A stretch of DNA of 64,000 nucleotides from Xylanimonas ulmi (lineage in GTDB: Bacteria > Actinomycetota > Actinomycetes > Actinomycetales > Cellulomonadaceae): the NCBI RefSeq assembly GCF_004216535.1, contig NZ_SGWX01000001.1, forward strand, positions 1,798,001-1,862,000, read 5' to 3'. Both the position numbers and the translations under genes were made by a program. This document shows positions 1 through 64,000 of the stretch, one piece after another (within the stretch, counting starts at the first letter, position 1; each line of letters opens with the position of its first letter). The notes under the pieces were generated by a model. The model saw only the letters and a list, made by a program, of their open reading frames with translations, ran no database searches and was not told the origin of the DNA.

Positions 1-600
1 CTTCTCGTCACCCATGCCCTGCGGGTCCTGGGCATGGCGACGCCGCAATACGTCTCGCGGCTGACCGGGCTGCCCGAGGGCGAGATCGCCGACGCGCTGG
101 CCTCGGCGCAGCGCGATGACCTCGTGCGCGCCCGCACCGGGCGGCTCGCCGGGTGGTCGCTCACCGCGGCCGGGCGAGTCTGGCATGCCCGCGCGCTCGC
201 CGAGGAGCTGGAGCGCAGCGGTGTGCGTGGCGAGGTGGAGCGCGCGCACGAGGCGTTCGTCGCGCTCAACCAGCCGTTCAAGCGCATCTGCACGAGCTGG
301 CAGGTCAAGGACGCCGTTCCCAACGACCACGCCGACGCCGCGTACGACCGTGCGGTCCTCGAACGGCTTGAGGCCCTGCACCGCGAGGCCATGGGCCTGA
401 CCGGCGGGCTCGCGCACGCGCTGCCACGGTTCGGCTGGTACTCCTCGGCCCTCACCGACGCGCGCGACCGGTTGCTCGGCGGCGACCTCGGTGCGCTGTC
501 GGCGCCCCTGTCCGGCAGCTACCACGACCTGTGGATGGCGCTGCACCAAGACCTGCTCTCGACGCTGGGCCGCGAGCGCTCTGCGAAGGACGGACACTGA
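1..600 (+). CDS. Winged-helix (MarR-like) protein, 5' partial
   Basis: The reading frame is open from the first base, so the true start lies upstream; a Met codon at 34 is internal. The visible N-terminal part (ATPQYVSRLTGLPEGEIADA, then a basic stretch and LTAAGR) looks like a MarR-type winged helix. The rest is an uncharacterised helical region with HEAFVALNQPFKRICTSW and a WYSSALTDARDRLLGG stretch. The stop at 598-600 is 2 nt before the ppdK start, so the two genes are almost certainly co-transcribed and coupled. It could be a regulator or an accessory subunit of the short dikinase. The family is not recognised with certainty. Confidence 0.7.
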   Translation, partial: LLVTHALRVLGMATPQYVSRLTGLPEGEIADALASAQRDDLVRARTGRLAGWSLTAAGRVWHARALAEELERSGVRGEVERAHEAFVALNQPFKRICTSWQVKDAVPNDHADAAYDRAVLERLEALHREAMGLTGGLAHALPRFGWYSSALTDARDRLLGGDLGALSAPLSGSYHDLWMALHQDLLSTLGRERSAKDGH

Positions 601-602
601 TC

Positions 603-2267
603 ATGCTCCGCACCCGTGCCACCCGCCCGCTGCCCGTCGACCAGGCGCCCGGGGACGCCGTCTTCCCGTTCGACCACGCCCACGCCTCGCCGCCGCGCGA
701 GCTGACGGACCTGCTGGGCGGCAAGGGCGCCGGACTGGCCGAGATGACCTCGGCGCTGGGCCTGCCCGTGCCGCCCGGGTTCACCCTCGCGGTGCCGCTG
801 TGCCGCCGGTACCGCGCCGCGGGCTGGCCTGCGGGCCTCGACGCCGCGCTGCGGTCGGCGGTCGCGAGGCTGAGCGAGACGATGGGCCGGTCGTTCGGCG
901 ACCCGGCGGACCCGCTGCTTCTGGCGGTGCGCAGCGGGGCTCCGCGATCCATGCCGGGCATGCTCGACACGGTGCTCAACATCGGGCTCAACGACGAGAC
1001 CGCCCACGCCCTGGCCGAACGATCCGGTGACCCGTCGTTCGCGTGGGACACCTACCAAAGGTTCCTGCACCTGTACGCCACCACCGTCATGGGCGTGCCC
1101 GACGGGCGGCTGCCGCCGCGCGCGGACGCCCGGGCGCAGGATCCGCGGCAGCGGGTCGCCGCCCTCAAGGCGGCCGTCGAGGCCGCGGCGGGCCAGGGCG
1201 TCCCGACCGACCCCGACGTCCAGCTCCGCCAGGCCGTCGAAGCCGTCTTCCGGTCGTGGGACTCCCCGCGCGCCCGCGCGTCTCGGGCCACGGAGGGAGT
1301 CGACGACGACCTGGGCACCGCCGTCAACGTGCAGGCCATGGTGTTCGGCAACGACGGCGCCGACTCGGGCACCGGCGTCGTGTTCACACGCGACCCCACG
1401 ACGGGCCACGACGTGCTCTACGGCGACTACCTGCCCCACGCGCAGGGCGAGGACGTGGTGGCGGGCAAGGCCATGACGCTGCCGATCGCGCGCATGGCCG
1501 AGCACGTGCCGGACGCCCACCGCGACCTGTGCGCCGCGCTGCGGCGCCTGGAGGCCCACTACCGCGACATCTGCGACGTCGAGTTCACGGTCGAGAGGGG
1601 CAGGCTGTGGCTGCTGCAGACGCGCGTCGCGCGGCGCGGAGCGGTCGCCGCGGTGCGCGCGGCCGTGCGCATGACGCACGACGGCGCCATCGCCCTGACC
1701 CCCGCGGAGGCCGTCGCGCGTGTGCCCGCCGACCTGCGGGCCAGAGCCCGGCACGAGGTGCTCGACCAGGAGGGCTGCGCGGTCGAGTCGACGGCGCCCT
1801 CGCTGGGCTCGGGGATCGGCGTCTCCCCCGGGCGCGCGTCCGGCCGGGTCGTGCTGTCGAGCGAGGAGGCCGCCGAGACGGAGGGCGACTACATCCTCGT
1901 GCGCCCCGAGACGAGCCCCGACGACATCGCCGGGATGTCGGCCGCGGCGGGTGTCCTCACGACGACCGGCGGCCTGGTCAGCCACGCGGCGGTGGTGGCC
2001 CGCGGCTGGGGTGTGCCGACCGTCGTCGGCGCGCATCACCTGACGGTCGGCGCCGAGGGCGTCCTCGACGGCGGGCGTGTCGTCGCCCGCGCCGGTGACG
2101 TGATCACGATCGACGGCGCCACCGGGCAGATCTGGCGCGGGGCCGCGGCCGAGCACGCCGAGGCGGCCGACCCCGAGCGGATCCTCGCGAACCGGCTGCC
2201 CGAGCTGGCGGTGCTGGAGCGATGGGCGGGCGCCGACGACCACCGAGACGAGGAGCGAGCCCGATGA
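603..2267 (+). CDS. ppdK: Short pyruvate phosphate dikinase-like protein lacking the PEP/pyruvate barrel
   Basis: The 554-residue product starts at the ATG at 603, directly after the upstream stop; an in-frame ATG at 531 would overlap the upstream gene. The N-terminal ATP-grasp half is clearly PPDK-like (LLGGKGAGLAEM near residue 40; VRSGAPRSMPGMLDTVLNIG; TYQRFLHLYATTVMGV). The phosphohistidine swivel domain follows, with His461 in TTGGLVSHAAVVARG. Full PPDK (about 870-900 residues) continues into a TIM barrel that binds PEP/pyruvate; here the gene stops about 90 residues after the His. Similar short proteins are annotated ppdK in mycobacteria. The acceptor of the phosphoryl group is unknown. 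The stop overlaps the ferredoxin start (ATGA). Confidence 0.85.
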   Translation: MLRTRATRPLPVDQAPGDAVFPFDHAHASPPRELTDLLGGKGAGLAEMTSALGLPVPPGFTLAVPLCRRYRAAGWPAGLDAALRSAVARLSETMGRSFGDPADPLLLAVRSGAPRSMPGMLDTVLNIGLNDETAHALAERSGDPSFAWDTYQRFLHLYATTVMGVPDGRLPPRADARAQDPRQRVAALKAAVEAAAGQGVPTDPDVQLRQAVEAVFRSWDSPRARASRATEGVDDDLGTAVNVQAMVFGNDGADSGTGVVFTRDPTTGHDVLYGDYLPHAQGEDVVAGKAMTLPIARMAEHVPDAHRDLCAALRRLEAHYRDICDVEFTVERGRLWLLQTRVARRGAVAAVRAAVRMTHDGAIALTPAEAVARVPADLRARARHEVLDQEGCAVESTAPSLGSGIGVSPGRASGRVVLSSEEAAETEGDYILVRPETSPDDIAGMSAAAGVLTTTGGLVSHAAVVARGWGVPTVVGAHHLTVGAEGVLDGGRVVARAGDVITIDGATGQIWRGAAAEHAEAADPERILANRLPELAVLERWAGADDHRDEERAR

Positions 2268-2458
2268 GGATCTGTGTGGACCGCGACCGGTGCACCACCC
2301 TCGGCGTGTGCGAGGCGGCGGCGCCCGACGTGTTCGAGATCGACGACGAGGGGACGCTGGTGCTCAAGGTGACGGTCGTCGACGAGGGCAACCGCGAGGC
2401 CGTCGAGGCCGCCGTCGACGCCTGCCCGACCGAGGCGCTGCGCATCGAGGAGTGCTGA
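2264..2458 (+). CDS. Small [3Fe-4S]-type ferredoxin
   Basis: This 64-residue acidic protein has Cys10, Cys16 and Cys53 followed by Pro, with five residues between the first two. That pattern fits the actinobacterial single-cluster ferredoxins (VDxxxC-x5-C ... DACPTEAL) that usually feed cytochrome P450s or Rieske oxygenases. Cys4 and the C-terminal Cys64 are additional. It starts at an ATG overlapping the ppdK stop and is followed 6 nt later by its probable reductase. No P450 or oxygenase gene is in the window, so the electron acceptor is not evident. Confidence 0.88.
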   Translation: MRICVDRDRCTTLGVCEAAAPDVFEIDDEGTLVLKVTVVDEGNREAVEAAVDACPTEALRIEEC

Positions 2459-2464
2459 GCAGCG

Positions 2465-3670
2465 GTGGAGCGCGTCGTGATCGTCGGCGCCGGCCTGGCC
2501 GGGATGCGCGCGGCCCAAGCCGCCCGCAAGGCGGGGTTCGCGGGACGGCTCACGCTCATCGGGGCCGAGCCGCACGCGCCCTACGACCGGCCCACGCTGT
2601 CCAAGGCCTTCCTCGCGGACGCCGGGCCGCTGGACACACCGCTCCTGACCGGGGCCGACCGGATCGCGGACGACCTCGACGCCGAGGTGCTGCTCGGCGC
2701 CGGGGCCAGCGGACTCGACACGCAGGAGCGCGTGGTGAGCGTCGACGGCCGCGAGACGCCCTATGACGCGCTCCTCATCGCCACCGGCGCCCAGGCCCGC
2801 ACCCTGCCGGGGACGGCGGGCCTGGCCGGCGTGCACACCCTGCGCACGGTCGACGACGCCCGCGCCGTGCGCGCACACCTCGACGCCGGAGCGCGCACGG
2901 TGGTGGTCGGCGCGGGGTTCATCGGCGCCGAGGTGGCCTCTGCGGCGCGCAGACGAGGGCTCGACGTGACCATCCTGGAGTCGCTGCCCACCCCGCTGAC
3001 CCGCTCGGTCGGCGCCACCGCGGGGGCGGCACTGGCCGCCCTGCATTCGCGCCATGGCGCCGCGCTGCGCTGCGGCGTCATGGTGGCGGGTTTGGAGGGC
3101 GAGGGGCGCGTCAGGGGGGTGCGCCTCATGGACGGGTCCCTCGTGCGCGCGGACCTCGTGGTCGTCGGGATCGGAGCGACGCCGGACATTACGTGGCTGG
3201 CCGAGTCGGGGCTGCGGCTCGACGGCGGTGTGGTGTGCGACGCGACGCTCGCCACCGGCGCGCCCGGCGTCTACGCCGCCGGGGACGTCGCCCGCTGGGC
3301 CCACCCTCAATTCGGCGTCTCGATGCGCCTGGAGCACTGGACCAACGCCTCCGAGCAGGGCGCCCACGCGATGCGCAACGCGCTCGACCCGCGGGCCGCG
3401 ACCCCGTTTGCGCACGTGCCGTTCTTCTGGTCCGACTGGTACGAGGACCGGATCCAGTTCGTCGGCGTCCCCGACGGCGAGCCCTCCGTCGTCGCGGGCG
3501 GGTGGGACGAGCCCGCCTTCGTCGCGCTGTACCGCACGGGCGACCGCCTCGTCGGCGCCCTGGCCCTCAACCGGCGTGGCGACATCATGAAGTACCGCGC
3601 GCTCATCGCCCGAGGGGCGTCGTGGGCGGACGGACTCGCACTGGCGGCGAGCCGCGTGCGCCCCGCCTGA
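2465..3670 (+). CDS. FAD/NAD(P)H-dependent ferredoxin reductase
   Basis: The 401-residue protein has the layout of rhodocoxin/putidaredoxin reductases. The FAD Rossmann motif VGAGLAGMRAAQAAR is at the extreme N terminus, followed by ATGAQAR, a second dinucleotide motif GAGFIGAEVASAARRRG near residue 145, and the FAD-binding YAAGDVARW near residue 275. A C-terminal reductase domain follows (FFWSDWYEDRIQFVG). The start is a GTG at 2465. Together with the adjacent ferredoxin it forms an NAD(P)H to FAD to Fe-S electron transfer pair. Its co-transcription with a truncated PPDK is unusual. It converges on truB. Confidence 0.9.
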   Translation: MERVVIVGAGLAGMRAAQAARKAGFAGRLTLIGAEPHAPYDRPTLSKAFLADAGPLDTPLLTGADRIADDLDAEVLLGAGASGLDTQERVVSVDGRETPYDALLIATGAQARTLPGTAGLAGVHTLRTVDDARAVRAHLDAGARTVVVGAGFIGAEVASAARRRGLDVTILESLPTPLTRSVGATAGAALAALHSRHGAALRCGVMVAGLEGEGRVRGVRLMDGSLVRADLVVVGIGATPDITWLAESGLRLDGGVVCDATLATGAPGVYAAGDVARWAHPQFGVSMRLEHWTNASEQGAHAMRNALDPRAATPFAHVPFFWSDWYEDRIQFVGVPDGEPSVVAGGWDEPAFVALYRTGDRLVGALALNRRGDIMKYRALIARGASWADGLALAASRVRPA

Positions 3671-3728
3671 CGTGCGCCGCCTCACGTGCGCCCCGCCGGG
3701 CCGCCCCCGCGCCGTCGCCCGGGCGGCG

Positions 3729-4778
3729 TCAGGCCGCGGCGAGCACCAGCACCGGCCGAGCGAGGTCCTCGCCGCGGCGCCGGGAGTCCTCCAACAGCGC
3801 GACCAGGGCGCCGTCAGGCCCGATCGCGGCCACGGTCTCCGCTCGCCCCGTCGGCGTGATCGGGCGGCCATACCCCAGATCGCGGGCCTCGTCCGCCGAG
3901 AGCGGGCGCACGGGGAAGGTGGCCCGCGCGGCGTCGGCGAGCGGGATCGTGGCGAGCACGCCGTCGGCGTCGGCCTGGGCCTCCATGGCCTCCAGCGTGC
4001 GCGCGTCGGCGAGGGTGTGGCCGCCGACCCGGGTGCGCCGCAACGCGGTCAGGTGGCCGGCGGAGCCGAGTGCCGCGCCGAGGTCGCGAGCGAGCGCGCG
4101 CACGTAGGTGCCCGAGGAGACCGTGACGGTGACGTCGACGTCGAGCACCGGGATCGCGGGGGTCTCGACAGGCTCGACCGGCGTGGGGGTCTCGACCGGC
4201 GCGGGGGTCTTGACGGGCGCGGGAGGGGTCTCGACAGGCTCGACCGGGGGTGGCGCCACGGCCGTCGTCGCGCGCGCGGTGTGGACGGTGAACTCGCTCA
4301 CGGTGACGGGACGGGCCTTGAGGTCGACCTGCTCGCCCGCGCGGGCGAGGGCGTAGGCGCGCTTGCCGTCGACCTTGATCGCCGAGACCGTCGTGGGCAC
4401 CTGGAGGATGTCGCCCGTCAGGTCCGCGACCGCGGCGCGCAGCGCGGCGTCGTCGGCCGACCCGGTGTAGCCGGGCGTCGCCGCGACCTCGCCCTCGGCG
4501 TCGTCGGTCGTGGTGCCGACGCCGAGCCGGATGGTGGCGTCGTACGCCTTGTCGGCGCCGACGACGTACGTCAGCAGCTTGGTCGCCTTGCCGACGCCGA
4601 CCACGAGCACGCCCGTGGCCATGGGGTCGAGCGTGCCGGCGTGGCCGACCTTGCGCGTGCCGGCCAGCCGGCGGACCCGCCCGACGACGTCGTGGCTGGT
4701 CCACCCGGCCGGCTTGTCGACGACGACGAACCCGTCGGGCGCCGTGGGGCGGCGCGGCGGGCGCGCAGCGTCGGGCAC
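3729..4778 (-). CDS. truB: tRNA pseudouridine(55) synthase with repeat-derived insert
   Basis: TruB isomerises U55 in the T-loop of tRNAs. The protein of 349 residues has VVVDKPAGWTSHDVV at the start, the catalytic Asp in GHAGTLDPMATGVL, and the late motif SGTYVRALARDLG. It is longer than usual because residues of about 173-210 form a Pro/Val/Glu/Thr linker with two copies of VEPVET. These are encoded by two copies of the dispersed repeat at 4161-4180 and 4227-4246, placed just before a conserved strand. The start is a GTG at 4778, 1 nt after the rbfA stop, so it is translationally coupled to rbfA. Confidence 0.95.
   Translation of the reverse strand: MPDAARPPRRPTAPDGFVVVDKPAGWTSHDVVGRVRRLAGTRKVGHAGTLDPMATGVLVVGVGKATKLLTYVVGADKAYDATIRLGVGTTTDDAEGEVAATPGYTGSADDAALRAAVADLTGDILQVPTTVSAIKVDGKRAYALARAGEQVDLKARPVTVSEFTVHTARATTAVAPPPVEPVETPPAPVKTPAPVETPTPVEPVETPAIPVLDVDVTVTVSSGTYVRALARDLGAALGSAGHLTALRRTRVGGHTLADARTLEAMEAQADADGVLATIPLADAARATFPVRPLSADEARDLGYGRPITPTGRAETVAAIGPDGALVALLEDSRRRGEDLARPVLVLAAA
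4161..4246. repeat. Two dispersed-repeat copies joined by degenerate 18-bp units, inside truB
   Basis: Copies of GGTCTCGACAGGCTCGACCG lie at 4161-4180 and 4227-4246. Between them are two further degenerate units about 18 bp long, of the type GGGGTCTCGACCGGCGCG. All remain in frame with truB and encode a Pro/Thr/Val/Glu linker. Confidence 0.9.
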
Positions 4779-4779
4779 C

Positions 4780-5232
4780 TCAGGCCTCGTCGTCGAGGGC
4801 GTCGTCCTCGTCGTCGTGCGGCTTGCGGTACGGGTCCTCGTCGCCCGCGAACGCCTTGCCCGCGCGCAGCGCGGCGAGCTCCTCGTCGCGGCGGCGGGCC
4901 TCGGCGAGCGCGGCCGTCAGGTGCGCCGCCGTCTCGGGGACGGCGTCGAGGTGGAAGTCGATGGTCGGGGTCAGGCGGACGCCCGTCTGCTTGCCGACCT
5001 CGGAGCGGATGAGGCCCTTGGCGCTCTCGAGCGCCGCGGCCGTGCCGGCGCGCTCCTCGTCGGAGCCGTAGACGGTGTAGAAGACCGAGGCGCCCTGCAG
5101 GTCACCGGTGACGCGCACGTCGGTGACGGTGACGAACCCGAGGCGCGGGTCCTTGATCCGGGTGTCGAGCATCTGGGCGACGATGACCTTGATGCGGTCG
5201 GCGAGCCGCTTGGCGCGCGGGTTCTCGTTCAT
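4780..5232 (-). CDS. rbfA: 30S ribosome-binding factor A
   Basis: RbfA assists 16S rRNA 5'-end maturation on the 30S subunit. The 150-residue protein begins [20 protein letters not shown] and has [18 protein letters not shown] and the KH-like core, then an acidic tail rich in Asp. The ATG at 5232 has an upstream AAAGGA ribosome-binding site; an in-frame extension to 5283 would run into the hairpin upstream and is rejected. It lies between infB and truB, its usual place. Confidence 0.95.
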
Positions 5233-5262
5233 GGGGGTCCTTTCAGGGCCGGCGACGCGAAC

Positions 5263-5322
5263 GGTGGTTGAGCCCGGGGCCACCCCCGCCAGGATTGGCG
5301 GGGGTGGTCGGGCTCAACCACC
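5263..5322 (-). terminator. Large hairpin between infB and rbfA built from repeat arms
   Basis: GGTGGTTGAGCCCG at 5263 pairs with CGGGCTCAACCACC ending at 5322, and an inner stem continues with CCACCCCCGCC against GGCGGGGGTGG. In the mRNA this forms a very stable hairpin around a 6-nt loop, 9 bp after infB. The arms match the outer part of the dispersed repeat. There is no U tract, so it may be an attenuator, an RNA-stability element or a transcript-end structure rather than a classical terminator. Confidence 0.7.
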
Positions 5323-5331
5323 GGGGTCGGG

Positions 5332-8244
5332 TCAGGAGCGCGGCTTCTCGCGCATCTCGAAGGTCTCGATGACGTCGCCCTCGGTGATGTCGTTGAACGA
5401 CCCGAGGCCGATGCCGCACTCGAAGCCCTCGCGGACCTCGGTGACATCGTCCTTCTCGCGACGCAGCGACTCGATCGTGAGGTTGTCCCCGACGACCTTG
5501 CCGCCGCGCAGCACGCGCGCCTTCGAGTTCCGTCGGATGGTGCCCGAGCGGATGATCGAACCGGCGATGTTGCCGAACTTCGAGGAGCGGAAGACCTGGC
5601 GGATCTCCGCGGTCCCGAGCTGGACCTCCTCGAACTCGGGCTTGAGCATGCCCTTGAGGGCCGCCTCGACGTCGTCGATCGCCTGGTAGATGACCGAGTA
5701 GAACTTGACCTCGACGCCCTCGCGGTCCGCCAGCTCCTCGACGCGCTCGCCGAACTTGACGTTGAAGCCGATGATCACGGCGTTGTCGACCGTGGCCAGG
5801 TTCACGTCGTTCTGCGTGATGGCGCCGACGCCGCGGTGGATGACGCGCAGCTCGACCTCCTCGCCCACGTCGATCTTGAGCAGCGCGTCCTCCAACGCCT
5901 CGACGGCGCCGGACACGTCACCCTTGATGACGAGGTTGAGGGTTTCGACCTTGCCGAGCTCAAGGGCCTTGGTGAAGTCCTCGAGGCTGATGCGCTTGCG
6001 GCGCTTGGCCAGGAGGGCGGCACGCTCGGCGGCCTCACGCTTCTCGGCGATCTGACGGGCGGTGCGCTCGTCAGGGGCGACGAGGAACGTGTCGCCCGCG
6101 CTGGGCACCGAGCTCAGGCCCAGCACCTGCACCGGACGCGCCGGCTCCGCGGCGTCGACCGCCTCGCCGTGCTCGTCGAACATCGCACGGACGCGGCCGT
6201 GGGCCGTGCCCGCGACGATCGCGTCGCCGACGTGGAGCGTGCCGGACTGCACCAGGACGGTGGCCACGGCGCCGCGCCCGCGGTCGAGGTTGGCCTCGAT
6301 CGCGACACCGCGCGCGTCCTTGTCCGGGTTGGCGCGCAGGTCGAGCGCGGCGTCCGCGGTCAGCAGGACGGCCTCCAGGAGGCTGTCGATGCCCATGCGG
6401 TTCTTCGCCGAGACGTCGACGAACATGGTGTCGCCGCCGTACTCCTCCGCGACCAGGTTGTACTCGGTGAGCTGCTGGCGGATCTTGGCGGGGTTGGCCG
6501 CCTCCTTGTCCACCTTGTTCACCGCGACCACGATCGGCACACCGGCGGCCTGGGCGTGGTTGAGCGCCTCGACCGTCTGCGGCATCACGCCGTCGTCGGC
6601 CGCGACCACGAGGATCGCGATGTCGGTGACCTGGGCGCCACGGGCACGCATGGCGGTGAACGCCTCGTGACCCGGGGTGTCGATGAACGTGATCGCGCGC
6701 TCGAGGCCCTCGTGCTCGGTGCGCACCTGGTAGGCGCCGATGTGCTGGGTGATGCCGCCGGCCTCGCCCGCGACAACGTCCGTCGAGCGGATCGCGTCGA
6801 GGAGCTTGGTCTTGCCGTGGTCGACGTGACCCATGACGGTGACGACGGGCGGACGCGGGGCGAGGTCCTCGTCGGACTCCGCCTCGAGCTCGGCGTCCAG
6901 GTCGATGTCGAACGACCCGAGCAGCTCGCGGTCCTCCTCCTCGGCCGAGACCATCTCGATCTTGTAGCCGAGCTCCTCACCGAGGACGCCGAACGTCGCC
7001 TCGTCGAGCGACTGCGTCGCGGTGGCCATCTCACCGAGGTGGAACAGCACGGTCACCAGCGACGCGGGGTTCGCGTCGATCTTGTCGGCGAAGTCATTGA
7101 GCGAGGCGCCCTGACGCAGGCGGACGATCGTCTCGCCGTTGCCGCGCGGGACGGACACGCCGCCCAGCGACGGCGCCTGCATCGCCTCGAACTCCTGCCG
7201 CTTCGCGCGCTTCGACTTGCGCCCGCGGACCGGACGACCGCCTGCGCGGCCGAACGCGCCCTGCGTGGAGCCACGACCGGCGCCACCACGGCCACCGCCA
7301 CCGGGACGACCGGCGAAGCCGCCGCCACCACCGGGAGCGCCACCGCCACCAGGACGGCCGCCGAAGCCGCCGCCACCACCGGGGCGACCACGGCCGCCGC
7401 CAGCGCCGGCGCCAGCCGGGCGCTCGCCCGGACGGGGCATGGAGGTGCGGCCCGGCATCATGCCGGGGTTCGGGCGCGGACCACCGGGGCGGGGCGCCGC
7501 GGGGCGCGGGCCACCCGGACGGGGACCGCCGGGACGGGGACCGCCCGGACGCTCGCCGGCCGAGGCCGCGGGAGCGTTCTCGTTGCGCGCGCCGTCACGC
7601 TCGCCGCGCTGCCCCGGACGGGGCATGCCCTGCGACGAGGCGAACGGGTTGTTGCCCGGGCGCGGCGCGCCGGGACGACCGCCCTGGCGCGGCATGCCCT
7701 GCGACGAGGCGAACGGGTTGTTGCCCGGGCGCGGGGCGCCGGGGCGGCCACCACGCTCGCCGCCCTGGGCGGGGCGGGGCGCGCCGGGGCGCGGCGCGTT
7801 GCCCGCCGGACGCGGGGTGGCCGGGCGCGCAGGGGTCGCCTGCGGGCCGGGAGCCGGAGCGGCCGCACGCGCGGCCGGAGCGGGCCGCGGCGCGGCGGTC
7901 GGCGCCGCGGCTGCGGGAGCAGCCGGAGCCGGCGCGGCCGGAGCCGGAGCCGGCGCGGCGGGGGCTTGCGCAGCCGGGGCCGAAGCGGCCGGAGCCGCGG
8001 GCGCCGGGGTGGGCGCCGAGGGCGTCGTCGCGGGAGCGGCCTTCGCCGCGGGGGCGGCCTTGGCTGCGGGAGCGGCCGCCGGGGAGGCGCTCTTGTGCTT
8101 CTCACGCATCATGCGCTCGACCGGCGCCTCAAGCGTCGAGGACGCTGACCGGACGAACTCGCCTGCGGCCTTCAGATCGTCCAGCAGGGCCTTACTAGTC
8201 ACGCCGAGCTCCTTGGCGAGCTCGTGCACGCGGACCTTCGCCAC
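5332..8244 (-). CDS. infB: Translation initiation factor IF-2
   Basis: IF-2 is the GTPase that delivers initiator fMet-tRNA to the 30S subunit and promotes 50S joining. The 970-residue protein has an N-terminal [22 protein letters not shown] subdomain. A long Ala/Pro then Gly/Arg/Pro low-complexity region covers roughly residues 55-340. The G domain has GHVDHGKT near residue 470, DTPGHEAF and NKVDKE, and the C-terminal beta-barrels and fMet-tRNA domain follow. The start is a GTG at 8244 preceded by AGGAGA. The disordered region carries a 69-bp direct repeat (about 7622-7760). Confidence 0.97.
7622..7759. repeat. 69-bp direct repeat within infB linker
   Basis: Two nearly identical 69-bp units start at 7622 and 7691. 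They encode two copies of a segment containing [13 protein letters not shown] in the disordered N-terminal linker of IF-2. The phase is 23 residues, so changes in copy number keep the frame. Confidence 0.85.
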
Positions 8245-8398
8245 ATCTCTCCTGTCTCGGCCCTCCCCGGGACAGGGTGGACCGTCGTTAGTACCGAGTA
8301 CTCATCGCTGGGGACTCATCGGGTGCCCATCGGCTTCTGACCCGCTTCCTTGTCGACGTACGCGTGGTGCGGCCGGGGCGTGGGCCCCGGTCGGGTTC

Positions 8399-8418
8399 CG
8401 TCCGCCGTGGGGCGGACG
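8399..8418 (-). terminator. Hairpin in the ylxR-infB gap
   Basis: CGTCCGCC and GGCGGACG form a perfect 8-bp stem with a 4-nt loop (8399-8418). A second GC-rich stem (GGCCGGGGC against GCCCCGGTC) lies just beside it at about 8370-8393. These sit in the 188-bp gap between ylxR and infB and could attenuate read-through of the nusA operon into infB. No T tract is seen. Confidence 0.45.
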
Positions 8419-8432
8419 TGCGGTGACCGTGG

Positions 8433-8846
8433 TCAACGCTCGGCGGACTCCAGGTGCTCCCGGACGCCCGCCAGGTCGAGCGGGGCGGTCACGCGCAGTG
8501 CGCGCGGCACGGCCCGCCGTCGAACGGCGAGGTCCAGGCACGCGGCGACGGGATGGATCCAGGCGCCGCGTCCCGGCAGGGCCTTGCGCTCGTCGACCAC
8601 GACACGGGGCGCTGCCCCGTCCGTGGCGTCCGGCACGAGGACCAGCCTCCAAAGTGCCGACCGCAGGTCGCGCTCCCGGCATCCGACGCACGTGCGCACC
8701 GGTCCGGCGGAGCCCGTGGAACGGGCCACCGGTGAGGCGGTGCGTGAGCGTGCTGGACCCTGGGCGCGCGGCCCGGTCGCCGACAGTCTAGCGCGCGGGT
8801 CGTGCTGCGAGGGAACCGGCGCCTGCGGCGCGGGCGCCGGGCTCAC
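8433..8846 (-). CDS. ylxR: YlxR-family RNA-binding protein (DUF448)
   Basis: The core [19 protein letters not shown] and GRGAWIHP motifs identify the small YlxR/DUF448 family, which is nearly always encoded between nusA and infB. The reading frame of 137 residues has about 45 extra residues before the core. I use the GTG at 8846 because it overlaps the nusA stop as GTGA, typical of coupled genes here, but a downstream start closer to the conserved core is possible. Confidence 0.88.
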
Positions 8847-9886
8847 GACGGGTCGCGGTCCCTCTGCGCCGCGGGAGCGCCCGGATCGGCCGCCTCGTCG
8901 GAGCGGATGTCGATCCGCCAGCCGGTGAGCTTCGCGGCCAGGCGCGCGTTCTGCCCCTCCTTGCCGATCGCGAGCGAGAGCTGGTAGTCGGGCACGACGG
9001 CGCGCGCCGCCCGGGCGTCCGCGTCCACGACGGTGACGGACGTCACGCGCGCCGGGGACAGCGCGTTGGCCACGAAGCGGGCCGGGTCGTCGGAGTGGTC
9101 GACGATGTCGATCTTCTCGCCGTGCAGTTCGGCCATGACCGCGCGCACACGCGCGCCCATCGGGCCGATGCAGGCGCCCTTGGCGTTGAGGCCCTGCACC
9201 TTGGAGCGCACGGCGACCTTCGAGCGGTGGCCGGCCTCGCGCGCGATCGCGGTGATCTCGACCGACCCGTCGGCGACCTCGGGCACCTCGAGCTCGAACA
9301 GCTTGCGCACCAGCGCGGGGTGCGTGCGGCTGAGCGTGACCTGGGCGCCCTTGGGGCCGCGGGCGACCTCGACGACGTAGGCGCGCAGCCGCTCGCCGTG
9401 CGTGTACTCCTCGGTGGGCACCTGCTCGTGCGGCGGCAGCACCGCCTCGGTGCCGCCGATGTCGACCAGGACGACACGCGGGTCGCGGCCCTGCTGGATG
9501 ACGCCCGCGATCACCTCGCCCTCCTTGCCGCGGAACATGCCCAGCACCTGGTCGTCCTCGGCGTCACGCAGACGCTGGACGATGACCTGGCGCGCGGTGG
9601 CGGTCGCGATGCGGCCGAAGTCGTGCGGCGTGTGGTCGAACTCGGGGCCGAGGTCGACCACCGGCCGACCCTCGGGGTCCTCGTCGTCCGGAGTGCGGAT
9701 CTCCTCGCGGGCCCACACCGTGACGTGGCCCGAGCGACGGTCCACCTCGACGCGGGCGCGGTGGTAGGCGTCCGGGGTCCGGTGATAGGCAGACAGCAGG
9801 GCCTGCTCGATCGCCTCGACGAGCACGTCCAGGCTGATGTCCCGCTCGCGCTCGAGCAGTCGCAGCGTGGTCATGTCGATGTCCAT
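8843..9886 (-). CDS. nusA: Transcription termination/antitermination factor NusA
   Basis: NusA binds RNA polymerase and nascent RNA. The 347-residue protein has the N-terminal polymerase-binding domain, an S1 domain around residues 130-200 ([29 protein letters not shown]), and two KH domains ([45 protein letters not shown]). The ATG at 9886 follows a GGAGGG site five bases upstream and starts 1 nt beyond the rimP stop. The long in-frame upstream extension falls inside rimP and is not real. Confidence 0.97.
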
Positions 9887-9887
9887 C

Positions 9888-10502
9888 TCAGCCCTCCACG
9901 GCGCCGCTGGCGCCCAGGTTCTCGGTGCGGTTCGTGCCCGCGTCGTCAGCGTGGTCGTCAGGGTCGTCGGTGTCGTCCGCGAGGTCCGCGTCCGCCTCGT
10001 CGTCGAGCCGCTTGAGCTCGACCTCCACGCGGCCGCGGCGGACCGCCTCGAGGGGCACGCGCGCGCCGTCGTCGAGCACCAGGACCGGGCCGCCGTCCGC
10101 CTCGACGACGTCCTCGAGCCGCCCGACAACCTCACCGCCGTCGGTCAGCGTGAGCGTGACCAGCCGGGTCCGCGCGCGGCGGAAGTGGCGCAGCTCGGTC
10201 AGCGGACGCGAGGTTCCCGGCGTCGAGACCTCCAGCACGTACACGCCGGGCACGACGTCGTCGGCGTCGAGCGCCGCCGAGATCGCGCGAGAGACGTCAC
10301 CCAGCGCGTCGGAGCCGAGGCTGCCGATCTCGTCCTGCGGCAGGTCGACGGTCACTCGCACGACCGAGCGCGACCCGGCCCGCGTCGTCGTGACAGCCTC
10401 GAGCCACAGTCCTTGCGCGTCGACCGCGGGGGCCACGACGCGCCGCACCGCGTCCGCGGTCGCCGACCCGCCGGACGTGCGCTCATTCCTCGGCCCTGCC
10501 AT
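9888..10502 (-). CDS. rimP: Ribosome maturation factor RimP
   Basis: RimP acts in 30S maturation. The 204-residue protein contains [46 protein letters not shown], and [28 protein letters not shown], all typical of the family. An acidic tail of Asp/Glu follows the C-terminal domain. The ATG at 10502 is preceded by GGGAGG; another Met six codons upstream is less well placed. It heads the nusA-infB operon and is divergent from the lipoprotein gene. Confidence 0.95.
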
Positions 10503-10687
10503 CGCCTGCCTCCCGTCGGCCATCCGGTGGTCCACTCCAGGTCGGGCACGACCGGTGTGTTGTTGTGCGTCGTCAAGCGTAACGGCCCCGCCGCCCGCCA
10601 CGACCCGAAACCGCACGTCGCGGGGCGCGCCAGGGCGCGACGTCGCACACACTCGTCCCGGCCCGTCGAGTGGCAGGATCGGAGTCG

Positions 10688-11782
10688 ATGAGACCCTCTA
10701 CGGCCACCGCGCCCCACCCGGACCGCCGCGTCGCCCGTCGCGCCGCCCGCCTCGTCGGCGTTCTGACGGCCCTCGCGCTCGTCGTCGTGCTGCCGGCCTG
10801 CGGTGTGCGCTTGGAGACCGCTCCGCCCGCCGAGCCGGTGCCCGACGCCGCCGAACTGGTGCGCCGCACCGCCGCGAACGACGCCCTCGGCGTCGCCGAG
10901 CTCGCCCAGTCGGCGCAATCGGCGCAGGGGTTGCCCGCGGACGTGGACGCCGAGCTCGCCCAGGTCGCCGCGGCGGCCCATGCGCACGCGGACGCGCTCG
11001 GCGGCCCCTACGACTCGGGGCTCGACACCGACGAGCCCAGCCTCGCCCCCGAGGGCGGGGCCCAGGAGAGCGCCGAGCCCGCCACACCGGCCGAGGTCGT
11101 CGGCGCGCTCGTCGACGCCGCGGGCCGCAACCGCACCGCGGCGACCACCGCCGCGGACGGCCCGATCGCTCGGCTGCTCGGGTCGATCGGCGCCTCGCAG
11201 TCCGTCGGGGCGACCCGGCTGGCGGCGCTGGTCGGCGTGCCTGGGCCCGAGCACACGACGCCGGTGGTCCCCGAGCCCGCCTCCGCCGACGAGTCCCCGT
11301 CGCCGAGCCCGTCGCCGAGCGAGCCGGGCGACGTCGCGACGACGGCGCCGGGCGCCGAGGACACCGTGCCCCCCGAGGGCCTGACCGCGGCCGACTACCG
11401 CGGCCTCATCCTCGCCGAGGACGGCGCGCGCTACGCGCTGGAGGTGCGCGCGGCCCTCGCCTCCGACGAGGCGCGCGAACGCCTGCTCGCGCGCTCGCGA
11501 GCGCACGGTGAGCGCGCGCAGGCATGGGCGGTGCTCGCGTCCGTCTCCGGCACCGACCAGGACCCGCGCCGGGTCGCGTACTCGATCCCGCGCGCCGACG
11601 ACGACGCCACCCTGGTGCGCACGATCGAGCAGGGCCTGGCGACGAACTACGCGAGCGTCATCGGGACGACGGCCCCGAGCACGCGCGGCGTGCTCGTGGA
11701 CCTGCTGGTCGAGTCGGCGCTCACGCTCGACGCGTGGGGCGCGGCCCCCGTCCCCTTCCCCGGCATGCCCGAACTCGCGTAA
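10688..11782 (+). CDS. Lipoprotein with DUF4439-like domain
   Basis: The 364-residue protein has a basic N terminus, a hydrophobic segment and a lipobox LPAC near residue 37, so it should be a membrane-anchored lipoprotein. A Ser/Pro/Glu-rich linker (SPSPSPS) separates two helical halves. The C-terminal part (LTAADYRGLILAEDGARYALEV, then RAQAWAVLASV) resembles the ferritin-like DUF4439 domain often encoded beside rimP in actinobacteria; that match is from memory. The ATG at 10688 has GGAG upstream; a GTG at 10670 is also in frame. Function unknown. Confidence 0.8.
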   Translation: MRPSTATAPHPDRRVARRAARLVGVLTALALVVVLPACGVRLETAPPAEPVPDAAELVRRTAANDALGVAELAQSAQSAQGLPADVDAELAQVAAAAHAHADALGGPYDSGLDTDEPSLAPEGGAQESAEPATPAEVVGALVDAAGRNRTAATTAADGPIARLLGSIGASQSVGATRLAALVGVPGPEHTTPVVPEPASADESPSPSPSPSEPGDVATTAPGAEDTVPPEGLTAADYRGLILAEDGARYALEVRAALASDEARERLLARSRAHGERAQAWAVLASVSGTDQDPRRVAYSIPRADDDATLVRTIEQGLATNYASVIGTTAPSTRGVLVDLLVESALTLDAWGAAPVPFPGMPELA

Positions 11783-11845
11783 CGCCAGCTCGCGCACCAC
11801 CAGCTCGCGCACCACCAGCTCGCGCACCACCGACTCGCGTCACCC
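11771..11845. repeat. 15-bp minisatellite at the end of the lipoprotein gene
   Basis: Three identical units CAGCTCGCGCACCAC (11786-11830) are flanked by a degenerate unit on each side (11771-11785 and 11831-11845). The first degenerate unit contains the stop codon of the lipoprotein gene. Confidence 0.9.
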
Positions 11846-11874
11846 CGTCGGCCTTCGGGCGCCGCCACGCTCCC

Positions 11875-11901
11875 GGGCCGGCCGGGTCCCCCGGCCGGCC
11901 C
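11875..11901. terminator. Bidirectional hairpin between the lipoprotein gene and proS
   Basis: GGGCCGGCCGGG and CCCGGCCGGCCC form a perfect 12-bp stem with a 3-nt loop, between the convergent lipoprotein and proS genes and 7 bp after the proS stop. It fits a shared transcription end, although there is no T tract. Confidence 0.65.
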
Positions 11902-11908
11902 CACGTCG

Positions 11909-13729
11909 TCAGGCGAGCAGCGCCTCGACCTGCTCGGTCACGGCGGCGACGGCGTCGGCGACCGGCACCTGTCGCGCCTGGCCGGCGCGCGGGCGCACCT
12001 CGACCACGCCGTCGGCCAGACCGCGCCCGACCACGACGAGCAGCGGCACGCCGAGCAGCTCGGCGTCGGCGAACTTGACGCCCGGGGAGACCTTGGGCCG
12101 GTCGTCGTAGACGACCTCGACGCCGCGCGCCGCCAGTGCCTGCGCGAGCGCGTCGGCGGCCTCGAACACCTCGGCGCCCTTGCCCGTGGCCACGACGTGC
12201 ACGTGCGCGGGGGCGACGTGCGCGGGCCAGGCCAGGCCGCGCTCGTCGTGGTGCGCCTCGGCGAGCGCCGCGAGCGCGCGCGTGACGCCGACGCCGTAGG
12301 AGCCCATGGTCACCACGACCTGCTTGCCGTTCTCGTCGAGCACCGTCAGGCCCAGCGCCTGGGCGTACTTGCGCCCGAGCTGGAAGATGTGCCCCATCTC
12401 GATGCCGCGCGCGAGCTCCAGCGGGCCGCTGCCGTCGGGCGCGGGGTCACCCGCGCGCACCTCGGCCGCCTCGATCGTGCCGTCGGCGGTGAAGTCACGG
12501 CCCGCGACCAGGTCGAAGACGTGGCGTCCGGACGCGTTGGCGCCGGTGATCCAGCGGGTGCCGGGCACGATGCGCGGGTCGAGCAGGTAGGTGATCGCGC
12601 TCGACGTCGTCCCGTCCGCCGCGGTCACCTGGGCGCCCTGCGGTCCCAGCACGGCCGGGCCGATGTAGCCCTTGACGAGCTCAGGATGCCGGGCGAAGTC
12701 GGCGTCGCCGGCCGCCTCGGCCTCGGCGGGCGCAAGCGCGGCCTCGACGCGCTTCATGTCGACCTCACGGTCGCCCGGGACGCCGATGACCAGCAGCTCG
12801 CGCGTGCCGTCGGGCTGCGTGAGGGCGAGCACGACGTTCTTGAGCGTGTCGGCGGCGGTCCACTCGCGGTCGGGGCGCGGGTGCTTCGCGTTGGCCAGCG
12901 CCACGAGCGTGTCGATGGTCGGGGTGTCGGGCGTGTTCTCGACGTGCGCCGCGGGGGCGTCGTCGTACGCGATCGGCTCGGGGACCGGCGTGACGACCGC
13001 CTCGACGTTGGCCGCGTAGCCGCCCGCCGAGCGCACGAACGTGTCCTCGCCGATGGGCGACGGTGACAGGAACTCCTCGGAGCGCGAGCCGCCCATGGCG
13101 CCCGACATGGCCGAGACGATGACGTACTCCAGGCCCAGGCGCTGGAAGATCCGCTCGTAGGCGTCGCGGTGGCGCTGGTAGGCCGCGTCGAGCCCGGCGT
13201 CGGTGGTGTCGAACGAGTACGAGTCCTTCATGACGAACTCGCGGCCGCGGATCAGTCCGGCGCGGGGGCGGGCCTCATCGCGGTACTTGGTCTGGATCTG
13301 GTACAGCGTCAGCGGCAGGTCCTTGTACGAGGAGTACAGGTCCTTGACCAGGAGGGTGAACATCTCCTCGTGCGTGGGCGCGAGCAGGTAGTCGGCGCGC
13401 TTGCGGTCCTGGAGGCGGAACAGGTTGGGCCCGTACTCCGCCCAGCGGCCCGTGGCCTCGTACGGCTCGCGGGGCAGCAGCGCCGGGAAGTGCACCTCCT
13501 GGCCGCCGATGGCGTCCATCTCCTCGCGCACGATCGCCTCGACCTTGGCCAGCACGCGCAGGCCGAGCGGCAGCCAGGTGTAGATGCCGGGCGCGGCGCG
13601 GCGGATGTATCCGGCGCGCACGAGCAGCCTGTGGGAGTCGACCTCGGCGTCGGCGGGGTCCTCGCGCAGCGTGCGGACGAACAAGGTGGACAGGCGCAGC
13701 AGATCACCGCGACGGGCGAGAACAGACAT
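11909..13729 (-). CDS. proS: Prolyl-tRNA synthetase (bacterial, with editing domain)
   Basis: ProS charges tRNA-Pro. The 606-residue protein has the class II motifs: [57 protein letters not shown] large insertion (editing) domain lies around residues 230-400, and a C-terminal anticodon domain holds [17 protein letters not shown]. Its length is normal for the bacterial type. The ATG at 13729 lies 7 nt after a TAATCT -10 box, so the mRNA may be leaderless. The frame remains open upstream but without family sequence. Confidence 0.97.
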
Positions 13730-13736
13730 GGGCCAC

Positions 13737-13742
13737 AGATTA
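13737..13742 (-). promoter_or_regulatory. -10 box TAATCT, probable leaderless proS promoter
   Basis: TAATCT on the minus strand is separated by 7 nt from the proS ATG. That spacing puts the transcription start at or next to the A of the start codon, and no ribosome-binding site is visible. Confidence 0.6.
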
Positions 13743-13867
13743 CCGGCGCGGCGCCGGGGGAACCGACCTGATTCGGCCCGGTCGCCCGCGGCGCGCACGG
13801 GGCGCACGGGGCACACGGGGCGACGATCGTGATCGCGTCCGGCGCTCCGGCGCGCGAGACTGGCCCC

Positions 13868-14773
13868 GTGCCTGAGCTGCCTGAGGTCGAGGGGCTCGTG
13901 CGGTTCCTCAGCGAGCGGACGCGCGGGCGGAGCGTCGCGGCCGCCGACGTGGGGAGCGTCGCCGCGCTCAAGACGGTCGACCCGCCGCTGTCCGCCCTGG
14001 TGGGCACGACCGTGCGCGGGTGGTCGCGGCACGGCAAGTGGCTCGACCTGGCGACGTTCACCTTCGACGACGCGCAGGACGCGCAGGACCCGCACCTGCT
14101 GTTCCACCTCGCGCGCGGCGGCTGGCTGCGCTGGTACGACCAGGTCCCCACGACGACGGTGCGTCCGCGGCTGGGCGGCTCGGCGCGCGGGGCGGTCATC
14201 GCGTTGCGGGTGCGGTTCGACGACGGCTCGGGCTTCGACCTCACCGAGGCCGGCACGCGCAAGCGGCTCGCGATCCACGTGGTGCGCGAGCCCGACGACG
14301 TCGCGCAGGTCGCGAGCCTCGGGCCTGAGCCGCTCGACCCGGCGTTCACCGCGCAGACCCTCGCGGGCCTCTTGCCGGCCCGGAGCCAGCAGGTCAAGGG
14401 GCTGCTGCGCGACCAGTCGGCGATCGCCGGCATCGGCAACGCCTACTCCGACGAGATCCTGCACGTCGCGCGCATGTCGCCGTACCGGCTCACGCGGAGC
14501 CTGACGGACGACGACGTCGCCGCGCTGCACGCGGCGATCGTGGTCACGCTCACCAACGCTGTGGCGGCCGCGTCAGGCAAGCCCGCCAAGGAGCTCAAGG
14601 ACGCCAAGCGCGCGGGCATGCGCGTGCACGGGCGCACGGGCGAGCCGTGCCCGGTGTGCGGCGACACGGTCCGCGAGGTGTCGTTCGCGGACCGGTCGCT
14701 GCAGTACTGCGCGACGTGTCAGACAGACGGGAGGCCGCTGGCGGACCGGCGGCGCTCCCGTCTGCTGCGGTGA
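13868..14773 (+). CDS. Fpg/Nei-family DNA glycosylase
   Basis: The protein of 301 residues begins (M)PELPEVEGL, giving the catalytic Pro2 and Glu3 of the Fpg/Nei family after Met removal. The helix-two-turn-helix segment ([26 protein letters not shown]) and a C-terminal zinc finger with CPVCG and CATC follow. It should excise oxidised bases and nick abasic sites. The GTG at 13868 is required to keep Pro at position 2. A GAGACT hexamer lies 6 nt before it. Whether it is Fpg- or Nei-like in substrate choice cannot be decided here. It ends 3 nt from the convergent PEPCK-like gene. Confidence 0.92.
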
Positions 14774-14776
14774 GCC

Positions 14777-16681
14777 TCAGCCCAGGTCGAGCGGGGTGAG
14801 GGTGAGGTAGTCGTCGAGCGTGCCGTCGTTCAGGCAGGTCTCGATGATGCGCCGGCCGAGCGGGTGCAGCTCGGGAGACAGGAACTGGCGCAGCTCGTCC
14901 TTGAAGAACTCGGTGATGATCGCGGCGCCGATGTCGTAGGCCTCGACCCCCACCTTGGACTGCAGTTCGGGGCGCAGCAGCGACGGACGCACCTGCTGGC
15001 CGTCGATCTTCATCTCCCACATCGCGTAGCCGAACAGCGGGCAGCGCGCCGGGACGAGCGAGTCACGCCGGATGTGGCCCTGACCGCGGCGGGCCAGGTA
15101 CTCACGCGTGAGCCATTCGGCGGCGAAGTCGACCCGGTAGGCGCCGATGTGCTGGTTGGGCGTGAGCACCAGACGCGTCTTGGGCGCTGCGAGGATCTGC
15201 TCGAGCAGCAGGTTGGCCGCGCCGACCTTGGTGTTGGTCGAGAACGGCCAGAACGAGCCGACGCCCTCGGCGACCATGCCGCCGTGCGCGATGACCGCAG
15301 CCTCGGCCGCGGTCGCCCCGATCGACGGGTTCTTGTCGCCGCGCGGTGTGACCAGGCGCCACAGCCACGCGAGCGACGGCGGGATGACGTGCATGAGGCC
15401 CATGACCCCGTAGGTCGGCTGATCCGCGGTGCACGCCGGCATGCGCACGCCGAACGTGCGCACGTCGACCTGCTGCGGCTCGTCGACGATGCCCTTGATC
15501 TGGCGGCGCGGGATGACCACACGCGGGTTCGAGCAGGGCTTGCCGCTCGCGTCGCGCACGTGCTCCCACGGCAGGCAGGTCGCGCCGGGCGTGCCCTCGA
15601 TGTTGAGGAAGATGAGCGGCTCGGCCGGGTGGATGATGGCGCGCTCGAGCTGCGGGTCCTCGCCGTAGCAGGTGAGGTTGTCGACGCGCACGAACCAGCC
15701 GTCCTCGGCGTCGGCGACCGTCATCTTGCCGCTCGCCGGCCGCTGCAGGGCCGGGTGGCACAGCGTCATGTCGTCAGTGACGGGCTCGAGGCGCGAGGTC
15801 TCCGAGAGCGTGATCGCGTACGGCTCGTCGGTCACCACGTTGGTGCCGAGCAGCACGCGTCCGTCCTCCTCACGCCGCAGCTCCTGGCACATCTCGGACT
15901 TGCCGCCACCCGAGGCGCCCTCGTGCATGATGACGGTCTCGTTCTCGTACGGCGTCGTCACGCGCACCGAGGAGGCGTGGGCGGTCAGCCAGCCCTCGTA
16001 GGCGCCGACGTCGAGCAGCGCGGAGAACACGCCCTTCTTGGCGCTCGGGCCGGGGTAGAGGTTGTAGGCGAAGATCTCGTGCAGCGTCTGCGTGCGGTCG
16101 TGAACCACGACCTGCTTGCCCGCGAAGTGGGTGTGCCGGAACGGCGGGGCCAGGTAGAGGATCGAGCGGGGCGCGAAGGGGCCGAGCTCGTCGAAGGTGC
16201 AAAAGCCCTGCAGGTCCACCAGCGCGCAGGCGAAGAACGCGGTGCTCTTCGGCACGACGGCCAGCGACGGGCTGCCCAGGTGCGGTCCACCGGCCTTGAA
16301 GGGCACGACGATGAGGTCCTGGCCAGCCAGCCAGTCGAGCGTCTCCTGCTTCACGGGCGCGAAGGGGCCGTAGTCGTCGGCGAACCGCGGCTTGTCGGAG
16401 GGCAGGTCGTCGCCGATGCGCATGCAGTCGGGGTCGCGCCGGCGGATGTAGTCCTCGGGGTAGTTGACGGCGATGCCGTTGCGGCACCGCACCACGTCGG
16501 CCTCCTTGACCGAGCCGTCGCCGGGGACGTCGAAGACGACGTCGAACGTGTCGGCCCCGTCAGGGCCGAGGGAGAGCTCAAAGAGCTCTGAGCGGCTGGT
16601 CGGGATCGTGATGCTGCGCGCAGCCTCAAGACACTCGGCCAGGTATGGGGGAAGCGTGAGCTTCCGGAGCACGTCGTCCAT
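14777..16681 (-). CDS. PEPCK-like kinase of unknown function (DUF4914-like)
   Basis: The 634-residue protein has a P-loop GASGGGKSE (Lys261, Ser262) after VIMHEGA. Its general order resembles PEP carboxykinase-type kinases: CPWEHVR-like loops, FLNIEGTPGATCLPWEHV, SIGATAAEAAV. It lacks the ACGKTN loop and other hallmarks of true GTP-PEPCK, so I do not call it pckG. I believe it belongs to the DUF4914 family, whose substrate is not known. A free Cys-rich stretch (MPACTADQPTYGV) is conserved-looking. The ATG at 16681 starts the first family-like segment (MDDVLRKLTLPPYLAECLEA); an upstream extension to 16831 is low-complexity. A GntR-like palindrome lies about 140 bp upstream. Confidence 0.75.
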   Translation of the reverse strand: MDDVLRKLTLPPYLAECLEAARSITIPTSRSELFELSLGPDGADTFDVVFDVPGDGSVKEADVVRCRNGIAVNYPEDYIRRRDPDCMRIGDDLPSDKPRFADDYGPFAPVKQETLDWLAGQDLIVVPFKAGGPHLGSPSLAVVPKSTAFFACALVDLQGFCTFDELGPFAPRSILYLAPPFRHTHFAGKQVVVHDRTQTLHEIFAYNLYPGPSAKKGVFSALLDVGAYEGWLTAHASSVRVTTPYENETVIMHEGASGGGKSEMCQELRREEDGRVLLGTNVVTDEPYAITLSETSRLEPVTDDMTLCHPALQRPASGKMTVADAEDGWFVRVDNLTCYGEDPQLERAIIHPAEPLIFLNIEGTPGATCLPWEHVRDASGKPCSNPRVVIPRRQIKGIVDEPQQVDVRTFGVRMPACTADQPTYGVMGLMHVIPPSLAWLWRLVTPRGDKNPSIGATAAEAAVIAHGGMVAEGVGSFWPFSTNTKVGAANLLLEQILAAPKTRLVLTPNQHIGAYRVDFAAEWLTREYLARRGQGHIRRDSLVPARCPLFGYAMWEMKIDGQQVRPSLLRPELQSKVGVEAYDIGAAIITEFFKDELRQFLSPELHPLGRRIIETCLNDGTLDDYLTLTPLDLG

Positions 16682-16822
16682 CCCCCCATCGCACCCCTGC
16701 TGTCGGCTCAGGTGCGGTGAGTTGTCGCGTTCCGATCGGTCGGAGGCCCGACTGACGCGGTCCGCGCACGACGCCGACGGTGCGCTGGACGCCGTCGAGG
16801 CGGCGTCCGCGAAACCCAGATC

Positions 16823-16837
16823 TGAGGTCATACCTCA
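16823..16837. promoter_or_regulatory. FadR/GntR-like palindrome upstream of the PEPCK-like gene
   Basis: TGAGGTCATACCTCA is a perfect 6-bp inverted repeat around CAT. Its centre GGT-N3-ACC matches the FadR-type GntR operator pattern. It sits between the end of the GNAT gene and the PEPCK-like gene. Confidence 0.45.
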
Positions 16838-16853
16838 CGACATCACGGTTGCC

Positions 16854-17771
16854 TCAGAAAAGCACAGTGGCGAAGGTCCCGACTTGCTCGAAGCCCACCC
16901 GGCGGTAGGCCCGCAGCGCCCGCTGGTTGTAGCCGTTGACGTAGAGCGAGACGACGGGCGCCACACGCCGACGGGCGTCGACGACGACGGCGGCCATGCC
17001 CTGCTCGGACAGCCCCCGGCCGCGCACGGCCGGATGCACCCACACGCCCTGGACCTGCGCGACACCTTGCGCGACCGCGCCCAACTCGGCCTTGAACTCG
17101 ACGCGCGCCACGTCCTCGGGCGCCTCGGGCGCATCCGGCGCCGCGAGCCGCACATACGACCGACCCGCCGAGATGAGCGAGCGCACCCGCTCGCGGTAGG
17201 CCGCCGCCCCGCCCGCGACAGGCGAGTAGCCCACCTCCTCGGTGAACATCGCCACACACGCGGGCAACAGCACGTCGAGCTCGTCGCCGCGCGTCAGCCG
17301 CACGCGCGGGTCGGGCTCGACGTCGGGGTCGCGCGCGATCGCGAGCGACGGCTGGTGCGCGCGCACCTCGCGCGCGGCGGGCCACACCTCCTCCAGGCGC
17401 GCCCACAGGGCCAGGGCGGCGCCGGACTCCCCCACGATCGACGACGAGCGCCGGCCGTAGAAGCGCGCTGTGCGCGCGAACGCCGCGACGGCCGCGACGG
17501 TGTCGGCCCCGACGCCGGGCGGGACGACCGGCACGAGGTTGGCCCCTGCCCAGCAGATCGCCCGCAGCGCGCCGCGTGTCGGCCACCCCCACACCTGGCC
17601 GCCCGCGGCAGCCAGGCCCCCACGCGCGGCGATCTCCAGCCGCGAGGACGCCAGCACGGCCGCGACGGGGTCGCGGGCGCAGACGGCGAGCGCCTCGGGC
17701 ACGTCCGCGGGGCCGAGGACCCGCGCCGCGTCGCGCCCCAGCCCTGCGGCGACCTGCCCCCGAACGCCCAC
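16854..17771 (-). CDS. GNAT acetyltransferase with DUF4081-like N-terminal domain
   Basis: The 305-residue protein has an N-terminal domain of DUF4081 type (residues about 15-150) and a C-terminal GNAT domain with VQGVWVHPAVRGRGLSEQGMAAVV as the acetyl-CoA loop and SLYVNGYNQRALRAYRRVGF as motif B. This two-domain protein is commonly the neighbour of ispG in actinobacteria. The acceptor substrate is unknown. It starts at a GTG at 17771, 14 bp after the ispG stop, so it is probably co-transcribed with ispG. Confidence 0.88.
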   Translation of the reverse strand: MGVRGQVAAGLGRDAARVLGPADVPEALAVCARDPVAAVLASSRLEIAARGGLAAAGGQVWGWPTRGALRAICWAGANLVPVVPPGVGADTVAAVAAFARTARFYGRRSSSIVGESGAALALWARLEEVWPAAREVRAHQPSLAIARDPDVEPDPRVRLTRGDELDVLLPACVAMFTEEVGYSPVAGGAAAYRERVRSLISAGRSYVRLAAPDAPEAPEDVARVEFKAELGAVAQGVAQVQGVWVHPAVRGRGLSEQGMAAVVVDARRRVAPVVSLYVNGYNQRALRAYRRVGFEQVGTFATVLF

Positions 17772-17785
17772 GGCCGCGCCGAGTC

Positions 17786-18961
17786 TCAGCCGACCGTCAC
17801 GACCGGACCGGACCCCGCGTCCGCCGTGTCGTCCTGGGACATCGACTCGGCGATGCGCAACGCCTCCTCGATGAGCGTCTCGACGATCTCGGACTCCGGC
17901 ACGGTCTTGATGACCTCGCCCTTGACGAAGATCTGGCCCTTGCCGTTGCCCGACGCGACGCCGAGGTCCGCCTCGCGCGCCTCGCCCGGGCCGTTGACGA
18001 CACAGCCCATGACCGCGACGCGCAGCGGCACCTCAAGGCCCTCCAGGCCCGCGGTGACCCGGTCGGCGAGCGAGTAGACGTCGACCTGCGCGCGCCCGCA
18101 CGAGGGGCACGAGACGATCTCCAGCTTGCGCTCCTTGAGGTTGAGCGCCTGGAGGATCTGGATGCCGACCTTGACCTCCTCGACGGGAGGCGCCGACAAC
18201 GACACCCGGATGGTGTCGCCGATGCCCTTGCTCAGCAGCGCGCCGAACGCGGTGGCGGACTTGATGGTGCCCTGGAACGCGGGCCCCGCCTCGGTGACGC
18301 CGAGGTGCAGCGGCCAGTCGCCGCGCTCCGAGAGCAACTCGTAAGCGCGCACCATGACCACGGGGTCGTTGTGCTTGACGGAGATCGCGAAGTCGTGGAA
18401 GTCGTGCTCCTCGAAGAGCGACGCCTCCCAGACGGCCGACTCGACCATGGCCTCCGGGGTGGCCTTGCCGTACTTGGCCAGCAGCCGCGGGTCGAGCGAT
18501 CCGGCGTTGACCCCGATGCGCAGCGCCGTGCCGTGGTCCTTGGCGGCCTGGGCGATGTCCCTGATCTGGTCGTCGAACTTGCGGATGTTGCCCGGGTTGA
18601 CGCGCACCGCGGCGCACCCGGCCTCGATCGCGGCGAAGACGTAGCGGGGCTGGAAGTGGATGTCGGCGACGACCGGGATCTGCGACTTCTTGGCGATCGC
18701 CGGCAGCGCGGCGGCGTCGTCGGCGCTCGGGACCGCGACGCGCACGATGTCGCAGCCGGCGGCCGTCAGCTCGGCGATCTGCTGCAGCGTGGCGTTGATG
18801 TCGGTCGTCGGCGTTGTGGTCATGGACTGGACGCTGATCGGAGCGCCACCGCCCACCTCGACCTTGCCGACCTTGATCTTGCGGGTCGGGCGACGGGGCG
18901 CCAGCACGGGGACAGCCCCCGGGATCGCGGCGCTGGGGGTTCCGAGATTGACGATGCTCAC
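17786..18961 (-). CDS. ispG: 4-hydroxy-3-methylbut-2-enyl diphosphate synthase
   Basis: IspG (GcpE) is the [4Fe-4S] enzyme of the penultimate step of the non-mevalonate isoprenoid pathway. The 391-residue protein contains [49 protein letters not shown], and the cluster ligands in SCPSCGR and [12 protein letters not shown]. The GTG at 18961 shares the string TGGGCCGGTGAGCATCGT with the rseP start. The long upstream in-frame extension is non-coding. Confidence 0.96.
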
Positions 18962-19023
18962 CGGCCCAGTATCCCCCGGTTCTCGGCCCGCGCCTGCGTC
19001 CTCGCGGACCACGCACGCACCCG

Positions 19024-20322
19024 TCAGAAGATCTGCACGGGGTCGACGACATCGGCCACGACGAGCAGCAGTGTCGCGCCGATCAGGACCACGAACATGA
19101 CGTAGGCGACGGGCATCATGCGCGCGACGTCGGCGGGCCCGGGCAGCGGGCGCAGCCCGCGCACACGCGCGACCGTGCGCTTGGCGCCCTCGTACAGCGC
19201 GTTGACCACGTGCCCCCCGTCGAGCGGGAGCAGCGGGATGAGGTTGAACACGAACAACGCCATATTGAGCGAGGCCAGAAGGCTGAGCATGATCGCAACC
19301 CGGTCCAGCACGGTCGCGTCGAGGCCCGCGACGTCGGCCGCCGCGCGCCCCACGCCCACGACGGACATGACGCTGTCGGCCGAGCGCGGGGTGTCGGTGA
19401 AGGTCTGCGCCGCCGCCTCGTACACGCGCACCGGGAACGTGAACACGGCGCGCGCGGTGCCCGTGAACATGCGCCCGACCTCGCTCGGCACCTGGCTCAG
19501 GGGAATCGACTGCCGCGCCAAGGTCGGGGCGAACCCGACGAACGCCCCACTGACCGTCGCCACATCGCCGTCCGGGTCGCGCACGACGACGCCGTCCGCG
19601 TCGAGCACCGCGCGCTCGGCGTCGACGGGCGTCACGGTGAGCGTCACCTGCTGCCCGTCGCGCTCGACGACCAGCGGGACCGGTTGGCCGGCGGTGCCGG
19701 AGATGGCGTCCAGCAGCTCGCGCCACGTGCCCGTCGCGACGCCGTCGTAGGACACGATGCGGTCCCCGGCGCGCAGGCCGGCGGCGACGGCCGGCGCCGG
19801 GGCGGCCGCGGGGTCGCAGGGGGCGCCGGTCGCCGTCGGCACGCACTCGCTGACCGACGCGACAGTCGTGGTCTGCTGCGTGAAGCCGATCGCCATGAAC
19901 GAGGCCGTCAGCACGACGGCGAGCAGCAGGTTCATGGTCGGCCCGCCGAGCATGACCACGAGCTTCTTGGGTGTGGACAGGTGGTAGAACGCGCGGTGCT
20001 CCTCGCCCGGGCGGATCTCCTCGACGCTCTGGTCGCGCGCGTCGGCGACGACCTGGGCGAAGAACCCGCGCCCGCGCCGCGCGCCGTCGGGCGCGGCCGG
20101 CATCATGCCGACCATGCGCACGTAGCCGCCGAGCGGGATCGCCTTGATCCCGTACTCCGTCTCGCCCCGGGTGCGCGACCAGATGGTAGGGCCGAATCCC
20201 ACCATGTATTGGCTCACGCGCACGCCGAACCGCTTGGCGGGCGCCATGTGGCCCACCTCGTGCAGGGCGATGGACACGGCGATGCCCACGACGATGACGA
20301 GGATGCCGACCACGATGCTCAC
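19024..20322 (-). CDS. rseP: Site-2 intramembrane zinc metalloprotease (M50, RseP/Rip1 type)
   Basis: The 432-residue membrane protease has the zinc motif HEVGH near residue 21 in the first transmembrane segment and the third ligand region [14 protein letters not shown] near residue 355. A PDZ domain lies between ([16 protein letters not shown]). It is expected to cut anti-sigma factors and other membrane substrates. The gene is in the usual dxr-rseP-ispG neighbourhood, but here a thiamine locus separates it from dxr. The GTG at 20322 lies 6 nt after TAGGCT, a possible leaderless -10 box that overlaps the cytX stop. Confidence 0.94.
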
Positions 20323-20328
20323 CGGCCC

Positions 20329-20334
20329 AGCCTA
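20329..20334 (-). promoter_or_regulatory. -10 box TAGGCT, possible leaderless rseP promoter
   Basis: TAGGCT includes the TAG stop of cytX and ends 6 nt before the rseP GTG. It would let rseP be transcribed independently of the TPP-controlled cytX gene. Confidence 0.4.
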
Positions 20335-21726
20335 GGCGAGCGCCCTGGGGGCCTCCTGGGCGCCGATCGTGGTGGCGCGGTGAGCGTCTGGCGCACGTCG
20401 CGACCCGCTCCACCGGTCCAGCGGGGCGACGGCGAGCGTGAGCGCGGCGGCCACGACGAGCGCGACGACGACGGCCGACCAGCCGTTGTCGTCGCTCACG
20501 CCGAGCGCGGCCTGGGCCCGCCCCCACGCCGTGCCCCAGGCGGGCCACAGCTGCACGAAGGTGGGCGTGACGAGCTCGAACGCGACGAAGCCGGCGGCCC
20601 ACGGCACGAACAGCCAGGGCCGGGGGCGCGCGCTGGCGGTCAGGTCGTAGCGACCGCGGCGCACGGCCCAGTGGTCGACCACGAGCACGGCGCCGAGCGG
20701 TGTGAACACGGCGCCGATGAGCAGCAGGAACCCCTCGTAGGCGTAGCCGTCGCCGACCATGACGCCCAGCGCCGTCGCGACCGCGCCGACGCCGACGGCC
20801 AGCGCACGCCGGTCGGCGCGCGGGGCGAGGTTCTGCACGCTCAGCGCCGTCGAGTAGACGTTGGCGAACGCCTGGTCGACCTCGTCGGCGGCGAGGATCG
20901 CCAGGGCCAACGCCCCGGCGGGCACCGCGAGCAGCGCGCCCACCAGGTCGCCGTCGGACGGCCGATAGGCCAGCAGCCCCAGCACGCCCACGCAGAAGAA
21001 CGCGGCCGAGGCGAGCCCGTAGCCCACGCCGACCGCGACGCCGGCGCGGCCCGCGGTGCGCGGGCGCGCATGGCGCGTGTAGTCGGCCACGAGCGGGATC
21101 CACGAGACCGACATCGACGCGACGAGGTCGACGTTGGTCCACAACCCCCACCACCCGCCCGCGGTGACCTGGCCCAGCGGGCGGCGGGCGGCGTCGAGCA
21201 AGAAATAGGCCGAGCACGCCACCACCACGAGGATCGCGGCGCGTCGCAGCAGCGCCGCCGAGCCGAGCGGACGCAGCGCCATGGCCGTGGCGATCACACC
21301 CGCGACGACGGCGAACACCCAGTGCGGCACGGACGGCCACACCCCGCTGGCGGCGCGCGCGATGATCCACACCTCGAACGCGGCCCAGCCCACGCACTGG
21401 ACGATGTTGAGCGCCGTGGGCGCCCACGACCCACGCGCCCCGAACAGGCCGCGGAACACGACCATCGACGAGGCGCCCGTGCGGGCGCCGATCGCGGCGA
21501 CCGCGCCGAGCAGGCCCGCGCCGAGCGCCGTGCCGATGGCGATCGCGGCGAGCGTCGCCGGGAGCGAGGTGGGCACGAAGTAGACCGCGACGACGGGCAC
21601 CAGCAGGCTGACGCCGAGGCTCGCCCACAGTCCGAGGTGGTCGCGGGGGCGGTGGACGCGCACAGGGGGCGCGTCGAGAGTGACGGGGGCTTCGACGGTC
21701 TGCGGGCCGAGAACGGCAGGGCTCAT
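20332..21726 (-). CDS. cytX: NCS1-family transporter, probable hydroxymethylpyrimidine importer
   Basis: The 464-residue integral membrane protein has about 12 hydrophobic segments and NCS1 (cytosine/purine/hydantoin transporter) features: [55 protein letters not shown]. Control by a TPP riboswitch directly upstream and divergence from thiM indicate the thiamine-pathway member CytX, thought to import the pyrimidine precursor HMP. The ATG at 21726 uses GGGAGGA, which lies at the 3' edge of the riboswitch. Confidence 0.88.
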
Positions 21727-21730
21727 CAGG

Positions 21731-21831
21731 GTCCTCCCTACGCCGGTGTGAGCCGGACAGGTTCGATCGGTCGGCGGCTCCCGGCCGCCCTCTCAGCCCG
21801 GCGGCCGCCTCTGCGGATCCCGGACTCCCGT
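21731..21831 (-). ncRNA. TPP riboswitch (THI element) of cytX
   Basis: On the minus strand the leader has the conserved THI-box blocks in order: GGGCTGAGAGGG, the GAACCTG block, CCGGCTCACACCGG and GTAGGGAGG. The closing stem pairs the 5' GGAGTCC region with GGACCC next to the ribosome-binding site. The ATG is 5-6 nt after the element, so ligand binding would most simply hide the ribosome-binding site. Confidence 0.93.
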
Positions 21832-21836
21832 TGGAC

Positions 21837-21878
21837 GCGCACCTTGGGTGCGCAGGCACACCCTACGCGGCTAGGGTG
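21837..21878. promoter_or_regulatory. Shared promoter segment between the two riboswitches with two palindromes
   Basis: Between the two THI elements lie a perfect hairpin GCGCACC-TTG-GGTGCGC (21837-21853) and an inverted repeat CACCCTA-N6-TAGGGTG (21859-21878). The second gives a TAGGGT hexamer on both strands, which matches the TANNNT -10 pattern in both directions. I infer a compact bidirectional promoter. Matching -35 elements are not obvious. Confidence 0.45.
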
Positions 21879-21886
21879 GTCGGCGG

Positions 21887-21972
21887 CGCGGGGCGCCGGG
21901 ACCCTCCCCGAGGGTCCGGCTGAGATGCACCCGTGGAACCTGCTCTAGGTAGTGCTAGCGAAGGGAACGCCC
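21887..21972 (+). ncRNA. TPP riboswitch (THI element) of thiMED
   Basis: Conserved blocks are GGCTGAGATGCACCC, GTGGAACCTG, CTCTAGGTAGTGCTAGCG and AAGGGAA. The 5' GGGCG at 21891 can pair with CGCCC at 21968-21972, directly before the thiM ATG. The AAGGGAA ribosome-binding site is part of the conserved element, so translation should be shut when TPP is bound. Confidence 0.94.
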
Positions 21973-22809
21973 ATGAGCTCCGCTGTGTCCTGTCCTGTCA
22001 CCCCCCAGACCGTCGCGGACGTCGTGACCGCCGTGCGGGCGACAAGCCCCCTGGTCCACTGTGTGACCAACGCCGTGGTCACCAACGTCACCGCGAACGT
22101 GCTGCTGGCCGCCGGCGCCGCGCCCGCCATGGTCGCCGCGCCCGCCGAGGCCGGTGACTTCGCGCGGGTCGCCGACGCGCTGCTGACCAACCTCGGCACG
22201 GTCGAGGGCGAGCAGCCGAACGCCATGCGGGTGGCCGCGCACGCCGCCGTCGACGCGGGCGTGCCCTGGGTGCTCGACCCGGTCGCGATCGGCTCAATGC
22301 GTGTGCGCACCGCGCTCGCGGCCGAGCTGCTCGCCGTCGGGCCCACCATCGTGCGTGGCAACGCCTCTGAGGTCGCGGCGCTCGCGGGCGGGCTCGGCGG
22401 CCGGGGCGTCGACTCGCTCGACACGCCCGACGACGTGCGCGACGTCGCGCTGCGGCTGGCCCGCGAGTCCGGCGCCGTCGTCGCGGTCAGCGGCGCGGTC
22501 GACCTGATCACCGACGGCGTCCGGATCGCGCGCGTGCGGGCCGGGACACCGCTGCTGACGCGTGTGACCGGCGTGGGCTGCTCGCTCGGCGCGCTCGTGG
22601 CGGCGTGCGCGGCCGTCACACCCGACCGGCTGCTCGCGGCCACGGCCGCGACCGCGTGGGTCTGCGTCGCGGGTGACCTCGCAGCCGAGGCCGCCACGAC
22701 CACGGGCTCGTTCGCGGTCGCGCTGATCGACCGGATCGACGACGTCGACGCGTCCGCGGTGGGTGAGCGCTCCGGGCTCATGGCCGAGGCCGCGCAGGTG
22801 ACGGCGTGA
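21973..22809 (+). CDS. thiM: Hydroxyethylthiazole kinase
   Basis: ThiM phosphorylates hydroxyethylthiazole in the thiamine salvage pathway. The 278-residue protein has HCVTNAVVTNVTANVLLAAGA, VLDPVAIGSM, VRGNASE, and the active-site loop TGVGCSLGAL. The ATG at 21973 follows the riboswitch ribosome-binding site; a start at 21952 would lie inside the riboswitch. Its stop overlaps thiE (GTGA), so thiM, thiE and thiD form one coupled operon. Confidence 0.96.
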   Translation: MSSAVSCPVTPQTVADVVTAVRATSPLVHCVTNAVVTNVTANVLLAAGAAPAMVAAPAEAGDFARVADALLTNLGTVEGEQPNAMRVAAHAAVDAGVPWVLDPVAIGSMRVRTALAAELLAVGPTIVRGNASEVAALAGGLGGRGVDSLDTPDDVRDVALRLARESGAVVAVSGAVDLITDGVRIARVRAGTPLLTRVTGVGCSLGALVAACAAVTPDRLLAATAATAWVCVAGDLAAEAATTTGSFAVALIDRIDDVDASAVGERSGLMAEAAQVTA

Positions 22810-23537
22810 GCGCGCCGTTCGGGCCGGCCACGCTCGCCGGCGAGCGCCCGGGGACCCCCGCTCCCACGTCGCGTCCTGTCGACCGGGCGGCGTTCGACCC
22901 CTCGGTCTACCTCGTCACCGACACCGCGTTGTGCGGCGGCCGCGACGGCGTGCTCGCCACCGTGCGCCAGGCCGTCGTCGGCGGCGTCACGGCCGTGCAG
23001 TTGCGCGATCCCGGCGCCGCGACGCGCGACCTGGCCGCGCTCGGCGCCGCGCTGCTCGCCCTGCTGCGCCCTGCGGGCGTGCCGCTCGTCGTCGACGACC
23101 GTGTGGACGTGGCTCTGGCGATCGACGCCGACGGCGCCCACGTGGGCCAGCGCGACCTCGACCCGCTGGCGGCGCGGCGGCTGCTCGGCCCGGGACGCCA
23201 CCTCGGGCTGAGCGTCTCGACGCCCGCCGAGGCGCGCGCGGCCGCGGCACTGGCGCCGGGGACCGTCGACCTGCTGGGGGTCGGCCCTGTGCGCCCCACG
23301 AGCTCCAAGGCCGACGCGCGGGCGGCCATCGGCCTCGACGGGCTCGCAGCCGTGGCGGCCGCGTCACGCGCGGCGGGCGGGCCGCCGTGCGTCGCGATCG
23401 GCGGACTGAGCGCACCCGACATCCCGGCCCTGCGCGAGGCCGGGGCGGTCGGGGCGGCGGTCATCTCGGCCGTGTGCGGCACGCGTGACCCGCGGGCCGC
23501 CACGCGCGCGCTGCGTGACGCGTGGGACGCGCGATGA
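22806..23537 (+). CDS. thiE: Thiamine phosphate synthase
   Basis: ThiE joins HMP diphosphate and thiazole phosphate into thiamine phosphate. The 243-residue protein has [41 protein letters not shown] and [14 protein letters not shown], all diphosphate or thiazole-binding segments of the family. About 30 residues precede the conserved barrel. It starts at a GTG that overlaps the thiM stop and ends overlapping the thiD ATG. Confidence 0.95.
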
Positions 23538-24565
23538 GCGCCGCCCGCCCCGCGGGCCACCCCGTCGTGGCCCTGACGATCGCCGGCTCAGACCCCTCGG
23601 GCGGCGCGGGGATCCAGGCCGACCTCAAGACGTTCGCGGCGTTGGGCGGCTACGGGTGCGCCGCGCTCACCGGCCTCACCGCGCAGTCGACCCTCGGCGT
23701 CACGCGCGTGCTGCCGGTCCCTGCGGACATGGTCACGGCCCAGCTCACGACGCTGTTCGCCGACGTCGCCGTCGACGCGGTGAAGATCGGCATGACGAGC
23801 GACGCCCAGGTCGCCGGGGCCGTCGCGGACGCGCTCGCCGAGGTGCGCGCGGCCGCCGCGCGCACCGGGACGGCGGCGCCCGTCGTGGTGCTCGATCCCG
23901 TCATGGTCGCAACCTCGGGCGACCGCCTGCTGGCCCCCGACGCCGAGCGGGTGCTGCGCGAGCGGCTGCTGCCGCTGGCCGACCTGGTCACGCCCAACCT
24001 CGCCGAGGCCGCCGTGCTGCTGGGCGCCCGGGTCGCGCGCGACGGCGCCGAGGCCGCCGACCAGGCGCGCGCGCTGGTCGCGCTCGCCGCCGCGCACGGC
24101 GTCCCCGCTCCCCCAGGTGGGCGCTGGGCGCTCGTCAAGGGCGGGCACCTCGACGGCGCCGCCGCGGTCGACCATCTCGCCGGGCCGGCGTCGGCGGGCG
24201 CGGTGGGCGCGGTGGGCGTGACGGCGCTCGCGTCGCCACGCGTGGACACACGCAACACGCACGGCACCGGCTGCACGCTCAGCGCGGCGTGCGCCGTCCT
24301 GCGCCCGGCGCTCGACGACTGGCCGACGACGGTCCGCGCCGCCAAGGACTACCTGACCCAGGCGCTCGAGGCGGGCCGGCGGCTGCGGGTCGGAGGGACG
24401 GGCGTGCTCGGGCCCCGAGAGCCGTGGACGGGGCACGGGCCCGTCGACCACGGGTGGGCCCTGCGGCGACCTGTTGGCCCCAGGGTCGAGGCGGCGCGGG
24501 GCGCGGCGGTGGCGTCGACGGTGGTTTCGACAGGCTCAACCACCAGGGGCAGCCTCGGCGGCTGA
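23534..24565 (+). CDS. thiD: Hydroxymethylpyrimidine/phosphomethylpyrimidine kinase
   Basis: ThiD phosphorylates HMP twice to the diphosphate used by ThiE. The 343-residue protein has [43 protein letters not shown] and [12 protein letters not shown]. It is longer than usual (about 270): the last 70 residues are an unstructured tail ending [14 protein letters not shown]. That end is encoded by a dispersed repeat copy (24520-24544), which also supplies the end of the gene. Salvage genes cytX, thiM, thiD and thiE are here, but thiC and thiG are not. Confidence 0.94.
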
Positions 24566-24596
24566 CTCGGCGGTGGTTTCGACAGGCTCAACCACC
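24520..24596. repeat. Two full dispersed-repeat copies between thiD and dxr
   Basis: Full copies of the element, with GGTGGT arm, core TTCGACAGGCTCA and ACCACC arm, lie at 24520-24544 (inside the thiD end) and 24572-24596. Both are followed by CAGGGGC, and a partial GCACCAGGGGCGG unit follows at about 24609. The genes on each side converge. Confidence 0.95.
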
Positions 24597-24632
24597 AGGG
24601 GCGGCTGAAGCACCAGGGGCGGCTGACCGCCG

Positions 24633-25838
24633 TCAGCGGCGCCCGAGCAGCTCGTCGGCGCGGGCGCGCGCCCACGCCTCGGCGCCCTCGACGTCGTCGA
24701 GCGTGACGGCCGCGGGCGCGACGCCGTCGTGCTCACCGAGCACACGCTCGACGGTGTCGACGATGTCGAGGAACCCGATCCGCCCGCGCAGGAACGCCGC
24801 GACGCCCTGCTCGTTGGCCGCGTTGTAGACCGCCGGGTGCGTCGCCGAGGCTGCTGCGGCCTCGCGCGCCAGGCGCACGGCCGGGAACGTGCCCTCGTCG
24901 AGCGGCTCGAACGTCCACGCGGTCGCCTGCGTCCAGTCGCACGGCGCCGCGACCGGGTCGAGCCGGTCCGGCCACGACAGGCCGAGCGCGATCGGCAGGC
25001 GCATGTCGGGCGGTGAGGCCTGCGCGATGGTCGAGCCGTCGACGAACTCGACCATCGAGTGCACGACCGACTGCGGGTGCACGACGACCGTGATGTCGTC
25101 GACCGGCACGTCGAACAGCAGGTGCGCCTCGATGAGCTCCAGGCCCTTGTTCATGAGCGACGCCGAGTTGATGGTCACGACGGGTCCCATGCGCCACGTC
25201 GGGTGCGCGAGCGCCTGGTCGGGCTGGACGGCCTTGATCTCCTCGCGCGCGCGCCCGCGGAACGGGCCGCCGCTCGCGGTCAGGATCAGGCGCCGCACCT
25301 CACTGTGCCGGCTCGTGTGCGCGCCCGAGCGCAGGCACTGCGCGATCGCGGAGTGCTCCGAGTCGACCGGCACGATCTGGTCCGGGCGGCGCACCGCTGC
25401 CTTGACGAGCGACCCGCCCACCACGAGCGACTCCTTGTTCGCGAGCGCGAGGGTCGAGCCCGCGGCGAGCGCCGCGAGCGTGGGGCGCAGTCCGACGCTC
25501 CCGGTCACGCCGTTGAGCACGACGTCGCTGCCCCGCCCGGCCAGCTCGGTCGCGGCGTCGGGCCCGGCGAGGACTTCGACGCTGCGCGCGCCGGCGTCCG
25601 CGAGGGCGGCGCGCAGGTCCGCCGCACGGGCCGCGTCGGCCACGGCGACGGCGTCGACGCCCAGCTCCGCCGCCTGCCCCGCCAGCAGCCCGACGTCGGC
25701 CCCGCCCGCGCTGATTGCCTCGACACGGAACCGGCCCGGGTGGCGCCGGACGACGTCGATCGCCTGGGTTCCGATCGAGCCGGTCGAGCCGAGGATGGTC
25801 ACGGAGCGGGGGGCGGCGAGGGACCGAGAGGCGTGCAT
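24633..25838 (-). CDS. dxr: 1-deoxy-D-xylulose 5-phosphate reductoisomerase
   Basis: Dxr makes methylerythritol phosphate with NADPH, the first committed step of the non-mevalonate pathway also served by ispG. The 401-residue protein has the NADPH motif [55 protein letters not shown], and the metal/substrate segment [21 protein letters not shown] choose the ATG at 25838, which has GAGGA 7-8 nt upstream; an ATG three codons earlier is too close to that site. It converges with thiD. Confidence 0.95.
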
Positions 25839-25910
25839 GGGGATCATCCTCGCAGGCGCGCGCGGCGCGCGCCGATAACGCCCCAGGTCGCAGCGTTGTG
25901 TGACCTGGCT

Positions 25911-25916
25911 TACTTT
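25911..25916 (+). promoter_or_regulatory. -10 box TACTTT, possible leaderless promoter
   Basis: TACTTT lies 6 nt before the ATG of the secreted SH3 protein gene, and there is no purine-rich ribosome-binding site. Confidence 0.45.
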
Positions 25917-25922
25917 CGCGTC

Positions 25923-26747
25923 ATGCTCACGGAGACCAAGCGGCCCTCACGCGGGCCCCGGCGCCGACGAGGACTCGCTGTCCTCAGCGGAGCCGTCACG
26001 CTGCTCACGGCGGGCACCATCACGTTCGCCATCCCCGCCGCGGCCGATCAGTCCGACGGCGGCACCTACCGCGTCTACGCCACGCGCGAGGGCCTGGTCG
26101 GCGCCACGACCGCGAACGGCCACGTCATCACGCCGAACGACCACTTCGTCGCCCTGCCCTCCCGCCGCGCGCTGTCAGCCGACGGATCGGGCGCGTACTC
26201 GGTGCGCGTGTGCGCGCCGTCGACCGGGCGTTGCGAGTACGCGCCCGTGTGGGACGTCGGGCCGTGGAACACGCAGGACGACTACTGGAGCGCGACCCGC
26301 CACTACGCGCAGGACCTACCGCAGGGCACACCGGCGGCACAGGCCGCGTACACCAGCGGCTACAACGGCGGCCTCGACGCGTGGGGGCGCACGGTGCTCA
26401 ACCCCGCGGGCGTCGACCTGGCCGACGGCACGTTCGGCGACGGGCTGGGCCTGGCCGACAACGCGACCGTCGACGTCACCTTCCTGTGGCAGGGCGACGC
26501 GCGCACCGGCGTCGTCGCCTCGCCCACCCGGCCGCTCAACGTCCGCTCGGGACCGAGCACGGGCTACCGCGCCGTGGGCCTGGCGGCCAACACCGCCCAG
26601 GTGCCACTGCTGTGCCACGCGCGCGGGCAGACCGTCTCCGGCACCCGCGGCACGACGAACCTCTGGTACCGGATCGGCGACGGCCACTGGGTCTCGGACG
26701 CGTACCTCATCACCGGCACGGGCCTGCCCGTGGCGCCGCCCTGCTGA
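25923..26747 (+). CDS. Secreted protein with RlpA-like and SH3 domains
   Basis: The 274-residue product has a basic N terminus, a hydrophobic segment and an AAADQ cleavage region near residue 40, so it should be exported. The middle (residues about 50-185) is Trp/Tyr/Gly-rich, with [14 protein letters not shown] and [12 protein letters not shown]. It resembles double-psi barrel RlpA-like domains of secreted actinobacterial proteins. The C-terminal 85 residues form a bacterial SH3 domain ([18 protein letters not shown] ... [15 protein letters not shown]), usual for cell-wall binding. The ATG at 25923 is placed 6 nt after a -10-like TACTTT. The enzymatic role is unproven. Confidence 0.82.
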
Positions 26748-26778
26748 TCGCCGGCGCCTCGGGCTTGCGACCGCAGGC

Positions 26779-27084
26779 TCAGGGCGCGGTCCACTCCAAC
26801 GTGTAGCGGAACCACAGCCGCCGTCGTACGCGCGCCCCCGGCAGCACCGCGCGGGCGGTGCTCGCCACCTCGGCGAAGGTCTCCTCGGGGTCGCGGAGCC
26901 CGCGCTCATCCCGCGAGCGCAGGGCCGCGAGCAGGCCGCCGCCTGCGCAGCCGACGTCCAGAACGCCGACGGCTGGGTCGTGCGCCGCCGCGAGGCGACG
27001 CACGACCCAGCCGTGGAAGTGGTCGTTGTGGCTCCACCACGCGCGCGCGTTGAGCGCGTCGAACACGCGGGTGTGTCGGATCAC
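26779..27084 (-). pseudogene. Class I SAM methyltransferase with its middle deleted
   Basis: The 101-codon frame starts with FDALNARAWWSHNDHFHGWVV and the SAM-binding motif VLDVGCAGGGLLAAL. It then jumps directly to a typical family C terminus, RDPEETFAEVASTARAVLPG and RRRLWFRYTLEWTAP. Methyltransferases with these ends are normally about 200-220 residues, so around 100 residues, including motifs II-III and the catalytic region, are missing in frame. I read it as a decayed gene with an internal deletion. A GTG at 27084 serves as start. Confidence 0.7.
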
Positions 27085-27104
27085 CAGGTGGTGGAGTCGA
27101 CGAC

Positions 27105-27425
27105 TCAGGCCGCGGAGCGAGCCTCCTTGACCCACTTGGTGACGGTGGCGCCGGTCGAGCCCAGGCTCGCGGCGACCTGCTTGGCCGCCACACCGGCGTC
27201 GACAGCCTCCAGGGCCGCGTGCACGGTCGCGGCGCGCAGCGCCTCGGTGAGCTCGCTCATCGCCTCCAGGCGGCGCAGGTGCTCTTCGTGCTCGCAGATC
27301 GGACCAGACGACCAGTCCTGGTGGAGCCCGGCGAGGGCCTCGGTGAGCCCCAAGCCGGGGGTCTCCTGACGGGCGGCCCAAGCGGCGACGGCGGGGGTCA
27401 GCTTCGGGGCGGCGGGTGTGGGCAT
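27105..27425 (-). CDS. Small protein with possible C-terminal helix-turn-helix
   Basis: The 106-residue protein is not recognised. Residues 1-60 contain WAARQETPGLGLTEAL and ICEHEEHLRRLEAM, and the C terminus (AAKQVAASLGSTGATVTKWV) has the spacing of a helix-turn-helix. The start at 27425 has an excellent AGGAGG site. It precedes the decayed methyltransferase by 20 bp on the same strand, so it may once have been its regulator or partner. Confidence 0.6.
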   Translation of the reverse strand: MPTPAAPKLTPAVAAWAARQETPGLGLTEALAGLHQDWSSGPICEHEEHLRRLEAMSELTEALRAATVHAALEAVDAGVAAKQVAASLGSTGATVTKWVKEARSAA

Positions 27426-27561
27426 CGAACCTCCTGTGAGAGTGACGTCGGGGTCGAACCTAGTGGCAGCCGACCCGCGCGCGCACCAGGGGGCCGCAGG
27501 TGTTCATCGACCGTTCGCTGAGCGATTCACCCGGCTCCGATCCGCACGAGCGATCCCCACC

Positions 27562-28119
27562 TCACTCGACGCCGAGCAGCACCTCGATCGCGCGCGCGAT
27601 GAACGCGTCCACGGGCCCCTCCGCGTAGGCGCCGGCGCCCCGCACCGAGCGGAACGTCGCGGCGCGCAGCTCCGCCGACGTCAGCGGCTCCTGGCGGTCG
27701 AAGTAGCCGACCAGGCGGTCGCACAGCTCGTCGACCTCGTCGGCGTCATAGCCGTGCTGGCCGCGCTCGGGCGGCGCGAACTTCTCACCGGCGGGGCGGC
27801 CCAGTCGGCCGTACAGCGTGCGGGCGCGCTCGGCGAGCGCCCCCATCCACGCCTCCTGGCCCTGGCTGCCCACGAACTCGGCGCGCTGACGCGCGACGAA
27901 CGCGGCCTCCAGGCGGTCCAGCGCGGCGTCGACCTCGTGCGTGTCATATCCGCGGCGCACCAGCTCGAACGTGGTGGCCTGAATGTCCGCAGCGCTCAAC
28001 GGCTCGGCCGTGCGGCCCTCGTACGCCTGGCGCGCGTGGTCGAAGAACTCGTCGACCTCGTCCTTGTCATAGCCGGTCCTCAGCACCGACACGGTGCCGA
28101 ACAGCGCGGTGCTGCTCAC
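27562..28119 (-). CDS. DivIVA-repeat protein
   Basis: The 185-residue protein carries three copies of the DivI1A-type motif GYDxxEVDxxxDxL: GYDKDEVDEFFDHA near residue 16, GYDTHEVDAALDRL near 57 and GYDADEVDELCDRL near 124. Such proteins are usually linked to the polar growth or division machinery, but here no long coiled coil is present. Start is a GTG overlapping the rlmN stop as GTGA, so the two are coupled. The exact role is unknown. Confidence 0.8.
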   Translation of the reverse strand: MSSTALFGTVSVLRTGYDKDEVDEFFDHARQAYEGRTAEPLSAADIQATTFELVRRGYDTHEVDAALDRLEAAFVARQRAEFVGSQGQEAWMGALAERARTLYGRLGRPAGEKFAPPERGQHGYDADEVDELCDRLVGYFDRQEPLTSAELRAATFRSVRGAGAYAEGPVDAFIARAIEVLLGVE

Positions 28120-29276
28120 TCGTCCTCCTCCTCGGCCGCCAACTGCCCGCAGGCGCCGTCGATGTCCGACCCGCGGGTGTCACGGATCGTCGTCGGTATT
28201 CCGTGCCCCCGCAGCCTAGCGACGAACTCGTCCTCGACGGCGCGCTCCGACGCGGTCCAGATCGACCCGGGTGTCGGATTGAGCGGGATCGGGTTGACGT
28301 GCACCCAACCCTTGCCCCGCGCGTTGAGCTTCTTGGCGAGCAGGTCGGCGCGCCACGCGTGGTCGTTCATGTCCTTGATGAGCGCGTACTCGATCGAGAC
28401 GCGTCGGCCCGTCGCGTCGAAGTAGGCGCGCGCCGCGTCGAGCGCCTGTGCGACCGAGAACCTGGTGTTGATCGGCACCAGCTCGTTGCGCAGGTCGTCG
28501 TCCGGGGCGTGCAGCGAGAGCGCGAGCGTCAGCGGCAGGCCCTCAGCCGCGAGCTTCGTGATCCCGGGGACGAGGCCCACGGTGGAGACCGTGATGTTCC
28601 GCGCGCTCATGCCAAAGCCCTCGGGGGCGTCGGCCACCAGCGTGCGCACGCACGTCATGATCGCCCGGTAGTTGATCAGGCCTTCGCCCATCCCCATGAA
28701 CACCAGGTTGTTCAGCCGCGTCGCCCCACCCGGGATCTCCCCCGAGGCGAGCGAGCGCATGGCGTGGCGCACCTGCTCCAGCATCTCCGCGGCCGACAGG
28801 TTGCGGGTGAAGCCCATCTGCCCGGTCGCGCAGAACGGACACGCCATGCCGCATCCGACCTGGCTCGAGACGCACAGCGTGGCGCGGCGCGGGTAGCGCA
28901 TGAGCACCGACTCCATGCGCGTGCCGTCATGCAGACCCCACAACGTCTTGACCGTCGTGCCCTTGTCGGCCTTCAGCGTCTTGCGCGCGGTCAGCAGCGT
29001 CGGGAAGAGCTCGGCCGCGAACGCCTCGCGCGCGGCCGCGGGGATGTCCGTCCAGTCGGCGGGGTCCGCGGTGAAATGCGCGAAGTAGTGGGTCGCGAGC
29101 TGCTTGGCCCGGAAGGGCTGGTGGCCCAGCGCCTCGACCGCGGCCACGCGCTCGGCCTGCGAGAGGTCGGCGAAGTGCCGCGGCGGCTTGACCACGCGCC
29201 GCGGCGCCATCTGCAGCGCGATCGGCTTGGTCTCGTGCGACGGGCGCACCTCGGGGGCAGGCTTGGTGTCGGCCAT
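28116..29276 (-). CDS. rlmN: 23S rRNA/tRNA (adenine-C2) methyltransferase, radical SAM
   Basis: RlmN methylates A2503 of 23S rRNA and A37 of some tRNAs. The 386-residue protein has the radical SAM cluster CGMACPFCATGQ, the preceding CVSSQVGCGM, GMGEGLINY, and the C-terminal catalytic cysteine in DIDGACGQL. ATG at 29276. It is the last conserved gene of the rpsB-tsf-pyrH-frr-cdsA-rlmN series, 11 bp after cdsA, and overlaps the DivIVA-repeat gene. Confidence 0.96.
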   Translation of the reverse strand: MADTKPAPEVRPSHETKPIALQMAPRRVVKPPRHFADLSQAERVAAVEALGHQPFRAKQLATHYFAHFTADPADWTDIPAAAREAFAAELFPTLLTARKTLKADKGTTVKTLWGLHDGTRMESVLMRYPRRATLCVSSQVGCGMACPFCATGQMGFTRNLSAAEMLEQVRHAMRSLASGEIPGGATRLNNLVFMGMGEGLINYRAIMTCVRTLVADAPEGFGMSARNITVSTVGLVPGITKLAAEGLPLTLALSLHAPDDDLRNELVPINTRFSVAQALDAARAYFDATGRRVSIEYALIKDMNDHAWRADLLAKKLNARGKGWVHVNPIPLNPTPGSIWTASERAVEDEFVARLRGHGIPTTIRDTRGSDIDGACGQLAAEEEDE

Positions 29277-29287
29277 GCGGCACTTCC

Positions 29288-30178
29288 TTACGCAGCGGGT
29301 CCCGACGCCGCCACCGACAGAACGAGGTAGACGAACGGCGCAGTGACCAGGAGGGAGTCGACGCGGTCCAGCACACCCCCGTGGCCGGGGAGCAGCGAAC
29401 CCATGTCCTTCAAGTCTAGGTCCCGCTTGAGCAGGGACTCGGCGAGGTCGCCCACGGTCGCGGTGACCGCCGTCATGAGGCCCAGCACCAGGCCGAGCGT
29501 GAGCGCCGACCCGAGCACCCCGGCGCCGCCTTGCGGCATGAACGCCAGGTTGAGCACCCACAGCGCGCCCACGACGCCGACCAGCGTCGTCAGCACCACC
29601 GACCCGGCCAGTCCCTCCCAGCTCTTCTTGGGGCTGACCGTGGGCGCCAAGGGGTGACGGCCGAACAGGACGCCCGCGATGTAGCCGCCCGTGTCGTTCG
29701 CCACACCGAGCAAGATGAACCACGCCACCCGCCAGGGGCCGTCCTCCTGCCCGAGCAGGAGGACGACGAATCCGGCGAGAAAGGGCACGTAGGTCGCCGC
29801 GAAGACACCGGCGGCGGCGTTGCGCAGCGCCTGCGCCCCGGGCCCGTCGAGGACCTGCCACAGGACGACGGCGGCCAGCGTGAGCACGTAGGCGATCAGC
29901 AGCGCCTCGGGCCCGCCCACATGGGCGGACACCACCATGCCGACGCCGCCCACCAGGAGCGGCCACGTCGGCGCGGCGATATCGCGGCGCGCGAACGCCG
30001 AGCCCAGCTCCCACAGGCCGGCGCACACCGCCACCACGACGACCGCGACGAACGGCTCGGGCCGGAACCACAGTGAAGCGCCGACGACAACGAGGAGGCC
30101 GAGGCCGACGCCGATCGCCGCCGGCAGGTTGCGCCCGGCCCGCGAGGCGCGCGGGGCGGGTTCGGGTGCGACCGTCAT
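29288..30178 (-). CDS. cdsA: Phosphatidate cytidylyltransferase
   Basis: CdsA makes CDP-diacylglycerol from phosphatidate and CTP, the branch point of phospholipid synthesis. The 296-residue protein has about seven to eight membrane segments and the family signature at the C terminus (ESLLKRDLDLKDMGSLLPG, then GGVLDRVDSLL). SPKKSWEGLAGS is also diagnostic. The ATG at 30178 overlaps the frr stop by one base, indicating coupling. Confidence 0.95.
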   Translation of the reverse strand: MTVAPEPAPRASRAGRNLPAAIGVGLGLLVVVGASLWFRPEPFVAVVVVAVCAGLWELGSAFARRDIAAPTWPLLVGGVGMVVSAHVGGPEALLIAYVLTLAAVVLWQVLDGPGAQALRNAAAGVFAATYVPFLAGFVVLLLGQEDGPWRVAWFILLGVANDTGGYIAGVLFGRHPLAPTVSPKKSWEGLAGSVVLTTLVGVVGALWVLNLAFMPQGGAGVLGSALTLGLVLGLMTAVTATVGDLAESLLKRDLDLKDMGSLLPGHGGVLDRVDSLLVTAPFVYLVLSVAASGPAA

Positions 30179-30735
30179 CAGACCTCGAGCAGCTCGCTCT
30201 CCTTGCCTGCGAGCAGGTGGTCAACCTGGTCGACGTGCTTCTTCGTCAGGACCTCAAGCTCCTTCTCGGCGCGCGCGACCTCGTCCTCGCCCGCCTCGCC
30301 GTCCTTGGCCAGCTTGTCGAGCGTGTCCTTGGCCTTGCGGCGGATGTTGCGCACCGTGATGCGGGCGTCCTCCGCCTTCGACTTGGCGAGCTTGACGTAG
30401 TCGCGGCGCCGCTCCTCGGTCAGGGCGGGCAGCACGATCCGGATCGCGTTGCCGTCACTGGACGGGTTGACGCCCAGATCGGAGTCGCGCAGCGCCTTCT
30501 CGATGGTCGACATCGAGCCCTTGTCGAACGGCGAGATGAGCACCGTGCGCGCCTCAGGGATGTTGAACGAGGCGAGCTGCTGCAACGGGGTCGGCGCGCC
30601 GTAGTAGTCCACGACGATCTTGCTGAACATGCCGGCGTTGGCACGGCCGGTGCGGATGCCCGCGAAGTCCTCCTTGGCGACCTCGATCGCCTTGTCCATC
30701 TTCTCTTCAGCCTCGAAGAGGGTCTCGTCGATCAC
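30178..30735 (-). CDS. frr: Ribosome recycling factor
   Basis: RRF splits post-termination ribosomes with EF-G. The 185-residue length is standard, and [32 protein letters not shown] and the C-terminal helices ([24 protein letters not shown]) are typical. It starts at a GTG at 30735 with GGAG upstream, and lies 51 bp downstream of pyrH. Confidence 0.97.
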
Positions 30736-30786
30736 TGGTGCTCCTCACATGTCGTCGAAAGGCCTGGCGAGCGGTCGCGAGGCTGC

Positions 30787-31521
30787 CTACCGTGCCTTCA
30801 TCAGTGTGCCGATCTTCTCGCCCAGCAGCGCCCGGGTCACGTTACCCGCGCCCTCCAGGCCGAAGACGCGCATCGTCACGGCGTTGTCGCGGCACATCGC
30901 GATCGCGGTGTTGTCCATGACCTGCAGGTTGTCGCGCAGCGCGACGTCGTAGGTCAGCATGTCGTAGCGCTGCGCCGACGGGTTCTTGCGGGGGTCGGAG
31001 TCGTAGACGCCGTCGACCCCGTTCTTGCCCATGAGCACCTCGTCGCAGTGCGTCTCCAGCGCACGCTGGACCGAGACGGTGTCGGTCGAGAAGTACGGCA
31101 TGCCCGCCCCGGCGCCGAAGATCACGACGCGGCCCTTCTCCATGTGACGGATCGCGCGCAGAGGGATGTACGACTCGGCGACCTGGCCCATCGTGATCGC
31201 GGTCTGCACGCGCGTCGTGGTGCCGTCCTGCTCCAGGAAGTCCTGCAGGGCGAGGCAGTTCATGACCGTGCCGAGCATGCCCATGTAGTCGGCGCGGGCG
31301 CGGTCCATGCCGGCCTGCGAGAGCTCGGCGCCGCGGAAGAAGTTCCCACCTCCGACGACGACGGCGACCTGGACCCCCTCACGCACGGCCGCGCCGATCT
31401 CCTCGGCGATGCGGCGCACGACGTCGGCGGCCAGGCCCACGGCGCCGCCGCCGAAGGCCTCGCCCGAGAGCTTGAGCAGGACGCGGCGCGGTGCTCCCGT
31501 CGGGTTCGAGTGCTGGGTCAT
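30787..31521 (-). CDS. pyrH: UMP kinase
   Basis: PyrH phosphorylates UMP to UDP and is feedback-regulated by UTP in most bacteria. The 244-residue protein has [47 protein letters not shown] and [24 protein letters not shown] at 31521. It is 146 bp downstream of tsf, separated by a strong hairpin. Confidence 0.97.
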
Positions 31522-31620
31522 CGGCCACCGTCCTGTTCGTCGTGCGTCGTGCTGGGGCTGCGCGGCCGGATAGGGGCCGCGCGCGGGGTGCGCGCCCGGG
31601 CCGCCCGGACCCGGGTGCGC

Positions 31621-31660
31621 GAGCGGCCCGGCTCTACCGTCCAGTAGTGCCGGGCCGCTC
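31621..31660 (-). terminator. Hairpin after tsf
   Basis: GAGCGGCCCGGC and GCCGGGCCGCTC form a perfect 12-bp stem with a 16-nt loop, 8 bp after the tsf stop and before pyrH. It could end or attenuate the rpsB-tsf transcript. Confidence 0.65.
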
Positions 31661-31667
31661 GGGTGCG

Positions 31668-32516
31668 TCAGTTGCCGACGCGGAAGCGGACGAAGCCGGT
31701 GAGCGTGGCGCCCGCGGCCTCGACGTGCTTGGCCACCGTCGTCTTGGTGTCCTTGGCCAGCGGCTGCTCCAGGAGCACGTTCTCCTTGAAGAAGCCGTTG
31801 AGGCGGCCCTCGACGATCTTCGGCAGCGCAGCCTCGGGCTTACCCTCGGCGATCGACACCTCGCGGGCGATCTCGCGCTCCTTGTCGACGACCTCGGCCG
31901 GGACGTCCGCGCGGGCGAGGAACTTCGGCGCCATGGCCGCGATGTGCTGCGCGACGTCCTTTGCAGCAGCGGCGGCGGACTCGCCCTCACCCTCGGTGAC
32001 GACGACGACGCCGATGCTCGGCGGCAGGTCCTTGGCGGTGCGGTGCAGGTACGTGGTGACCGTCGGGCCCTCGACGCGGGCGACGCGCGCCAGGACGATC
32101 TTCTCGCCCAGCGTGCCGGCGGCGGAGGCGATGAGGTCGGCGACGGTCTCACCGGCGGCGGGCGCGGCGAGCGCGGCCTCGGTGTCGGCGGCCCCGGCCG
32201 CCGCGACGGCCTCGAGGATCTGGTCGGCGAGCGAGACGAACTTCTCGTTCTTGACGACGAAGTCGGTCTCGGCGTTGAGCTCGATGAGCGTCGCGACCTG
32301 ACCGGCCGCGGCGTCCTCGACCTTGACGGCCACGAGGCCCTCGGAGGTCGCGTTGCCCTCGCGCTTGGCGGCCTTGGCCAGGCCGCGCTTGCGGATGAGC
32401 TCGACGGCCTTCTGCTGGTCGCCGTCGGCCTCGTCGAGAGCCTTCTTGACGTCCGTCATTCCGGCGCCGGTGAGCGCGCGCAGGTCCTTGATGTCCTGGA
32501 TGGTGTAGTTCGCCAT
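31668..32516 (-). CDS. tsf: Elongation factor Ts
   Basis: EF-Ts recycles EF-Tu-GDP. The 282-residue protein begins with the UBA-like domain ([26 protein letters not shown]), then the nucleotide exchange core containing [20 protein letters not shown], whose TDFV segment contacts EF-Tu. ATG at 32516. It lies 99 bp after rpsB behind a UUCG-capped hairpin. Confidence 0.97.
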
Positions 32517-32580
32517 GGTGGGCTGTCCTTCGTGTCTGAAGTGCTGGCGCGTGCGGAAAGCTCGGGGTCGAGCAGGGGTG

Positions 32581-32608
32581 CGGGCCGAGGTCCGAAGACC
32601 CCGGCCCG
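32581..32608 (-). terminator. UUCG-capped hairpin between rpsB and tsf
   Basis: In the minus-strand RNA CGGGCCGGGGUC pairs with GACCUCGGCCCG across a UUCG tetraloop, giving 12 bp with one G-U pair. It lies 7 bp after rpsB and is likely to adjust read-through into tsf. Confidence 0.7.
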
Positions 32609-32615
32609 CCTCACC

Positions 32616-33614
32616 TCACTCGGACTTCGTGTCGGCCTCGGCGTCGGCCGACGCCTCGGCGGGAGCCTCCGCGACGGCGGGGGTCTCGACGGCCGGAGCC
32701 TCGGCGGGGGCCTCAGCAGCGGGAGCCTCAACAGCGGCCTCGGCGACGGGAGCCTCAACAGCGGCCTCGGCGACGGGAGCCTCAGCAGCGGCCTCGGCGA
32801 CGGGCGCCTCGGTGGCGGCCTCCGCGGCCGGAGCCTGCGCGGCGGCCTCGGCGCCAGCCAGGAGCTCGCGCTCCCACTCGGCCAGCGGCTCGGCCTCGCC
32901 CGTGGCGGCGGCCGTCTTGCCGGAGTGGCGCTGCAGCAGGCCCTCGGCGACGGCGTCGGCGACGACGCGCGTGAGCAGCGTGACGGAGCGGATCGCGTCG
33001 TCGTTGCCCGGGATGGCGTAGTCGACCATGTCGGGGTCGCAGTTGGTGTCGAGGATCGCGACGACCGGGATGTTGAGCTTGCGGGCCTCGTCGACGGCGA
33101 GGTGCTCCTTGTTGGTGTCGACGATCCACACGGCCGAGGGGACCTTGGCCATGTCGCGGATGCCGCCGAGGGTGCGCGCGAGCTTGTCCTTCTCGCGGCG
33201 CAGCACCAGGAGCTCCTTCTTCGTCAGACCGGAGCCGGCGACGTCGTCGAAGTTGATCTCCTCAAGCTCCTTGAGGCGCTGGAGACGCTTGTGCACCGTC
33301 GTGAAGTTGGTGAGCATGCCGCCGAGCCAGCGGTGGTTCACGTAGGGCATGCCGACGCGCGAGGCCTGATCGGCCACGGGCTCCTGAGCCTGCTTCTTGG
33401 TGCCGACGAACAGGATCGAGCCGCCGTGGGCGACGGTCTCCTTGACGAAGTCGTACGCACGGTCGATGTACGACAGCGACTGCTGCAGGTCGACGATGTA
33501 GATGCCGTTGCGCTCGGTGAAGATGAAGCGCTTCATCTTCGGGTTCCAACGGCGGGTCTGGTGTCCGAAGTGGACACCGCTCTCAAGGAGCTGACGCATG
33601 GTCACAACGGCCAT
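32616..33614 (-). CDS. rpsB: 30S ribosomal protein S2 with Ala/Glu/Pro tail
   Basis: The first 250 residues are canonical S2 ([63 protein letters not shown]). A tail of about 80 residues follows, made largely of a nine-residue unit EAPVAEAAV repeated about four times. The ATG at 33614 follows AAAGGA. The mRNA leader is probably long, about 320 nt if the TAGACT at 33944-33949 is its -10 box. The tail is not part of the S2 fold and is expected to be disordered. Confidence 0.96.
32715..32822. repeat. 27-bp tandem repeat in the rpsB 3' end
   Basis: About four units of 27 bp (GGAGCCTCAACAGCGGCC plus CTCGGCGAC) encode EAPVAEAAV repeats in the C-terminal tail of S2. The two central units are nearly identical in DNA sequence. 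Confidence 0.85.
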
Positions 33615-34118
33615 GACTGGTCCTTTCGTCGCGCGGGCCCGGATCCTCCGGGGCGACGCGCGCATCAGGCGGGGCCTTGCGGCGCCCGCGGTACTCGGTT
33701 GTCGGTGCGCGCCGGTCGGCGGCACCCCTGACGCCACGCCGGTCCGGCGCCGCCCGTACCTCCCAGGAGAGGACGTGCGGACCACAGCCGAGCCGGCCGC
33801 ACCCGCGGCCCGGGGGCTGATGCGGGATGCGTTCGTGACGCGCGAAGTCGACCGGGCCGCGCGCACCTGTCCCCCGCTGGACGGCAGGCCGCAGGGCCGC
33901 CGAAGGTCGGGGTGGGGTCGCGAGCGTTCCGATCGCTCCCGGAAGTCTACCCGACGCGGTCCGCGCCCGAGCCGCCGAGCGGTGTGTGGCGCGTGCGTCG
34001 GTCGTCACGTGCCGCACAAAGCCGCCCCGCCGGTCCCCAGGCGTCCATCGTTGGTGCCTGCGCACAGATTCATGTCGCACGCCCGCAGCGCCGCGCTCGC
34101 GCGCAAGAGCCTTCCGGC
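33615..34118. other. 504-bp intergenic region, rpsB leader and divergent M23 promoter region
   Basis: No gene is convincing here. On the minus strand TAGACT (33944-33949) is the best -10 candidate for rpsB and would give a leader of about 320 nt. Near its start is a small stem GAGCG-N7-CGCTC (about 33922-33938). No -35 match or known leader motif is clear. The right side should hold the promoter of the M23-like gene, which I could not place. Confidence 0.4.
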
Positions 34119-34742
34119 ATGAGACGCCTCGTCGCCGCCGTCCTGCCCGCACTCCTCCTCGCGCCCACGCCGAGCCCGCTGGGGTATGCGGGCGAGGCGC
34201 CCCCACAGGTGCTCGCCGCAGCCACGCGGCCTGCGGTCGCGACGTTGAGCGCGTCGGCGCGCTGGGGGCGGGTCGCCTCAGCCCCGCACTCGGGACGCGG
34301 CTACGCGCCACCGGTGCCCGGCGCGCTCGCGCGCGGGTTCGATCCGCCCGCGGTCCCGTGGGAGGCCGGCCATCGCGGCGTCGACCTGTGGTCCCCGCCC
34401 GGGGCCATCGTCGTCGCGCCGGGCGCTGGGCAGGTCACGTTCGCAGGCTCGGTGGCGGGTAAGCCCGTGGTCGTGGTGACGCACGTCGACGGCCTGCGCT
34501 CGTCGCTCGAGCCCGTAGCCGCGACGCTCGCGGCCGGCACGACGGTCGCGGTGGGCGAGGCAGTGGGCGTGGCGGCCTGGGCCCCCGCAGACCGCGCCAA
34601 CCCCGACCACTGCGCGGGCCTGCGACCGGTCGACGGGGCGGAGGCGTGCGTGCACTGGGGCGTCCGGCGCGGTGACCGCTACCTCGACCCCCTGACTCTG
34701 CTGGGCATGGCGCCGCCCATCGTCCTGCTGCCGCCCCGTTGA
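34119..34742 (+). CDS. Secreted M23-like peptidase with altered second motif
   Basis: The 207-residue protein has a signal peptide (MRRLVAAVLPALLLAPTP). The lysostaphin-type first zinc motif is visible (GHRGVDLW, His and Asp four apart), followed by GQVTFAGSVAGKPVVVVTH. At the second motif, usually HxH, it has CVHWGVRRGDRYLDPL. The position of the general-base His is therefore Cys, while the zinc-binding His remains. It is usually the divergent neighbour of rpsB in actinobacteria. Peptidoglycan hydrolysis is possible, but a binding role is also plausible. Confidence 0.82.
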   Translation: MRRLVAAVLPALLLAPTPSPLGYAGEAPPQVLAAATRPAVATLSASARWGRVASAPHSGRGYAPPVPGALARGFDPPAVPWEAGHRGVDLWSPPGAIVVAPGAGQVTFAGSVAGKPVVVVTHVDGLRSSLEPVAATLAAGTTVAVGEAVGVAAWAPADRANPDHCAGLRPVDGAEACVHWGVRRGDRYLDPLTLLGMAPPIVLLPPR

Positions 34743-34849
34743 CCGTGCCGCCTGCGACCTCGCCGCCCGTTGCGCCCGCCGCCTGTTGACCTCGCCGTTG
34801 GCCGCGCTGTCGACCTCACCGGCGCCCGGAAGGCCCCGAACGCGAGGCG

Positions 34850-35839
34850 TCAGGCGCGCGGGAACGCCTGGCCGTACACCGCGCGCAGGCGCTCGGCGTC
34901 GACGTGGGTGTAGCGCTGCGTCGTGGCGAGGTTGGCGTGCCCGAGCACCTCCTGCACGCTGCGCAGGTCGGAGCCGCCCTGCAGCAGATGCGTCGCTGCC
35001 GAGTGCCGCAGGGCGTGGGGGGCGACGTCGTCGACCCCGGCCCGCGCCGCCAGCCGGTGGATGGCCTCGCGCGCCTGACGCTGGCCCCAGCGCCCGCCCC
35101 GGTCGCCCACGAGCAGGGCGGGGCCCGATGCCGCTGACGCGATCGCGGGCCTCCCCTCGTCGAGCCAGGCGGTGACGGCGCGCGCGGCCGGAACGCCGAA
35201 GGGCACCACGCGCTCCTTGCCGCCCTTGCCCAGCACGCGCACCAGCCGCTCGCCCACGTCGACGTCGTGGACGTCGACCGCGACCAGCTCTCCCACGCGC
35301 ACACCCGAGCCGTACAGCAGCTCCGCGGCGGCCCACGCGCGCAGCACCGCCGGACGGTCGTCGCCCGTGGCCGCGAGCGCGTCGTCGCGCGCGGTGTCGA
35401 GCATCCTTCCGGCCGCCTCGGTGGTCAGCACCGTGGGAAGAACCCGTGGCACCTTGGGGCTGGCGAGCCGGACCGAGGCGTCGCTCGCCGTGAGCCCGAC
35501 ATGGTGCGCCCACCGCAGGAACGCCCTGGCCGCCGCACCCCGGCGGGCCAGCGTCGCGCGCGCGAGCCCGCGCGCCGCCTGCTCGCCGAGCCAGCCTCGC
35601 AGCACCACGAGCTGCACATCGTCGAGCCGTCGTGCGCCGTGCCGCACGGCGTAGCGCAGCAGGCCCGTGACGTCGGCGAGGTAGGCGCGGCGCGTGTGCG
35701 CCGAGTGGCCGCGTTGCGCGTCCAGGTGCTTGCCGAAGCGCACGACGGCGTCGGCCAGGTCCGCCGGCAGGGGCGGCAGTTCGGCGGCGAGCGCCGCGCG
35801 CGCGGAGTGCGACGCGCCGCCCTGTGGTGTCGGGGCCAT
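34850..35839 (-). CDS. xerC: Tyrosine recombinase XerC
   Basis: XerC acts with XerD at dif to resolve chromosome dimers. The 329-residue protein has the SAM-like N-terminal domain (FGKHLDAQRGHSAHTRRAYLADV) and a catalytic domain with Arg in YGSGVRVGEL, Lys in GKGGKERVVPFG, HALRHSAATHLL, LGHANLATTQRYTH with the nucleophilic Tyr. The ATG at 35839 precedes the conserved part; an extension to 35917 is not supported. Gene position between rpsB and dprA is standard and argues against an integrase of a mobile element. Confidence 0.93.
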   Translation of the reverse strand: MAPTPQGGASHSARAALAAELPPLPADLADAVVRFGKHLDAQRGHSAHTRRAYLADVTGLLRYAVRHGARRLDDVQLVVLRGWLGEQAARGLARATLARRGAAARAFLRWAHHVGLTASDASVRLASPKVPRVLPTVLTTEAAGRMLDTARDDALAATGDDRPAVLRAWAAAELLYGSGVRVGELVAVDVHDVDVGERLVRVLGKGGKERVVPFGVPAARAVTAWLDEGRPAIASAASGPALLVGDRGGRWGQRQAREAIHRLAARAGVDDVAPHALRHSAATHLLQGGSDLRSVQEVLGHANLATTQRYTHVDAERLRAVYGQAFPRA

Positions 35840-35992
35840 CTCGTCAGTGTGCCCGGGCGGTGTGCCCAGACCGCCGAGCGCCCCCGCGTGTCGCCTTTCC
35901 CGGCTCTCGCCCCACACGTGGGTCTCCCGACGCTCGCCTCACGTGCCGGGCGCCGAGCCGTCACCCGCGCACGCGGCGTCCGAGCCTCGCAC

Positions 35993-37153
35993 TCAGCGCC
36001 GGCGCGCGGCCGGGCGCCGCCAACGGGCGCCGTCGGCCTCGACCAGCCCGCGGACCTCGAGCACACCGAGCGCGCCGAGCACCTGCGACAGCGACCGCCC
36101 GGCGACCCTCATGAGCGAGGCGGCGTCGGCGCTCGCGCGGGCGGGCAGCGCGTCGAGCACGGCCCGCGCCGCCTCGTCCAGCCCGTCCACCTCGGCCTGC
36201 GCGCCGACGGGCGCCGGCGCGGCGTCGTCGCCCACGGACCCGGCCAGCTCCGCGGCCTCAGCGGCGTCGGTCACGCACGTCGCCACACCGTCGCGCAGGA
36301 GCTGGTGACACCCGCCGGACGCCATCGAGGTCACCGGGCCAGGCACCGCGCCGACGGGCCGCAGCAGGTCGGCCGCGCGGCGCGCAGTCGACAGCGCGCC
36401 CGAGCGCCAGGCGGCCTCGACCACGACCGTCGCGCCCGTCATCGCCGCGATCAGGCGGTTGCGCGCCAAGAACCGCTGCTTGAACGGCGAGGAGCCGGGC
36501 GGCACCTCGGCGATCACAGCGCCCACCTGGGCGACCCGGCGCAGCAGGTCGTGATTGCCCTGCGGGTAGAAGCGGTCGACGCCGCCCGCCATCACGGCGA
36601 TCGTCCGCCCGGACGCGAGCAACGCGCCGCGGTGGGCGACCGCGTCGATGCCGTAGGCGCCGCCCGAGACCACGGCGAAGCCACGGTCGGCAAGGCCCGA
36701 GGCGAGCTGCGCCGCCACGTGCTCGCCGTACGAGGTCGAGGCTCGCGCCCCGACGACGGCCACCGACCGGCGGCACGCGCCCGCGAGGTCGGCGTCGCCG
36801 CGCACCCACAGCGCGAACGGCGCGGCGGCGGCGAGGTCGTCGAGCCCGCGAGGCCAGCGCTCGTCGTCGGCCAGGAGCAGCGTGCCCCCAGCGCGCTCGA
36901 GCACACGCAGCTCGCGGCGCGGGTCGAGGCCCTCCAGCCGCGGCGCCCAGCGTGCGACGCCCGCCGCGAGCGCCCGAGCGGCGCCCACCTGCGGGGCCGT
37001 CCCGCCTGGCTGGTCGAGCAGCCAGGCCAGGGCGCCGGCGGCGCCGAGGTGGGCGACGAGCGTCCCGGCGGTCTCGTCGCCGGGCTCGGCCAGACGGCTC
37101 CACGCGGCCGCCGCGAGCACCGGATCGTCCGCGTCAAAGGCGAGCGCGCTCAT
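35993..37153 (-). CDS. dprA: DNA-processing protein DprA
   Basis: DprA loads RecA on incoming single-stranded DNA during transformation. The 386-residue protein has the Rossmann core (VAVVGARASTSYGEHVAAQLA, VVSGGAYGIDAVAHRGAL, GGVDRFYPQGNHDLL, GSSPFKQRFLARNRLIAAM) and a C-terminal winged-helix DML1-like domain. Its ATG overlaps the comM stop (ATGA), so it is coupled to comM. No other competence genes are in the window. Confidence 0.96.
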   Translation of the reverse strand: MSALAFDADDPVLAAAAWSRLAEPGDETAGTLVAHLGAAGALAWLLDQPGGTAPQVGAARALAAGVARWAPRLEGLDPRRELRVLERAGGTLLLADDERWPRGLDDLAAAAPFALWVRGDADLAGACRRSVAVVGARASTSYGEHVAAQLASGLADRGFAVVSGGAYGIDAVAHRGALLASGRTIAVMAGGVDRFYPQGNHDLLRRVAQVGAVIAEVPPGSSPFKQRFLARNRLIAAMTGATVVVEAAWRSGALSTARRAADLLRPVGAVPGPVTSMASGGCHQLLRDGVATCVTDAAEAAELAGSVGDDAAPAPVGAQAEVDGLDEAARAVLDALPARASADAASLMRVAGRSLSQVLGALGVLEVRGLVEADGARWRRPAARRR

Positions 37154-38679
37154 GCGGCCCTCCCGGTGCGCAGCGCGAGCGCCTGGCCGACGTCGCCGGC
37201 GGTCGGCTCGTCACGCCCGGCGAGGTCGGCGACCGTGTAGGCCAGCCGCAGCACGCGGTCGGCGCCGCGCAGCGAGAGTGCGCCGGCGTCGAGCGCCCGG
37301 TCGACATCGCGCATGACCGACCACCGCGGCCGCAACCGCTCACGCAGCCACGGGCCCGGCGCCTCGGCGTTGACGGTCCAGGGCGTGCCCGCCAATCGCG
37401 CCCGGGCCGCCGCCCGGGCGGCCGCGACGCGCGCCGCGACCGCGGCGCTCGACTCTCCGCGCTCACCACGCATCCCGGCCCGGCCCACCGCCTCGACCTC
37501 GACCTGCAGGTCGACGCGGTCGAGCAGGGGCCCGGACAGCCGGCTCAGGTACCGTCGCTTGGCCATCGGGGTGCACACGCACTCAAGCCCCTTGCCGGAA
37601 CCCATCCCGCACGGGCACGGGTTGGCCGCGATGACGAGTTGGAAGCGCGCCGGGAACCGCGCGGTCCCGCCGCTGCGGTGGATGACGAGCTCGCCGTGCT
37701 CGAGCGGCTGGCGCAGCGTCTCCAGGACCCGGGCCGAGAACTCGGGCGCCTCGTCGAGGAACAGAACGCCCCGATGCGCGCGTGACGCCGCCCCGGGCCG
37801 CGGCAGGCCCGAGCCGCCGCCCACCACGGCTGCGGGCGTCGCGGTGTGGTGCGGGTCCTCATATGGCGGCCGCGTGACCAGTCCGCCGCCGGGGTCGAAG
37901 GTGCCCGCGACCGAGTGCACCGCGGTCACCTCGACGGCCTCGGCCTCGGTCAGGTCCGGAAGGATGCCGGGCAGCCGCGAGGCGAGCATGGTCTTGCCCG
38001 CGCCGGGAGGCCCGGTGAACAGCAGGTGGTGCCCGCCCGCCGCGGCGATCTCCAGTGCCAGCCGGGGCAGGTCCTGGCCCAGCACGTCGGCCAGGTCGCC
38101 GGGCGCGCGCCGCGTCCCGGTCACGCGCGCCCGCCGCGCCGGCTCCACATCCGGCGCGGCGCACGCCGGTCCGCCGTGCATCGTGACGACGTCCGCGAGC
38201 GTCGTCGCGCCCCGCACGCGCGCGCCCGGGACGAGTGAGGCCTCGGGAACGTCCGCCGTCGGGACCACGACATCGCGGTAGCCGGCCGCGACGGCCGCGG
38301 CGACCATGGGCAGCACCCCGCGCACGGGCTGCAGGCGGCCGTCGAGGCCGAGCTCGCCGAGGTGCACCACACGGTCGAGCCCGGGCGCGGTCGCCACACC
38401 GGCGCCCGCGAGCACCGCGACGGCGATCGCGAGGTCGAACGCGGAGCCGTGTTTGGGCAGCGACGCCGGCGACAGGTTGACGGTGATCTTGCGGTTCGGC
38501 CAGGCGAGTCCGGTCGAGAGCACCGCGGCGCGCACACGGTCACGCGACTCGCTCAGCGCGGTGTCGGGCAGTCCCACCAGCGTGAACCCGGGCACCGAGT
38601 AGGCGAGCTGGGCCTGCACCTCGACCACGTGCCCCGCCAGGCCCACGAGCGCGACGGCCGCCGTCGTCCCGAGCGACAT
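37150..38679 (-). CDS. comM: YifB/ComM-type Mg-chelatase-like AAA ATPase
   Basis: ComM family proteins are hexameric helicases that aid branch migration in transformation. The 509-residue protein has an N-terminal Lon-like domain (SYSVPGFTLVGLPDTALSES-type; VNLSPASLPKHGSAFDLAIA), Walker A FTGPPGAGKTMLA, Walker B GVLFLDEAPEF, and a zinc-binding insert CPCGMGSGKGLECVCTP. The ATG at 38679 overlaps the yraN stop by one base. It forms a yraN-comM-dprA operon. Confidence 0.95.
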   Translation of the reverse strand: MSLGTTAAVALVGLAGHVVEVQAQLAYSVPGFTLVGLPDTALSESRDRVRAAVLSTGLAWPNRKITVNLSPASLPKHGSAFDLAIAVAVLAGAGVATAPGLDRVVHLGELGLDGRLQPVRGVLPMVAAAVAAGYRDVVVPTADVPEASLVPGARVRGATTLADVVTMHGGPACAAPDVEPARRARVTGTRRAPGDLADVLGQDLPRLALEIAAAGGHHLLFTGPPGAGKTMLASRLPGILPDLTEAEAVEVTAVHSVAGTFDPGGGLVTRPPYEDPHHTATPAAVVGGGSGLPRPGAASRAHRGVLFLDEAPEFSARVLETLRQPLEHGELVIHRSGGTARFPARFQLVIAANPCPCGMGSGKGLECVCTPMAKRRYLSRLSGPLLDRVDLQVEVEAVGRAGMRGERGESSAAVAARVAAARAAARARLAGTPWTVNAEAPGPWLRERLRPRWSVMRDVDRALDAGALSLRGADRVLRLAYTVADLAGRDEPTAGDVGQALALRTGRAA

Positions 38680-39047
38680 CAGGACACCCCCCGCAGGACC
38701 TCGACGCACGCGGCGTCCTGGCGCGGCAGCGTCACCGCGACGACGTCGATCCGCACCTCGTGCGGACGCGGGCGCACCTCGTGCCCGTGCGCGGTGAGCC
38801 ACTGCCCGGTCAGGCGCCGCAGCCGGGCGAGCTTGCGCGGGGTCACGGCCTCGGCGGGGTGCCCGAACCGCGTGCTCGTGCGGGTCTTGACCTCGACGGC
38901 CACCAGCGTCGTGCCGTCGAGCGCGACCAGGTCCAGCTCGCCGCCCTGCCCGCGCCAATTGCGCGCGAGCACCGTGTACCCCTCGCGGGCCAGCATCTCG
39001 GCGGCGATCCGCTCGCCCCGCCGCCCCACGTCGTCCTTCGCCGCCAT
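38679..39047 (-). CDS. yraN: YraN-family endonuclease-like protein (UPF0102)
   Basis: The 122-residue protein matches UPF0102: GRRGERIAAEMLAREGYTVLARNWRG, GELDLVALDGTTLVAVEVKTR, which contains the D/E-xK signature of the PD-(D/E)XK fold. The ATG at 39047 is chosen at the family start. Function is unproven; it is always near comM or rnhB in actinobacteria. Confidence 0.92.
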   Translation of the reverse strand: MAAKDDVGRRGERIAAEMLAREGYTVLARNWRGQGGELDLVALDGTTLVAVEVKTRTSTRFGHPAEAVTPRKLARLRRLTGQWLTAHGHEVRPRPHEVRIDVVAVTLPRQDAACVEVLRGVS

Positions 39048-39191
39048 GCGCGACCACCTCCGCGGGCCAGCGTCGCGGTCGCGCGGGCGCCGCACGAGGG
39101 GGCGCGGGCCATCTGTGGACGACGGCGCGGCGTCCCCAGACCCGCGACCGCCACGCGCCGCGCGAGCCCGCCGGGCGACCGGGCGTCTCGC

Positions 39192-39491
39192 TCAGAGCGC
39201 GAGGTCGGCCTTGGCCAGCTCCTCGACGTTGACGTCCTTGAACGTCACCACGCGCACCGACTTCACGAACCGCGCGGAGCGGTACACGTCCCACACCCAG
39301 GCGTCGCCGAGCCGCAGCTCGAAGTACACCTCACCGGCCGCGGACCGCACCTGCAGGTCCACCTGGTTGGCGAGGTAGAACCGGCGCTCGGTCTCCACCA
39401 CGTAGGAGAACAGGCCCACCACGTCGCGATACTCGCGGTAGAGGGCGAGCTCCATCTCCGTCTCGTAGTTCTCGAGGTCTTCGGCGCTCAC
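39192..39491 (-). CDS. DUF2469 family protein
   Basis: The 99-residue protein is nearly the textbook actinobacterial DUF2469: SAEDLENYETEMELALYREYRDVVGLF near the start, then VETERRFYLAN and VYFELRLGDAWVWDVYR. The family has no assigned function and sits beside rnhB. A GTG at 39491 with GGGAGG upstream is the start, 4 bp after the rnhB stop. Confidence 0.9.
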   Translation of the reverse strand: MSAEDLENYETEMELALYREYRDVVGLFSYVVETERRFYLANQVDLQVRSAAGEVYFELRLGDAWVWDVYRSARFVKSVRVVTFKDVNVEELAKADLAL

Positions 39492-39495
39492 CGAG

Positions 39496-40422
39496 TCATC
39501 CTCCCAGGTCCGTCGTCGCTGGCACGCCGACACGGACGTCGAGGCTCTCCGTGACGGCGTCGGCGAAGCGTTCAGCCACACGGTCGGGCGCGACCGCGTC
39601 TCCCGCCAGGGCGCGCAGGTTCCACGACCGGCGGTGTTGCGGCGTCGTGCCGTGCACGCGCAGGGCCTGGATGTGCGCGGGCGCCGAGTAGCCCTTGTTC
39701 TGGTCCCACGCGTAGGCGGGGTACTGCCGCGCGAGGTTGGTCAGCAGCAGGTCGCGTTCGACCTTGGCCAGCACGCTCGCCGCCGCGACCGACGCGCACT
39801 GCAGGTCGGCCTTGACCATGGTGCGCACCGCGGGCTCGACCTCGGGCGCCGTGGCGGCGTCGAGTCCGGCAGCCTCGAACAGGTCGGCCTGCCCGCGCGA
39901 GAGCCAGTCGTGCGAGCCGTCGAGCAGCACGGCGTCGACGTCGCCGCACACGCGGCGCACCTGCGCGAGCGCGCGCCACCCGGCCAGCCGAAGCGCCGCG
40001 ATGATGCCGTGCGCGTCGATCTCGGCGGGGCCGGCGTGCCCCACCGCCCATGCGACGGGCCAGCGCCGCAGATGCGGCACGAGCGCCTCGCGGGCGGCCG
40101 GGGTCAGCAGCTTGGAGTCGGCCACGCCCTTGGGCGCCGTCCGGGTGGCGGCGTCCACGACGACGACGCCGACGCTCACCGGCCCGGCGAGCGCGCCGCG
40201 CCCGACCTCGTCCATACCCGCCACGAGGCGCGCGCCCCCGGCGACCAGCGCCCGCTCGAAGCGCAGCGTGGGCGTCTTGCGCGCGCTCGGCTCACGGCGG
40301 CGCGGGGGCGTCGGGCGGCGCTGCGCGCGCGGCGCGCTCGAAGCCTCGCCCGACACCGCCGACGCCTCGGCGGGCGGCGCCGAGGCGGACGCCGTCGCGA
40401 CGTCGGGGTTCACGGCGGTCAC
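39496..40422 (-). CDS. rnhB: Ribonuclease HII with N-terminal extension
   Basis: RNase HII removes ribonucleotides from DNA. The catalytic core starts near residue 65 with [16 protein letters not shown] (Asp-Glu pair), then [36 protein letters not shown]. About 55 residues of Ala/Pro/Arg-rich sequence precede it if the GTG at 40422 is used; that GTG overlaps the lepB stop as GTGA, so I keep it. A later start is possible. Confidence 0.92.
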
Positions 40423-41186
40423 GGTGCGGGCACCTGCTCGAACACCGACCCGGGGTTGCGGTGCCAGGTCGCCCGGTCGAACGGCCAGACGGTCGCGAAC
40501 GCGGTGCCGACAACGTTGTCGATGGGCACGAACCCGCCGCCCGGCTTGCCGGTGTTGTAGCGCGAGTCGGCCGAGTCCTGCCGGTTGTCGCCCATCACGA
40601 AGAGCATGCCCTCGGGCACGGTGACGTTGAACGGGTCCTGGCTGGGGATCGAGCCAGGCTTGATATACATCGTCTCGGTGATCGCGACGCCGTTGACCAC
40701 GACCCTGCCGTCGGCGTCACAGCAGGTCACCTGGTCACCGGGCATGCCGATGACGCGCTTGATGAGGTGCTCGCCCGTGTCCTGCGGCAGCAGGCCCACG
40801 ACCGTCAGGCCCCGGGAGATCGCATTGCCGATCGGCCCGTGGTCCGGGGCGACGTACGGCTCGAGCCAGCCACCCGGGTCTTTGAAGACGACGACGTCGC
40901 CGCGGTGGATGTCGAGCACGCGCGGCACCAGGCGCGAGACCATGACGCGGTCGCCGACCTCCAGCGTGTCCTGCATCGACGCGCTCGGGATGTAGAAGGC
41001 CTGGACCAGCAGCGTCTTGATGAGCCATGACAGCACGAGCGCGCTGACCACGATGATCGCGGTCTCGCGCAGCAGCCCCAGCCCGGTGGTGCGCGCGCGG
41101 TGGCGGGGAGCGCCGGTGGCCGCGGCCGGCGTCGGCGTCTGTTCGGGGTCTGACGGCGGCTCGGTCACGGGGACGGATTCTGTCAC
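40419..41186 (-). CDS. lepB: Signal peptidase I
   Basis: LepB cuts signal peptides of exported proteins. The 255-residue protein has a single membrane segment ([19 protein letters not shown]) and the catalytic Ser in [11 protein letters not shown]. Lys is in [12 protein letters not shown], and [14 protein letters not shown] is the last conserved box. GTG at 41186 with GGAAGAG eight bases upstream. It lies between rplS and rnhB, as in many actinobacteria. Confidence 0.95.
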
Positions 41187-41280
41187 GGATTCCACTCTTC
41201 CATCCCCGTGGGGCTGCTCCGACCAGGCCAAGCCCTGCGCGGGCCACGCGGCCGGAGCCACCCGGCACGCAGACGCCGAC

Positions 41281-41308
41281 GGGCGGCCCCTCGTTCGAGG
41301 GACCGCCC
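41281..41308 (-). terminator. Terminator hairpin after rplS
   Basis: In the minus-strand RNA GGGCGGUCCCUCG pairs with CGAGGGGCCGCCC across an AA loop, with one G-U pair, 30 bp after the rplS stop. No U tract follows. It separates rplS from lepB. Confidence 0.72.
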
Positions 41309-41337
41309 GTCGGTCGTGGAGGCCGGCGGCCGTCGGC

Positions 41338-41694
41338 TCACTTGCCCGACGTCTCGCGCTTCTCCTTGATCTTCGCCTTCTTGCCGCGCAGCGCGCGCAG
41401 GTAGTAGAGCTTGGCGCGGCGCACGTCACCGCGCGTCACGAGCTCCAGCGAGTCGATCGTCGGGGCGTGCAGCGGGAACGTGCGCTCCACGCCGACGCCG
41501 AAGCTGATCTTGCGGACGGTGAACGTCTCGCGGACGCCGCCACCCGAGCGGCCGATGCAGACGCCCTGGAACGCCTGGATGCGCGAGCGGTTGCCCTCGA
41601 CGACCTTGACGTTGACCTTGACGGTGTCACCGGCGCGGAAGTCCGGGACGTCGGTGCGCAGCGATGCCGCGTCGACGATGTCGAGCTTGTGCAT
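41338..41694 (-). CDS. rplS: 50S ribosomal protein L19
   Basis: L19 lies at the subunit interface. The 118-residue protein shows [51 protein letters not shown] and [24 protein letters not shown] at 41694 with GGGGAG upstream. Its long leader holds a pair of 10-nt complementary arms (see that entry), and a promoter-like CAGAAT overlaps the end of trmD. Confidence 0.97.
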
Positions 41695-41709
41695 GTTCGT
41701 TCTCCCCGC

Positions 41710-41824
41710 CTGCCACAGGTCAGGCGCATCTCAGGTCCGCGCGGGCGCGCCGACCGGTGCTGATGGTTCATCGGATGCGCGCCGAACTCGTCTCGAGTCT
41801 CCTCTCGAGTCTCCCCTGTGGCAG
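41710..41824 (-). promoter_or_regulatory. rplS leader with long-range complementary arms
   Basis: CTGCCACAGG (41710-41719) and CCTGTGGCAG (41815-41824) are perfect 10-nt complements. They enclose 95 nt that contain a tandem CTCGAGTCTCC pair and a local CGCCTG-N8-CAGGCG stem near the ribosome-binding site. A folded L19 leader acting as a translational switch is inferred. I do not recognise a known Rfam family in it. Confidence 0.45.
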
Positions 41825-41857
41825 AGGCCGGATCCCGGCTGCGGGCGCACCGCCGAC

Positions 41858-42649
41858 CTATTCTGCCACAGTGTCCGCGGCGCGCCGCAGCCCGCCGTCG
41901 GCGACGCGCCAGCCCAGGCGCTCCAGCAGCGCGCGGTCGTGCTTGTCGAGTGCGGCGGCGTCCAGCGCGGCGATCATGTCGGGCCGCCGCTGCGCGGTGC
42001 GCTCGAGGGCGCGGTCGCGCCGCCAGCGGTCGATCCTCGCGTGGTGCCCCGACGCCAGCACGTCGGGGATCTCGAGCCCGTCCCACACCGGGGGCTTGGT
42101 GTACACGGGGTACTCGAGCAGCCCGGCCGCGCCGTGCGACTCCTCGACGAGCGAGTCCGGGTTGCCGACGACGCCGGGCAGCAGCCGCCCGACCGCCTCG
42201 ACCAGGACGAGCGCGGCGACCTCGCCGCCGTTGAGCACGTAGTCGCCGATCGACAGCTCGCTGACCTCTCGCCCGGCCGCGCGGTAGTGCTCGGCGACGC
42301 GCGCGTCGATGCCCTCGTAGCGCCCGCACGCGATGACCAGGTGGGACTCAGCGGCCAGCGCCTCGGCATGGCGTTGGGTGAAGACCTCGCCCGACGGCGT
42401 CGGGATCACCAGGCGCCCGTCCGCGCCCAGCACGTCGTCGAGCGCCTGCCCCCACACGTCGGGGCGCATGACCATGCCCGCTCCCCCGCCGAACGGGGTG
42501 TCGTCGACTGTGCGGTGCCGGTCGGTGGTCCACTCGCGCAGGTCGTGCACGCGCAGGTCGAGCAGGCCGGCCTGGCGGGCCTTGCCGATGAGCGACAGGT
42601 CGAGCGCGGCGAGGTAGTCGGGAAAGACGGTGACGACGTCGATGCGCAC
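41858..42649 (-). CDS. trmD: tRNA (guanine37-N1)-methyltransferase
   Basis: TrmD methylates G37 and prevents frameshifting. The 263-residue protein has the knotted SAM site ([47 protein letters not shown]) and the linker DSLVEESHG, then [34 protein letters not shown] at 42649 with GAGGA upstream, starting 1 nt after the rimM stop. A frame extension to 42733 lies inside rimM. Confidence 0.97.
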
Positions 42650-42650
42650 G

Positions 42651-43187
42651 TCAGTCCTCCGGGGTGTCGACGACGAGGCGCGCGGCGTCGCCGGCGAGCA
42701 GCCCTCCGGGCGGGTCGAGGACGACGCGTCCACCCGCGACGTCGACGACCGGCACGATTGCTGTGACGAAGGGCACGAGTGTGCGCTCGCCGCCGGTCTC
42801 CTTGATCACCAGCACGTCGTGCGCGGGCAGGTGCTCCAGCGCGACCACCTCGCCGACGACGGCGCCGTCGGTCAGCTCGGCGCGCAGCCCCCGTAGCTCG
42901 TGCGGGTACCACGCGTCCTGCTCGTCGGAGGCCTCGGCCTCGACCACGAGGTCGACGCCGCGCAGCGCCTCGGCGGCCGTGCGGTCAGCGGTCTCGGCGA
43001 ACCGGACGAGCCAGCGGCCCTGGTGCACGCGGGTCGTGACCACGGTCAGCGGACCCGCGGACGCGGGCTCGGTCGCGAGCCGCTGCCCGACGGCCAGGCG
43101 GGTGTCGGGGTCGTCGGTGCGCAGGTCGAGCGCGACCTCGCCGCGCAGCCCGTGGGCGCGCCCGACACGGGCGACGACTAGCTGCAT
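42651..43187 (-). CDS. rimM: 16S rRNA processing protein RimM
   Basis: RimM helps assemble the 30S head. The 178-residue protein has the N-terminal [25 protein letters not shown] and a PRC-barrel part ([32 protein letters not shown]). ATG at 43187. It follows khpA across a gap that holds a perfect 18-bp hairpin and a partial dispersed repeat. Confidence 0.95.
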
Positions 43188-43198
43188 GTCTCCTCCTG

Positions 43199-43253
43199 AG
43201 AGCCTGTCGAAACCACGACGGGGCCCGATCCTCGTGGATCGGGCCCCGTCGTG
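43199..43253 (-). terminator. Partial repeat plus perfect 18-bp hairpin between khpA and rimM
   Basis: CACGACGGGGCCCGATCC (43214-43231) and its exact complement (43236-43253) form an 18-bp stem with a 4-nt loop, 6 bp after the khpA stop. The arm adjoins a partial dispersed repeat (AGCCTGTCGAAACCAC, about 43200-43215) on the rimM side. It looks like an intrinsic attenuator in the middle of the rpsP operon. Confidence 0.75.
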
Positions 43254-43259
43254 TGTCGC

Positions 43260-43499
43260 TCAGCGGCGGTCGACGTCGACGACGTCGATCCGTACCGGAC
43301 CGTCGCTCGCGAGAGCGCCGACGACGGTGCGCAGCGCCTTGGCGGTGCGCCCGCCCCGGCCGATCACGCGGCCGAGGTCGTCCGGGTGCACACGGACCTC
43401 GAGCAGGTCACCCCGGCGCAGCGGCTTGGTGGTCACCCGGACGTCGTCTGGGTTGTCCACGATGCCGCGCACCAGGTGCTCGAGGGCCTCGGCGAGCAT
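43260..43499 (-). CDS. khpA: KH-domain RNA-binding protein
   Basis: The 79-residue protein is a single KH domain: LEVRVHPDDLGRVIGRGGRTAKALRTVV, containing the GxxG loop as GRGG. KhpA-type proteins bind RNA with a KhpB partner and are encoded between rpsP and rimM, as here. The ATG overlaps the rpsP stop by one base. Confidence 0.93.
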   Translation of the reverse strand: MLAEALEHLVRGIVDNPDDVRVTTKPLRRGDLLEVRVHPDDLGRVIGRGGRTAKALRTVVGALASDGPVRIDVVDVDRR

Positions 43500-43927
43500 C
43501 AGGCCTCGGCCTCGGCGTCGCCCGCCGCGGCCTCGGTCTCAGCGGGCGCGGCGGCCTTGGCCTCGGCGGCCTTGGCCTTGGCCTTCTCGGCCTCGGCGGC
43601 CACGGCCTCGATCGCCGTGGCGGCGTCGGCCTTGCCGGCCTTGGTCCGCAGGGTGCCCTCGGCGCCCTCGAGACCCTTGAACTTCTGCCAGTCACCCGTC
43701 ACCTTGAGCAGGGCGAGCACCTGCTCGGTCGGCTGAGCGCCGACGCCGAGCCAGTACTGCGCACGCTCCGAGGTGATCTCGATGAACGAGGGCTCCTCGG
43801 TCGGGTGGTACTTGCCGATCTCCTCGATGACGCGGCCATCGCGCTTGGTGCGCGAGTCCGCGACGACGACGCGGTAGTACGGAGCCCGGATCTTGCCGAG
43901 GCGCTTGAGGCGAATCTTGACGGCCAC
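43499..43927 (-). CDS. rpsP: 30S ribosomal protein S16 with Ala/Glu tail
   Basis: The core ([42 protein letters not shown]) is canonical S16. The protein has 142 residues; about 55 beyond the usual end are Ala/Glu/Lys-rich. The GTG at 43927 has an AGGAG site 9 nt upstream; further in-frame codons to 43969 lack support. It starts the rpsP-khpA-rimM-trmD operon. Confidence 0.95.
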
Positions 43928-44041
43928 TGTTGTGGTCACTCCTGGTTCTTGGATGGGCGGCCCTGACACACGTGCTCGTGGGGTCGAGCGGTGAGCGGGG
44001 CCTAGACGCGGCGTCGCGCAGGAGAGAGGGGCCTGGGCACG

Positions 44042-44065
44042 CCGAGTACTCGGACATTGTGCCAG
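44042..44065 (-). promoter_or_regulatory. Possible rpsP promoter with a 12-bp palindrome
   Basis: On the minus strand TGGCACAATG (-10-like CACAAT) is followed by the perfect palindrome CCGAGTACTCGG (44042-44053), about 115 bp upstream of rpsP. The -35 element is unclear, so the assignment is tentative. Confidence 0.35.
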
Positions 44066-44116
44066 ACGCCGCGCCCCTCGCCCAACCGCACGGGCGCCGT
44101 CGGCGACACCGCTCGG

Positions 44117-45241
44117 CTAGTCGGCCAGGGCGCCGGCCACGATCTGCCCGCGCAGCACGACGGCGGTGGGGTGGGCGAGCACCGCGATGTCCTCGCGCGG
44201 GTCGGCCGGGTAGACCACCAGATCGGCGCTGGCGCCGTCGGCGACGGCGCCGAAGCCGAGGAACCGCCGGGCGCGCCACGTCGCCGCCGCCACGACGTCG
44301 GCGGCGGGCACGCCCGCCTCGACCAGGAGCGCGCACTCCTCGGCGATGCGCCCGTGGCCGATGACGCCGCCCGCGTCGGTGCCGACGAGCAGCGGCACCC
44401 CGGCCTCGTGCAGCATCCGCACCTGCTCGTAGCGTCGCGCGTGCATGGCCCGCATGCGGCGCGCGTAGACGGGGTACTTGTCCTGCGCCTGGTCGGCGAT
44501 CTGCGCGAACCGCTCGACCTGCAACAGCGTGGGCGTCACGGGCACGCCGCGCTGGGCGAGCTCGGCGGCCTGGTCGGGGGTGACGCCCGTGCCGTGCTCG
44601 ACGCAGTCGACGCCGGCGGCCAGCAGGTCGTCGACCGTCTCGGTCGCGAAGGTGTGCACCGTGACGCGCGCCGCCTCGGCGCGTGCGGCGGCCACGCCCG
44701 CGGCGAGCACGTCGGCGGGCCACAGCGGGGTCAGGTCCGCGTCCGCGCCCAGACCCCGGTCGATCCAGTCCCCCACGACCTTGACCCAGCCGTCGCTCGC
44801 GCGCGCCTGGTCGCGCATGGCGTCGGGCAGCGCGGCGACGTCGTCGAGCTCACACGCGAATCCGCGCAGGTAGCGCCGGGGCCGGGCCAGGTGGCGCGCC
44901 GCGCGCACCAGGCGCGGCAGGTCGGCCCGCTCTTGCAGCGGGCGGGTGTCCAGGGCCGAGCCCGCGTCGCGCACCAGGAGCACCCCGGCGTCGCGGTCGG
45001 CGATCGCCTGCGCGGCGGCGGTGTCCAGGTCGACGGCCCCCTGAGCGCCGAGCCCGATGTGGCAGTGGACGTCGACCAGGCCGGGCAGCACCCACCCGTC
45101 GATCCGTCGGCCCTCGCCGGGCTGGTCCGCCTCCCGCGTCAGGTGCGCGGCCCCGTCGCGCACGAACACCTCACCGGTCTCGTGCTCGTCGTCGAGCAGC
45201 ACGTGACCCGTCAGGTGCAAGGGAGCATGCGGGACGGCCAT
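44117..45241 (-). CDS. Amidohydrolase-family metal-dependent hydrolase
   Basis: The 374-residue protein has LPGLVDVHCHIGLG (metal-binding HxH), an HTFATET region, VEHGTGV and LLVGTDAGGVIGHG (Asp), as in imidazolonepropionase/prolidase-like amidohydrolases. The substrate is unknown. The ATG at 45241 is preceded by TACGCT 7 nt upstream and no ribosome-binding site, suggesting a leaderless mRNA; an ATG seven codons earlier is rejected. The gene lies between ffh and rpsP, a recurrent place in this phylum. Confidence 0.85.
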   Translation of the reverse strand: MAVPHAPLHLTGHVLLDDEHETGEVFVRDGAAHLTREADQPGEGRRIDGWVLPGLVDVHCHIGLGAQGAVDLDTAAAQAIADRDAGVLLVRDAGSALDTRPLQERADLPRLVRAARHLARPRRYLRGFACELDDVAALPDAMRDQARASDGWVKVVGDWIDRGLGADADLTPLWPADVLAAGVAAARAEAARVTVHTFATETVDDLLAAGVDCVEHGTGVTPDQAAELAQRGVPVTPTLLQVERFAQIADQAQDKYPVYARRMRAMHARRYEQVRMLHEAGVPLLVGTDAGGVIGHGRIAEECALLVEAGVPAADVVAAATWRARRFLGFGAVADGASADLVVYPADPREDIAVLAHPTAVVLRGQIVAGALAD

Positions 45242-45248
45242 GGCCGGG

Positions 45249-45254
45249 AGCGTA
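45249..45254 (-). promoter_or_regulatory. -10 box TACGCT, possible leaderless amidohydrolase promoter
   Basis: TACGCT on the minus strand lies 7 nt before the ATG at 45241. Confidence 0.5.
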
Positions 45255-45364
45255 GTGGCCACCCGCAGCCGCGCCCGGGCGCGCTCGCCGCCCGTCGCCC
45301 CCGGCTCGCGCAGCGGGCGCGCGGAGCGTCACCACCCCGCAGGACGCGCCGCGAGGACGAGCGC

Positions 45365-46978
45365 TCAGCGCCCGCCGAGCAGCTTGTCGAACCCGTCGGG
45401 CAGTTGGAGCTTCGACAGGTCCACGTCGTCGTCCTGGCCGCCCTTGCCGAGGCCGAATGACGATCCGGACGGCGCCGCCGGCGCCGCCGGGCCACCGCCC
45501 AACGCCCGCTGGAGAGCCTCGCGCTCCTGCTGCGCGCGCTTGGCCGGGTTGCCCGACTTGCCCTTGACCTTCTTCTGCGGCGCCTGCCGGGCGCCCGCGC
45601 GCTTGCCGACCCCGGGCATCCCGGGCATCGGCGGCATGCCGGGCACCCCGCCGCCGCGCGACATCTGGCGCATCATCTTCTGCGCGCCCGCGAACCGGTC
45701 GAGCAGCTGGTTGACGGCGGTCGTCGTGGTGCCCGAGCCCCGTGCGATGCGGGCCCGGCGTGAGCCGTTGATGATCTTCGGGTTCTCGCGCTCGCCGGGG
45801 GTCATCGAGCGGATGATCGCCTCGATGCGGTCGACCTCGCGCTCGTCGAAGCTGTCGATCGCCTCGCGCATCTGGCCCATGCCCGGCAGCATGCCGAGCA
45901 TCTTCTTCATCGAGCCCATCTTCCGCATCTGCTGCATCTGCACCAGGAAGTCGGCGAGCGTGAAGTCCTTGCCCTCGGCGACCTTGGCCGCCATGCGCTC
46001 GGCCTGATCGGCGTCGAACGCGCGCTCGGCCTGCTCGATGAGCGTCAGCACGTCGCCCATGTCGAGGATGCGTCCGGCCATGCGGTCGGGGTGGAAGACC
46101 TCGAAGTCCGTGAGCTTCTCGCCCGTGGAGGCGAACATGATCGGGCGGCCGGTCACCTTGGCGACCGACAGCGCGGCGCCGCCGCGCGCGTCGCCGTCGA
46201 GCTTGGACAGCACGACGCCCGTGAAGTCGACGCCCTCGAGGAACGCCGTCGCGGTGTTGACGGCGTCCTGGCCGATCATCGCGTCGATGACGAACAGCAC
46301 CTCGTCGGGGCTGATGGCCGCGCGGATGTCGGCGGCCTGCCGCATGAGCGCCTCGTCGACGCCGAGGCGACCGGCGGTGTCGACGATGACGACGTCGTGC
46401 TGCTTGTCGCGCGCGTAGGCGACGCCGTCGCGGGCCACCCCGACCGGGTCGCCGATCACGATGTCGACGTCGACCGCGCCCTGGTTGCCGGGGTGCGGCG
46501 CGAACACGGGCACGCCGGCGCGCTCGGCCACGACCGACAGCTGGGTCACCGCGTTGGGGCGCTGCAGGTCGGCGGCGACCAGCAGCGGCGTGTGCCCCTG
46601 CCCCTTGAGCGCGTGCGCGAGCTTGCCCGCGAGCGTCGTCTTTCCGGCGCCCTGGAGGCCCGCGAGCATGATGACGGTCGGGGGCACCTTGGCCAGGCGC
46701 AGCGTGCGGGTGGCCCCGCCGAGGATCTCGACGAGCTCCTCGTTGACGATCTTGACGACCTGCTGCGCCGGATTGAGCGCGCCCGAGACCTCGACGCCGA
46801 GCGCGCGCTCGCGCACCGCGGCGGCGAACTCGCGCACCACGGGCACGGCGACGTCGGCGTCCAGCAGAGCTCGACGAATCTCGCGCACGGTCGCGTCGAT
46901 GTCCGCCTCGGACAGACGCCCCCGGCCGCGGAGGTTCTTGAAGGTCGCGGTGAGCCGGTCCGACAGGGAGTTGAACAC
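45365..46978 (-). CDS. ffh: Signal recognition particle protein Ffh
   Basis: Ffh with 4.5S RNA targets nascent membrane proteins to FtsY. The 537-residue protein begins FNSLSDRLTATFKNLRGRGRL, with the G domain motifs GLQGAGKTTLAGKLA, DTAGRLGVDE, TKLDGDARGG-type (SKLDGDARGG) and a Met-rich M domain (MQQMRKMGSMKKMLGMLPGM, MMRQMSRGG). A Gly/Pro/Met tail follows. GTG at 46978. The receptor gene ftsY is about 4 kb upstream on the same strand. Confidence 0.97.
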   Translation of the reverse strand: MFNSLSDRLTATFKNLRGRGRLSEADIDATVREIRRALLDADVAVPVVREFAAAVRERALGVEVSGALNPAQQVVKIVNEELVEILGGATRTLRLAKVPPTVIMLAGLQGAGKTTLAGKLAHALKGQGHTPLLVAADLQRPNAVTQLSVVAERAGVPVFAPHPGNQGAVDVDIVIGDPVGVARDGVAYARDKQHDVVIVDTAGRLGVDEALMRQAADIRAAISPDEVLFVIDAMIGQDAVNTATAFLEGVDFTGVVLSKLDGDARGGAALSVAKVTGRPIMFASTGEKLTDFEVFHPDRMAGRILDMGDVLTLIEQAERAFDADQAERMAAKVAEGKDFTLADFLVQMQQMRKMGSMKKMLGMLPGMGQMREAIDSFDEREVDRIEAIIRSMTPGERENPKIINGSRRARIARGSGTTTTAVNQLLDRFAGAQKMMRQMSRGGGVPGMPPMPGMPGVGKRAGARQAPQKKVKGKSGNPAKRAQQEREALQRALGGGPAAPAAPSGSSFGLGKGGQDDDVDLSKLQLPDGFDKLLGGR

Positions 46979-47058
46979 CAGTGCGGTCCTTCGGGGTTCT
47001 TCGACAGCAGTCGAGCGGGTGGGACGGTGCCCCAGACTACCGGGCGGTCCGCGCCCAC

Positions 47059-47075
47059 GGTCGAGCCTGTCGACC
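47059..47075. repeat. Dispersed repeat copy between ffh and glnD
   Basis: GGTCGAGCCTGTCGACC lies 40 bp after the glnD stop and 80 bp before ffh. It is a short, symmetrical version of the repeat core. Confidence 0.85.
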
Positions 47076-47115
47076 GACGCGGTGACCGGCCGTCCACCAG
47101 CGGACGACGGGCCGC

Positions 47116-48999
47116 TCAGCCTCCCTCGGCCGCGAGCGCCGCGAGCGCACGCGCCATGAGTCCGTCGACCAGTCGGGCGCGCCACGGCGTCCAGCCGTTC
47201 TTCGACCCGAGGCTCGATGCGTCGGCCTCGGTCAGCGCGCGCAGCTCGACCAGCAGGTCGCGGCGGTGGCCGACGGCGTCCAGCAGTCGGTGGAGCGTGA
47301 CCGGGTCGTCGGGGTCGTGCGACGTGGCGAGCTCGGCCAGCAGCAGGTGGTGGCGCACCAAGACGGTGACGTCGGCGGCGACGGCGCCGTCGACGCCGAT
47401 GCGCGCGAGGATGTCGGGGACGATCCGCGCGCCCTCCACGCTGTGGTCCGGGTCGAGCGCGGCGCGTCTCTTGCCGATGTCGTGCAGGACCGCGGCCAGC
47501 AGCAGGACCTCGGAGCGCACCTGGGCCGGGTCCGGCTGCGCGCGCCGCACGCCCGAGGCGCGCGCGACCGTCTCGACCAGGTGGCGGTCGACGGTGTGGC
47601 GGTGGATCGGCGAGCGTTGCGGGCGGTTGCGCACCCCGGCCCACTCGGGGATCCACTGCGTGACGATCCCCGCGAGGTCGAGCGCCTCCCACACGGGCTC
47701 CTGGGCGGGCCCGGCGGCGAGGAGCTGGAGGAAGGCGTGCCGGGCCGCGCGCGGCCACGGCTCGGGCAGCGCGGCGCCCTGCGCGAGCGAGCCGACCGTC
47801 ACGGGCGAGAGCGCGAGGCCCGTGCGCGCCGCCGTCGCCGCGGCGCGCAGTGGCAGCACGGGGTCCGCCGCGGGGTTGGCGTCGATGGCGAGCACGAGCT
47901 CGCCATCGTGCTCCACGAGCCCGTCACCCGCCGAGCGCAGGCGCGGCGCCGTGCGCCGGCCGCGCACCACGAGCGTGCGCCGGATCGCCGACGGCGGCTG
48001 CAGCGCCTGGCGGGCGCGGCGAACGGTCGAGTCGAGCGCGTAGGCGATGGTGCGTCCGGCCTCGGCGAGCGAGGCGAGCAGCTCGTCGGGGTCGTCGTGG
48101 CCGGTGAGCGCGGCGACCTCGTCGAGGTCGGCGAGCAGCAGCCGTGTGGTGCGCCGTCGCGTGACCACCTGCAGCGTGTCGCGCACGTCGAGCACGTGCG
48201 CGTAGGCCCGGTCGACGGCGCCGTGCGGGCGGTCGGTGAGCCAGGTCGCGGCGAGCGCCGCGAGCAGGACGGCGTCGCGGATGCCGCCGCGCGACTCCTT
48301 GAGGTCCGGCTCGACGAGGTAGGCGAGCTCGCCCGAGCGCTGCGCGCGCTCCTTGACCGAGGCGAGCAGCTCGGGCAGGCGGCGACGGGACGCGGCCCGC
48401 CAGTCCGTGAGGATGGTCGAGGCCGTGCGGTGCACCACGACGGCGTCACCGGCCAGGGGCCGCACGTCGAGCCAGCTCGCAGCGGCCGCCAGGTCCGACG
48501 ACGCCACCTGCCGCGTCTGGTGGAGCGAGCGCACGGCGTGGTCGAGGTCCACGCCCGAGTCCCACAGCGGGTACCAGAGCCGCTCGGCGACCCTCGCGAG
48601 CTCGGGCGCGGGGTGGGTGCGCCCGTCGTGCACCAGGACGAGGTCGACGTCGGACAGCGGGCCGAGGTCGCCGCGGGCGAGGCTGCCGACGGCGGCGAGC
48701 GCCAGGCCGGAGGGGTCGACGTCGGCGGTGGCCTCGGCGTACAGGGCGCCGACGCGGTCGGTGACCGCCTGGACGAGCGCCGAGCGGCGCGCGACGCCTG
48801 AGCGGCCGGGGCCGGTCAGGTCGGTGGCCAGGGCCAGCAGGTCGGTGCGCAGCCCCGCGACGGGGCTGGCGCCCACGCCAGCGCCCGCTCCCCCGGTCGC
48901 GCCGGCGCCCCCGGTCGCGCTGGCGCCGCCGCCCCCGCTCACGCCACCGCCGGCGCCCCCGCTCATGCCACCGCCGGTGGTCGAGCCTGTCGAGACCAT
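47116..48999 (-). CDS. glnD: PII uridylyl/adenylyltransferase GlnD lacking ACT domains
   Basis: GlnD modifies PII in response to glutamine. The 627-residue protein has the nucleotidyltransferase motif [20 protein letters not shown] and the HD domain ([36 protein letters not shown]). It stops at [25 protein letters not shown], directly before the two C-terminal ACT domains expected in GlnD of about 800 residues or more. Only 137 bp separate it from ffh, so the ACT region is absent, not frameshifted. The N terminus ([14 protein letters not shown] and a Gly-rich stretch) comes from a dispersed repeat overlapping the ATG. AAAGGGG 5 nt upstream supports that ATG. Confidence 0.9.
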
Positions 49000-49086
49000 G
49001 GTTCCCCTTTCGTCAAGGAGTGGTCTGACCAGGCTCGACCACCGGCGGACGGGCCAAGCGCGGTGGTCTCGACGGGCTCGACCACC
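48976..49086. repeat. Three dispersed-repeat copies around the glnD start
   Basis: Copies lie at 48976-48997 (inside glnD, up to its second codon), 49021-49043 (degenerate) and 49062-49086 (full, with GGTGGT and ACCACC arms). They fill most of the gap between glnB and glnD; the glnD ribosome-binding site lies between the first two. Confidence 0.9.
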
Positions 49087-49096
49087 GGCCGGTGAG

Positions 49097-50739
<1,643 letters not shown>

Positions 50740-50819
50740 CTTGATCCTCCCCTTGCCAGCCGCGGCGGCCGGTCGAGTACAACCGTCGGGGCAGAGCGTT
50801 TCGGGGCGGGTCTCGGCGA

Positions 50820-50869
50820 GTTACAGCGATGTCACAGTGGGGTCGGCGCGGGTAAACGTTACGTTTCCC
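50820..50869 (-). promoter_or_regulatory. GlnR-like operator upstream of amtB
   Basis: On the minus strand GTGAC-ATCGCT-GTAAC (50835 to 50820) fits the actinobacterial GlnR pattern of two GNNAC half-sites six bases apart. Fifteen bases away is a palindromic GGGAAACGTAACGTTTACCC (50850-50869) with further AAC/GTT half-sites. It lies 80-130 bp before amtB. Confidence 0.65.
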
Positions 50870-50892
50870 TCACCCGCTGGCGCGGGCGCGCG

Positions 50893-52077
50893 TCAGCCGA
50901 GGATGCCGTCGACGAACTGCTCCGCGTCGAACGGCGCGAGGTCGTCGGGGCCCTCGCCCAGCCCGACGAGCTTGACGGGCACGCCCAGCGCGCGCTGGAC
51001 GGCGACGACGATCCCACCCTTGGCTGTCCCGTCGAGCTTGGTCAGCACGATGCCGGTCACGCCCGCGACCTCGCCGAACACACGCGCCTGCTGCATGCCG
51101 TTCTGGCCGGTGGTGGCGTCGAGCACGAGCAGCACCTCGGTCAGCGGCGCCTCGCGCGTCACGACGCGCGTGATCTTGCCGAGCTCGTCCATGAGCCCGG
51201 CCTTGTTCTGCAGCCGCCCGGCGGTGTCCACCAGCACGACGTCGGCGCCGGTGGCCTTGCCGTGCTTGACGGCGTCGAAGGCGACGGCGGCGGGGTCGGC
51301 GCCGTCCCGGTCGGCGCGCACGGTGTGCACGCCCACGCGCGAGCCCCACGTCTGGAGCTGGTCGGCGGCCGCGGCGCGGAAGGTGTCGGCCGCGCCGAGC
51401 ACCACCGACTTGTCCTCGGCGACCAGCACGCGCGCGAGCTTGCCGACGGTCGTCGTCTTGCCGGTGCCGTTGACCCCGACGACGAGCACGACGCCCGGCG
51501 TGCCCGGCTCGGCGCCGTCGGTGCGCACCTCGCGGTCCATGGTGGGGTCGACGAGCGCGATCAGCTCCTCGCGCAGCAGGGCGCGCACTGCGGCCGGGTC
51601 GCTCACGCCCTGCACGCGCACGCGCGTGCGCAGCGCGTCGATGAGCTCGCCTGCGGGGCCGGCGCCGACGTCGGCGAGCAGCAGGGTCTCCTCAAGCTCG
51701 TCCCAGTCGTCCTCGGTGAGGTGGTCGCGCGAGAGCACCGCCAGCAGGCGGGCGCCGAGCGGCGAGCCCGACCGCGCGAGTCGGTCGCGCAGGCGCACGA
51801 ACCGGCCGGCGACGGGCTCGGGCCGCTCGACGACGACGGCGGGCGCGCCGTCGCCCTCGTCGCTCGAGCGTGTCGAGACCTCGCCCGCACCCTCGTCGCC
51901 GGCACCCTCGTCGGTCGAGCCTGTCGAGACCACGGTGGGCCGCTCGACCCCCTCGACCGGCGGCGGGGGTGGGGTCCCGCGGCGCATCCGCGGTACGAGG
52001 AGGGCCGCGACGGCCCCGAGGACCACGACGACGAGCAGGGGGATGAGCCAGGGAAGGACGTCGGTCACGGGCCCCAT
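50893..52077 (-). CDS. ftsY: Signal recognition particle receptor FtsY
   Basis: FtsY receives Ffh-ribosome complexes at the membrane. The 394-residue protein begins with a membrane segment (LPWLIPLLVVVVLGAVAALLV), then an acidic Glu/Gly/Ser linker, and the NG domain with VGVNGTGKTTTVGKLA, DTAGRLQNKAGLM and TKLDGTAKGG. The linker carries VVSTGSTDEG and a variant VSTRSSDEG (residues about 48-72), both translations of the dispersed repeat. Start ATG 52077 or a GTG three codons later, which is better spaced from GGGAG. Confidence 0.95.
   Translation of the reverse strand: MGPVTDVLPWLIPLLVVVVLGAVAALLVPRMRRGTPPPPPVEGVERPTVVSTGSTDEGAGDEGAGEVSTRSSDEGDGAPAVVVERPEPVAGRFVRLRDRLARSGSPLGARLLAVLSRDHLTEDDWDELEETLLLADVGAGPAGELIDALRTRVRVQGVSDPAAVRALLREELIALVDPTMDREVRTDGAEPGTPGVVLVVGVNGTGKTTTVGKLARVLVAEDKSVVLGAADTFRAAAADQLQTWGSRVGVHTVRADRDGADPAAVAFDAVKHGKATGADVVLVDTAGRLQNKAGLMDELGKITRVVTREAPLTEVLLVLDATTGQNGMQQARVFGEVAGVTGIVLTKLDGTAKGGIVVAVQRALGVPVKLVGLGEGPDDLAPFDAEQFVDGILG
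51860..51932. repeat. Two dispersed-repeat copies in the ftsY linker
   Basis: One near-exact copy (about 51913-51932, GGTCGAGCCTGTCGAGACC) and one degenerate copy (about 51862-51880, CTCGAGCGTGTCGAGACC) encode VSTGST and VSTRSS in the disordered part of FtsY. Confidence 0.85.
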
Positions 52078-52099
52078 TCTCCCAGAACCGCCCGGCGTG

Positions 52100-52438
52100 T
52101 CACTGCGTCAGGCGCCCCGCGTCGACGTGTCGCTGGCGCGTGGCCTGCTGACGGGCTCGGGCCAGGACGTCGGTGATCTCCTCGGCGTCCAGATACCCGG
52201 GGCCCTCCTGCGCGCCGTCGGCGAAAAAGGCCGCCAGGTCGGTGTCGACAGGCTTGCCGGAGGCGCGGCGAGCGGGATGGCGCAGCCCGGCGCGGAAGCT
52301 GCGCCAGAAGCCGCCGAGGCCGCCGTCGGTCGGCGGCTCACCCGGCAGGCGCTCGCCGCGCTCCATGACGCTGGCGAGCAGGAAGACCGCTGTCACGAGT
52401 GCCACGGCGACGACCAACCAGACCAGGATCGAGAGCAT
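52100..52438 (-). CDS. Small membrane protein of unknown function
   Basis: The 112-residue protein starts MLSILVWLVVAVALVTAVFLLASV, one N-terminal membrane segment, followed by a charged cytoplasmic part with FWRSFRAGLRHPARR and a C-terminal LDAEEITDVLARARQQ. It is not recognised as a known family. Its place between smc and ftsY suggests membrane-linked work in protein targeting or chromosome biology, but that is only context. The ATG at 52438 has GGGAG eight bases upstream. Confidence 0.7.
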   Translation of the reverse strand: MLSILVWLVVAVALVTAVFLLASVMERGERLPGEPPTDGGLGGFWRSFRAGLRHPARRASGKPVDTDLAAFFADGAQEGPGYLDAEEITDVLARARQQATRQRHVDAGRLTQ

Positions 52439-52519
52439 GCCCCTAGTCTCCCGCACCCCGGCTCCCCGACACCCATGACAAGCCGCGAGAAACCGCCGGA
52501 TCCTGTGGAGGAATCGCGG

Positions 52520-55500
52520 TCAGGCCACATCGCCGCCAGGGCCGGCGACACGCGTCAGATCACGTTCGTCCTGGCCCGGCTCGCGCAGCCGCTGCGAGAT
52601 CACCGTGGTCACGCCGTCGCCGCGCATCGTCACGCCGTACAGCGCGTCGGCGACCTCCATGGTGCGCTTCTGGTGCGTGATGACGATGAGCTGCGAGTGG
52701 GTCTGCAACTCGCGGAAGATATCGAGCAGTCGGCCCAGGTTGACGTCGTCGAGCGCGGCCTCGACCTCGTCCATGATGAGGAACGGGCTCGGGCGCGCCT
52801 TGAAGATCGAGACGAGGAACGCGACGGCCGTCAGCGACCGCTCCCCTCCCGACAGCAGCGACAGCCGCTTGACCTTCTTGCCGGCCGGCCGGGCCTCGAC
52901 GTCGATGCCCGTGGTCAGCAGGTCGGACGGGTCGGTCAGGACGAGCCGTCCCTCCCCGCCCGGGAAGAGCGTCGGGAAGACCTGCTCGAACATCGCGGCC
53001 GTGTCCCGGTAGGCCTCGGCGAACACCTGCTCGACGCGCTCGTCGATGTCCTCGACGATCTGCAGCAGGTCCTGGCGCGACTTCTTCAGGTCCGCGAGCT
53101 GCTCGGTCAGGAACCGGTGCCGCTCCTCGAGCGCGGCGAACTCCTCCAGGGCGAGCGGATTGACGGCGCCGATGCGCGCGAGCGCCCGCTCGGCCTGCTT
53201 GAGGCGGCGCTCCTGCTCCTCGCGGACGTAGGGGCGCGCGGCGGCGGAGGTCTCGACAGGCTCGACCGCCGGGGACGGCGCGACCGCCGGGGACGGCGCG
53301 ACCGCCGGGGAAGGGGCGACCGCCGGGGACGGGGCGACCGCCGGGGACGGGGCGCCTTCGGGCGGCGGGTCGAGGACCGGGACCATGCGGTGCGGCCCGT
53401 ACTCCTCGACCAGTTGCTGGGGGTCGACCCCGAGCTCGTCGGTCGCGCGCTCCTCCAGCTGCGCCAGGCGGGCGAGCTGCTGGGCGCGCGCCACCTCGTC
53501 GCGGTGGGCGACGTCGGTCAGGTCACGCAGCTCGCCGGCCAGCCGGTCGACGTCGGCCCGCACGCCCTCGAGCCGGCTCGCGTGGGCCGTCAGCTCCTCC
53601 TGTGCGGCCTCACGCTCCTGCGCGGCCCGCTCGACGGACCTGGCGAGCGCCGCGAGGGCGACCGCCGCGTCGTCGCGCACCTGTGCGGCGACGCGCGAGC
53701 GCGCGGCCCGCTCACGGGCGCGGACGGCGGCCTGCTCGCGCGCCGCGCGCTCGGTCGCCGCGGCCCGCGCCAGCCCCTGTGCCCGCCCGGCCACGGCCCG
53801 CGCGCGCTCCTCGCTGGTCCGCAGCGCCAGGCGCGCCTCGGTCTCGCCCGTGCGCGCGGCGCTGGCCTCGGCCTGCGCGTGGGCGCGCGCGGCGTCCGCC
53901 GCCCCGATCGCCGCCTCGGACTGCGCCGGCTCGGCCTCAGCGAGCTCCAGGCGACGCGCGAGGTCGGCCAACTCTCCCTCGTCGGCCACCCGGCGTGCGG
54001 TGGCCTGCGCGAGGGTCGCCCGGTGCCGCTCGGCCTCGGCGCGCGCCGCGCGCTGGGCCGCGCCCAGCGTGCCGAGCTGCTCGGCGACGGCGGCCAGCGC
54101 CGCGTCCGACTCGTGCAGCCGCTCGAGCGTCTCGTCGTAGCGTCGTCTGGCCGCGGTGGCCGCCTCGCGCGCGGCCACCAGCGCGAACCGCGCGCGCTCG
54201 CCCCGCGCCGTGGCGTCGTCGGCCCGGGCGCGCGCCTCGTCGAGGGCGGCCTGTAGGTGCAGCACGCTCGGCGCGGCCGCCGAGCCGCCCACGGCGCGCA
54301 CGCCGCCGAGCAGGTCGCCGGCTCGTGTCACGGCGGTCAGCTGCGGGTCGGCGGCGACGAGGGCGCGCGCCTGGGCCAGGTCCTCGACGACGACGACGTC
54401 CGCCAGCAGCGCCCGCAGCGCCCCGCCCGCGGGGGCCGCCGCATCGACGACGTCGATCGCCCACCGCCCGCCGAGCGGCGCCGCCGCGGTGGTCGACGGG
54501 GGCGCAGGCCTGGACCCCACGACGAGCGCGGCACGGCCGGCGTCGTCGTCGCGCAGCAGGCGCAGCGCGTCGACCGCGGCGTCCAGGTCGGCGACGGCGA
54601 CGGCGTCGGCGAGCGGGCCGAGCGCGGCGGCCACGGCGTCCTCGTACCCCGCCTCGACGCCCAGGAGCGCGGCGACCGACCCGAGCACTCCGGGGGCGTC
54701 GGTGGCCAGCAGCGCGCCGGCGCCGTCCTTGCGGTCGAGGCTCAACGCCAGCGCCTCGACGCGCGCCGACCACGTCGCGCGGTCCTTGTCGGCCTCGGCC
54801 GCCTCGGCGTCCAGGTCGGCGAGGGCGGCCTGTGCCCGCTCGACCGCCTCGGCGGCCGCCTCGTGCTCGGCGTCCAGGCCCTCCTCGCCCGCTTCGACGC
54901 CCACGACCTGCGTCTCCAGCGCCGCGAACCGGCGGGTGGCCTCCCGCTCACGGCGCTCGGCCTCCTCCAGTGCTCCCCGCACGCGCTCCAGTTCGGCGTC
55001 GGCGGCCTCGACGCGGCTGCGGCGCGCGGCGACCTGCCCCGCCAATCGCGCCAGGCCCTCGCGCCGGTCGGCCGCGCCACGGTGCAGGGCGGCCAGCTCC
55101 CTCTCGGCCGCGGCTGCGGCGTCCTCGGCGCCGGACCGCCGCTCGACGGCGGCCGCGAGCGCCGTCCGCGCCAGCTCGACCTCGTGGGCGAGCTCCGCCT
55201 CGGACGCGCGGGCGCGCTCGGCCTGCGCGTCGAGCTCGCTCGGGTCCTGGCCGCGCGGCTCGGGCTCGGCCACACCCAGCAGCCGCACGCGCTCGTCGGC
55301 GAGCGTCTGTGTGCCGCGCAGGCGCTCGCGCAGCGCGACGAGCGCGTGGTAGGTGTCACCGGCGCGCGCGGCCGACGCCGTCGCGCCCGCCGCGGCGACC
55401 TCCAGGCGGGCGAGCTCGGCGCGCGCCTGGTCCAGGGCGGCCTCGGTCGCGGCCTGGCGCTCGCGCACGGCCGCCTCGTCGGCGCGCTCTGCCTCCAGTT

Positions 55501-56218
55501 GCGCGACCAGTTGCGCGAGGTCGTCGGCGAGCAGGCGCGCCTTGGCGTCGCGCAGGTCGGCCTGGACGGTGCGGGCTTTGCGGGCGGCCTCGGCCTGCCG
55601 CCCGAGCGGGCCGAGCTGGCGGCGCAACTCGGCCGTCAGGTCGCCCAGGCGCGCGAGGTTCCCGGCCATCTGGTCGAGTTTGCGCAGCGCCTTCTCCTTG
55701 CGCTTGCGGTGTTTGAGGACGCCCGCGGCCTCCTCGACGAACCCGCGCCGCTCTTCGGGCGACGCACGCAGCACGGCGTCGAGCTGCCCCTGGCCGACCA
55801 CGACGTGCATCTCGCGGCCGATGCCGGAGTCCGACAACAGCTCTTGGATGTCGAGCAGGCGGCAGCCGGCGCCGTTGATCGCGTACTCCGAGCCGCCGCT
55901 GCGAAACAGCGTGCGCGAGATCGTGACCTCGGTGTAGTCGATCGGCAGCGCGCCGTCGGTGTTGTCGATCGTGAGCGAGACCTCGGCGCGGCCCAGCGGC
56001 GGACGCCCCGCTGTGCCGGCGAAGATGACGTCGTCCATCTTGCCGCCGCGCAGCGACTTGGCGCCCTGCTCCCCCATGACCCAGGCCAGGGCGTCGACGA
56101 CGTTCGACTTGCCCGACCCGTTGGGCCCGACGACGCACGTGATGCCAGGCTCGAAGCTCAAGGTCGTCGCGGACGCGAACGACTTGAACCCCCGCAGCGT
56201 GAGCGTCTTGAGGTGCAC
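52520..56218 (-). CDS. smc: Chromosome partition protein SMC with repeat insert
   Basis: SMC organises and segregates the chromosome with ScpAB. The 1232-residue protein has the Walker A GPNGSGKSNVVDALAWVMGE near residue 35, long coiled coils, a hinge near residues 500-640, and the C-terminal signature and Walker B (LLSGGERSLTAVAFLVSIF, PFLIMDEVEAALDD). Before the last coiled-coil segment (residues about 955-990) is an insert of five APSPAV units ending VEPVETS. These are encoded by an 18-bp tandem repeat joined to the dispersed repeat. GTG at 56218, 6 nt after TACGGT. Confidence 0.96.
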   Translation of the reverse strand: MHLKTLTLRGFKSFASATTLSFEPGITCVVGPNGSGKSNVVDALAWVMGEQGAKSLRGGKMDDVIFAGTAGRPPLGRAEVSLTIDNTDGALPIDYTEVTISRTLFRSGGSEYAINGAGCRLLDIQELLSDSGIGREMHVVVGQGQLDAVLRASPEERRGFVEEAAGVLKHRKRKEKALRKLDQMAGNLARLGDLTAELRRQLGPLGRQAEAARKARTVQADLRDAKARLLADDLAQLVAQLEAERADEAAVRERQAATEAALDQARAELARLEVAAAGATASAARAGDTYHALVALRERLRGTQTLADERVRLLGVAEPEPRGQDPSELDAQAERARASEAELAHEVELARTALAAAVERRSGAEDAAAAAERELAALHRGAADRREGLARLAGQVAARRSRVEAADAELERVRGALEEAERREREATRRFAALETQVVGVEAGEEGLDAEHEAAAEAVERAQAALADLDAEAAEADKDRATWSARVEALALSLDRKDGAGALLATDAPGVLGSVAALLGVEAGYEDAVAAALGPLADAVAVADLDAAVDALRLLRDDDAGRAALVVGSRPAPPSTTAAAPLGGRWAIDVVDAAAPAGGALRALLADVVVVEDLAQARALVAADPQLTAVTRAGDLLGGVRAVGGSAAAPSVLHLQAALDEARARADDATARGERARFALVAAREAATAARRRYDETLERLHESDAALAAVAEQLGTLGAAQRAARAEAERHRATLAQATARRVADEGELADLARRLELAEAEPAQSEAAIGAADAARAHAQAEASAARTGETEARLALRTSEERARAVAGRAQGLARAAATERAAREQAAVRARERAARSRVAAQVRDDAAVALAALARSVERAAQEREAAQEELTAHASRLEGVRADVDRLAGELRDLTDVAHRDEVARAQQLARLAQLEERATDELGVDPQQLVEEYGPHRMVPVLDPPPEGAPSPAVAPSPAVAPSPAVAPSPAVAPSPAVEPVETSAAARPYVREEQERRLKQAERALARIGAVNPLALEEFAALEERHRFLTEQLADLKKSRQDLLQIVEDIDERVEQVFAEAYRDTAAMFEQVFPTLFPGGEGRLVLTDPSDLLTTGIDVEARPAGKKVKRLSLLSGGERSLTAVAFLVSIFKARPSPFLIMDEVEAALDDVNLGRLLDIFRELQTHSQLIVITHQKRTMEVADALYGVTMRGDGVTTVISQRLREPGQDERDLTRVAGPGGDVA
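53249..53352. repeat. Dispersed repeat joined to five 18-bp tandem units inside smc
   Basis: GGTCTCGACAGGCTCGACCG (53249-53268) runs into five 18-bp units of the type CGACCGCCGGGGACGGCG at 53263, 53281, 53299, 53317 and 53335. The last base of the repeat core is also part of the first unit, so the tandem array seems to have grown from the repeat edge. Confidence 0.95.
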
Positions 56219-56224
56219 CGCACC

Positions 56225-56230
56225 ACCGTA
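56225..56230 (-). promoter_or_regulatory. -10 box TACGGT, possible leaderless smc promoter
   Basis: TACGGT on the minus strand lies 6 nt before the smc GTG, and no good ribosome-binding site is seen. Confidence 0.4.
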
Positions 56231-56304
56231 ACGGGGCGGGCGGCCGATCCCGGGGACGATCCGCAGGGACGTCCCAGATCGGCCGCCCGCGCGGGCACCG
56301 CAGG

Positions 56305-57972
56305 TCAGCGGATGTAGGTGCGCTTGACCTTGGCCATCGTCAGCTCGAGCGCGAAGGCGAAGACGAACACCAGGAGGATCGCCACACCCGCGACGCCGAA
56401 CTGGCGCCCGCGCACCGCCTCGTTGATCACGCCGCCGACGCCGCCGGCGCCGACCATGCCGAGGATCGCCGAGCCCATGAAGTTCATCTCGAACCGCATG
56501 CCGATCCACGCGACCATGTGGCTGCGCGAGGCGGGCAGCATCGCGCTGAGGAACACCTGGACGCGGCCCGCGCCGGTGGCCTGCAGCGCCTCGATGGTCT
56601 CATCGGGGACGTCCTCGTAGCCCTGGACGAACACGCGCACGAAGAACGCCGTCGAGCTCAGGGTCAGTCCGATGATGCCGGGCGTGACGCCCAGGCCGAA
56701 CGGCGCGATCGCCATCATGACCAGCACGGGGTTGGGGATGGTGCGGATCAGCGTCGCGACCGACGTGATGAGCGCGGGGCCGACGGGGTTGCGCACGAGG
56801 TTGCGGGTCGCGAACGGCGCGATGAGCAGCGCGAGGATCGCCGAGTAGACGGTCGAGAGCACCGCGATGCCCATCGTGTCGAGGAACGACGTCCAGGTGC
56901 GGTCCCAGGCGCTGAAGTCGAGTGAGGCCAGTTCGAACAGCGTGCGGCTCAGGTGCGGGAAGTCGGTGAGCAGACGCCCCCAGGACGCGTCGCGGATCGG
57001 CCAGAACGCGGCCAGCGACAGCGCGAGCGCGCACAGCAGGAACAGGTTGACCTCGCGGTCGCGTCCCCGCTGGGTGACGGCGATGCGCCCGCGGCGCACC
57101 ACCAGGGCGCTCTCGCTCCGGTCGGCCGCCGACCGCGCCGCCGACGGGTTGAGCAGCTTGGTGCGCAGGTAGGAGGTGAGCAGGTCGACGGCGATGACGA
57201 GCACCGCGAGGATGAGGATCGTGCCCATCGCGCGCGGGCGCCACCGGGCCAGGCCCAGCTCGCCGTTGAGGAGCATCCCGACGCCGCCGCCGCCGAGCAT
57301 GCCGACGATCGTCGCGCCGCGGATGGAGACCTCGATGCAGTACAGGAACCAGGCGATGAAGTCCTTGGTGAACGAGGGGACGATCGACTGCATGACGCGC
57401 TGCGGGAAGCTCGCCCCGACGGCGGCGAGCGTCTCGGTCGTGTCGGCCGACACCTCGTCCATCGACTCGATGAAGGCGCGCGTGAGGAACCCGAAGGTGC
57501 CCAGCGTCAGGGCGGCGAACCCGACGTGGAACCCGAAGCCCATGGCCGTGAACAGGATGACGGCCCACACCAGGTCGGGGATGTTGCGCACAAGCGTCGC
57601 GAAGCCGCGCACGATGGGCGCCGCCCACGGGAGCGGCGACACGGCGCGGCAGCCGATCAGCGCCGCCAGGAAGGCGAGCGCCGAGGCGACGAGGGTCGAG
57701 GTCAGCGCGAGCGCGACCGTCTCGACCAGCGCCCGCGCCAGCAGGCCCCCGTTGTTGACGGTCGGCGGGAGGTAGTCGGCGGCGACGAACCCGAGCGCGC
57801 TGGGCATGCCCGCGAGCGCCGCCAAGGGGTTGAAGCCGGTGATCCAGGTCGTCAGCGCCGTCGCGCCGACGATGACGGCGAGGGCGGCCGTGAAGAACCG
57901 GCGCTCCTGCCCCGAGACGAGGGGGATGCGGGCCGCGGGCGCCTGCGGCCGGGCGAGGGTGTCAGCGCTCAC
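56305..57972 (-). CDS. phnE: Fused phosphonate-type ABC permease (PhnE-PhnE)
   Basis: The 555-residue protein carries two MetI-type permease domains in tandem: residues about 70-275 with the EAA-like loop ETLAAVGASFPQRVMQ, and about 340-550 with EALQATGAGRVQVFLSAMLPA. Many PhnE systems use two separate permeases; here they are one chain. It starts at a GTG overlapping the phnC end by 11 bp. The order phosphatase-phnD-phnC-phnE suggests import of phosphonate, phosphite or an organophosphate; the substrate cannot be told from sequence. Confidence 0.92.
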   Translation of the reverse strand: MSADTLARPQAPAARIPLVSGQERRFFTAALAVIVGATALTTWITGFNPLAALAGMPSALGFVAADYLPPTVNNGGLLARALVETVALALTSTLVASALAFLAALIGCRAVSPLPWAAPIVRGFATLVRNIPDLVWAVILFTAMGFGFHVGFAALTLGTFGFLTRAFIESMDEVSADTTETLAAVGASFPQRVMQSIVPSFTKDFIAWFLYCIEVSIRGATIVGMLGGGGVGMLLNGELGLARWRPRAMGTILILAVLVIAVDLLTSYLRTKLLNPSAARSAADRSESALVVRRGRIAVTQRGRDREVNLFLLCALALSLAAFWPIRDASWGRLLTDFPHLSRTLFELASLDFSAWDRTWTSFLDTMGIAVLSTVYSAILALLIAPFATRNLVRNPVGPALITSVATLIRTIPNPVLVMMAIAPFGLGVTPGIIGLTLSSTAFFVRVFVQGYEDVPDETIEALQATGAGRVQVFLSAMLPASRSHMVAWIGMRFEMNFMGSAILGMVGAGGVGGVINEAVRGRQFGVAGVAILLVFVFAFALELTMAKVKRTYIR

Positions 57973-58804
57973 CGCGAAGCTCCTCGCCGATCATCAGCTC
58001 GCCGACCGGGGTGTCGTAGATGCGCTCGATGGTCTCGGCGGTGAGGTCCGCGGGCGGGCCGTCGAACACGATCTCGCCCTTGTGCATGCCGATGATGCGC
58101 GTCGCGTAGCGCAGCGCGACGTCGATCTGGTGCAGGTTGACGATCGCGGTGATGTTCCGCGAGGTGGCCATCTGGAAGATCATGTCCATGATGACCTTGG
58201 ACACCGAGGGGTCGAGCGACGCGATCGGCTCGTCGCACAGCAGGACCGAGGGGTCCTGGATGATGGCGCGGGCGATGCCGACGCGCTGCTTCTGACCGCC
58301 GGAGAGCTCAGCGGCGCGGTTGTACATGTGCTCGCCGAGCTCGATCTCGCGCAGCAGGTCGACGGCGGTCTGCTTGTCGGCCTCGGTGTAGCGGCCGAAC
58401 ATGCCGGCGAGGGTTCCCATGTGGCCGAGGCGACCGTGCAGCACGTTCTGGAGCACCGTCAGGCGCCCGACGAGGTTCGCGTGCTGGAACACCATGGCCA
58501 CACGGCGGCGCACGGCCCGCAGCCGCGCCCCGCCCGCCTTGGTCAGGCTCTCGCCGTCGACCAGGACGGCGCCCGAGGTGACGTCGACGAGCCGGTTGAG
58601 CGAGCGCATGAGCGTCGACTTCCCGGAGCCCGAGGGGCCGATGACGACGACGAACTCGCCGCGCCGCACGTCGAAGGAGACGTCGCGCAGCGCCTTGGTG
58701 CCGTTCGTATAGGTCTTCGAGACGCCCTGCACGGACAGGACCACCTCGGCGCCCGGGGGCGTGGTCGTCTCGAGGGGCTTCGGGCTCACGATCGTGTCGG
58801 CCAT
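57962..58804 (-). CDS. phnC: Phosphonate-type ABC transporter ATPase
   Basis: The 280-residue ATPase has Walker A GPSGSGKST at residues 56-64, the ABC signature LSGGQKQRVGIARA, Walker B VLLCDEPIASLDP, and VNLHQIDVALRYATRIIG with the switch His. It resembles PhnC. The ATG at 58804 has AAGGAAGA upstream. It lies 105 bp after phnD and overlaps phnE. Confidence 0.95.
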   Translation of the reverse strand: MADTIVSPKPLETTTPPGAEVVLSVQGVSKTYTNGTKALRDVSFDVRRGEFVVVIGPSGSGKSTLMRSLNRLVDVTSGAVLVDGESLTKAGGARLRAVRRRVAMVFQHANLVGRLTVLQNVLHGRLGHMGTLAGMFGRYTEADKQTAVDLLREIELGEHMYNRAAELSGGQKQRVGIARAIIQDPSVLLCDEPIASLDPSVSKVIMDMIFQMATSRNITAIVNLHQIDVALRYATRIIGMHKGEIVFDGPPADLTAETIERIYDTPVGELMIGEELRGER

Positions 58805-58909
58805 GGCCAGTCTTCCTTGGGGTGGGAGGGTCCGGGTGCGCCGGGGGCGCGCAGGTCAGCCGTGGCGGCGGGGCCCGGCGTCAGGCCCCGCCGCTCGCGT
58901 GCGGGAAGG

Positions 58910-59830
58910 TCAGCCGAGCATCTCGTCGATGACGAACAGGTCGGCGAACTCGCCGATCTCGGTGTCGAAGAACCGCGCCGAGCGGTTGCCCCACATGCCG
59001 TAGAAGTAGTCCTCGTTGTCGAAGCCCACGAGGAAGTCGCGCAGCACCTCGATGAGGTCGGCGTCCAGCGAGGACGAGGCGACCATGGTCGCGCCCATGA
59101 CGGGCTCGGAGCGGTGGATCACGCGCAGGTAGTCCTCCGACAGGCCCAGGCGCTCGAGCTCGACGGCGGTCTGGCGGTGGGCGATGCCACCGGCGACCGC
59201 GTCACCCTGGATGACGGCCTGCGCGACGTTCGGGTGGCCGCCGGCGAAGACGACGGTCGAGAAGACGTCGCCGTGCAGGATGTCGTCGAAGTCGAGGTCC
59301 CGCTCGGGGAAGGCCTCCATGATCCCGATCGCGGGCAGCAGCGTGCCCGTGGTCGAGATGTGGTCGACGAAGGCGATCGACGGCGCGTCGAGGGCCATGA
59401 GGTCGGCGATGGTGTGGATGCCGGAGTCGGCGCGCACGATGATGTCGGAGTGCAGCGGGCCCTCCTCCTGCTGCATGGCGACGAGCGGGAAGGAGTCGGC
59501 GACCTGGTAGGCCTGGACGACGCCCATCGCGCCCACGATCGCCATGTCGACGTGGCCGTGGCGCATGGCCTCGACCAGGGCGGACATGTCGGCGACGTGG
59601 TACTCGGAGACCTCCAGGCCGGTGGCTGCGGCGAGGTCGGTGGCCAGGCCCTGCCGGGCCGCGGCGAAGTGCGGCGTCTCGTCCTGGGGCAGGTAGCCGA
59701 TGCGGAGCGACTGGGCGCCGGACGGGGTGTCGGCTGCGGTCGCGCCGCCGGTGCAGCCGGCGAGCATGGCGACGGCTGCGGTCGCGGCGGTGGCCGCGAC
59801 GGCGGCACGGGCGAGGCGAGTGAGCTTCAC
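58910..59830 (-). CDS. phnD: Phosphonate-type ABC substrate-binding lipoprotein
   Basis: The 306-residue protein has a lipobox LAGC near residue 26 and the PhnD-like fold: SLRIGYLPQDETPHFAAARQGLATDLAAATGLEV, MRHGHVDMAIVGAMGVVQAY, DAPSIAFVDHISTTGTLLP, and VFSTVVFAGGHPNVAQAVIQGDAVAGGI. It should present the ligand to PhnCE from the outer membrane face. Conserved Thr/Ser residues of the phosphonate pocket are present (DHISTTGT). Confidence 0.92.
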   Translation of the reverse strand: MKLTRLARAAVAATAATAAVAMLAGCTGGATAADTPSGAQSLRIGYLPQDETPHFAAARQGLATDLAAATGLEVSEYHVADMSALVEAMRHGHVDMAIVGAMGVVQAYQVADSFPLVAMQQEEGPLHSDIIVRADSGIHTIADLMALDAPSIAFVDHISTTGTLLPAIGIMEAFPERDLDFDDILHGDVFSTVVFAGGHPNVAQAVIQGDAVAGGIAHRQTAVELERLGLSEDYLRVIHRSEPVMGATMVASSSLDADLIEVLRDFLVGFDNEDYFYGMWGNRSARFFDTEIGEFADLFVIDEMLG

Positions 59831-60014
59831 AGTGTCTCTGCTTTCTGCGGGGCGCGCGGGTGCGCGCGTCGACCGGGAGGTGGCGCAGGGTGGGCGCCAC
59901 CCAGGTGGATGCGGGGGTGGATGCGGGGGTGGATACGGGGATGGGCGCCGGGTGGACGCGGGCGAGCGGCGGGCGCGACGGCCCGGCGGGCGCGGTGCGG
60001 TCTCGGCCCCGGGC
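59831..60014. other. 184-bp gap with short tandem repeat between phosphatase and phnD
   Basis: The gap contains a GTGGATGCGGGGGTGGATGC-type tandem (59905-59944, about three 13-bp units). There is no ORF, and no hairpin followed by a T tract. Read-through into phnD seems likely. Confidence 0.5.
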
Positions 60015-60782
60015 TCAGTGCAGCAGCGCGGCGCGCAGCGCCTCGCGCTTGGCGTCGTCGAGGCCCAGCGCCGTGCGCAGGTAGCCGTCGACGGATCCGA
60101 ACCGGGCGCGCATCTCGTCGAACGCGGCGTCGAGGTAGGAGCGCTTGGCGACCCAGAACGAGCGCATCACGGCGGCCTCGGTGGGGTCGGCGATCTCGCC
60201 GACGATCCGCTCGACGTGCTCGGCGAGGTGCTCGTTGGTCTCGAGGTAGTCCTCGTAGATGGTGTGCTCGTCGACGCCGAGCGCGACCAGCAGGATGACC
60301 GCGGCCATGCCGGTGCGGTCCTTGCCGGCCGTGCAGTGCCACAGCACCGCCTTGTCCTCGGGCGCGCCCAGGACGTGGTCGATGAGCTCGACGTAGGTGC
60401 GGGTCGCGAGCTCGCTCGTGACGAACTCGCGGTTCACCTCGAGCATCGGCGGCTCGTCGAGCGTGCCCTGCGCCGCCGCGCGCACGGCCTTGGTGATGTT
60501 GTTGTCGTGCCCACCCTGCTCGAAGACCGGCAGGTGCACGTTGCGCACGCCTTCGATGGGCGGCGTCGGGCGCTCGGCGCGCTCGTGCGAGGTGCGCAGG
60601 TCGGCGATGACATGGACGCGGTCGGCCAGGTAGGCGCGGTCCGCGGGGGTGACGTCGGTGAGCTCGGCGGCCCGCACGAGGCGGCCGAACTTGATGCGGC
60701 GACCGTCCTGGGTGGCGTAGCCACCCAGGTCACGGACGTTGCGGGCGCCCCTGATCGGGAGGGTGCGCGATGGCGTGGTCAT
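60015..60782 (-). CDS. Tyrosine-phosphatase-like protein (dual-specificity/PTP3 type)
   Basis: The 255-residue protein has the cysteine P-loop HCTAGKDRTGMAAV near residue 145, an N-terminal ARNVRDLGGYAT motif, VIADLRTSHE (Asp general acid region), and a C-terminal YLRTALGLDD. This matches the bacterial tyrosine phosphatase/lipid phosphatase family (PF13350, LipA/Lmo1800 type). Placed as first gene of a phosphonate-type import operon, it could hydrolyse a phosphate ester before or after uptake, but no signal peptide is visible, so cytoplasmic action is likely. ATG at 60782. Confidence 0.88.
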   Translation of the reverse strand: MTTPSRTLPIRGARNVRDLGGYATQDGRRIKFGRLVRAAELTDVTPADRAYLADRVHVIADLRTSHERAERPTPPIEGVRNVHLPVFEQGGHDNNITKAVRAAAQGTLDEPPMLEVNREFVTSELATRTYVELIDHVLGAPEDKAVLWHCTAGKDRTGMAAVILLVALGVDEHTIYEDYLETNEHLAEHVERIVGEIADPTEAAVMRSFWVAKRSYLDAAFDEMRARFGSVDGYLRTALGLDDAKREALRAALLH

Positions 60783-60934
60783 GGGGTGTGTTCCTCTTGG
60801 CCAGCGTCGCCGGGGTCGGCGACCGAGGGTCGCCGCGGGCGCGACGACCTTCGCCACCGTGTTGCGGTGACGGCGCCAAGGTAGGCGGCTTTGGTGAACG
60901 AGAGGCAAACAACGTTCAAGCCGCGCCTAAGAAC

Positions 60935-60944
60935 GGTATAGACC
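60935..60944. promoter_or_regulatory. PhnF/HutC-type operator before the phosphonate operon
   Basis: GGTATAGACC is identical to the core of the mycobacterial PhnF operator TGGTATAGACCA and is a 10-bp palindrome. It lies 153 bp upstream of the phosphatase start and overlaps a TCTATACC that may hold the -10 box. A GntR/HutC-type repressor is expected to bind; none is encoded in the window. Confidence 0.6.
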
Positions 60945-60962
60945 TCGCCATGTCCTGGGCGT

Positions 60963-61424
60963 TCAGAGACCCGGGAACCAGAGCCCGATCTCACGCGCGG
61001 CCGACTCCGGCGAGTCCGAGCCGTGCACGATGTTCTGCATGACGGCGCCGTCCCACGCGCGGCCCAGATCACCGCGGATGGTGCCCGGCGCCGCCGTCGT
61101 CGGGTCCGTGGCGCCCGCGAGCGAGCGGAAGCCCTCGATCACGCGGACGCCCTCGGCGACCACCGCGAGCGTGGGACCCGAGAGCATGAACTCCACGAGC
61201 GAGCCGAAGAACGGCTTGCCCGCGTGCTCGGCGTAGTGCTGGGTGAGCAGCTCGGGGGTGGCGTGGACGAGCTGGACCGCGGCGAGCCGGTAGCCCTTGG
61301 CCTCGATGCGGCGCAGCACCTCTCCGGACAGCCCGCGGCGTACGCCGTCGGGCTTGACCAGAACAAGCGTGCGCTCAGCGGTGGGGGCGGCGGTGTGCGG
61401 CGTCGTCGGCGTCGTCTGCGTCAT
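60963..61424 (-). CDS. ndk: Nucleoside diphosphate kinase
   Basis: Ndk balances nucleoside triphosphates through a phosphohistidine. The 153-residue protein has TLVLVKPDGVRRGLSGEVLRRIEAKGY, the catalytic His in NIVHGSDSPESAAREIGLWF, and GTIRGDLG. A TACCCT lies 6 nt before the ATG at 61424, so it may be leaderless. The usual DUF4233 neighbour follows in its usual place upstream. Confidence 0.97.
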   Translation of the reverse strand: MTQTTPTTPHTAAPTAERTLVLVKPDGVRRGLSGEVLRRIEAKGYRLAAVQLVHATPELLTQHYAEHAGKPFFGSLVEFMLSGPTLAVVAEGVRVIEGFRSLAGATDPTTAAPGTIRGDLGRAWDGAVMQNIVHGSDSPESAAREIGLWFPGL

Positions 61425-61430
61425 GCCCGA

Positions 61431-61436
61431 AGGGTA
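61431..61436 (-). promoter_or_regulatory. -10 box TACCCT, probable leaderless ndk promoter
   Basis: TACCCT on the minus strand lies 6 nt before the ndk ATG. The same hexamer and spacing occur before the DUF4233 gene. Confidence 0.55.
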
Positions 61437-61512
61437 GCGGGACGCCGGCGCGCGCCGGGAGCGCCAAAAGTCCCTTCCGCCCAGACCGACGCCGAGGCGA
61501 CGCGCGACGGCG

Positions 61513-61953
61513 TCACACGTTCGGCGCCGTCTCCGGATGCTCGGCGTCGTACGCGCGCCGCTCACGGTCCACGCGGGCGCCGATCCGCAGCGAGGCGGCC
61601 CACATGACCACGAACACCGCGGCCACCAGGAACATCATGGGCAGCACGAGTCCGGTCGCGATGACCGGAACCTGCGCGATCGTGCCACCCGCGAGGCCGA
61701 CCGGCCGCGAGGTGAGCCGCGAGAGCACCAGCAGCAGGACGAACAGGGACCCACCCACGGCCCAGATCGCCGCAGGCTCCGACACGGCGAGCGGGCCCTT
61801 CTCGTAGAGGCTGTCGCGCAGGCCGTAGAGGGCGACCGCGGCGAACGCGACGCAGAACGCCTCCAACTGCAGCGTCAGCGCCGTGAACTGCACGAGTGCC
61901 GACTTCTTGGGCGCGATGCGGTCGCCGGGGGCGGGCCTGTCCTTGCTGCTCAC
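61513..61953 (-). CDS. DUF4233-like membrane protein
   Basis: The 146-residue protein has about four membrane segments (LQLEAFCVAFAAVALYGL, AAIWAVGGSLFVLLLVLSRL, VIATGLVLPMMFLVAAVFVV) and a charged N terminus PKKSALVQFTALTLQ. This fits the DUF4233 family that in actinobacteria usually lies between folC and ndk. Here folC is absent and dhaM takes its place. The GTG at 61953 is 6 nt after TACCCT. Confidence 0.82.
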   Translation of the reverse strand: MSSKDRPAPGDRIAPKKSALVQFTALTLQLEAFCVAFAAVALYGLRDSLYEKGPLAVSEPAAIWAVGGSLFVLLLVLSRLTSRPVGLAGGTIAQVPVIATGLVLPMMFLVAAVFVVMWAASLRIGARVDRERRAYDAEHPETAPNV

Positions 61954-61959
61954 CCCACC

Positions 61960-61965
61960 AGGGTA
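61960..61965 (-). promoter_or_regulatory. -10 box TACCCT, probable leaderless DUF4233 promoter
   Basis: TACCCT on the minus strand lies 6 nt before the GTG at 61953. Confidence 0.5.
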
Positions 61966-61993
61966 TCGGCCGCCCGCCCGGCTCCCGGCCGCC

Positions 61994-62713
61994 TCACACC
62001 TCGCCGAAGCCGCCCTCGATGAGCGCGACGACGGCGTCGAGCGCCGCGCCGGCCCCCGGGCCCCGGGCGACGACGTCGAGCTCGGCGCCGCCCGTCGCGC
62101 CGAGCGCGAGGAGCGCGAGCACGCTCGCGCCGTCCGCTCCCCCGACGGTCACGGGCACGCCGAGGTCGGCCACCACCCGTGCGAGCTGGGCGGCGGGGCG
62201 GGCGTGCAGCCCGAGCGGGTTGCGCACGGTGACGCGGGCCGAGACGGTCTCGACGGGCTCGACCGGCGGGGTGGGCGGGATCGGCGGGGTGGGCGGGATC
62301 GGCGGGGTCGGCGGCTCGGGAGGCGAGGCGAACATCGCCGCCGCCCGGCGTGCGGCGACCTCGACGGCGTCGGCGTCGCCACCCTGCTGCGCCGCGACCG
62401 CGGCCGCCACGGCGCCCTCGACGAACGGGGCGTCGGCGAGCCGCACGCGCCCCGACCACTCGTCGCGCAGGTCGAGCGCCGACTCGACGGTCAGCACCGC
62501 GGACCCCAGGTCGGCGAGCACCACGACGCCGTCGGCCTGCGCGAGCCCCTGGTCCACGGCGTGCTCGACGACGTCGATCGACGTGCCCAGGCCGCCGTCG
62601 ACCATGCCGGCGCCGACCAGCAGCGGCACATCCGGCGCCATCTGCGCCGCGAGCTCGACGACCCCGTGCGCGAGCCGCACGGAGTGGGAGACCAGCACCA
62701 GGGCGACGCTCAC
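61994..62713 (-). CDS. dhaM: Dihydroxyacetone kinase phosphotransfer subunit (EIIA-HPr fusion)
   Basis: DhaM passes phosphate from PTS to DhaL. The 239-residue protein has an N-terminal EIIA-Man-like domain (LVLVSHSVRLAHGVVELA, with His10 the phosphorylation site) and a C-terminal HPr domain with GLHARPAAQLARVV. The linker (residues about 131-156) is a run of PPTPPI units ending PVEPVETVS, derived from an 18-bp tandem array plus the dispersed repeat at 62246-62265. No EI or third domain is fused. It starts at a GTG at 62713. Confidence 0.93.
   Translation of the reverse strand: MSVALVLVSHSVRLAHGVVELAAQMAPDVPLLVGAGMVDGGLGTSIDVVEHAVDQGLAQADGVVVLADLGSAVLTVESALDLRDEWSGRVRLADAPFVEGAVAAAVAAQQGGDADAVEVAARRAAAMFASPPEPPTPPIPPTPPIPPTPPVEPVETVSARVTVRNPLGLHARPAAQLARVVADLGVPVTVGGADGASVLALLALGATGGAELDVVARGPGAGAALDAVVALIEGGFGEV
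62246..62310. repeat. Dispersed repeat joined to 18-bp tandem units inside dhaM
   Basis: GGTCTCGACGGGCTCGACCG (62246-62265) is followed by about 2.5 units of CGGCGGGGTGGGCGGGAT. The arrangement repeats that in smc: the array lies at the same side of the core, and both encode a Pro-rich linker ending in VEPVET. Confidence 0.9.
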
Positions 62714-62720
62714 GCGCGAC

Positions 62721-63371
62721 TCACGCTCCGTCGTCAGCGTCGGCCGCGCTCACCGCGGCGCGCAGCAGCAGCGCGGTCGACCGGGCGCCCGGATCCTCGT
62801 GACCCGCCGAGCGCTCACCGAGGTAGGAGGCGCGGCCCTTGGTCGCGACCAGCGGGATGGTCGCGGTGGAGCCGGCGTCGGCCGCGTCGGCCGCGGCGCG
62901 CAGCACCGCGACGGGGTCGTCGCCGCCCGTCGCCGCGGCGGCCTCGACCGCGGGCTGCCACGCGTCGACCATGGTCTTCTCGCCGGGCGTGGCGTGACCG
63001 CGCGCCTCGATGCCCTCCAGGGCCGCCTCGAGCAGCGCGACGACCGAGGACACGTCGAGCGCCTCGCGCGAGGCGGCCTTGGAGGCCCGCAGGAACGCCG
63101 TCCCATACAGCGGGCCGGAGGCGCCCCCGACCGTCGACATGAGGGTCGTCGCCACGAGCTTGAGCACGGCGCCGACCTGCTCGGCCTCGCCGTCCGGGGC
63201 CGGCGTCGCCTCCAGCTTCGCGACGACGGCGCGAAACCCCCGGTCGAGGTTGGCCCCGTGGTCCCCGTCCCCGATCTGTCGATCCAGCTCGGTCAGGTCG
63301 TCCCTGGCCGCGGCGATCGCCGCCGCCGACTCCGCGACCCACCGTCTCGCCCACCCGGCGTCGAGCGCCAT
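62721..63371 (-). CDS. dhaL: Dihydroxyacetone kinase ADP-binding subunit
   Basis: DhaL holds ADP and transfers phosphate from DhaM to the dihydroxyacetone bound by DhaK. The 216-residue protein has TELDRQIGDGDHGANLDRGF (Mg-binding aspartates), STVGGASGPLYGTAFLRA, GHATPGEKTMVDAWQPAV and TKGRASYLGERSAGHEDPGA. ATG at 63371. It lies 7 bp upstream of dhaM and 35 bp after dhaK in one operon. Confidence 0.96.
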   Translation of the reverse strand: MALDAGWARRWVAESAAAIAAARDDLTELDRQIGDGDHGANLDRGFRAVVAKLEATPAPDGEAEQVGAVLKLVATTLMSTVGGASGPLYGTAFLRASKAASREALDVSSVVALLEAALEGIEARGHATPGEKTMVDAWQPAVEAAAATGGDDPVAVLRAAADAADAGSTATIPLVATKGRASYLGERSAGHEDPGARSTALLLRAAVSAADADDGA

Positions 63372-63406
63372 CACTGTGCTCCTGTCTCCGTCGGATCCGC
63401 GCGCCG

Positions 63407-64000
63407 TCACCAGTGGAGCGCGGGCGTACGCACTGGGGCGTCCCAGAGGCGTTCGAGCTCGTCGTCCAACCGCAGCACGGTGACCGACGCGCCCTGCATC
63501 TCCAGCGAGGTGACGTAGTCGCCCACGAGCGAGCGGGCCACGGTCACGCCGCGCTGCTCCAGGAGCGACCGCGCCCGACCATAGACCACATACAGCTCGG
63601 ACAGCGGGGTTCCGCCCATACCGTTGACGAACAGCAACACTCGCTCGCCGGCCTGGAGGCCCAGATCGTCGGCGACGGGTTCGAGCAGCAGGCGCGTGAC
63701 CTCGCTCGCGGTCGCCGCGGGGACCCGATGGCGGCCGGGCTCGCCGTGGATGCCGATGCCGACCTCGATCTCGTCGTCGCCCAGGTCGAAGGAGGGCTTG
63801 CCGACATGCGGGACCGTGCACGCGGCGAGCGCGACGCCCATGGTGCGCACGTTGTCGATGACCCGCTGCGCCACCGCGGTGACGGCGGCCAGGTCGTCGC
63901 CCCGCGCCGCCGCGGCCCCGGCGATCTTCTCGACCGCGACCGTGCCCGCGACGCCGCGGCGCCCAGCCGTGTAGAGCGAGTCCTCGACGGCGACGTCGTC
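63407..64000 (-). CDS. dhaK: Dihydroxyacetone kinase substrate-binding subunit, 5' partial
   Basis: The last 197 codons are present; the start lies beyond base 64000. The visible part reads LYTAGRRGVAGTVAVEKIAGAAAARG, then PHVGKPSF, and the site of the covalently bound dihydroxyacetone in EVGIGIHGEPG. FVNGMGGTPLSELYVVYGRA and a C-terminal LWDAPVRTPALHW complete it. It is the first gene of dhaKLM. Confidence 0.95.
   Translation of the reverse strand, partial: DDVAVEDSLYTAGRRGVAGTVAVEKIAGAAAARGDDLAAVTAVAQRVIDNVRTMGVALAACTVPHVGKPSFDLGDDEIEVGIGIHGEPGRHRVPAATASEVTRLLLEPVADDLGLQAGERVLLFVNGMGGTPLSELYVVYGRARSLLEQRGVTVARSLVGDYVTSLEMQGASVTVLRLDDELERLWDAPVRTPALHW

What the first reader, a model, noticed from the sequence alone, without database searches (positions are those of the whole stretch)
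1..3670. Coupled operon: winged-helix protein, barrel-less PPDK, ferredoxin, ferredoxin reductase
Four genes follow each other with gaps of 2, -4 and 6 nt. The PPDK has the ATP-grasp and phospho-His domain but no PEP/pyruvate barrel, so it can form phospho-His from ATP but has no obvious acceptor. Pairing it with a redox chain is unusual. The product could phosphorylate an unknown small molecule or protein for an oxygenase pathway.
Basis: partly seen in the sequence, partly recalled or inferred. Interest (0 to 1): 0.65.

Follow-up and report, generated by a model that had tools for sequence, protein, structure and literature searches.

The report
Split small-molecule kinase in P450 cluster
A shortened pyruvate-phosphate-dikinase gene that seemed to have nothing to phosphorylate turns out to sit in a conserved P450 gene cluster with a separate substrate-binding protein and a constant partner, so it is probably the ATP-using half of a split kinase, which also suggests a role for its relative in tuberculosis bacteria.

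Summary
In detail: bases 1-3670 carry the end of a winged-helix gene, a barrel-less PPDK, a ferredoxin and its reductase, with gaps of 2, -4 and 6 nt. No acceptor was seen because the window starts inside the cluster. Upstream lie a 580-aa protein resembling the acceptor and swivel part of rifampin phosphotransferase without its ATP-grasp ("CreH-like"), a P450, dehydrogenases, a regulator, a CoA ligase and a histidine phosphatase; all 13 genes recur in Amycolatopsis orientalis. Best reading: PPDK and CreH-like protein form a split small-molecule dikinase, the winged-helix protein being a third component, that phosphorylates an alcohol or phenol for P450 catabolism; the logic of the known cre and hpe systems with a different donor.

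The PPDK belongs to the VadK family (M. tuberculosis Rv1127c). The winged-helix gene shares the locus of 68 of 71 barrel-less and 0 of 24 full-length PPDK genes examined, though three barrel-bearing exceptions turned up later, and it is fused to donor or acceptor in several genomes. Among 301 Mycobacteriaceae all 20 genomes with a close Rv2047c-type acceptor have a VadK-family gene; one locus joins both to a Pks12-like synthase. Nothing was tested biochemically; the substrate is unknown.

The parts
1..600 (+). Winged-helix partner (Rv1126c-type by gene context); probable start 42 bp before base 1; frame open back through a histidine phosphatase that starts 660 bp before base 1. The other cluster genes lie outside the window and are listed with L007 coordinates in section 2 of the full report
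603..2267 (+). Barrel-less PPDK, 554 aa: ATP-grasp plus swivel with the phospho-His motif; NF004531/VadK family; proposed phosphoryl donor
   Evidence: (460.4 bits, cut-off 456)
2264..2458 (+). Single-cluster ferredoxin, 64 aa
2465..3670 (+). FAD ferredoxin reductase, 401 aa

Best explanation
The barrel-less PPDK is the ATP-using donor half of a split small-molecule dikinase. Its ATP-grasp domain phosphorylates its own swivel histidine (inferred from VadK, where this is published). The phosphoryl group then passes to the swivel histidine of the CreH-like protein (a two-swivel relay) or straight to the substrate held in the CreH-like acceptor domain (inferred). The winged-helix protein bridges donor and acceptor or regulates the pair (inferred). 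The acceptor group is the hydroxyl of a hydrophobic alcohol or phenol; the phosphorylated compound is oxidised by the P450 fed by the ferredoxin and reductase, then by the dehydrogenases, dephosphorylated by the histidine phosphatase and passed to CoA-dependent degradation (inferred from gene content; order of steps and substrate unknown). Shown here: gene content, domain make-up, conserved histidines, synteny, fusions, linkage and co-occurrence. Not shown: any activity.
For: Acceptor: one Pfam domain, PF00391 at 503-573; solved RPH chains match 363-578 (89 bits); full-length RPH-family profiles match it only after their ATP-grasp part, e.g. RedH profile 365-878 to residues 69-578. Both swivel His kept: donor 68 of 70 barrel-less rows, the other 2 ending before it; acceptor 35 of 35. 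Synteny: 13 genes at 51-72% identity in A. orientalis, also in L070, L091, L092; a core in L099, L102, L103, L104 and, without CoA ligase, L106. Linkage: of 18 CreH-positive genomes among 297, 17 have a PPDK-type gene within 14 kb: 12 barrel-less, 1 truncated frame, 1 fragment, 3 with barrel and a winged-helix neighbour. CreH-like in 14 of 57 further barrel-less loci, 0 of 24 full-length loci (p 0.008). Winged helix: 68 of 71 and 0 of 24. Fusions in one open frame: donor-winged helix in L094, L096, L097, L152 and seven Mycobacteriaceae loci; CreH-winged helix in L126; permuted swivel-acceptor-winged helix in L130. Published: VadK autophosphorylates His422; it was co-expressed with Rv1126c for solubility and washed with 2 M NaCl to separate them.
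Against: No activity tested. CreH-positive genomes G036, G252, G313 and G113 have only barrel-bearing PPDK among the NF004531 matches found, and G602, G735 and G833 pair CreH-like and winged-helix genes with a divergent barrel-bearing PPDK, so a lost barrel is not required. G858's nearest listed barrel-less PPDK is 86 kb from its CreH-like gene. 43 of 57 barrel-less loci show no CreH-like gene in the stretch. G884 has a cluster-clade PPDK and cluster P450 but no CreH-like gene in about 47 kb. HpeI, the characterised donor, has no swivel; this one does. VadK is published as a regulatory kinase (PMC13400623). Substrate unknown.
Confidence: 0.74

Rival explanations
1. The barrel-less PPDK is a VadK-like regulatory histidine kinase that autophosphorylates and controls enzymes by binding or phosphorylating them; the CreH-like protein is a neighbour with another donor.
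For: Published interpretation of VadK, with co-immunoprecipitation of methylcitrate-cycle enzymes and growth and flux phenotypes. Many barrel-less loci lack a nearby CreH-like gene.
Against: Here the gene sits in a catabolic P450 cluster; linkage, fusions and co-occurrence with acceptor proteins. The published VadK-MCS complex prediction has ipTM 0.36.
Confidence: 0.14
2. Sub-variant of the best reading (its probability overlaps): the CreH-like protein docks its own swivel on the PPDK ATP-grasp, as proposed for HpeH and HpeI, and the PPDK's own swivel is passive.
For: Proposed mechanism of HpeHI and PpsAB (PMC12167813).
Against: The donor swivel His is kept in all 68 barrel-less rows that reach it, and VadK His422 is phosphorylated.
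Confidence: 0.25
3. The gene is a decaying PPDK remnant, or a barrel from another protein acts in trans.
For: The genome has a full-length PPDK and a protein with swivel and PEP-binding barrel laid out like PTS enzyme I.
Against: Open, conserved frame in several genera; the 70 barrel-less genes in the tree form one group when rooted on the 24 full-length ones (support 0.815); A. orientalis shows no full-length PPDK among its PF01326 and NF004531 matches.
Confidence: 0.04

Closest known systems
HpeHI / CreHI / PpsAB two-component small-molecule dikinases (PMC12167813, PMC9618137)
   Same: ATP-grasp component encoded apart from an acceptor-plus-swivel component; used at the start of catabolic pathways; cre also has a class I P450 system, phosphohydrolase and dehydrogenases
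   Different: Donor is PPDK-type and keeps its own swivel; a conserved winged-helix third component; CoA ligase and SDRs in the cluster; P450 nearest to the CYP125 group. Orthology with CreH, CreI or CreJ was not tested against their sequences
VadK (M. tuberculosis Rv1127c, PMC13400623)
   Same: Barrel-less PPDK with swivel His, NF004531 family, winged-helix neighbour (seen in three mycobacterial loci, L117-L119)
   Different: Published as a regulator of the methylcitrate cycle; here in a P450 catabolic cluster with an acceptor protein
Rifampin phosphotransferase (RPH)
   Same: Region after the ATP-grasp resembles the CreH-like protein
   Different: RPH is one chain with its own ATP-grasp
Canonical PPDK
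   Same: ATP-grasp and swivel (398 bits)
   Different: No PEP/pyruvate barrel

Membership tests
Two-component small-molecule dikinase (HpeHI type) | ATP-grasp component encoded apart from the acceptor | tested here: met
   PF01326 in the PPDK only; CreH-like protein has PF00391 only
Two-component small-molecule dikinase (HpeHI type) | Acceptor component has RIF-binding-like domain plus swivel His | tested here: met
   By sequence: RPH-family profiles and chains, His 35 of 35 rows. The single-sequence AlphaFold2 model failed (pLDDT 37.8), so the fold itself is not shown
Two-component small-molecule dikinase (HpeHI type) | ATP-grasp component is RPH-type and lacks its own swivel | tested here: not met
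   PPDK-type with its own PF00391
Two-component small-molecule dikinase (HpeHI type) | ATP-dependent phosphorylation of a small molecule needing both parts | not testable with these tools
   needs purified proteins
VadK family | PPDK N-terminal part and swivel, no barrel | tested here: met
   (460.4 bits, cut-off 456; barrel-bearing PPDKs can pass this model too)
VadK family | Rv1126c-type partner gene | tested here: met
   Winged-helix gene adjacent here and in L117-L119. That this is the Rv1126c family rests on gene order and length, not on the Rv1126c sequence
VadK family | Autophosphorylation of the swivel His | not testable with these tools
   published for VadK
VadK family | Control of the methylcitrate cycle | not tested
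   no methylcitrate gene was looked for
Canonical PPDK | PEP/pyruvate barrel | tested here: not met
cre-type phosphorylation-P450 pathway | Kinase, P450, ferredoxin, reductase, phosphatase and dehydrogenases together | tested here: met
   by enzyme class only
cre-type phosphorylation-P450 pathway | P450 oxidises a phosphorylated substrate | not testable with these tools
   substrate unknown; that CreJ does so is recalled

The most novel reading that the evidence does not exclude
VadK-family barrel-less PPDKs are not primarily protein-regulating kinases but the donor of a three-component dikinase for lipid or other hydrophobic alcohols, with a winged-helix adaptor, interchangeable acceptor subunits and a possible two-histidine relay. 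In mycobacteria the acceptor would be Rv2047c (SDR plus CreH-like domain), encoded directly after pks12, and the system would carry out the unassigned phosphorylation (perhaps also the reduction) in mannosyl-phosphomycoketide synthesis.
Probability: 0.4. Interest if true: 0.87.

Novelty: new variant of a known kind. Interest (0 to 1): 0.74.

Why it matters
It gives a barrel-less PPDK a candidate acceptor and a third component, explains why such a kinase is encoded with a P450 redox chain, and extends split small-molecule dikinases to PPDK-type donors. It also offers an alternative role for VadK, which PMC13400623 reports as required for disease in mouse models, and a candidate for the mycoketide phosphorylation step, for which a 2012 review (PMC3318773, passages) says no enzyme had been identified.

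Tried and rejected
Separate barrel: the genome's other swivel/PPDK places include the full-length PPDK and a protein with PEP-utilisers_N, swivel and PEP-binding barrel, laid out like PTS enzyme I (L063), about 0.76 Mb away; neither was pursued as a partner because the linked protein is RPH-like. One further swivel place (G000:C1:1178861, 1118-aa frame) was not examined. Frameshift: rejected, the ferredoxin overlaps the PPDK stop. Structure of the CreH-like protein: one sequence, pLDDT 37.8, nothing concluded. Promoter and terminator scan of the divergent region: none. Paper search for PPDK with P450 terms: no paper held 4 of the 5 terms.

Flaws of the counts. A first rebuilt winged-helix profile was contaminated by a fused PPDK row and hit every control; it was rebuilt without that row, and the conserved residues recounted. 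The profile was built partly from the loci it counts; the seed profile from 11 clusters had already found the gene in most of them, and the 24 controls were scored with the same profile. The 71 barrel-less loci are not a random draw: 14 come from CreH-positive genomes or clusters, 57 from the better NF004531 matches (L120 from a genome already known to have a CreH-like gene); the 24 full-length loci were picked by long open frame. Fisher values ignore relatedness. Winged-helix is not exclusive: of 59 places in 178 genomes, by hand count 44 lie within 10 kb of an NF004531 place listed, 9 could not be judged's cut list (two of them, G602:C50 and G735:C46, are the barrel-bearing cases, and G645's has a PPDK piece beside it), and 6 are in genomes without such a match. 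Substrate guesses (sterol, terpenoid, alkylphenol) were left open: the similarities are generic. Whether the cluster is an insertion was not tested on empty sites.
Full report
1. Observation. The four genes are as described, with gaps of 2, -4 and 6 nt. Window base 1 is L007 base 16001. The winged-helix gene has an ATG with AGGAGG in front 42 bp before base 1, but its frame is open back through a histidine phosphatase in this genome and in G446; in L064, L091 and L092 the two are in separate ORFs. The PPDK is a true PPDK relative (398 bits to clostridial PPDK over residues 8-510) without barrel and passes NF004531 narrowly (460.4 against 456 bits). A second, full-length PPDK lies at G000:C1:2956262 on.

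2. What lies upstream (L007 coordinates; subtract 16000 for window numbering). On the + strand: acyl-CoA ligase 13814-15331, histidine phosphatase reading into the winged-helix part 15341-16600, then the window's genes. On the - strand: TetR regulator 12923-13696, CreH-like protein 11123-12865, P450 9887-11095, aldehyde dehydrogenase 8433-9890, SDRs 7593-8381, 6789-7565 and 6046-6792. The CreH-like protein has one Pfam domain, the swivel at 503-573. Profiles of RPH-type enzymes align to it from profile position 365 (RedH), 479 or later, that is after the ATP-grasp, and RPH chains match 363-578. The P450's best solved matches are two chains named CYP125MRCA (353 and 350 bits; by its name a reconstructed ancestor), then natural P450s at about 245-250 bits, CYP125, CYP124 and CYP142 among them. 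One SDR just passes the coniferyl-alcohol dehydrogenase model (244.7 against 242) and matches 3-alpha-hydroxysteroid dehydrogenases best. This hints at a hydrophobic substrate but does not name it.

3. Conservation of the cluster. The single genome-contig scan found one relative, in Amycolatopsis orientalis DSM 43388, at 71%; its neighbourhood has all 13 genes in the same arrangement at 51-72% identity, with a thiolase between PPDK and ferredoxin and an acyl-CoA dehydrogenase after the reductase. In the window's own family 2 of 200 genomes have the CreH-like protein, both of its genus, of which 11 members are listed; both clusters lie between the same housekeeping genes (a truB side and a ribF, rpsO, pnp side by my reading). 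In a phylum sample 37 of 396 genomes match at E 1e-30 or better, many of them weak or partial. In the A. orientalis family 18 of 297 match at 1e-60 or better. The core CreH-like, PPDK, winged helix, phosphatase, CoA ligase, P450, SDR1 and TetR is in L007, L064, L070, L091, L092, L099, L102, L103 and L104; L106 has it without a CoA ligase in the stretch.

4. Donor and acceptor go together. Of the 18 CreH-positive genomes 17 have a PPDK-type gene within 14 kb of the CreH-like gene. Twelve are barrel-less: G595, G769, G857, G758, G742, G688, G711, G693, G746, G866, G807, G634. G771 has a truncated frame. G645 has a C-terminal piece beside the CreH-like gene and an N-terminal piece with winged helix, phosphatase and P450 about 0.24 Mb away. 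G602, G735 and G833 have a divergent PPDK that keeps its barrel, next to a winged-helix gene, about 11 kb off. G858's nearest listed one is 86 kb off. Of 57 other barrel-less loci (L117-L173) 14 have a CreH-like gene in the stretch, against 0 of 24 full-length loci (p 0.008 without regard to relatedness). The donor swivel His is present in 68 of 70 barrel-less rows, the other two ending before it, and the acceptor's in 35 of 35. That both are kept is why I favour a relay over a relic.

5. The winged-helix protein is the constant partner. It is in the locus of 68 of 71 barrel-less PPDKs, within 1 kb in 61, and of 0 of 24 full-length ones (p 1.5e-19 without regard to relatedness); the three barrel-bearing cases are exceptions outside that set. 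It shares one open frame with the donor, where the barrel would be, in L094, L096, L097, L152 and in L199, L200, L203, L208, L210, L211, L212; with a CreH-like protein in L126; and with a permuted swivel-acceptor protein in L130, where the PPDK shares a frame with a ferredoxin. Nine residues, F86, W100, Q101, A154, G161, H175, W178, H182 and R193, are the same in 66 of 66 rows, all behind the winged-helix part.

6. Link to VadK. Of the VadK paper I read the abstract, sections 8, 11, 16, 17 and 18 and passages of the methods. It reports autophosphorylation at His422, interaction with methylcitrate enzymes and co-expression with Rv1126c; I saw no small-molecule acceptor there. Mycobacterial loci L117-L119 show PPDK and a winged-helix gene side by side, of 201 aa in L117 and L119. 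Among 301 Mycobacteriaceae 57 have an NF004531 match at 1e-100 (some keep long frames and may have a barrel). An SDR plus CreH-like protein of 852 aa (L037; Rv2047c-type by its domains and Pks12-like neighbour) matches 23 of 301 at 1e-40; the 20 with E of 9.2e-90 or better all have NF004531, the 3 weak ones do not. In 11 of the 20 the genes are 3-23 kb apart on one contig, in 4 more than 1 Mb apart, in 5 on different contigs. The converse fails: 37 NF004531 genomes lack this acceptor at that cut-off, among them G1055 with a high-scoring PPDK.

7. Pks12. In L205, L206 and L207 the SDR-CreH gene follows directly a 4154-4174-aa ORF with two ketosynthase motifs, and a family-2 glycosyltransferase is near in L205 (similar ORFs in L206 and L207; that this is Ppm1 is recalled). 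In L197 one locus holds winged helix, barrel-less PPDK, such a synthase and SDR-CreH. The other 10 of the 14 genomes show no ketosynthase motif in the ORFs listed. Published transposon data list ppdK, rv2047c and pks12 with a similar requirement over six iron conditions, shared with other genes such as mmpL5; the authors suggested that Rv2047c might be involved in mycoketide synthesis (PMC7058343, passages). A 2012 review says none of the enzymes for hydrolysis, reduction, phosphorylation and mannosylation had been identified (PMC3318773, passages). In one search only PMC7058343 holds both Rv2047c and Rv1127c, and the two VadK papers do not hold Rv2047c; only PMC7058343 of the 20 listed holds Rv2047c. 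I did not find the proposal in those two searches; most subscription journals are not held.

8. Tree. With 94 PPDK sequences the 24 full-length ones form a clade (0.943) and, rooted there, the 70 barrel-less ones form one group (0.815); ten cluster PPDKs (L007, L070, L130, L165, L064, L091, L092, L099, L104, L106) form a clade with support 1.0, while those of L102 and L103 fall elsewhere, so the same cluster seems to have recruited a donor twice. The barrel-bearing PPDKs were not in this tree.

9. Comparison. In logic this is cre- or hpe-like: a split dikinase phosphorylates a small molecule in a catabolic pathway. By membership it fails the HpeHI pattern in one tested feature, the donor's type and own swivel, so I call it a new variant of split dikinases with a VadK-type donor. 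The cre gene functions are from a table in PMC7764795; of PMC12167813 I read abstract, introduction, start of the results and discussion; of PMC9618137, passages. The late findings changed counts but not my odds: they weaken 'barrel-less only' and strengthen the CreH-PPDK-winged-helix linkage.

Noticed in passing
L044-L052 (genomes G036, G252, G313, G113): Genomes with one to three CreH-like proteins each whose NF004531-type PPDK keeps its barrel (4 of 4; G113 also has a weak further PF01326 match): what donates the phosphate there is unexplained.
   Followed up: partly
L213 9770-12978, L214 7491-11083, L215 11995-15572: A divergent PPDK with barrel beside a winged-helix gene, about 11 kb from a CreH-like gene: possibly a state before loss of the barrel.
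   Followed up: partly
L053, L054, L056: About 1500-aa proteins with two CreH-like units in tandem; in L053 and L054 an N-terminal PPDK_N match too (L056 not searched for it).
   Followed up: no
L130 10003-12402 and L164 10675-12573: A different acceptor-like domain with a divergent swivel (SHLGI), permuted and in one frame with the winged helix in L130, in two genes in L164.
   Followed up: partly
L199 15222-15995, L103 18367-19146: A Y_phosphatase3 gene near barrel-less PPDK genes, perhaps in the role of the histidine phosphatase.
   Followed up: partly
L104 10964-12061: Ecdysteroid-kinase-like/APH phosphotransferase gene downstream of the CreH-like gene; similar-looking ORFs in L102 and L103.
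   Followed up: partly
L222 and L105 (genome G645): The PPDK gene lies in two pieces about 0.24 Mb apart, as if a rearrangement had cut the cluster.
   Followed up: no
L007 4619-5695 and window 3729 on: The cluster lies between a ribF/rpsO/pnp side and a truB/rbfA/infB side (names by my reading), which suggests an island; empty sites in the genus were not examined.
   Followed up: no
L064 18747-21701: A phenol-hydroxylase-type monooxygenase component and reductase genes next to the A. orientalis cluster.
   Followed up: no
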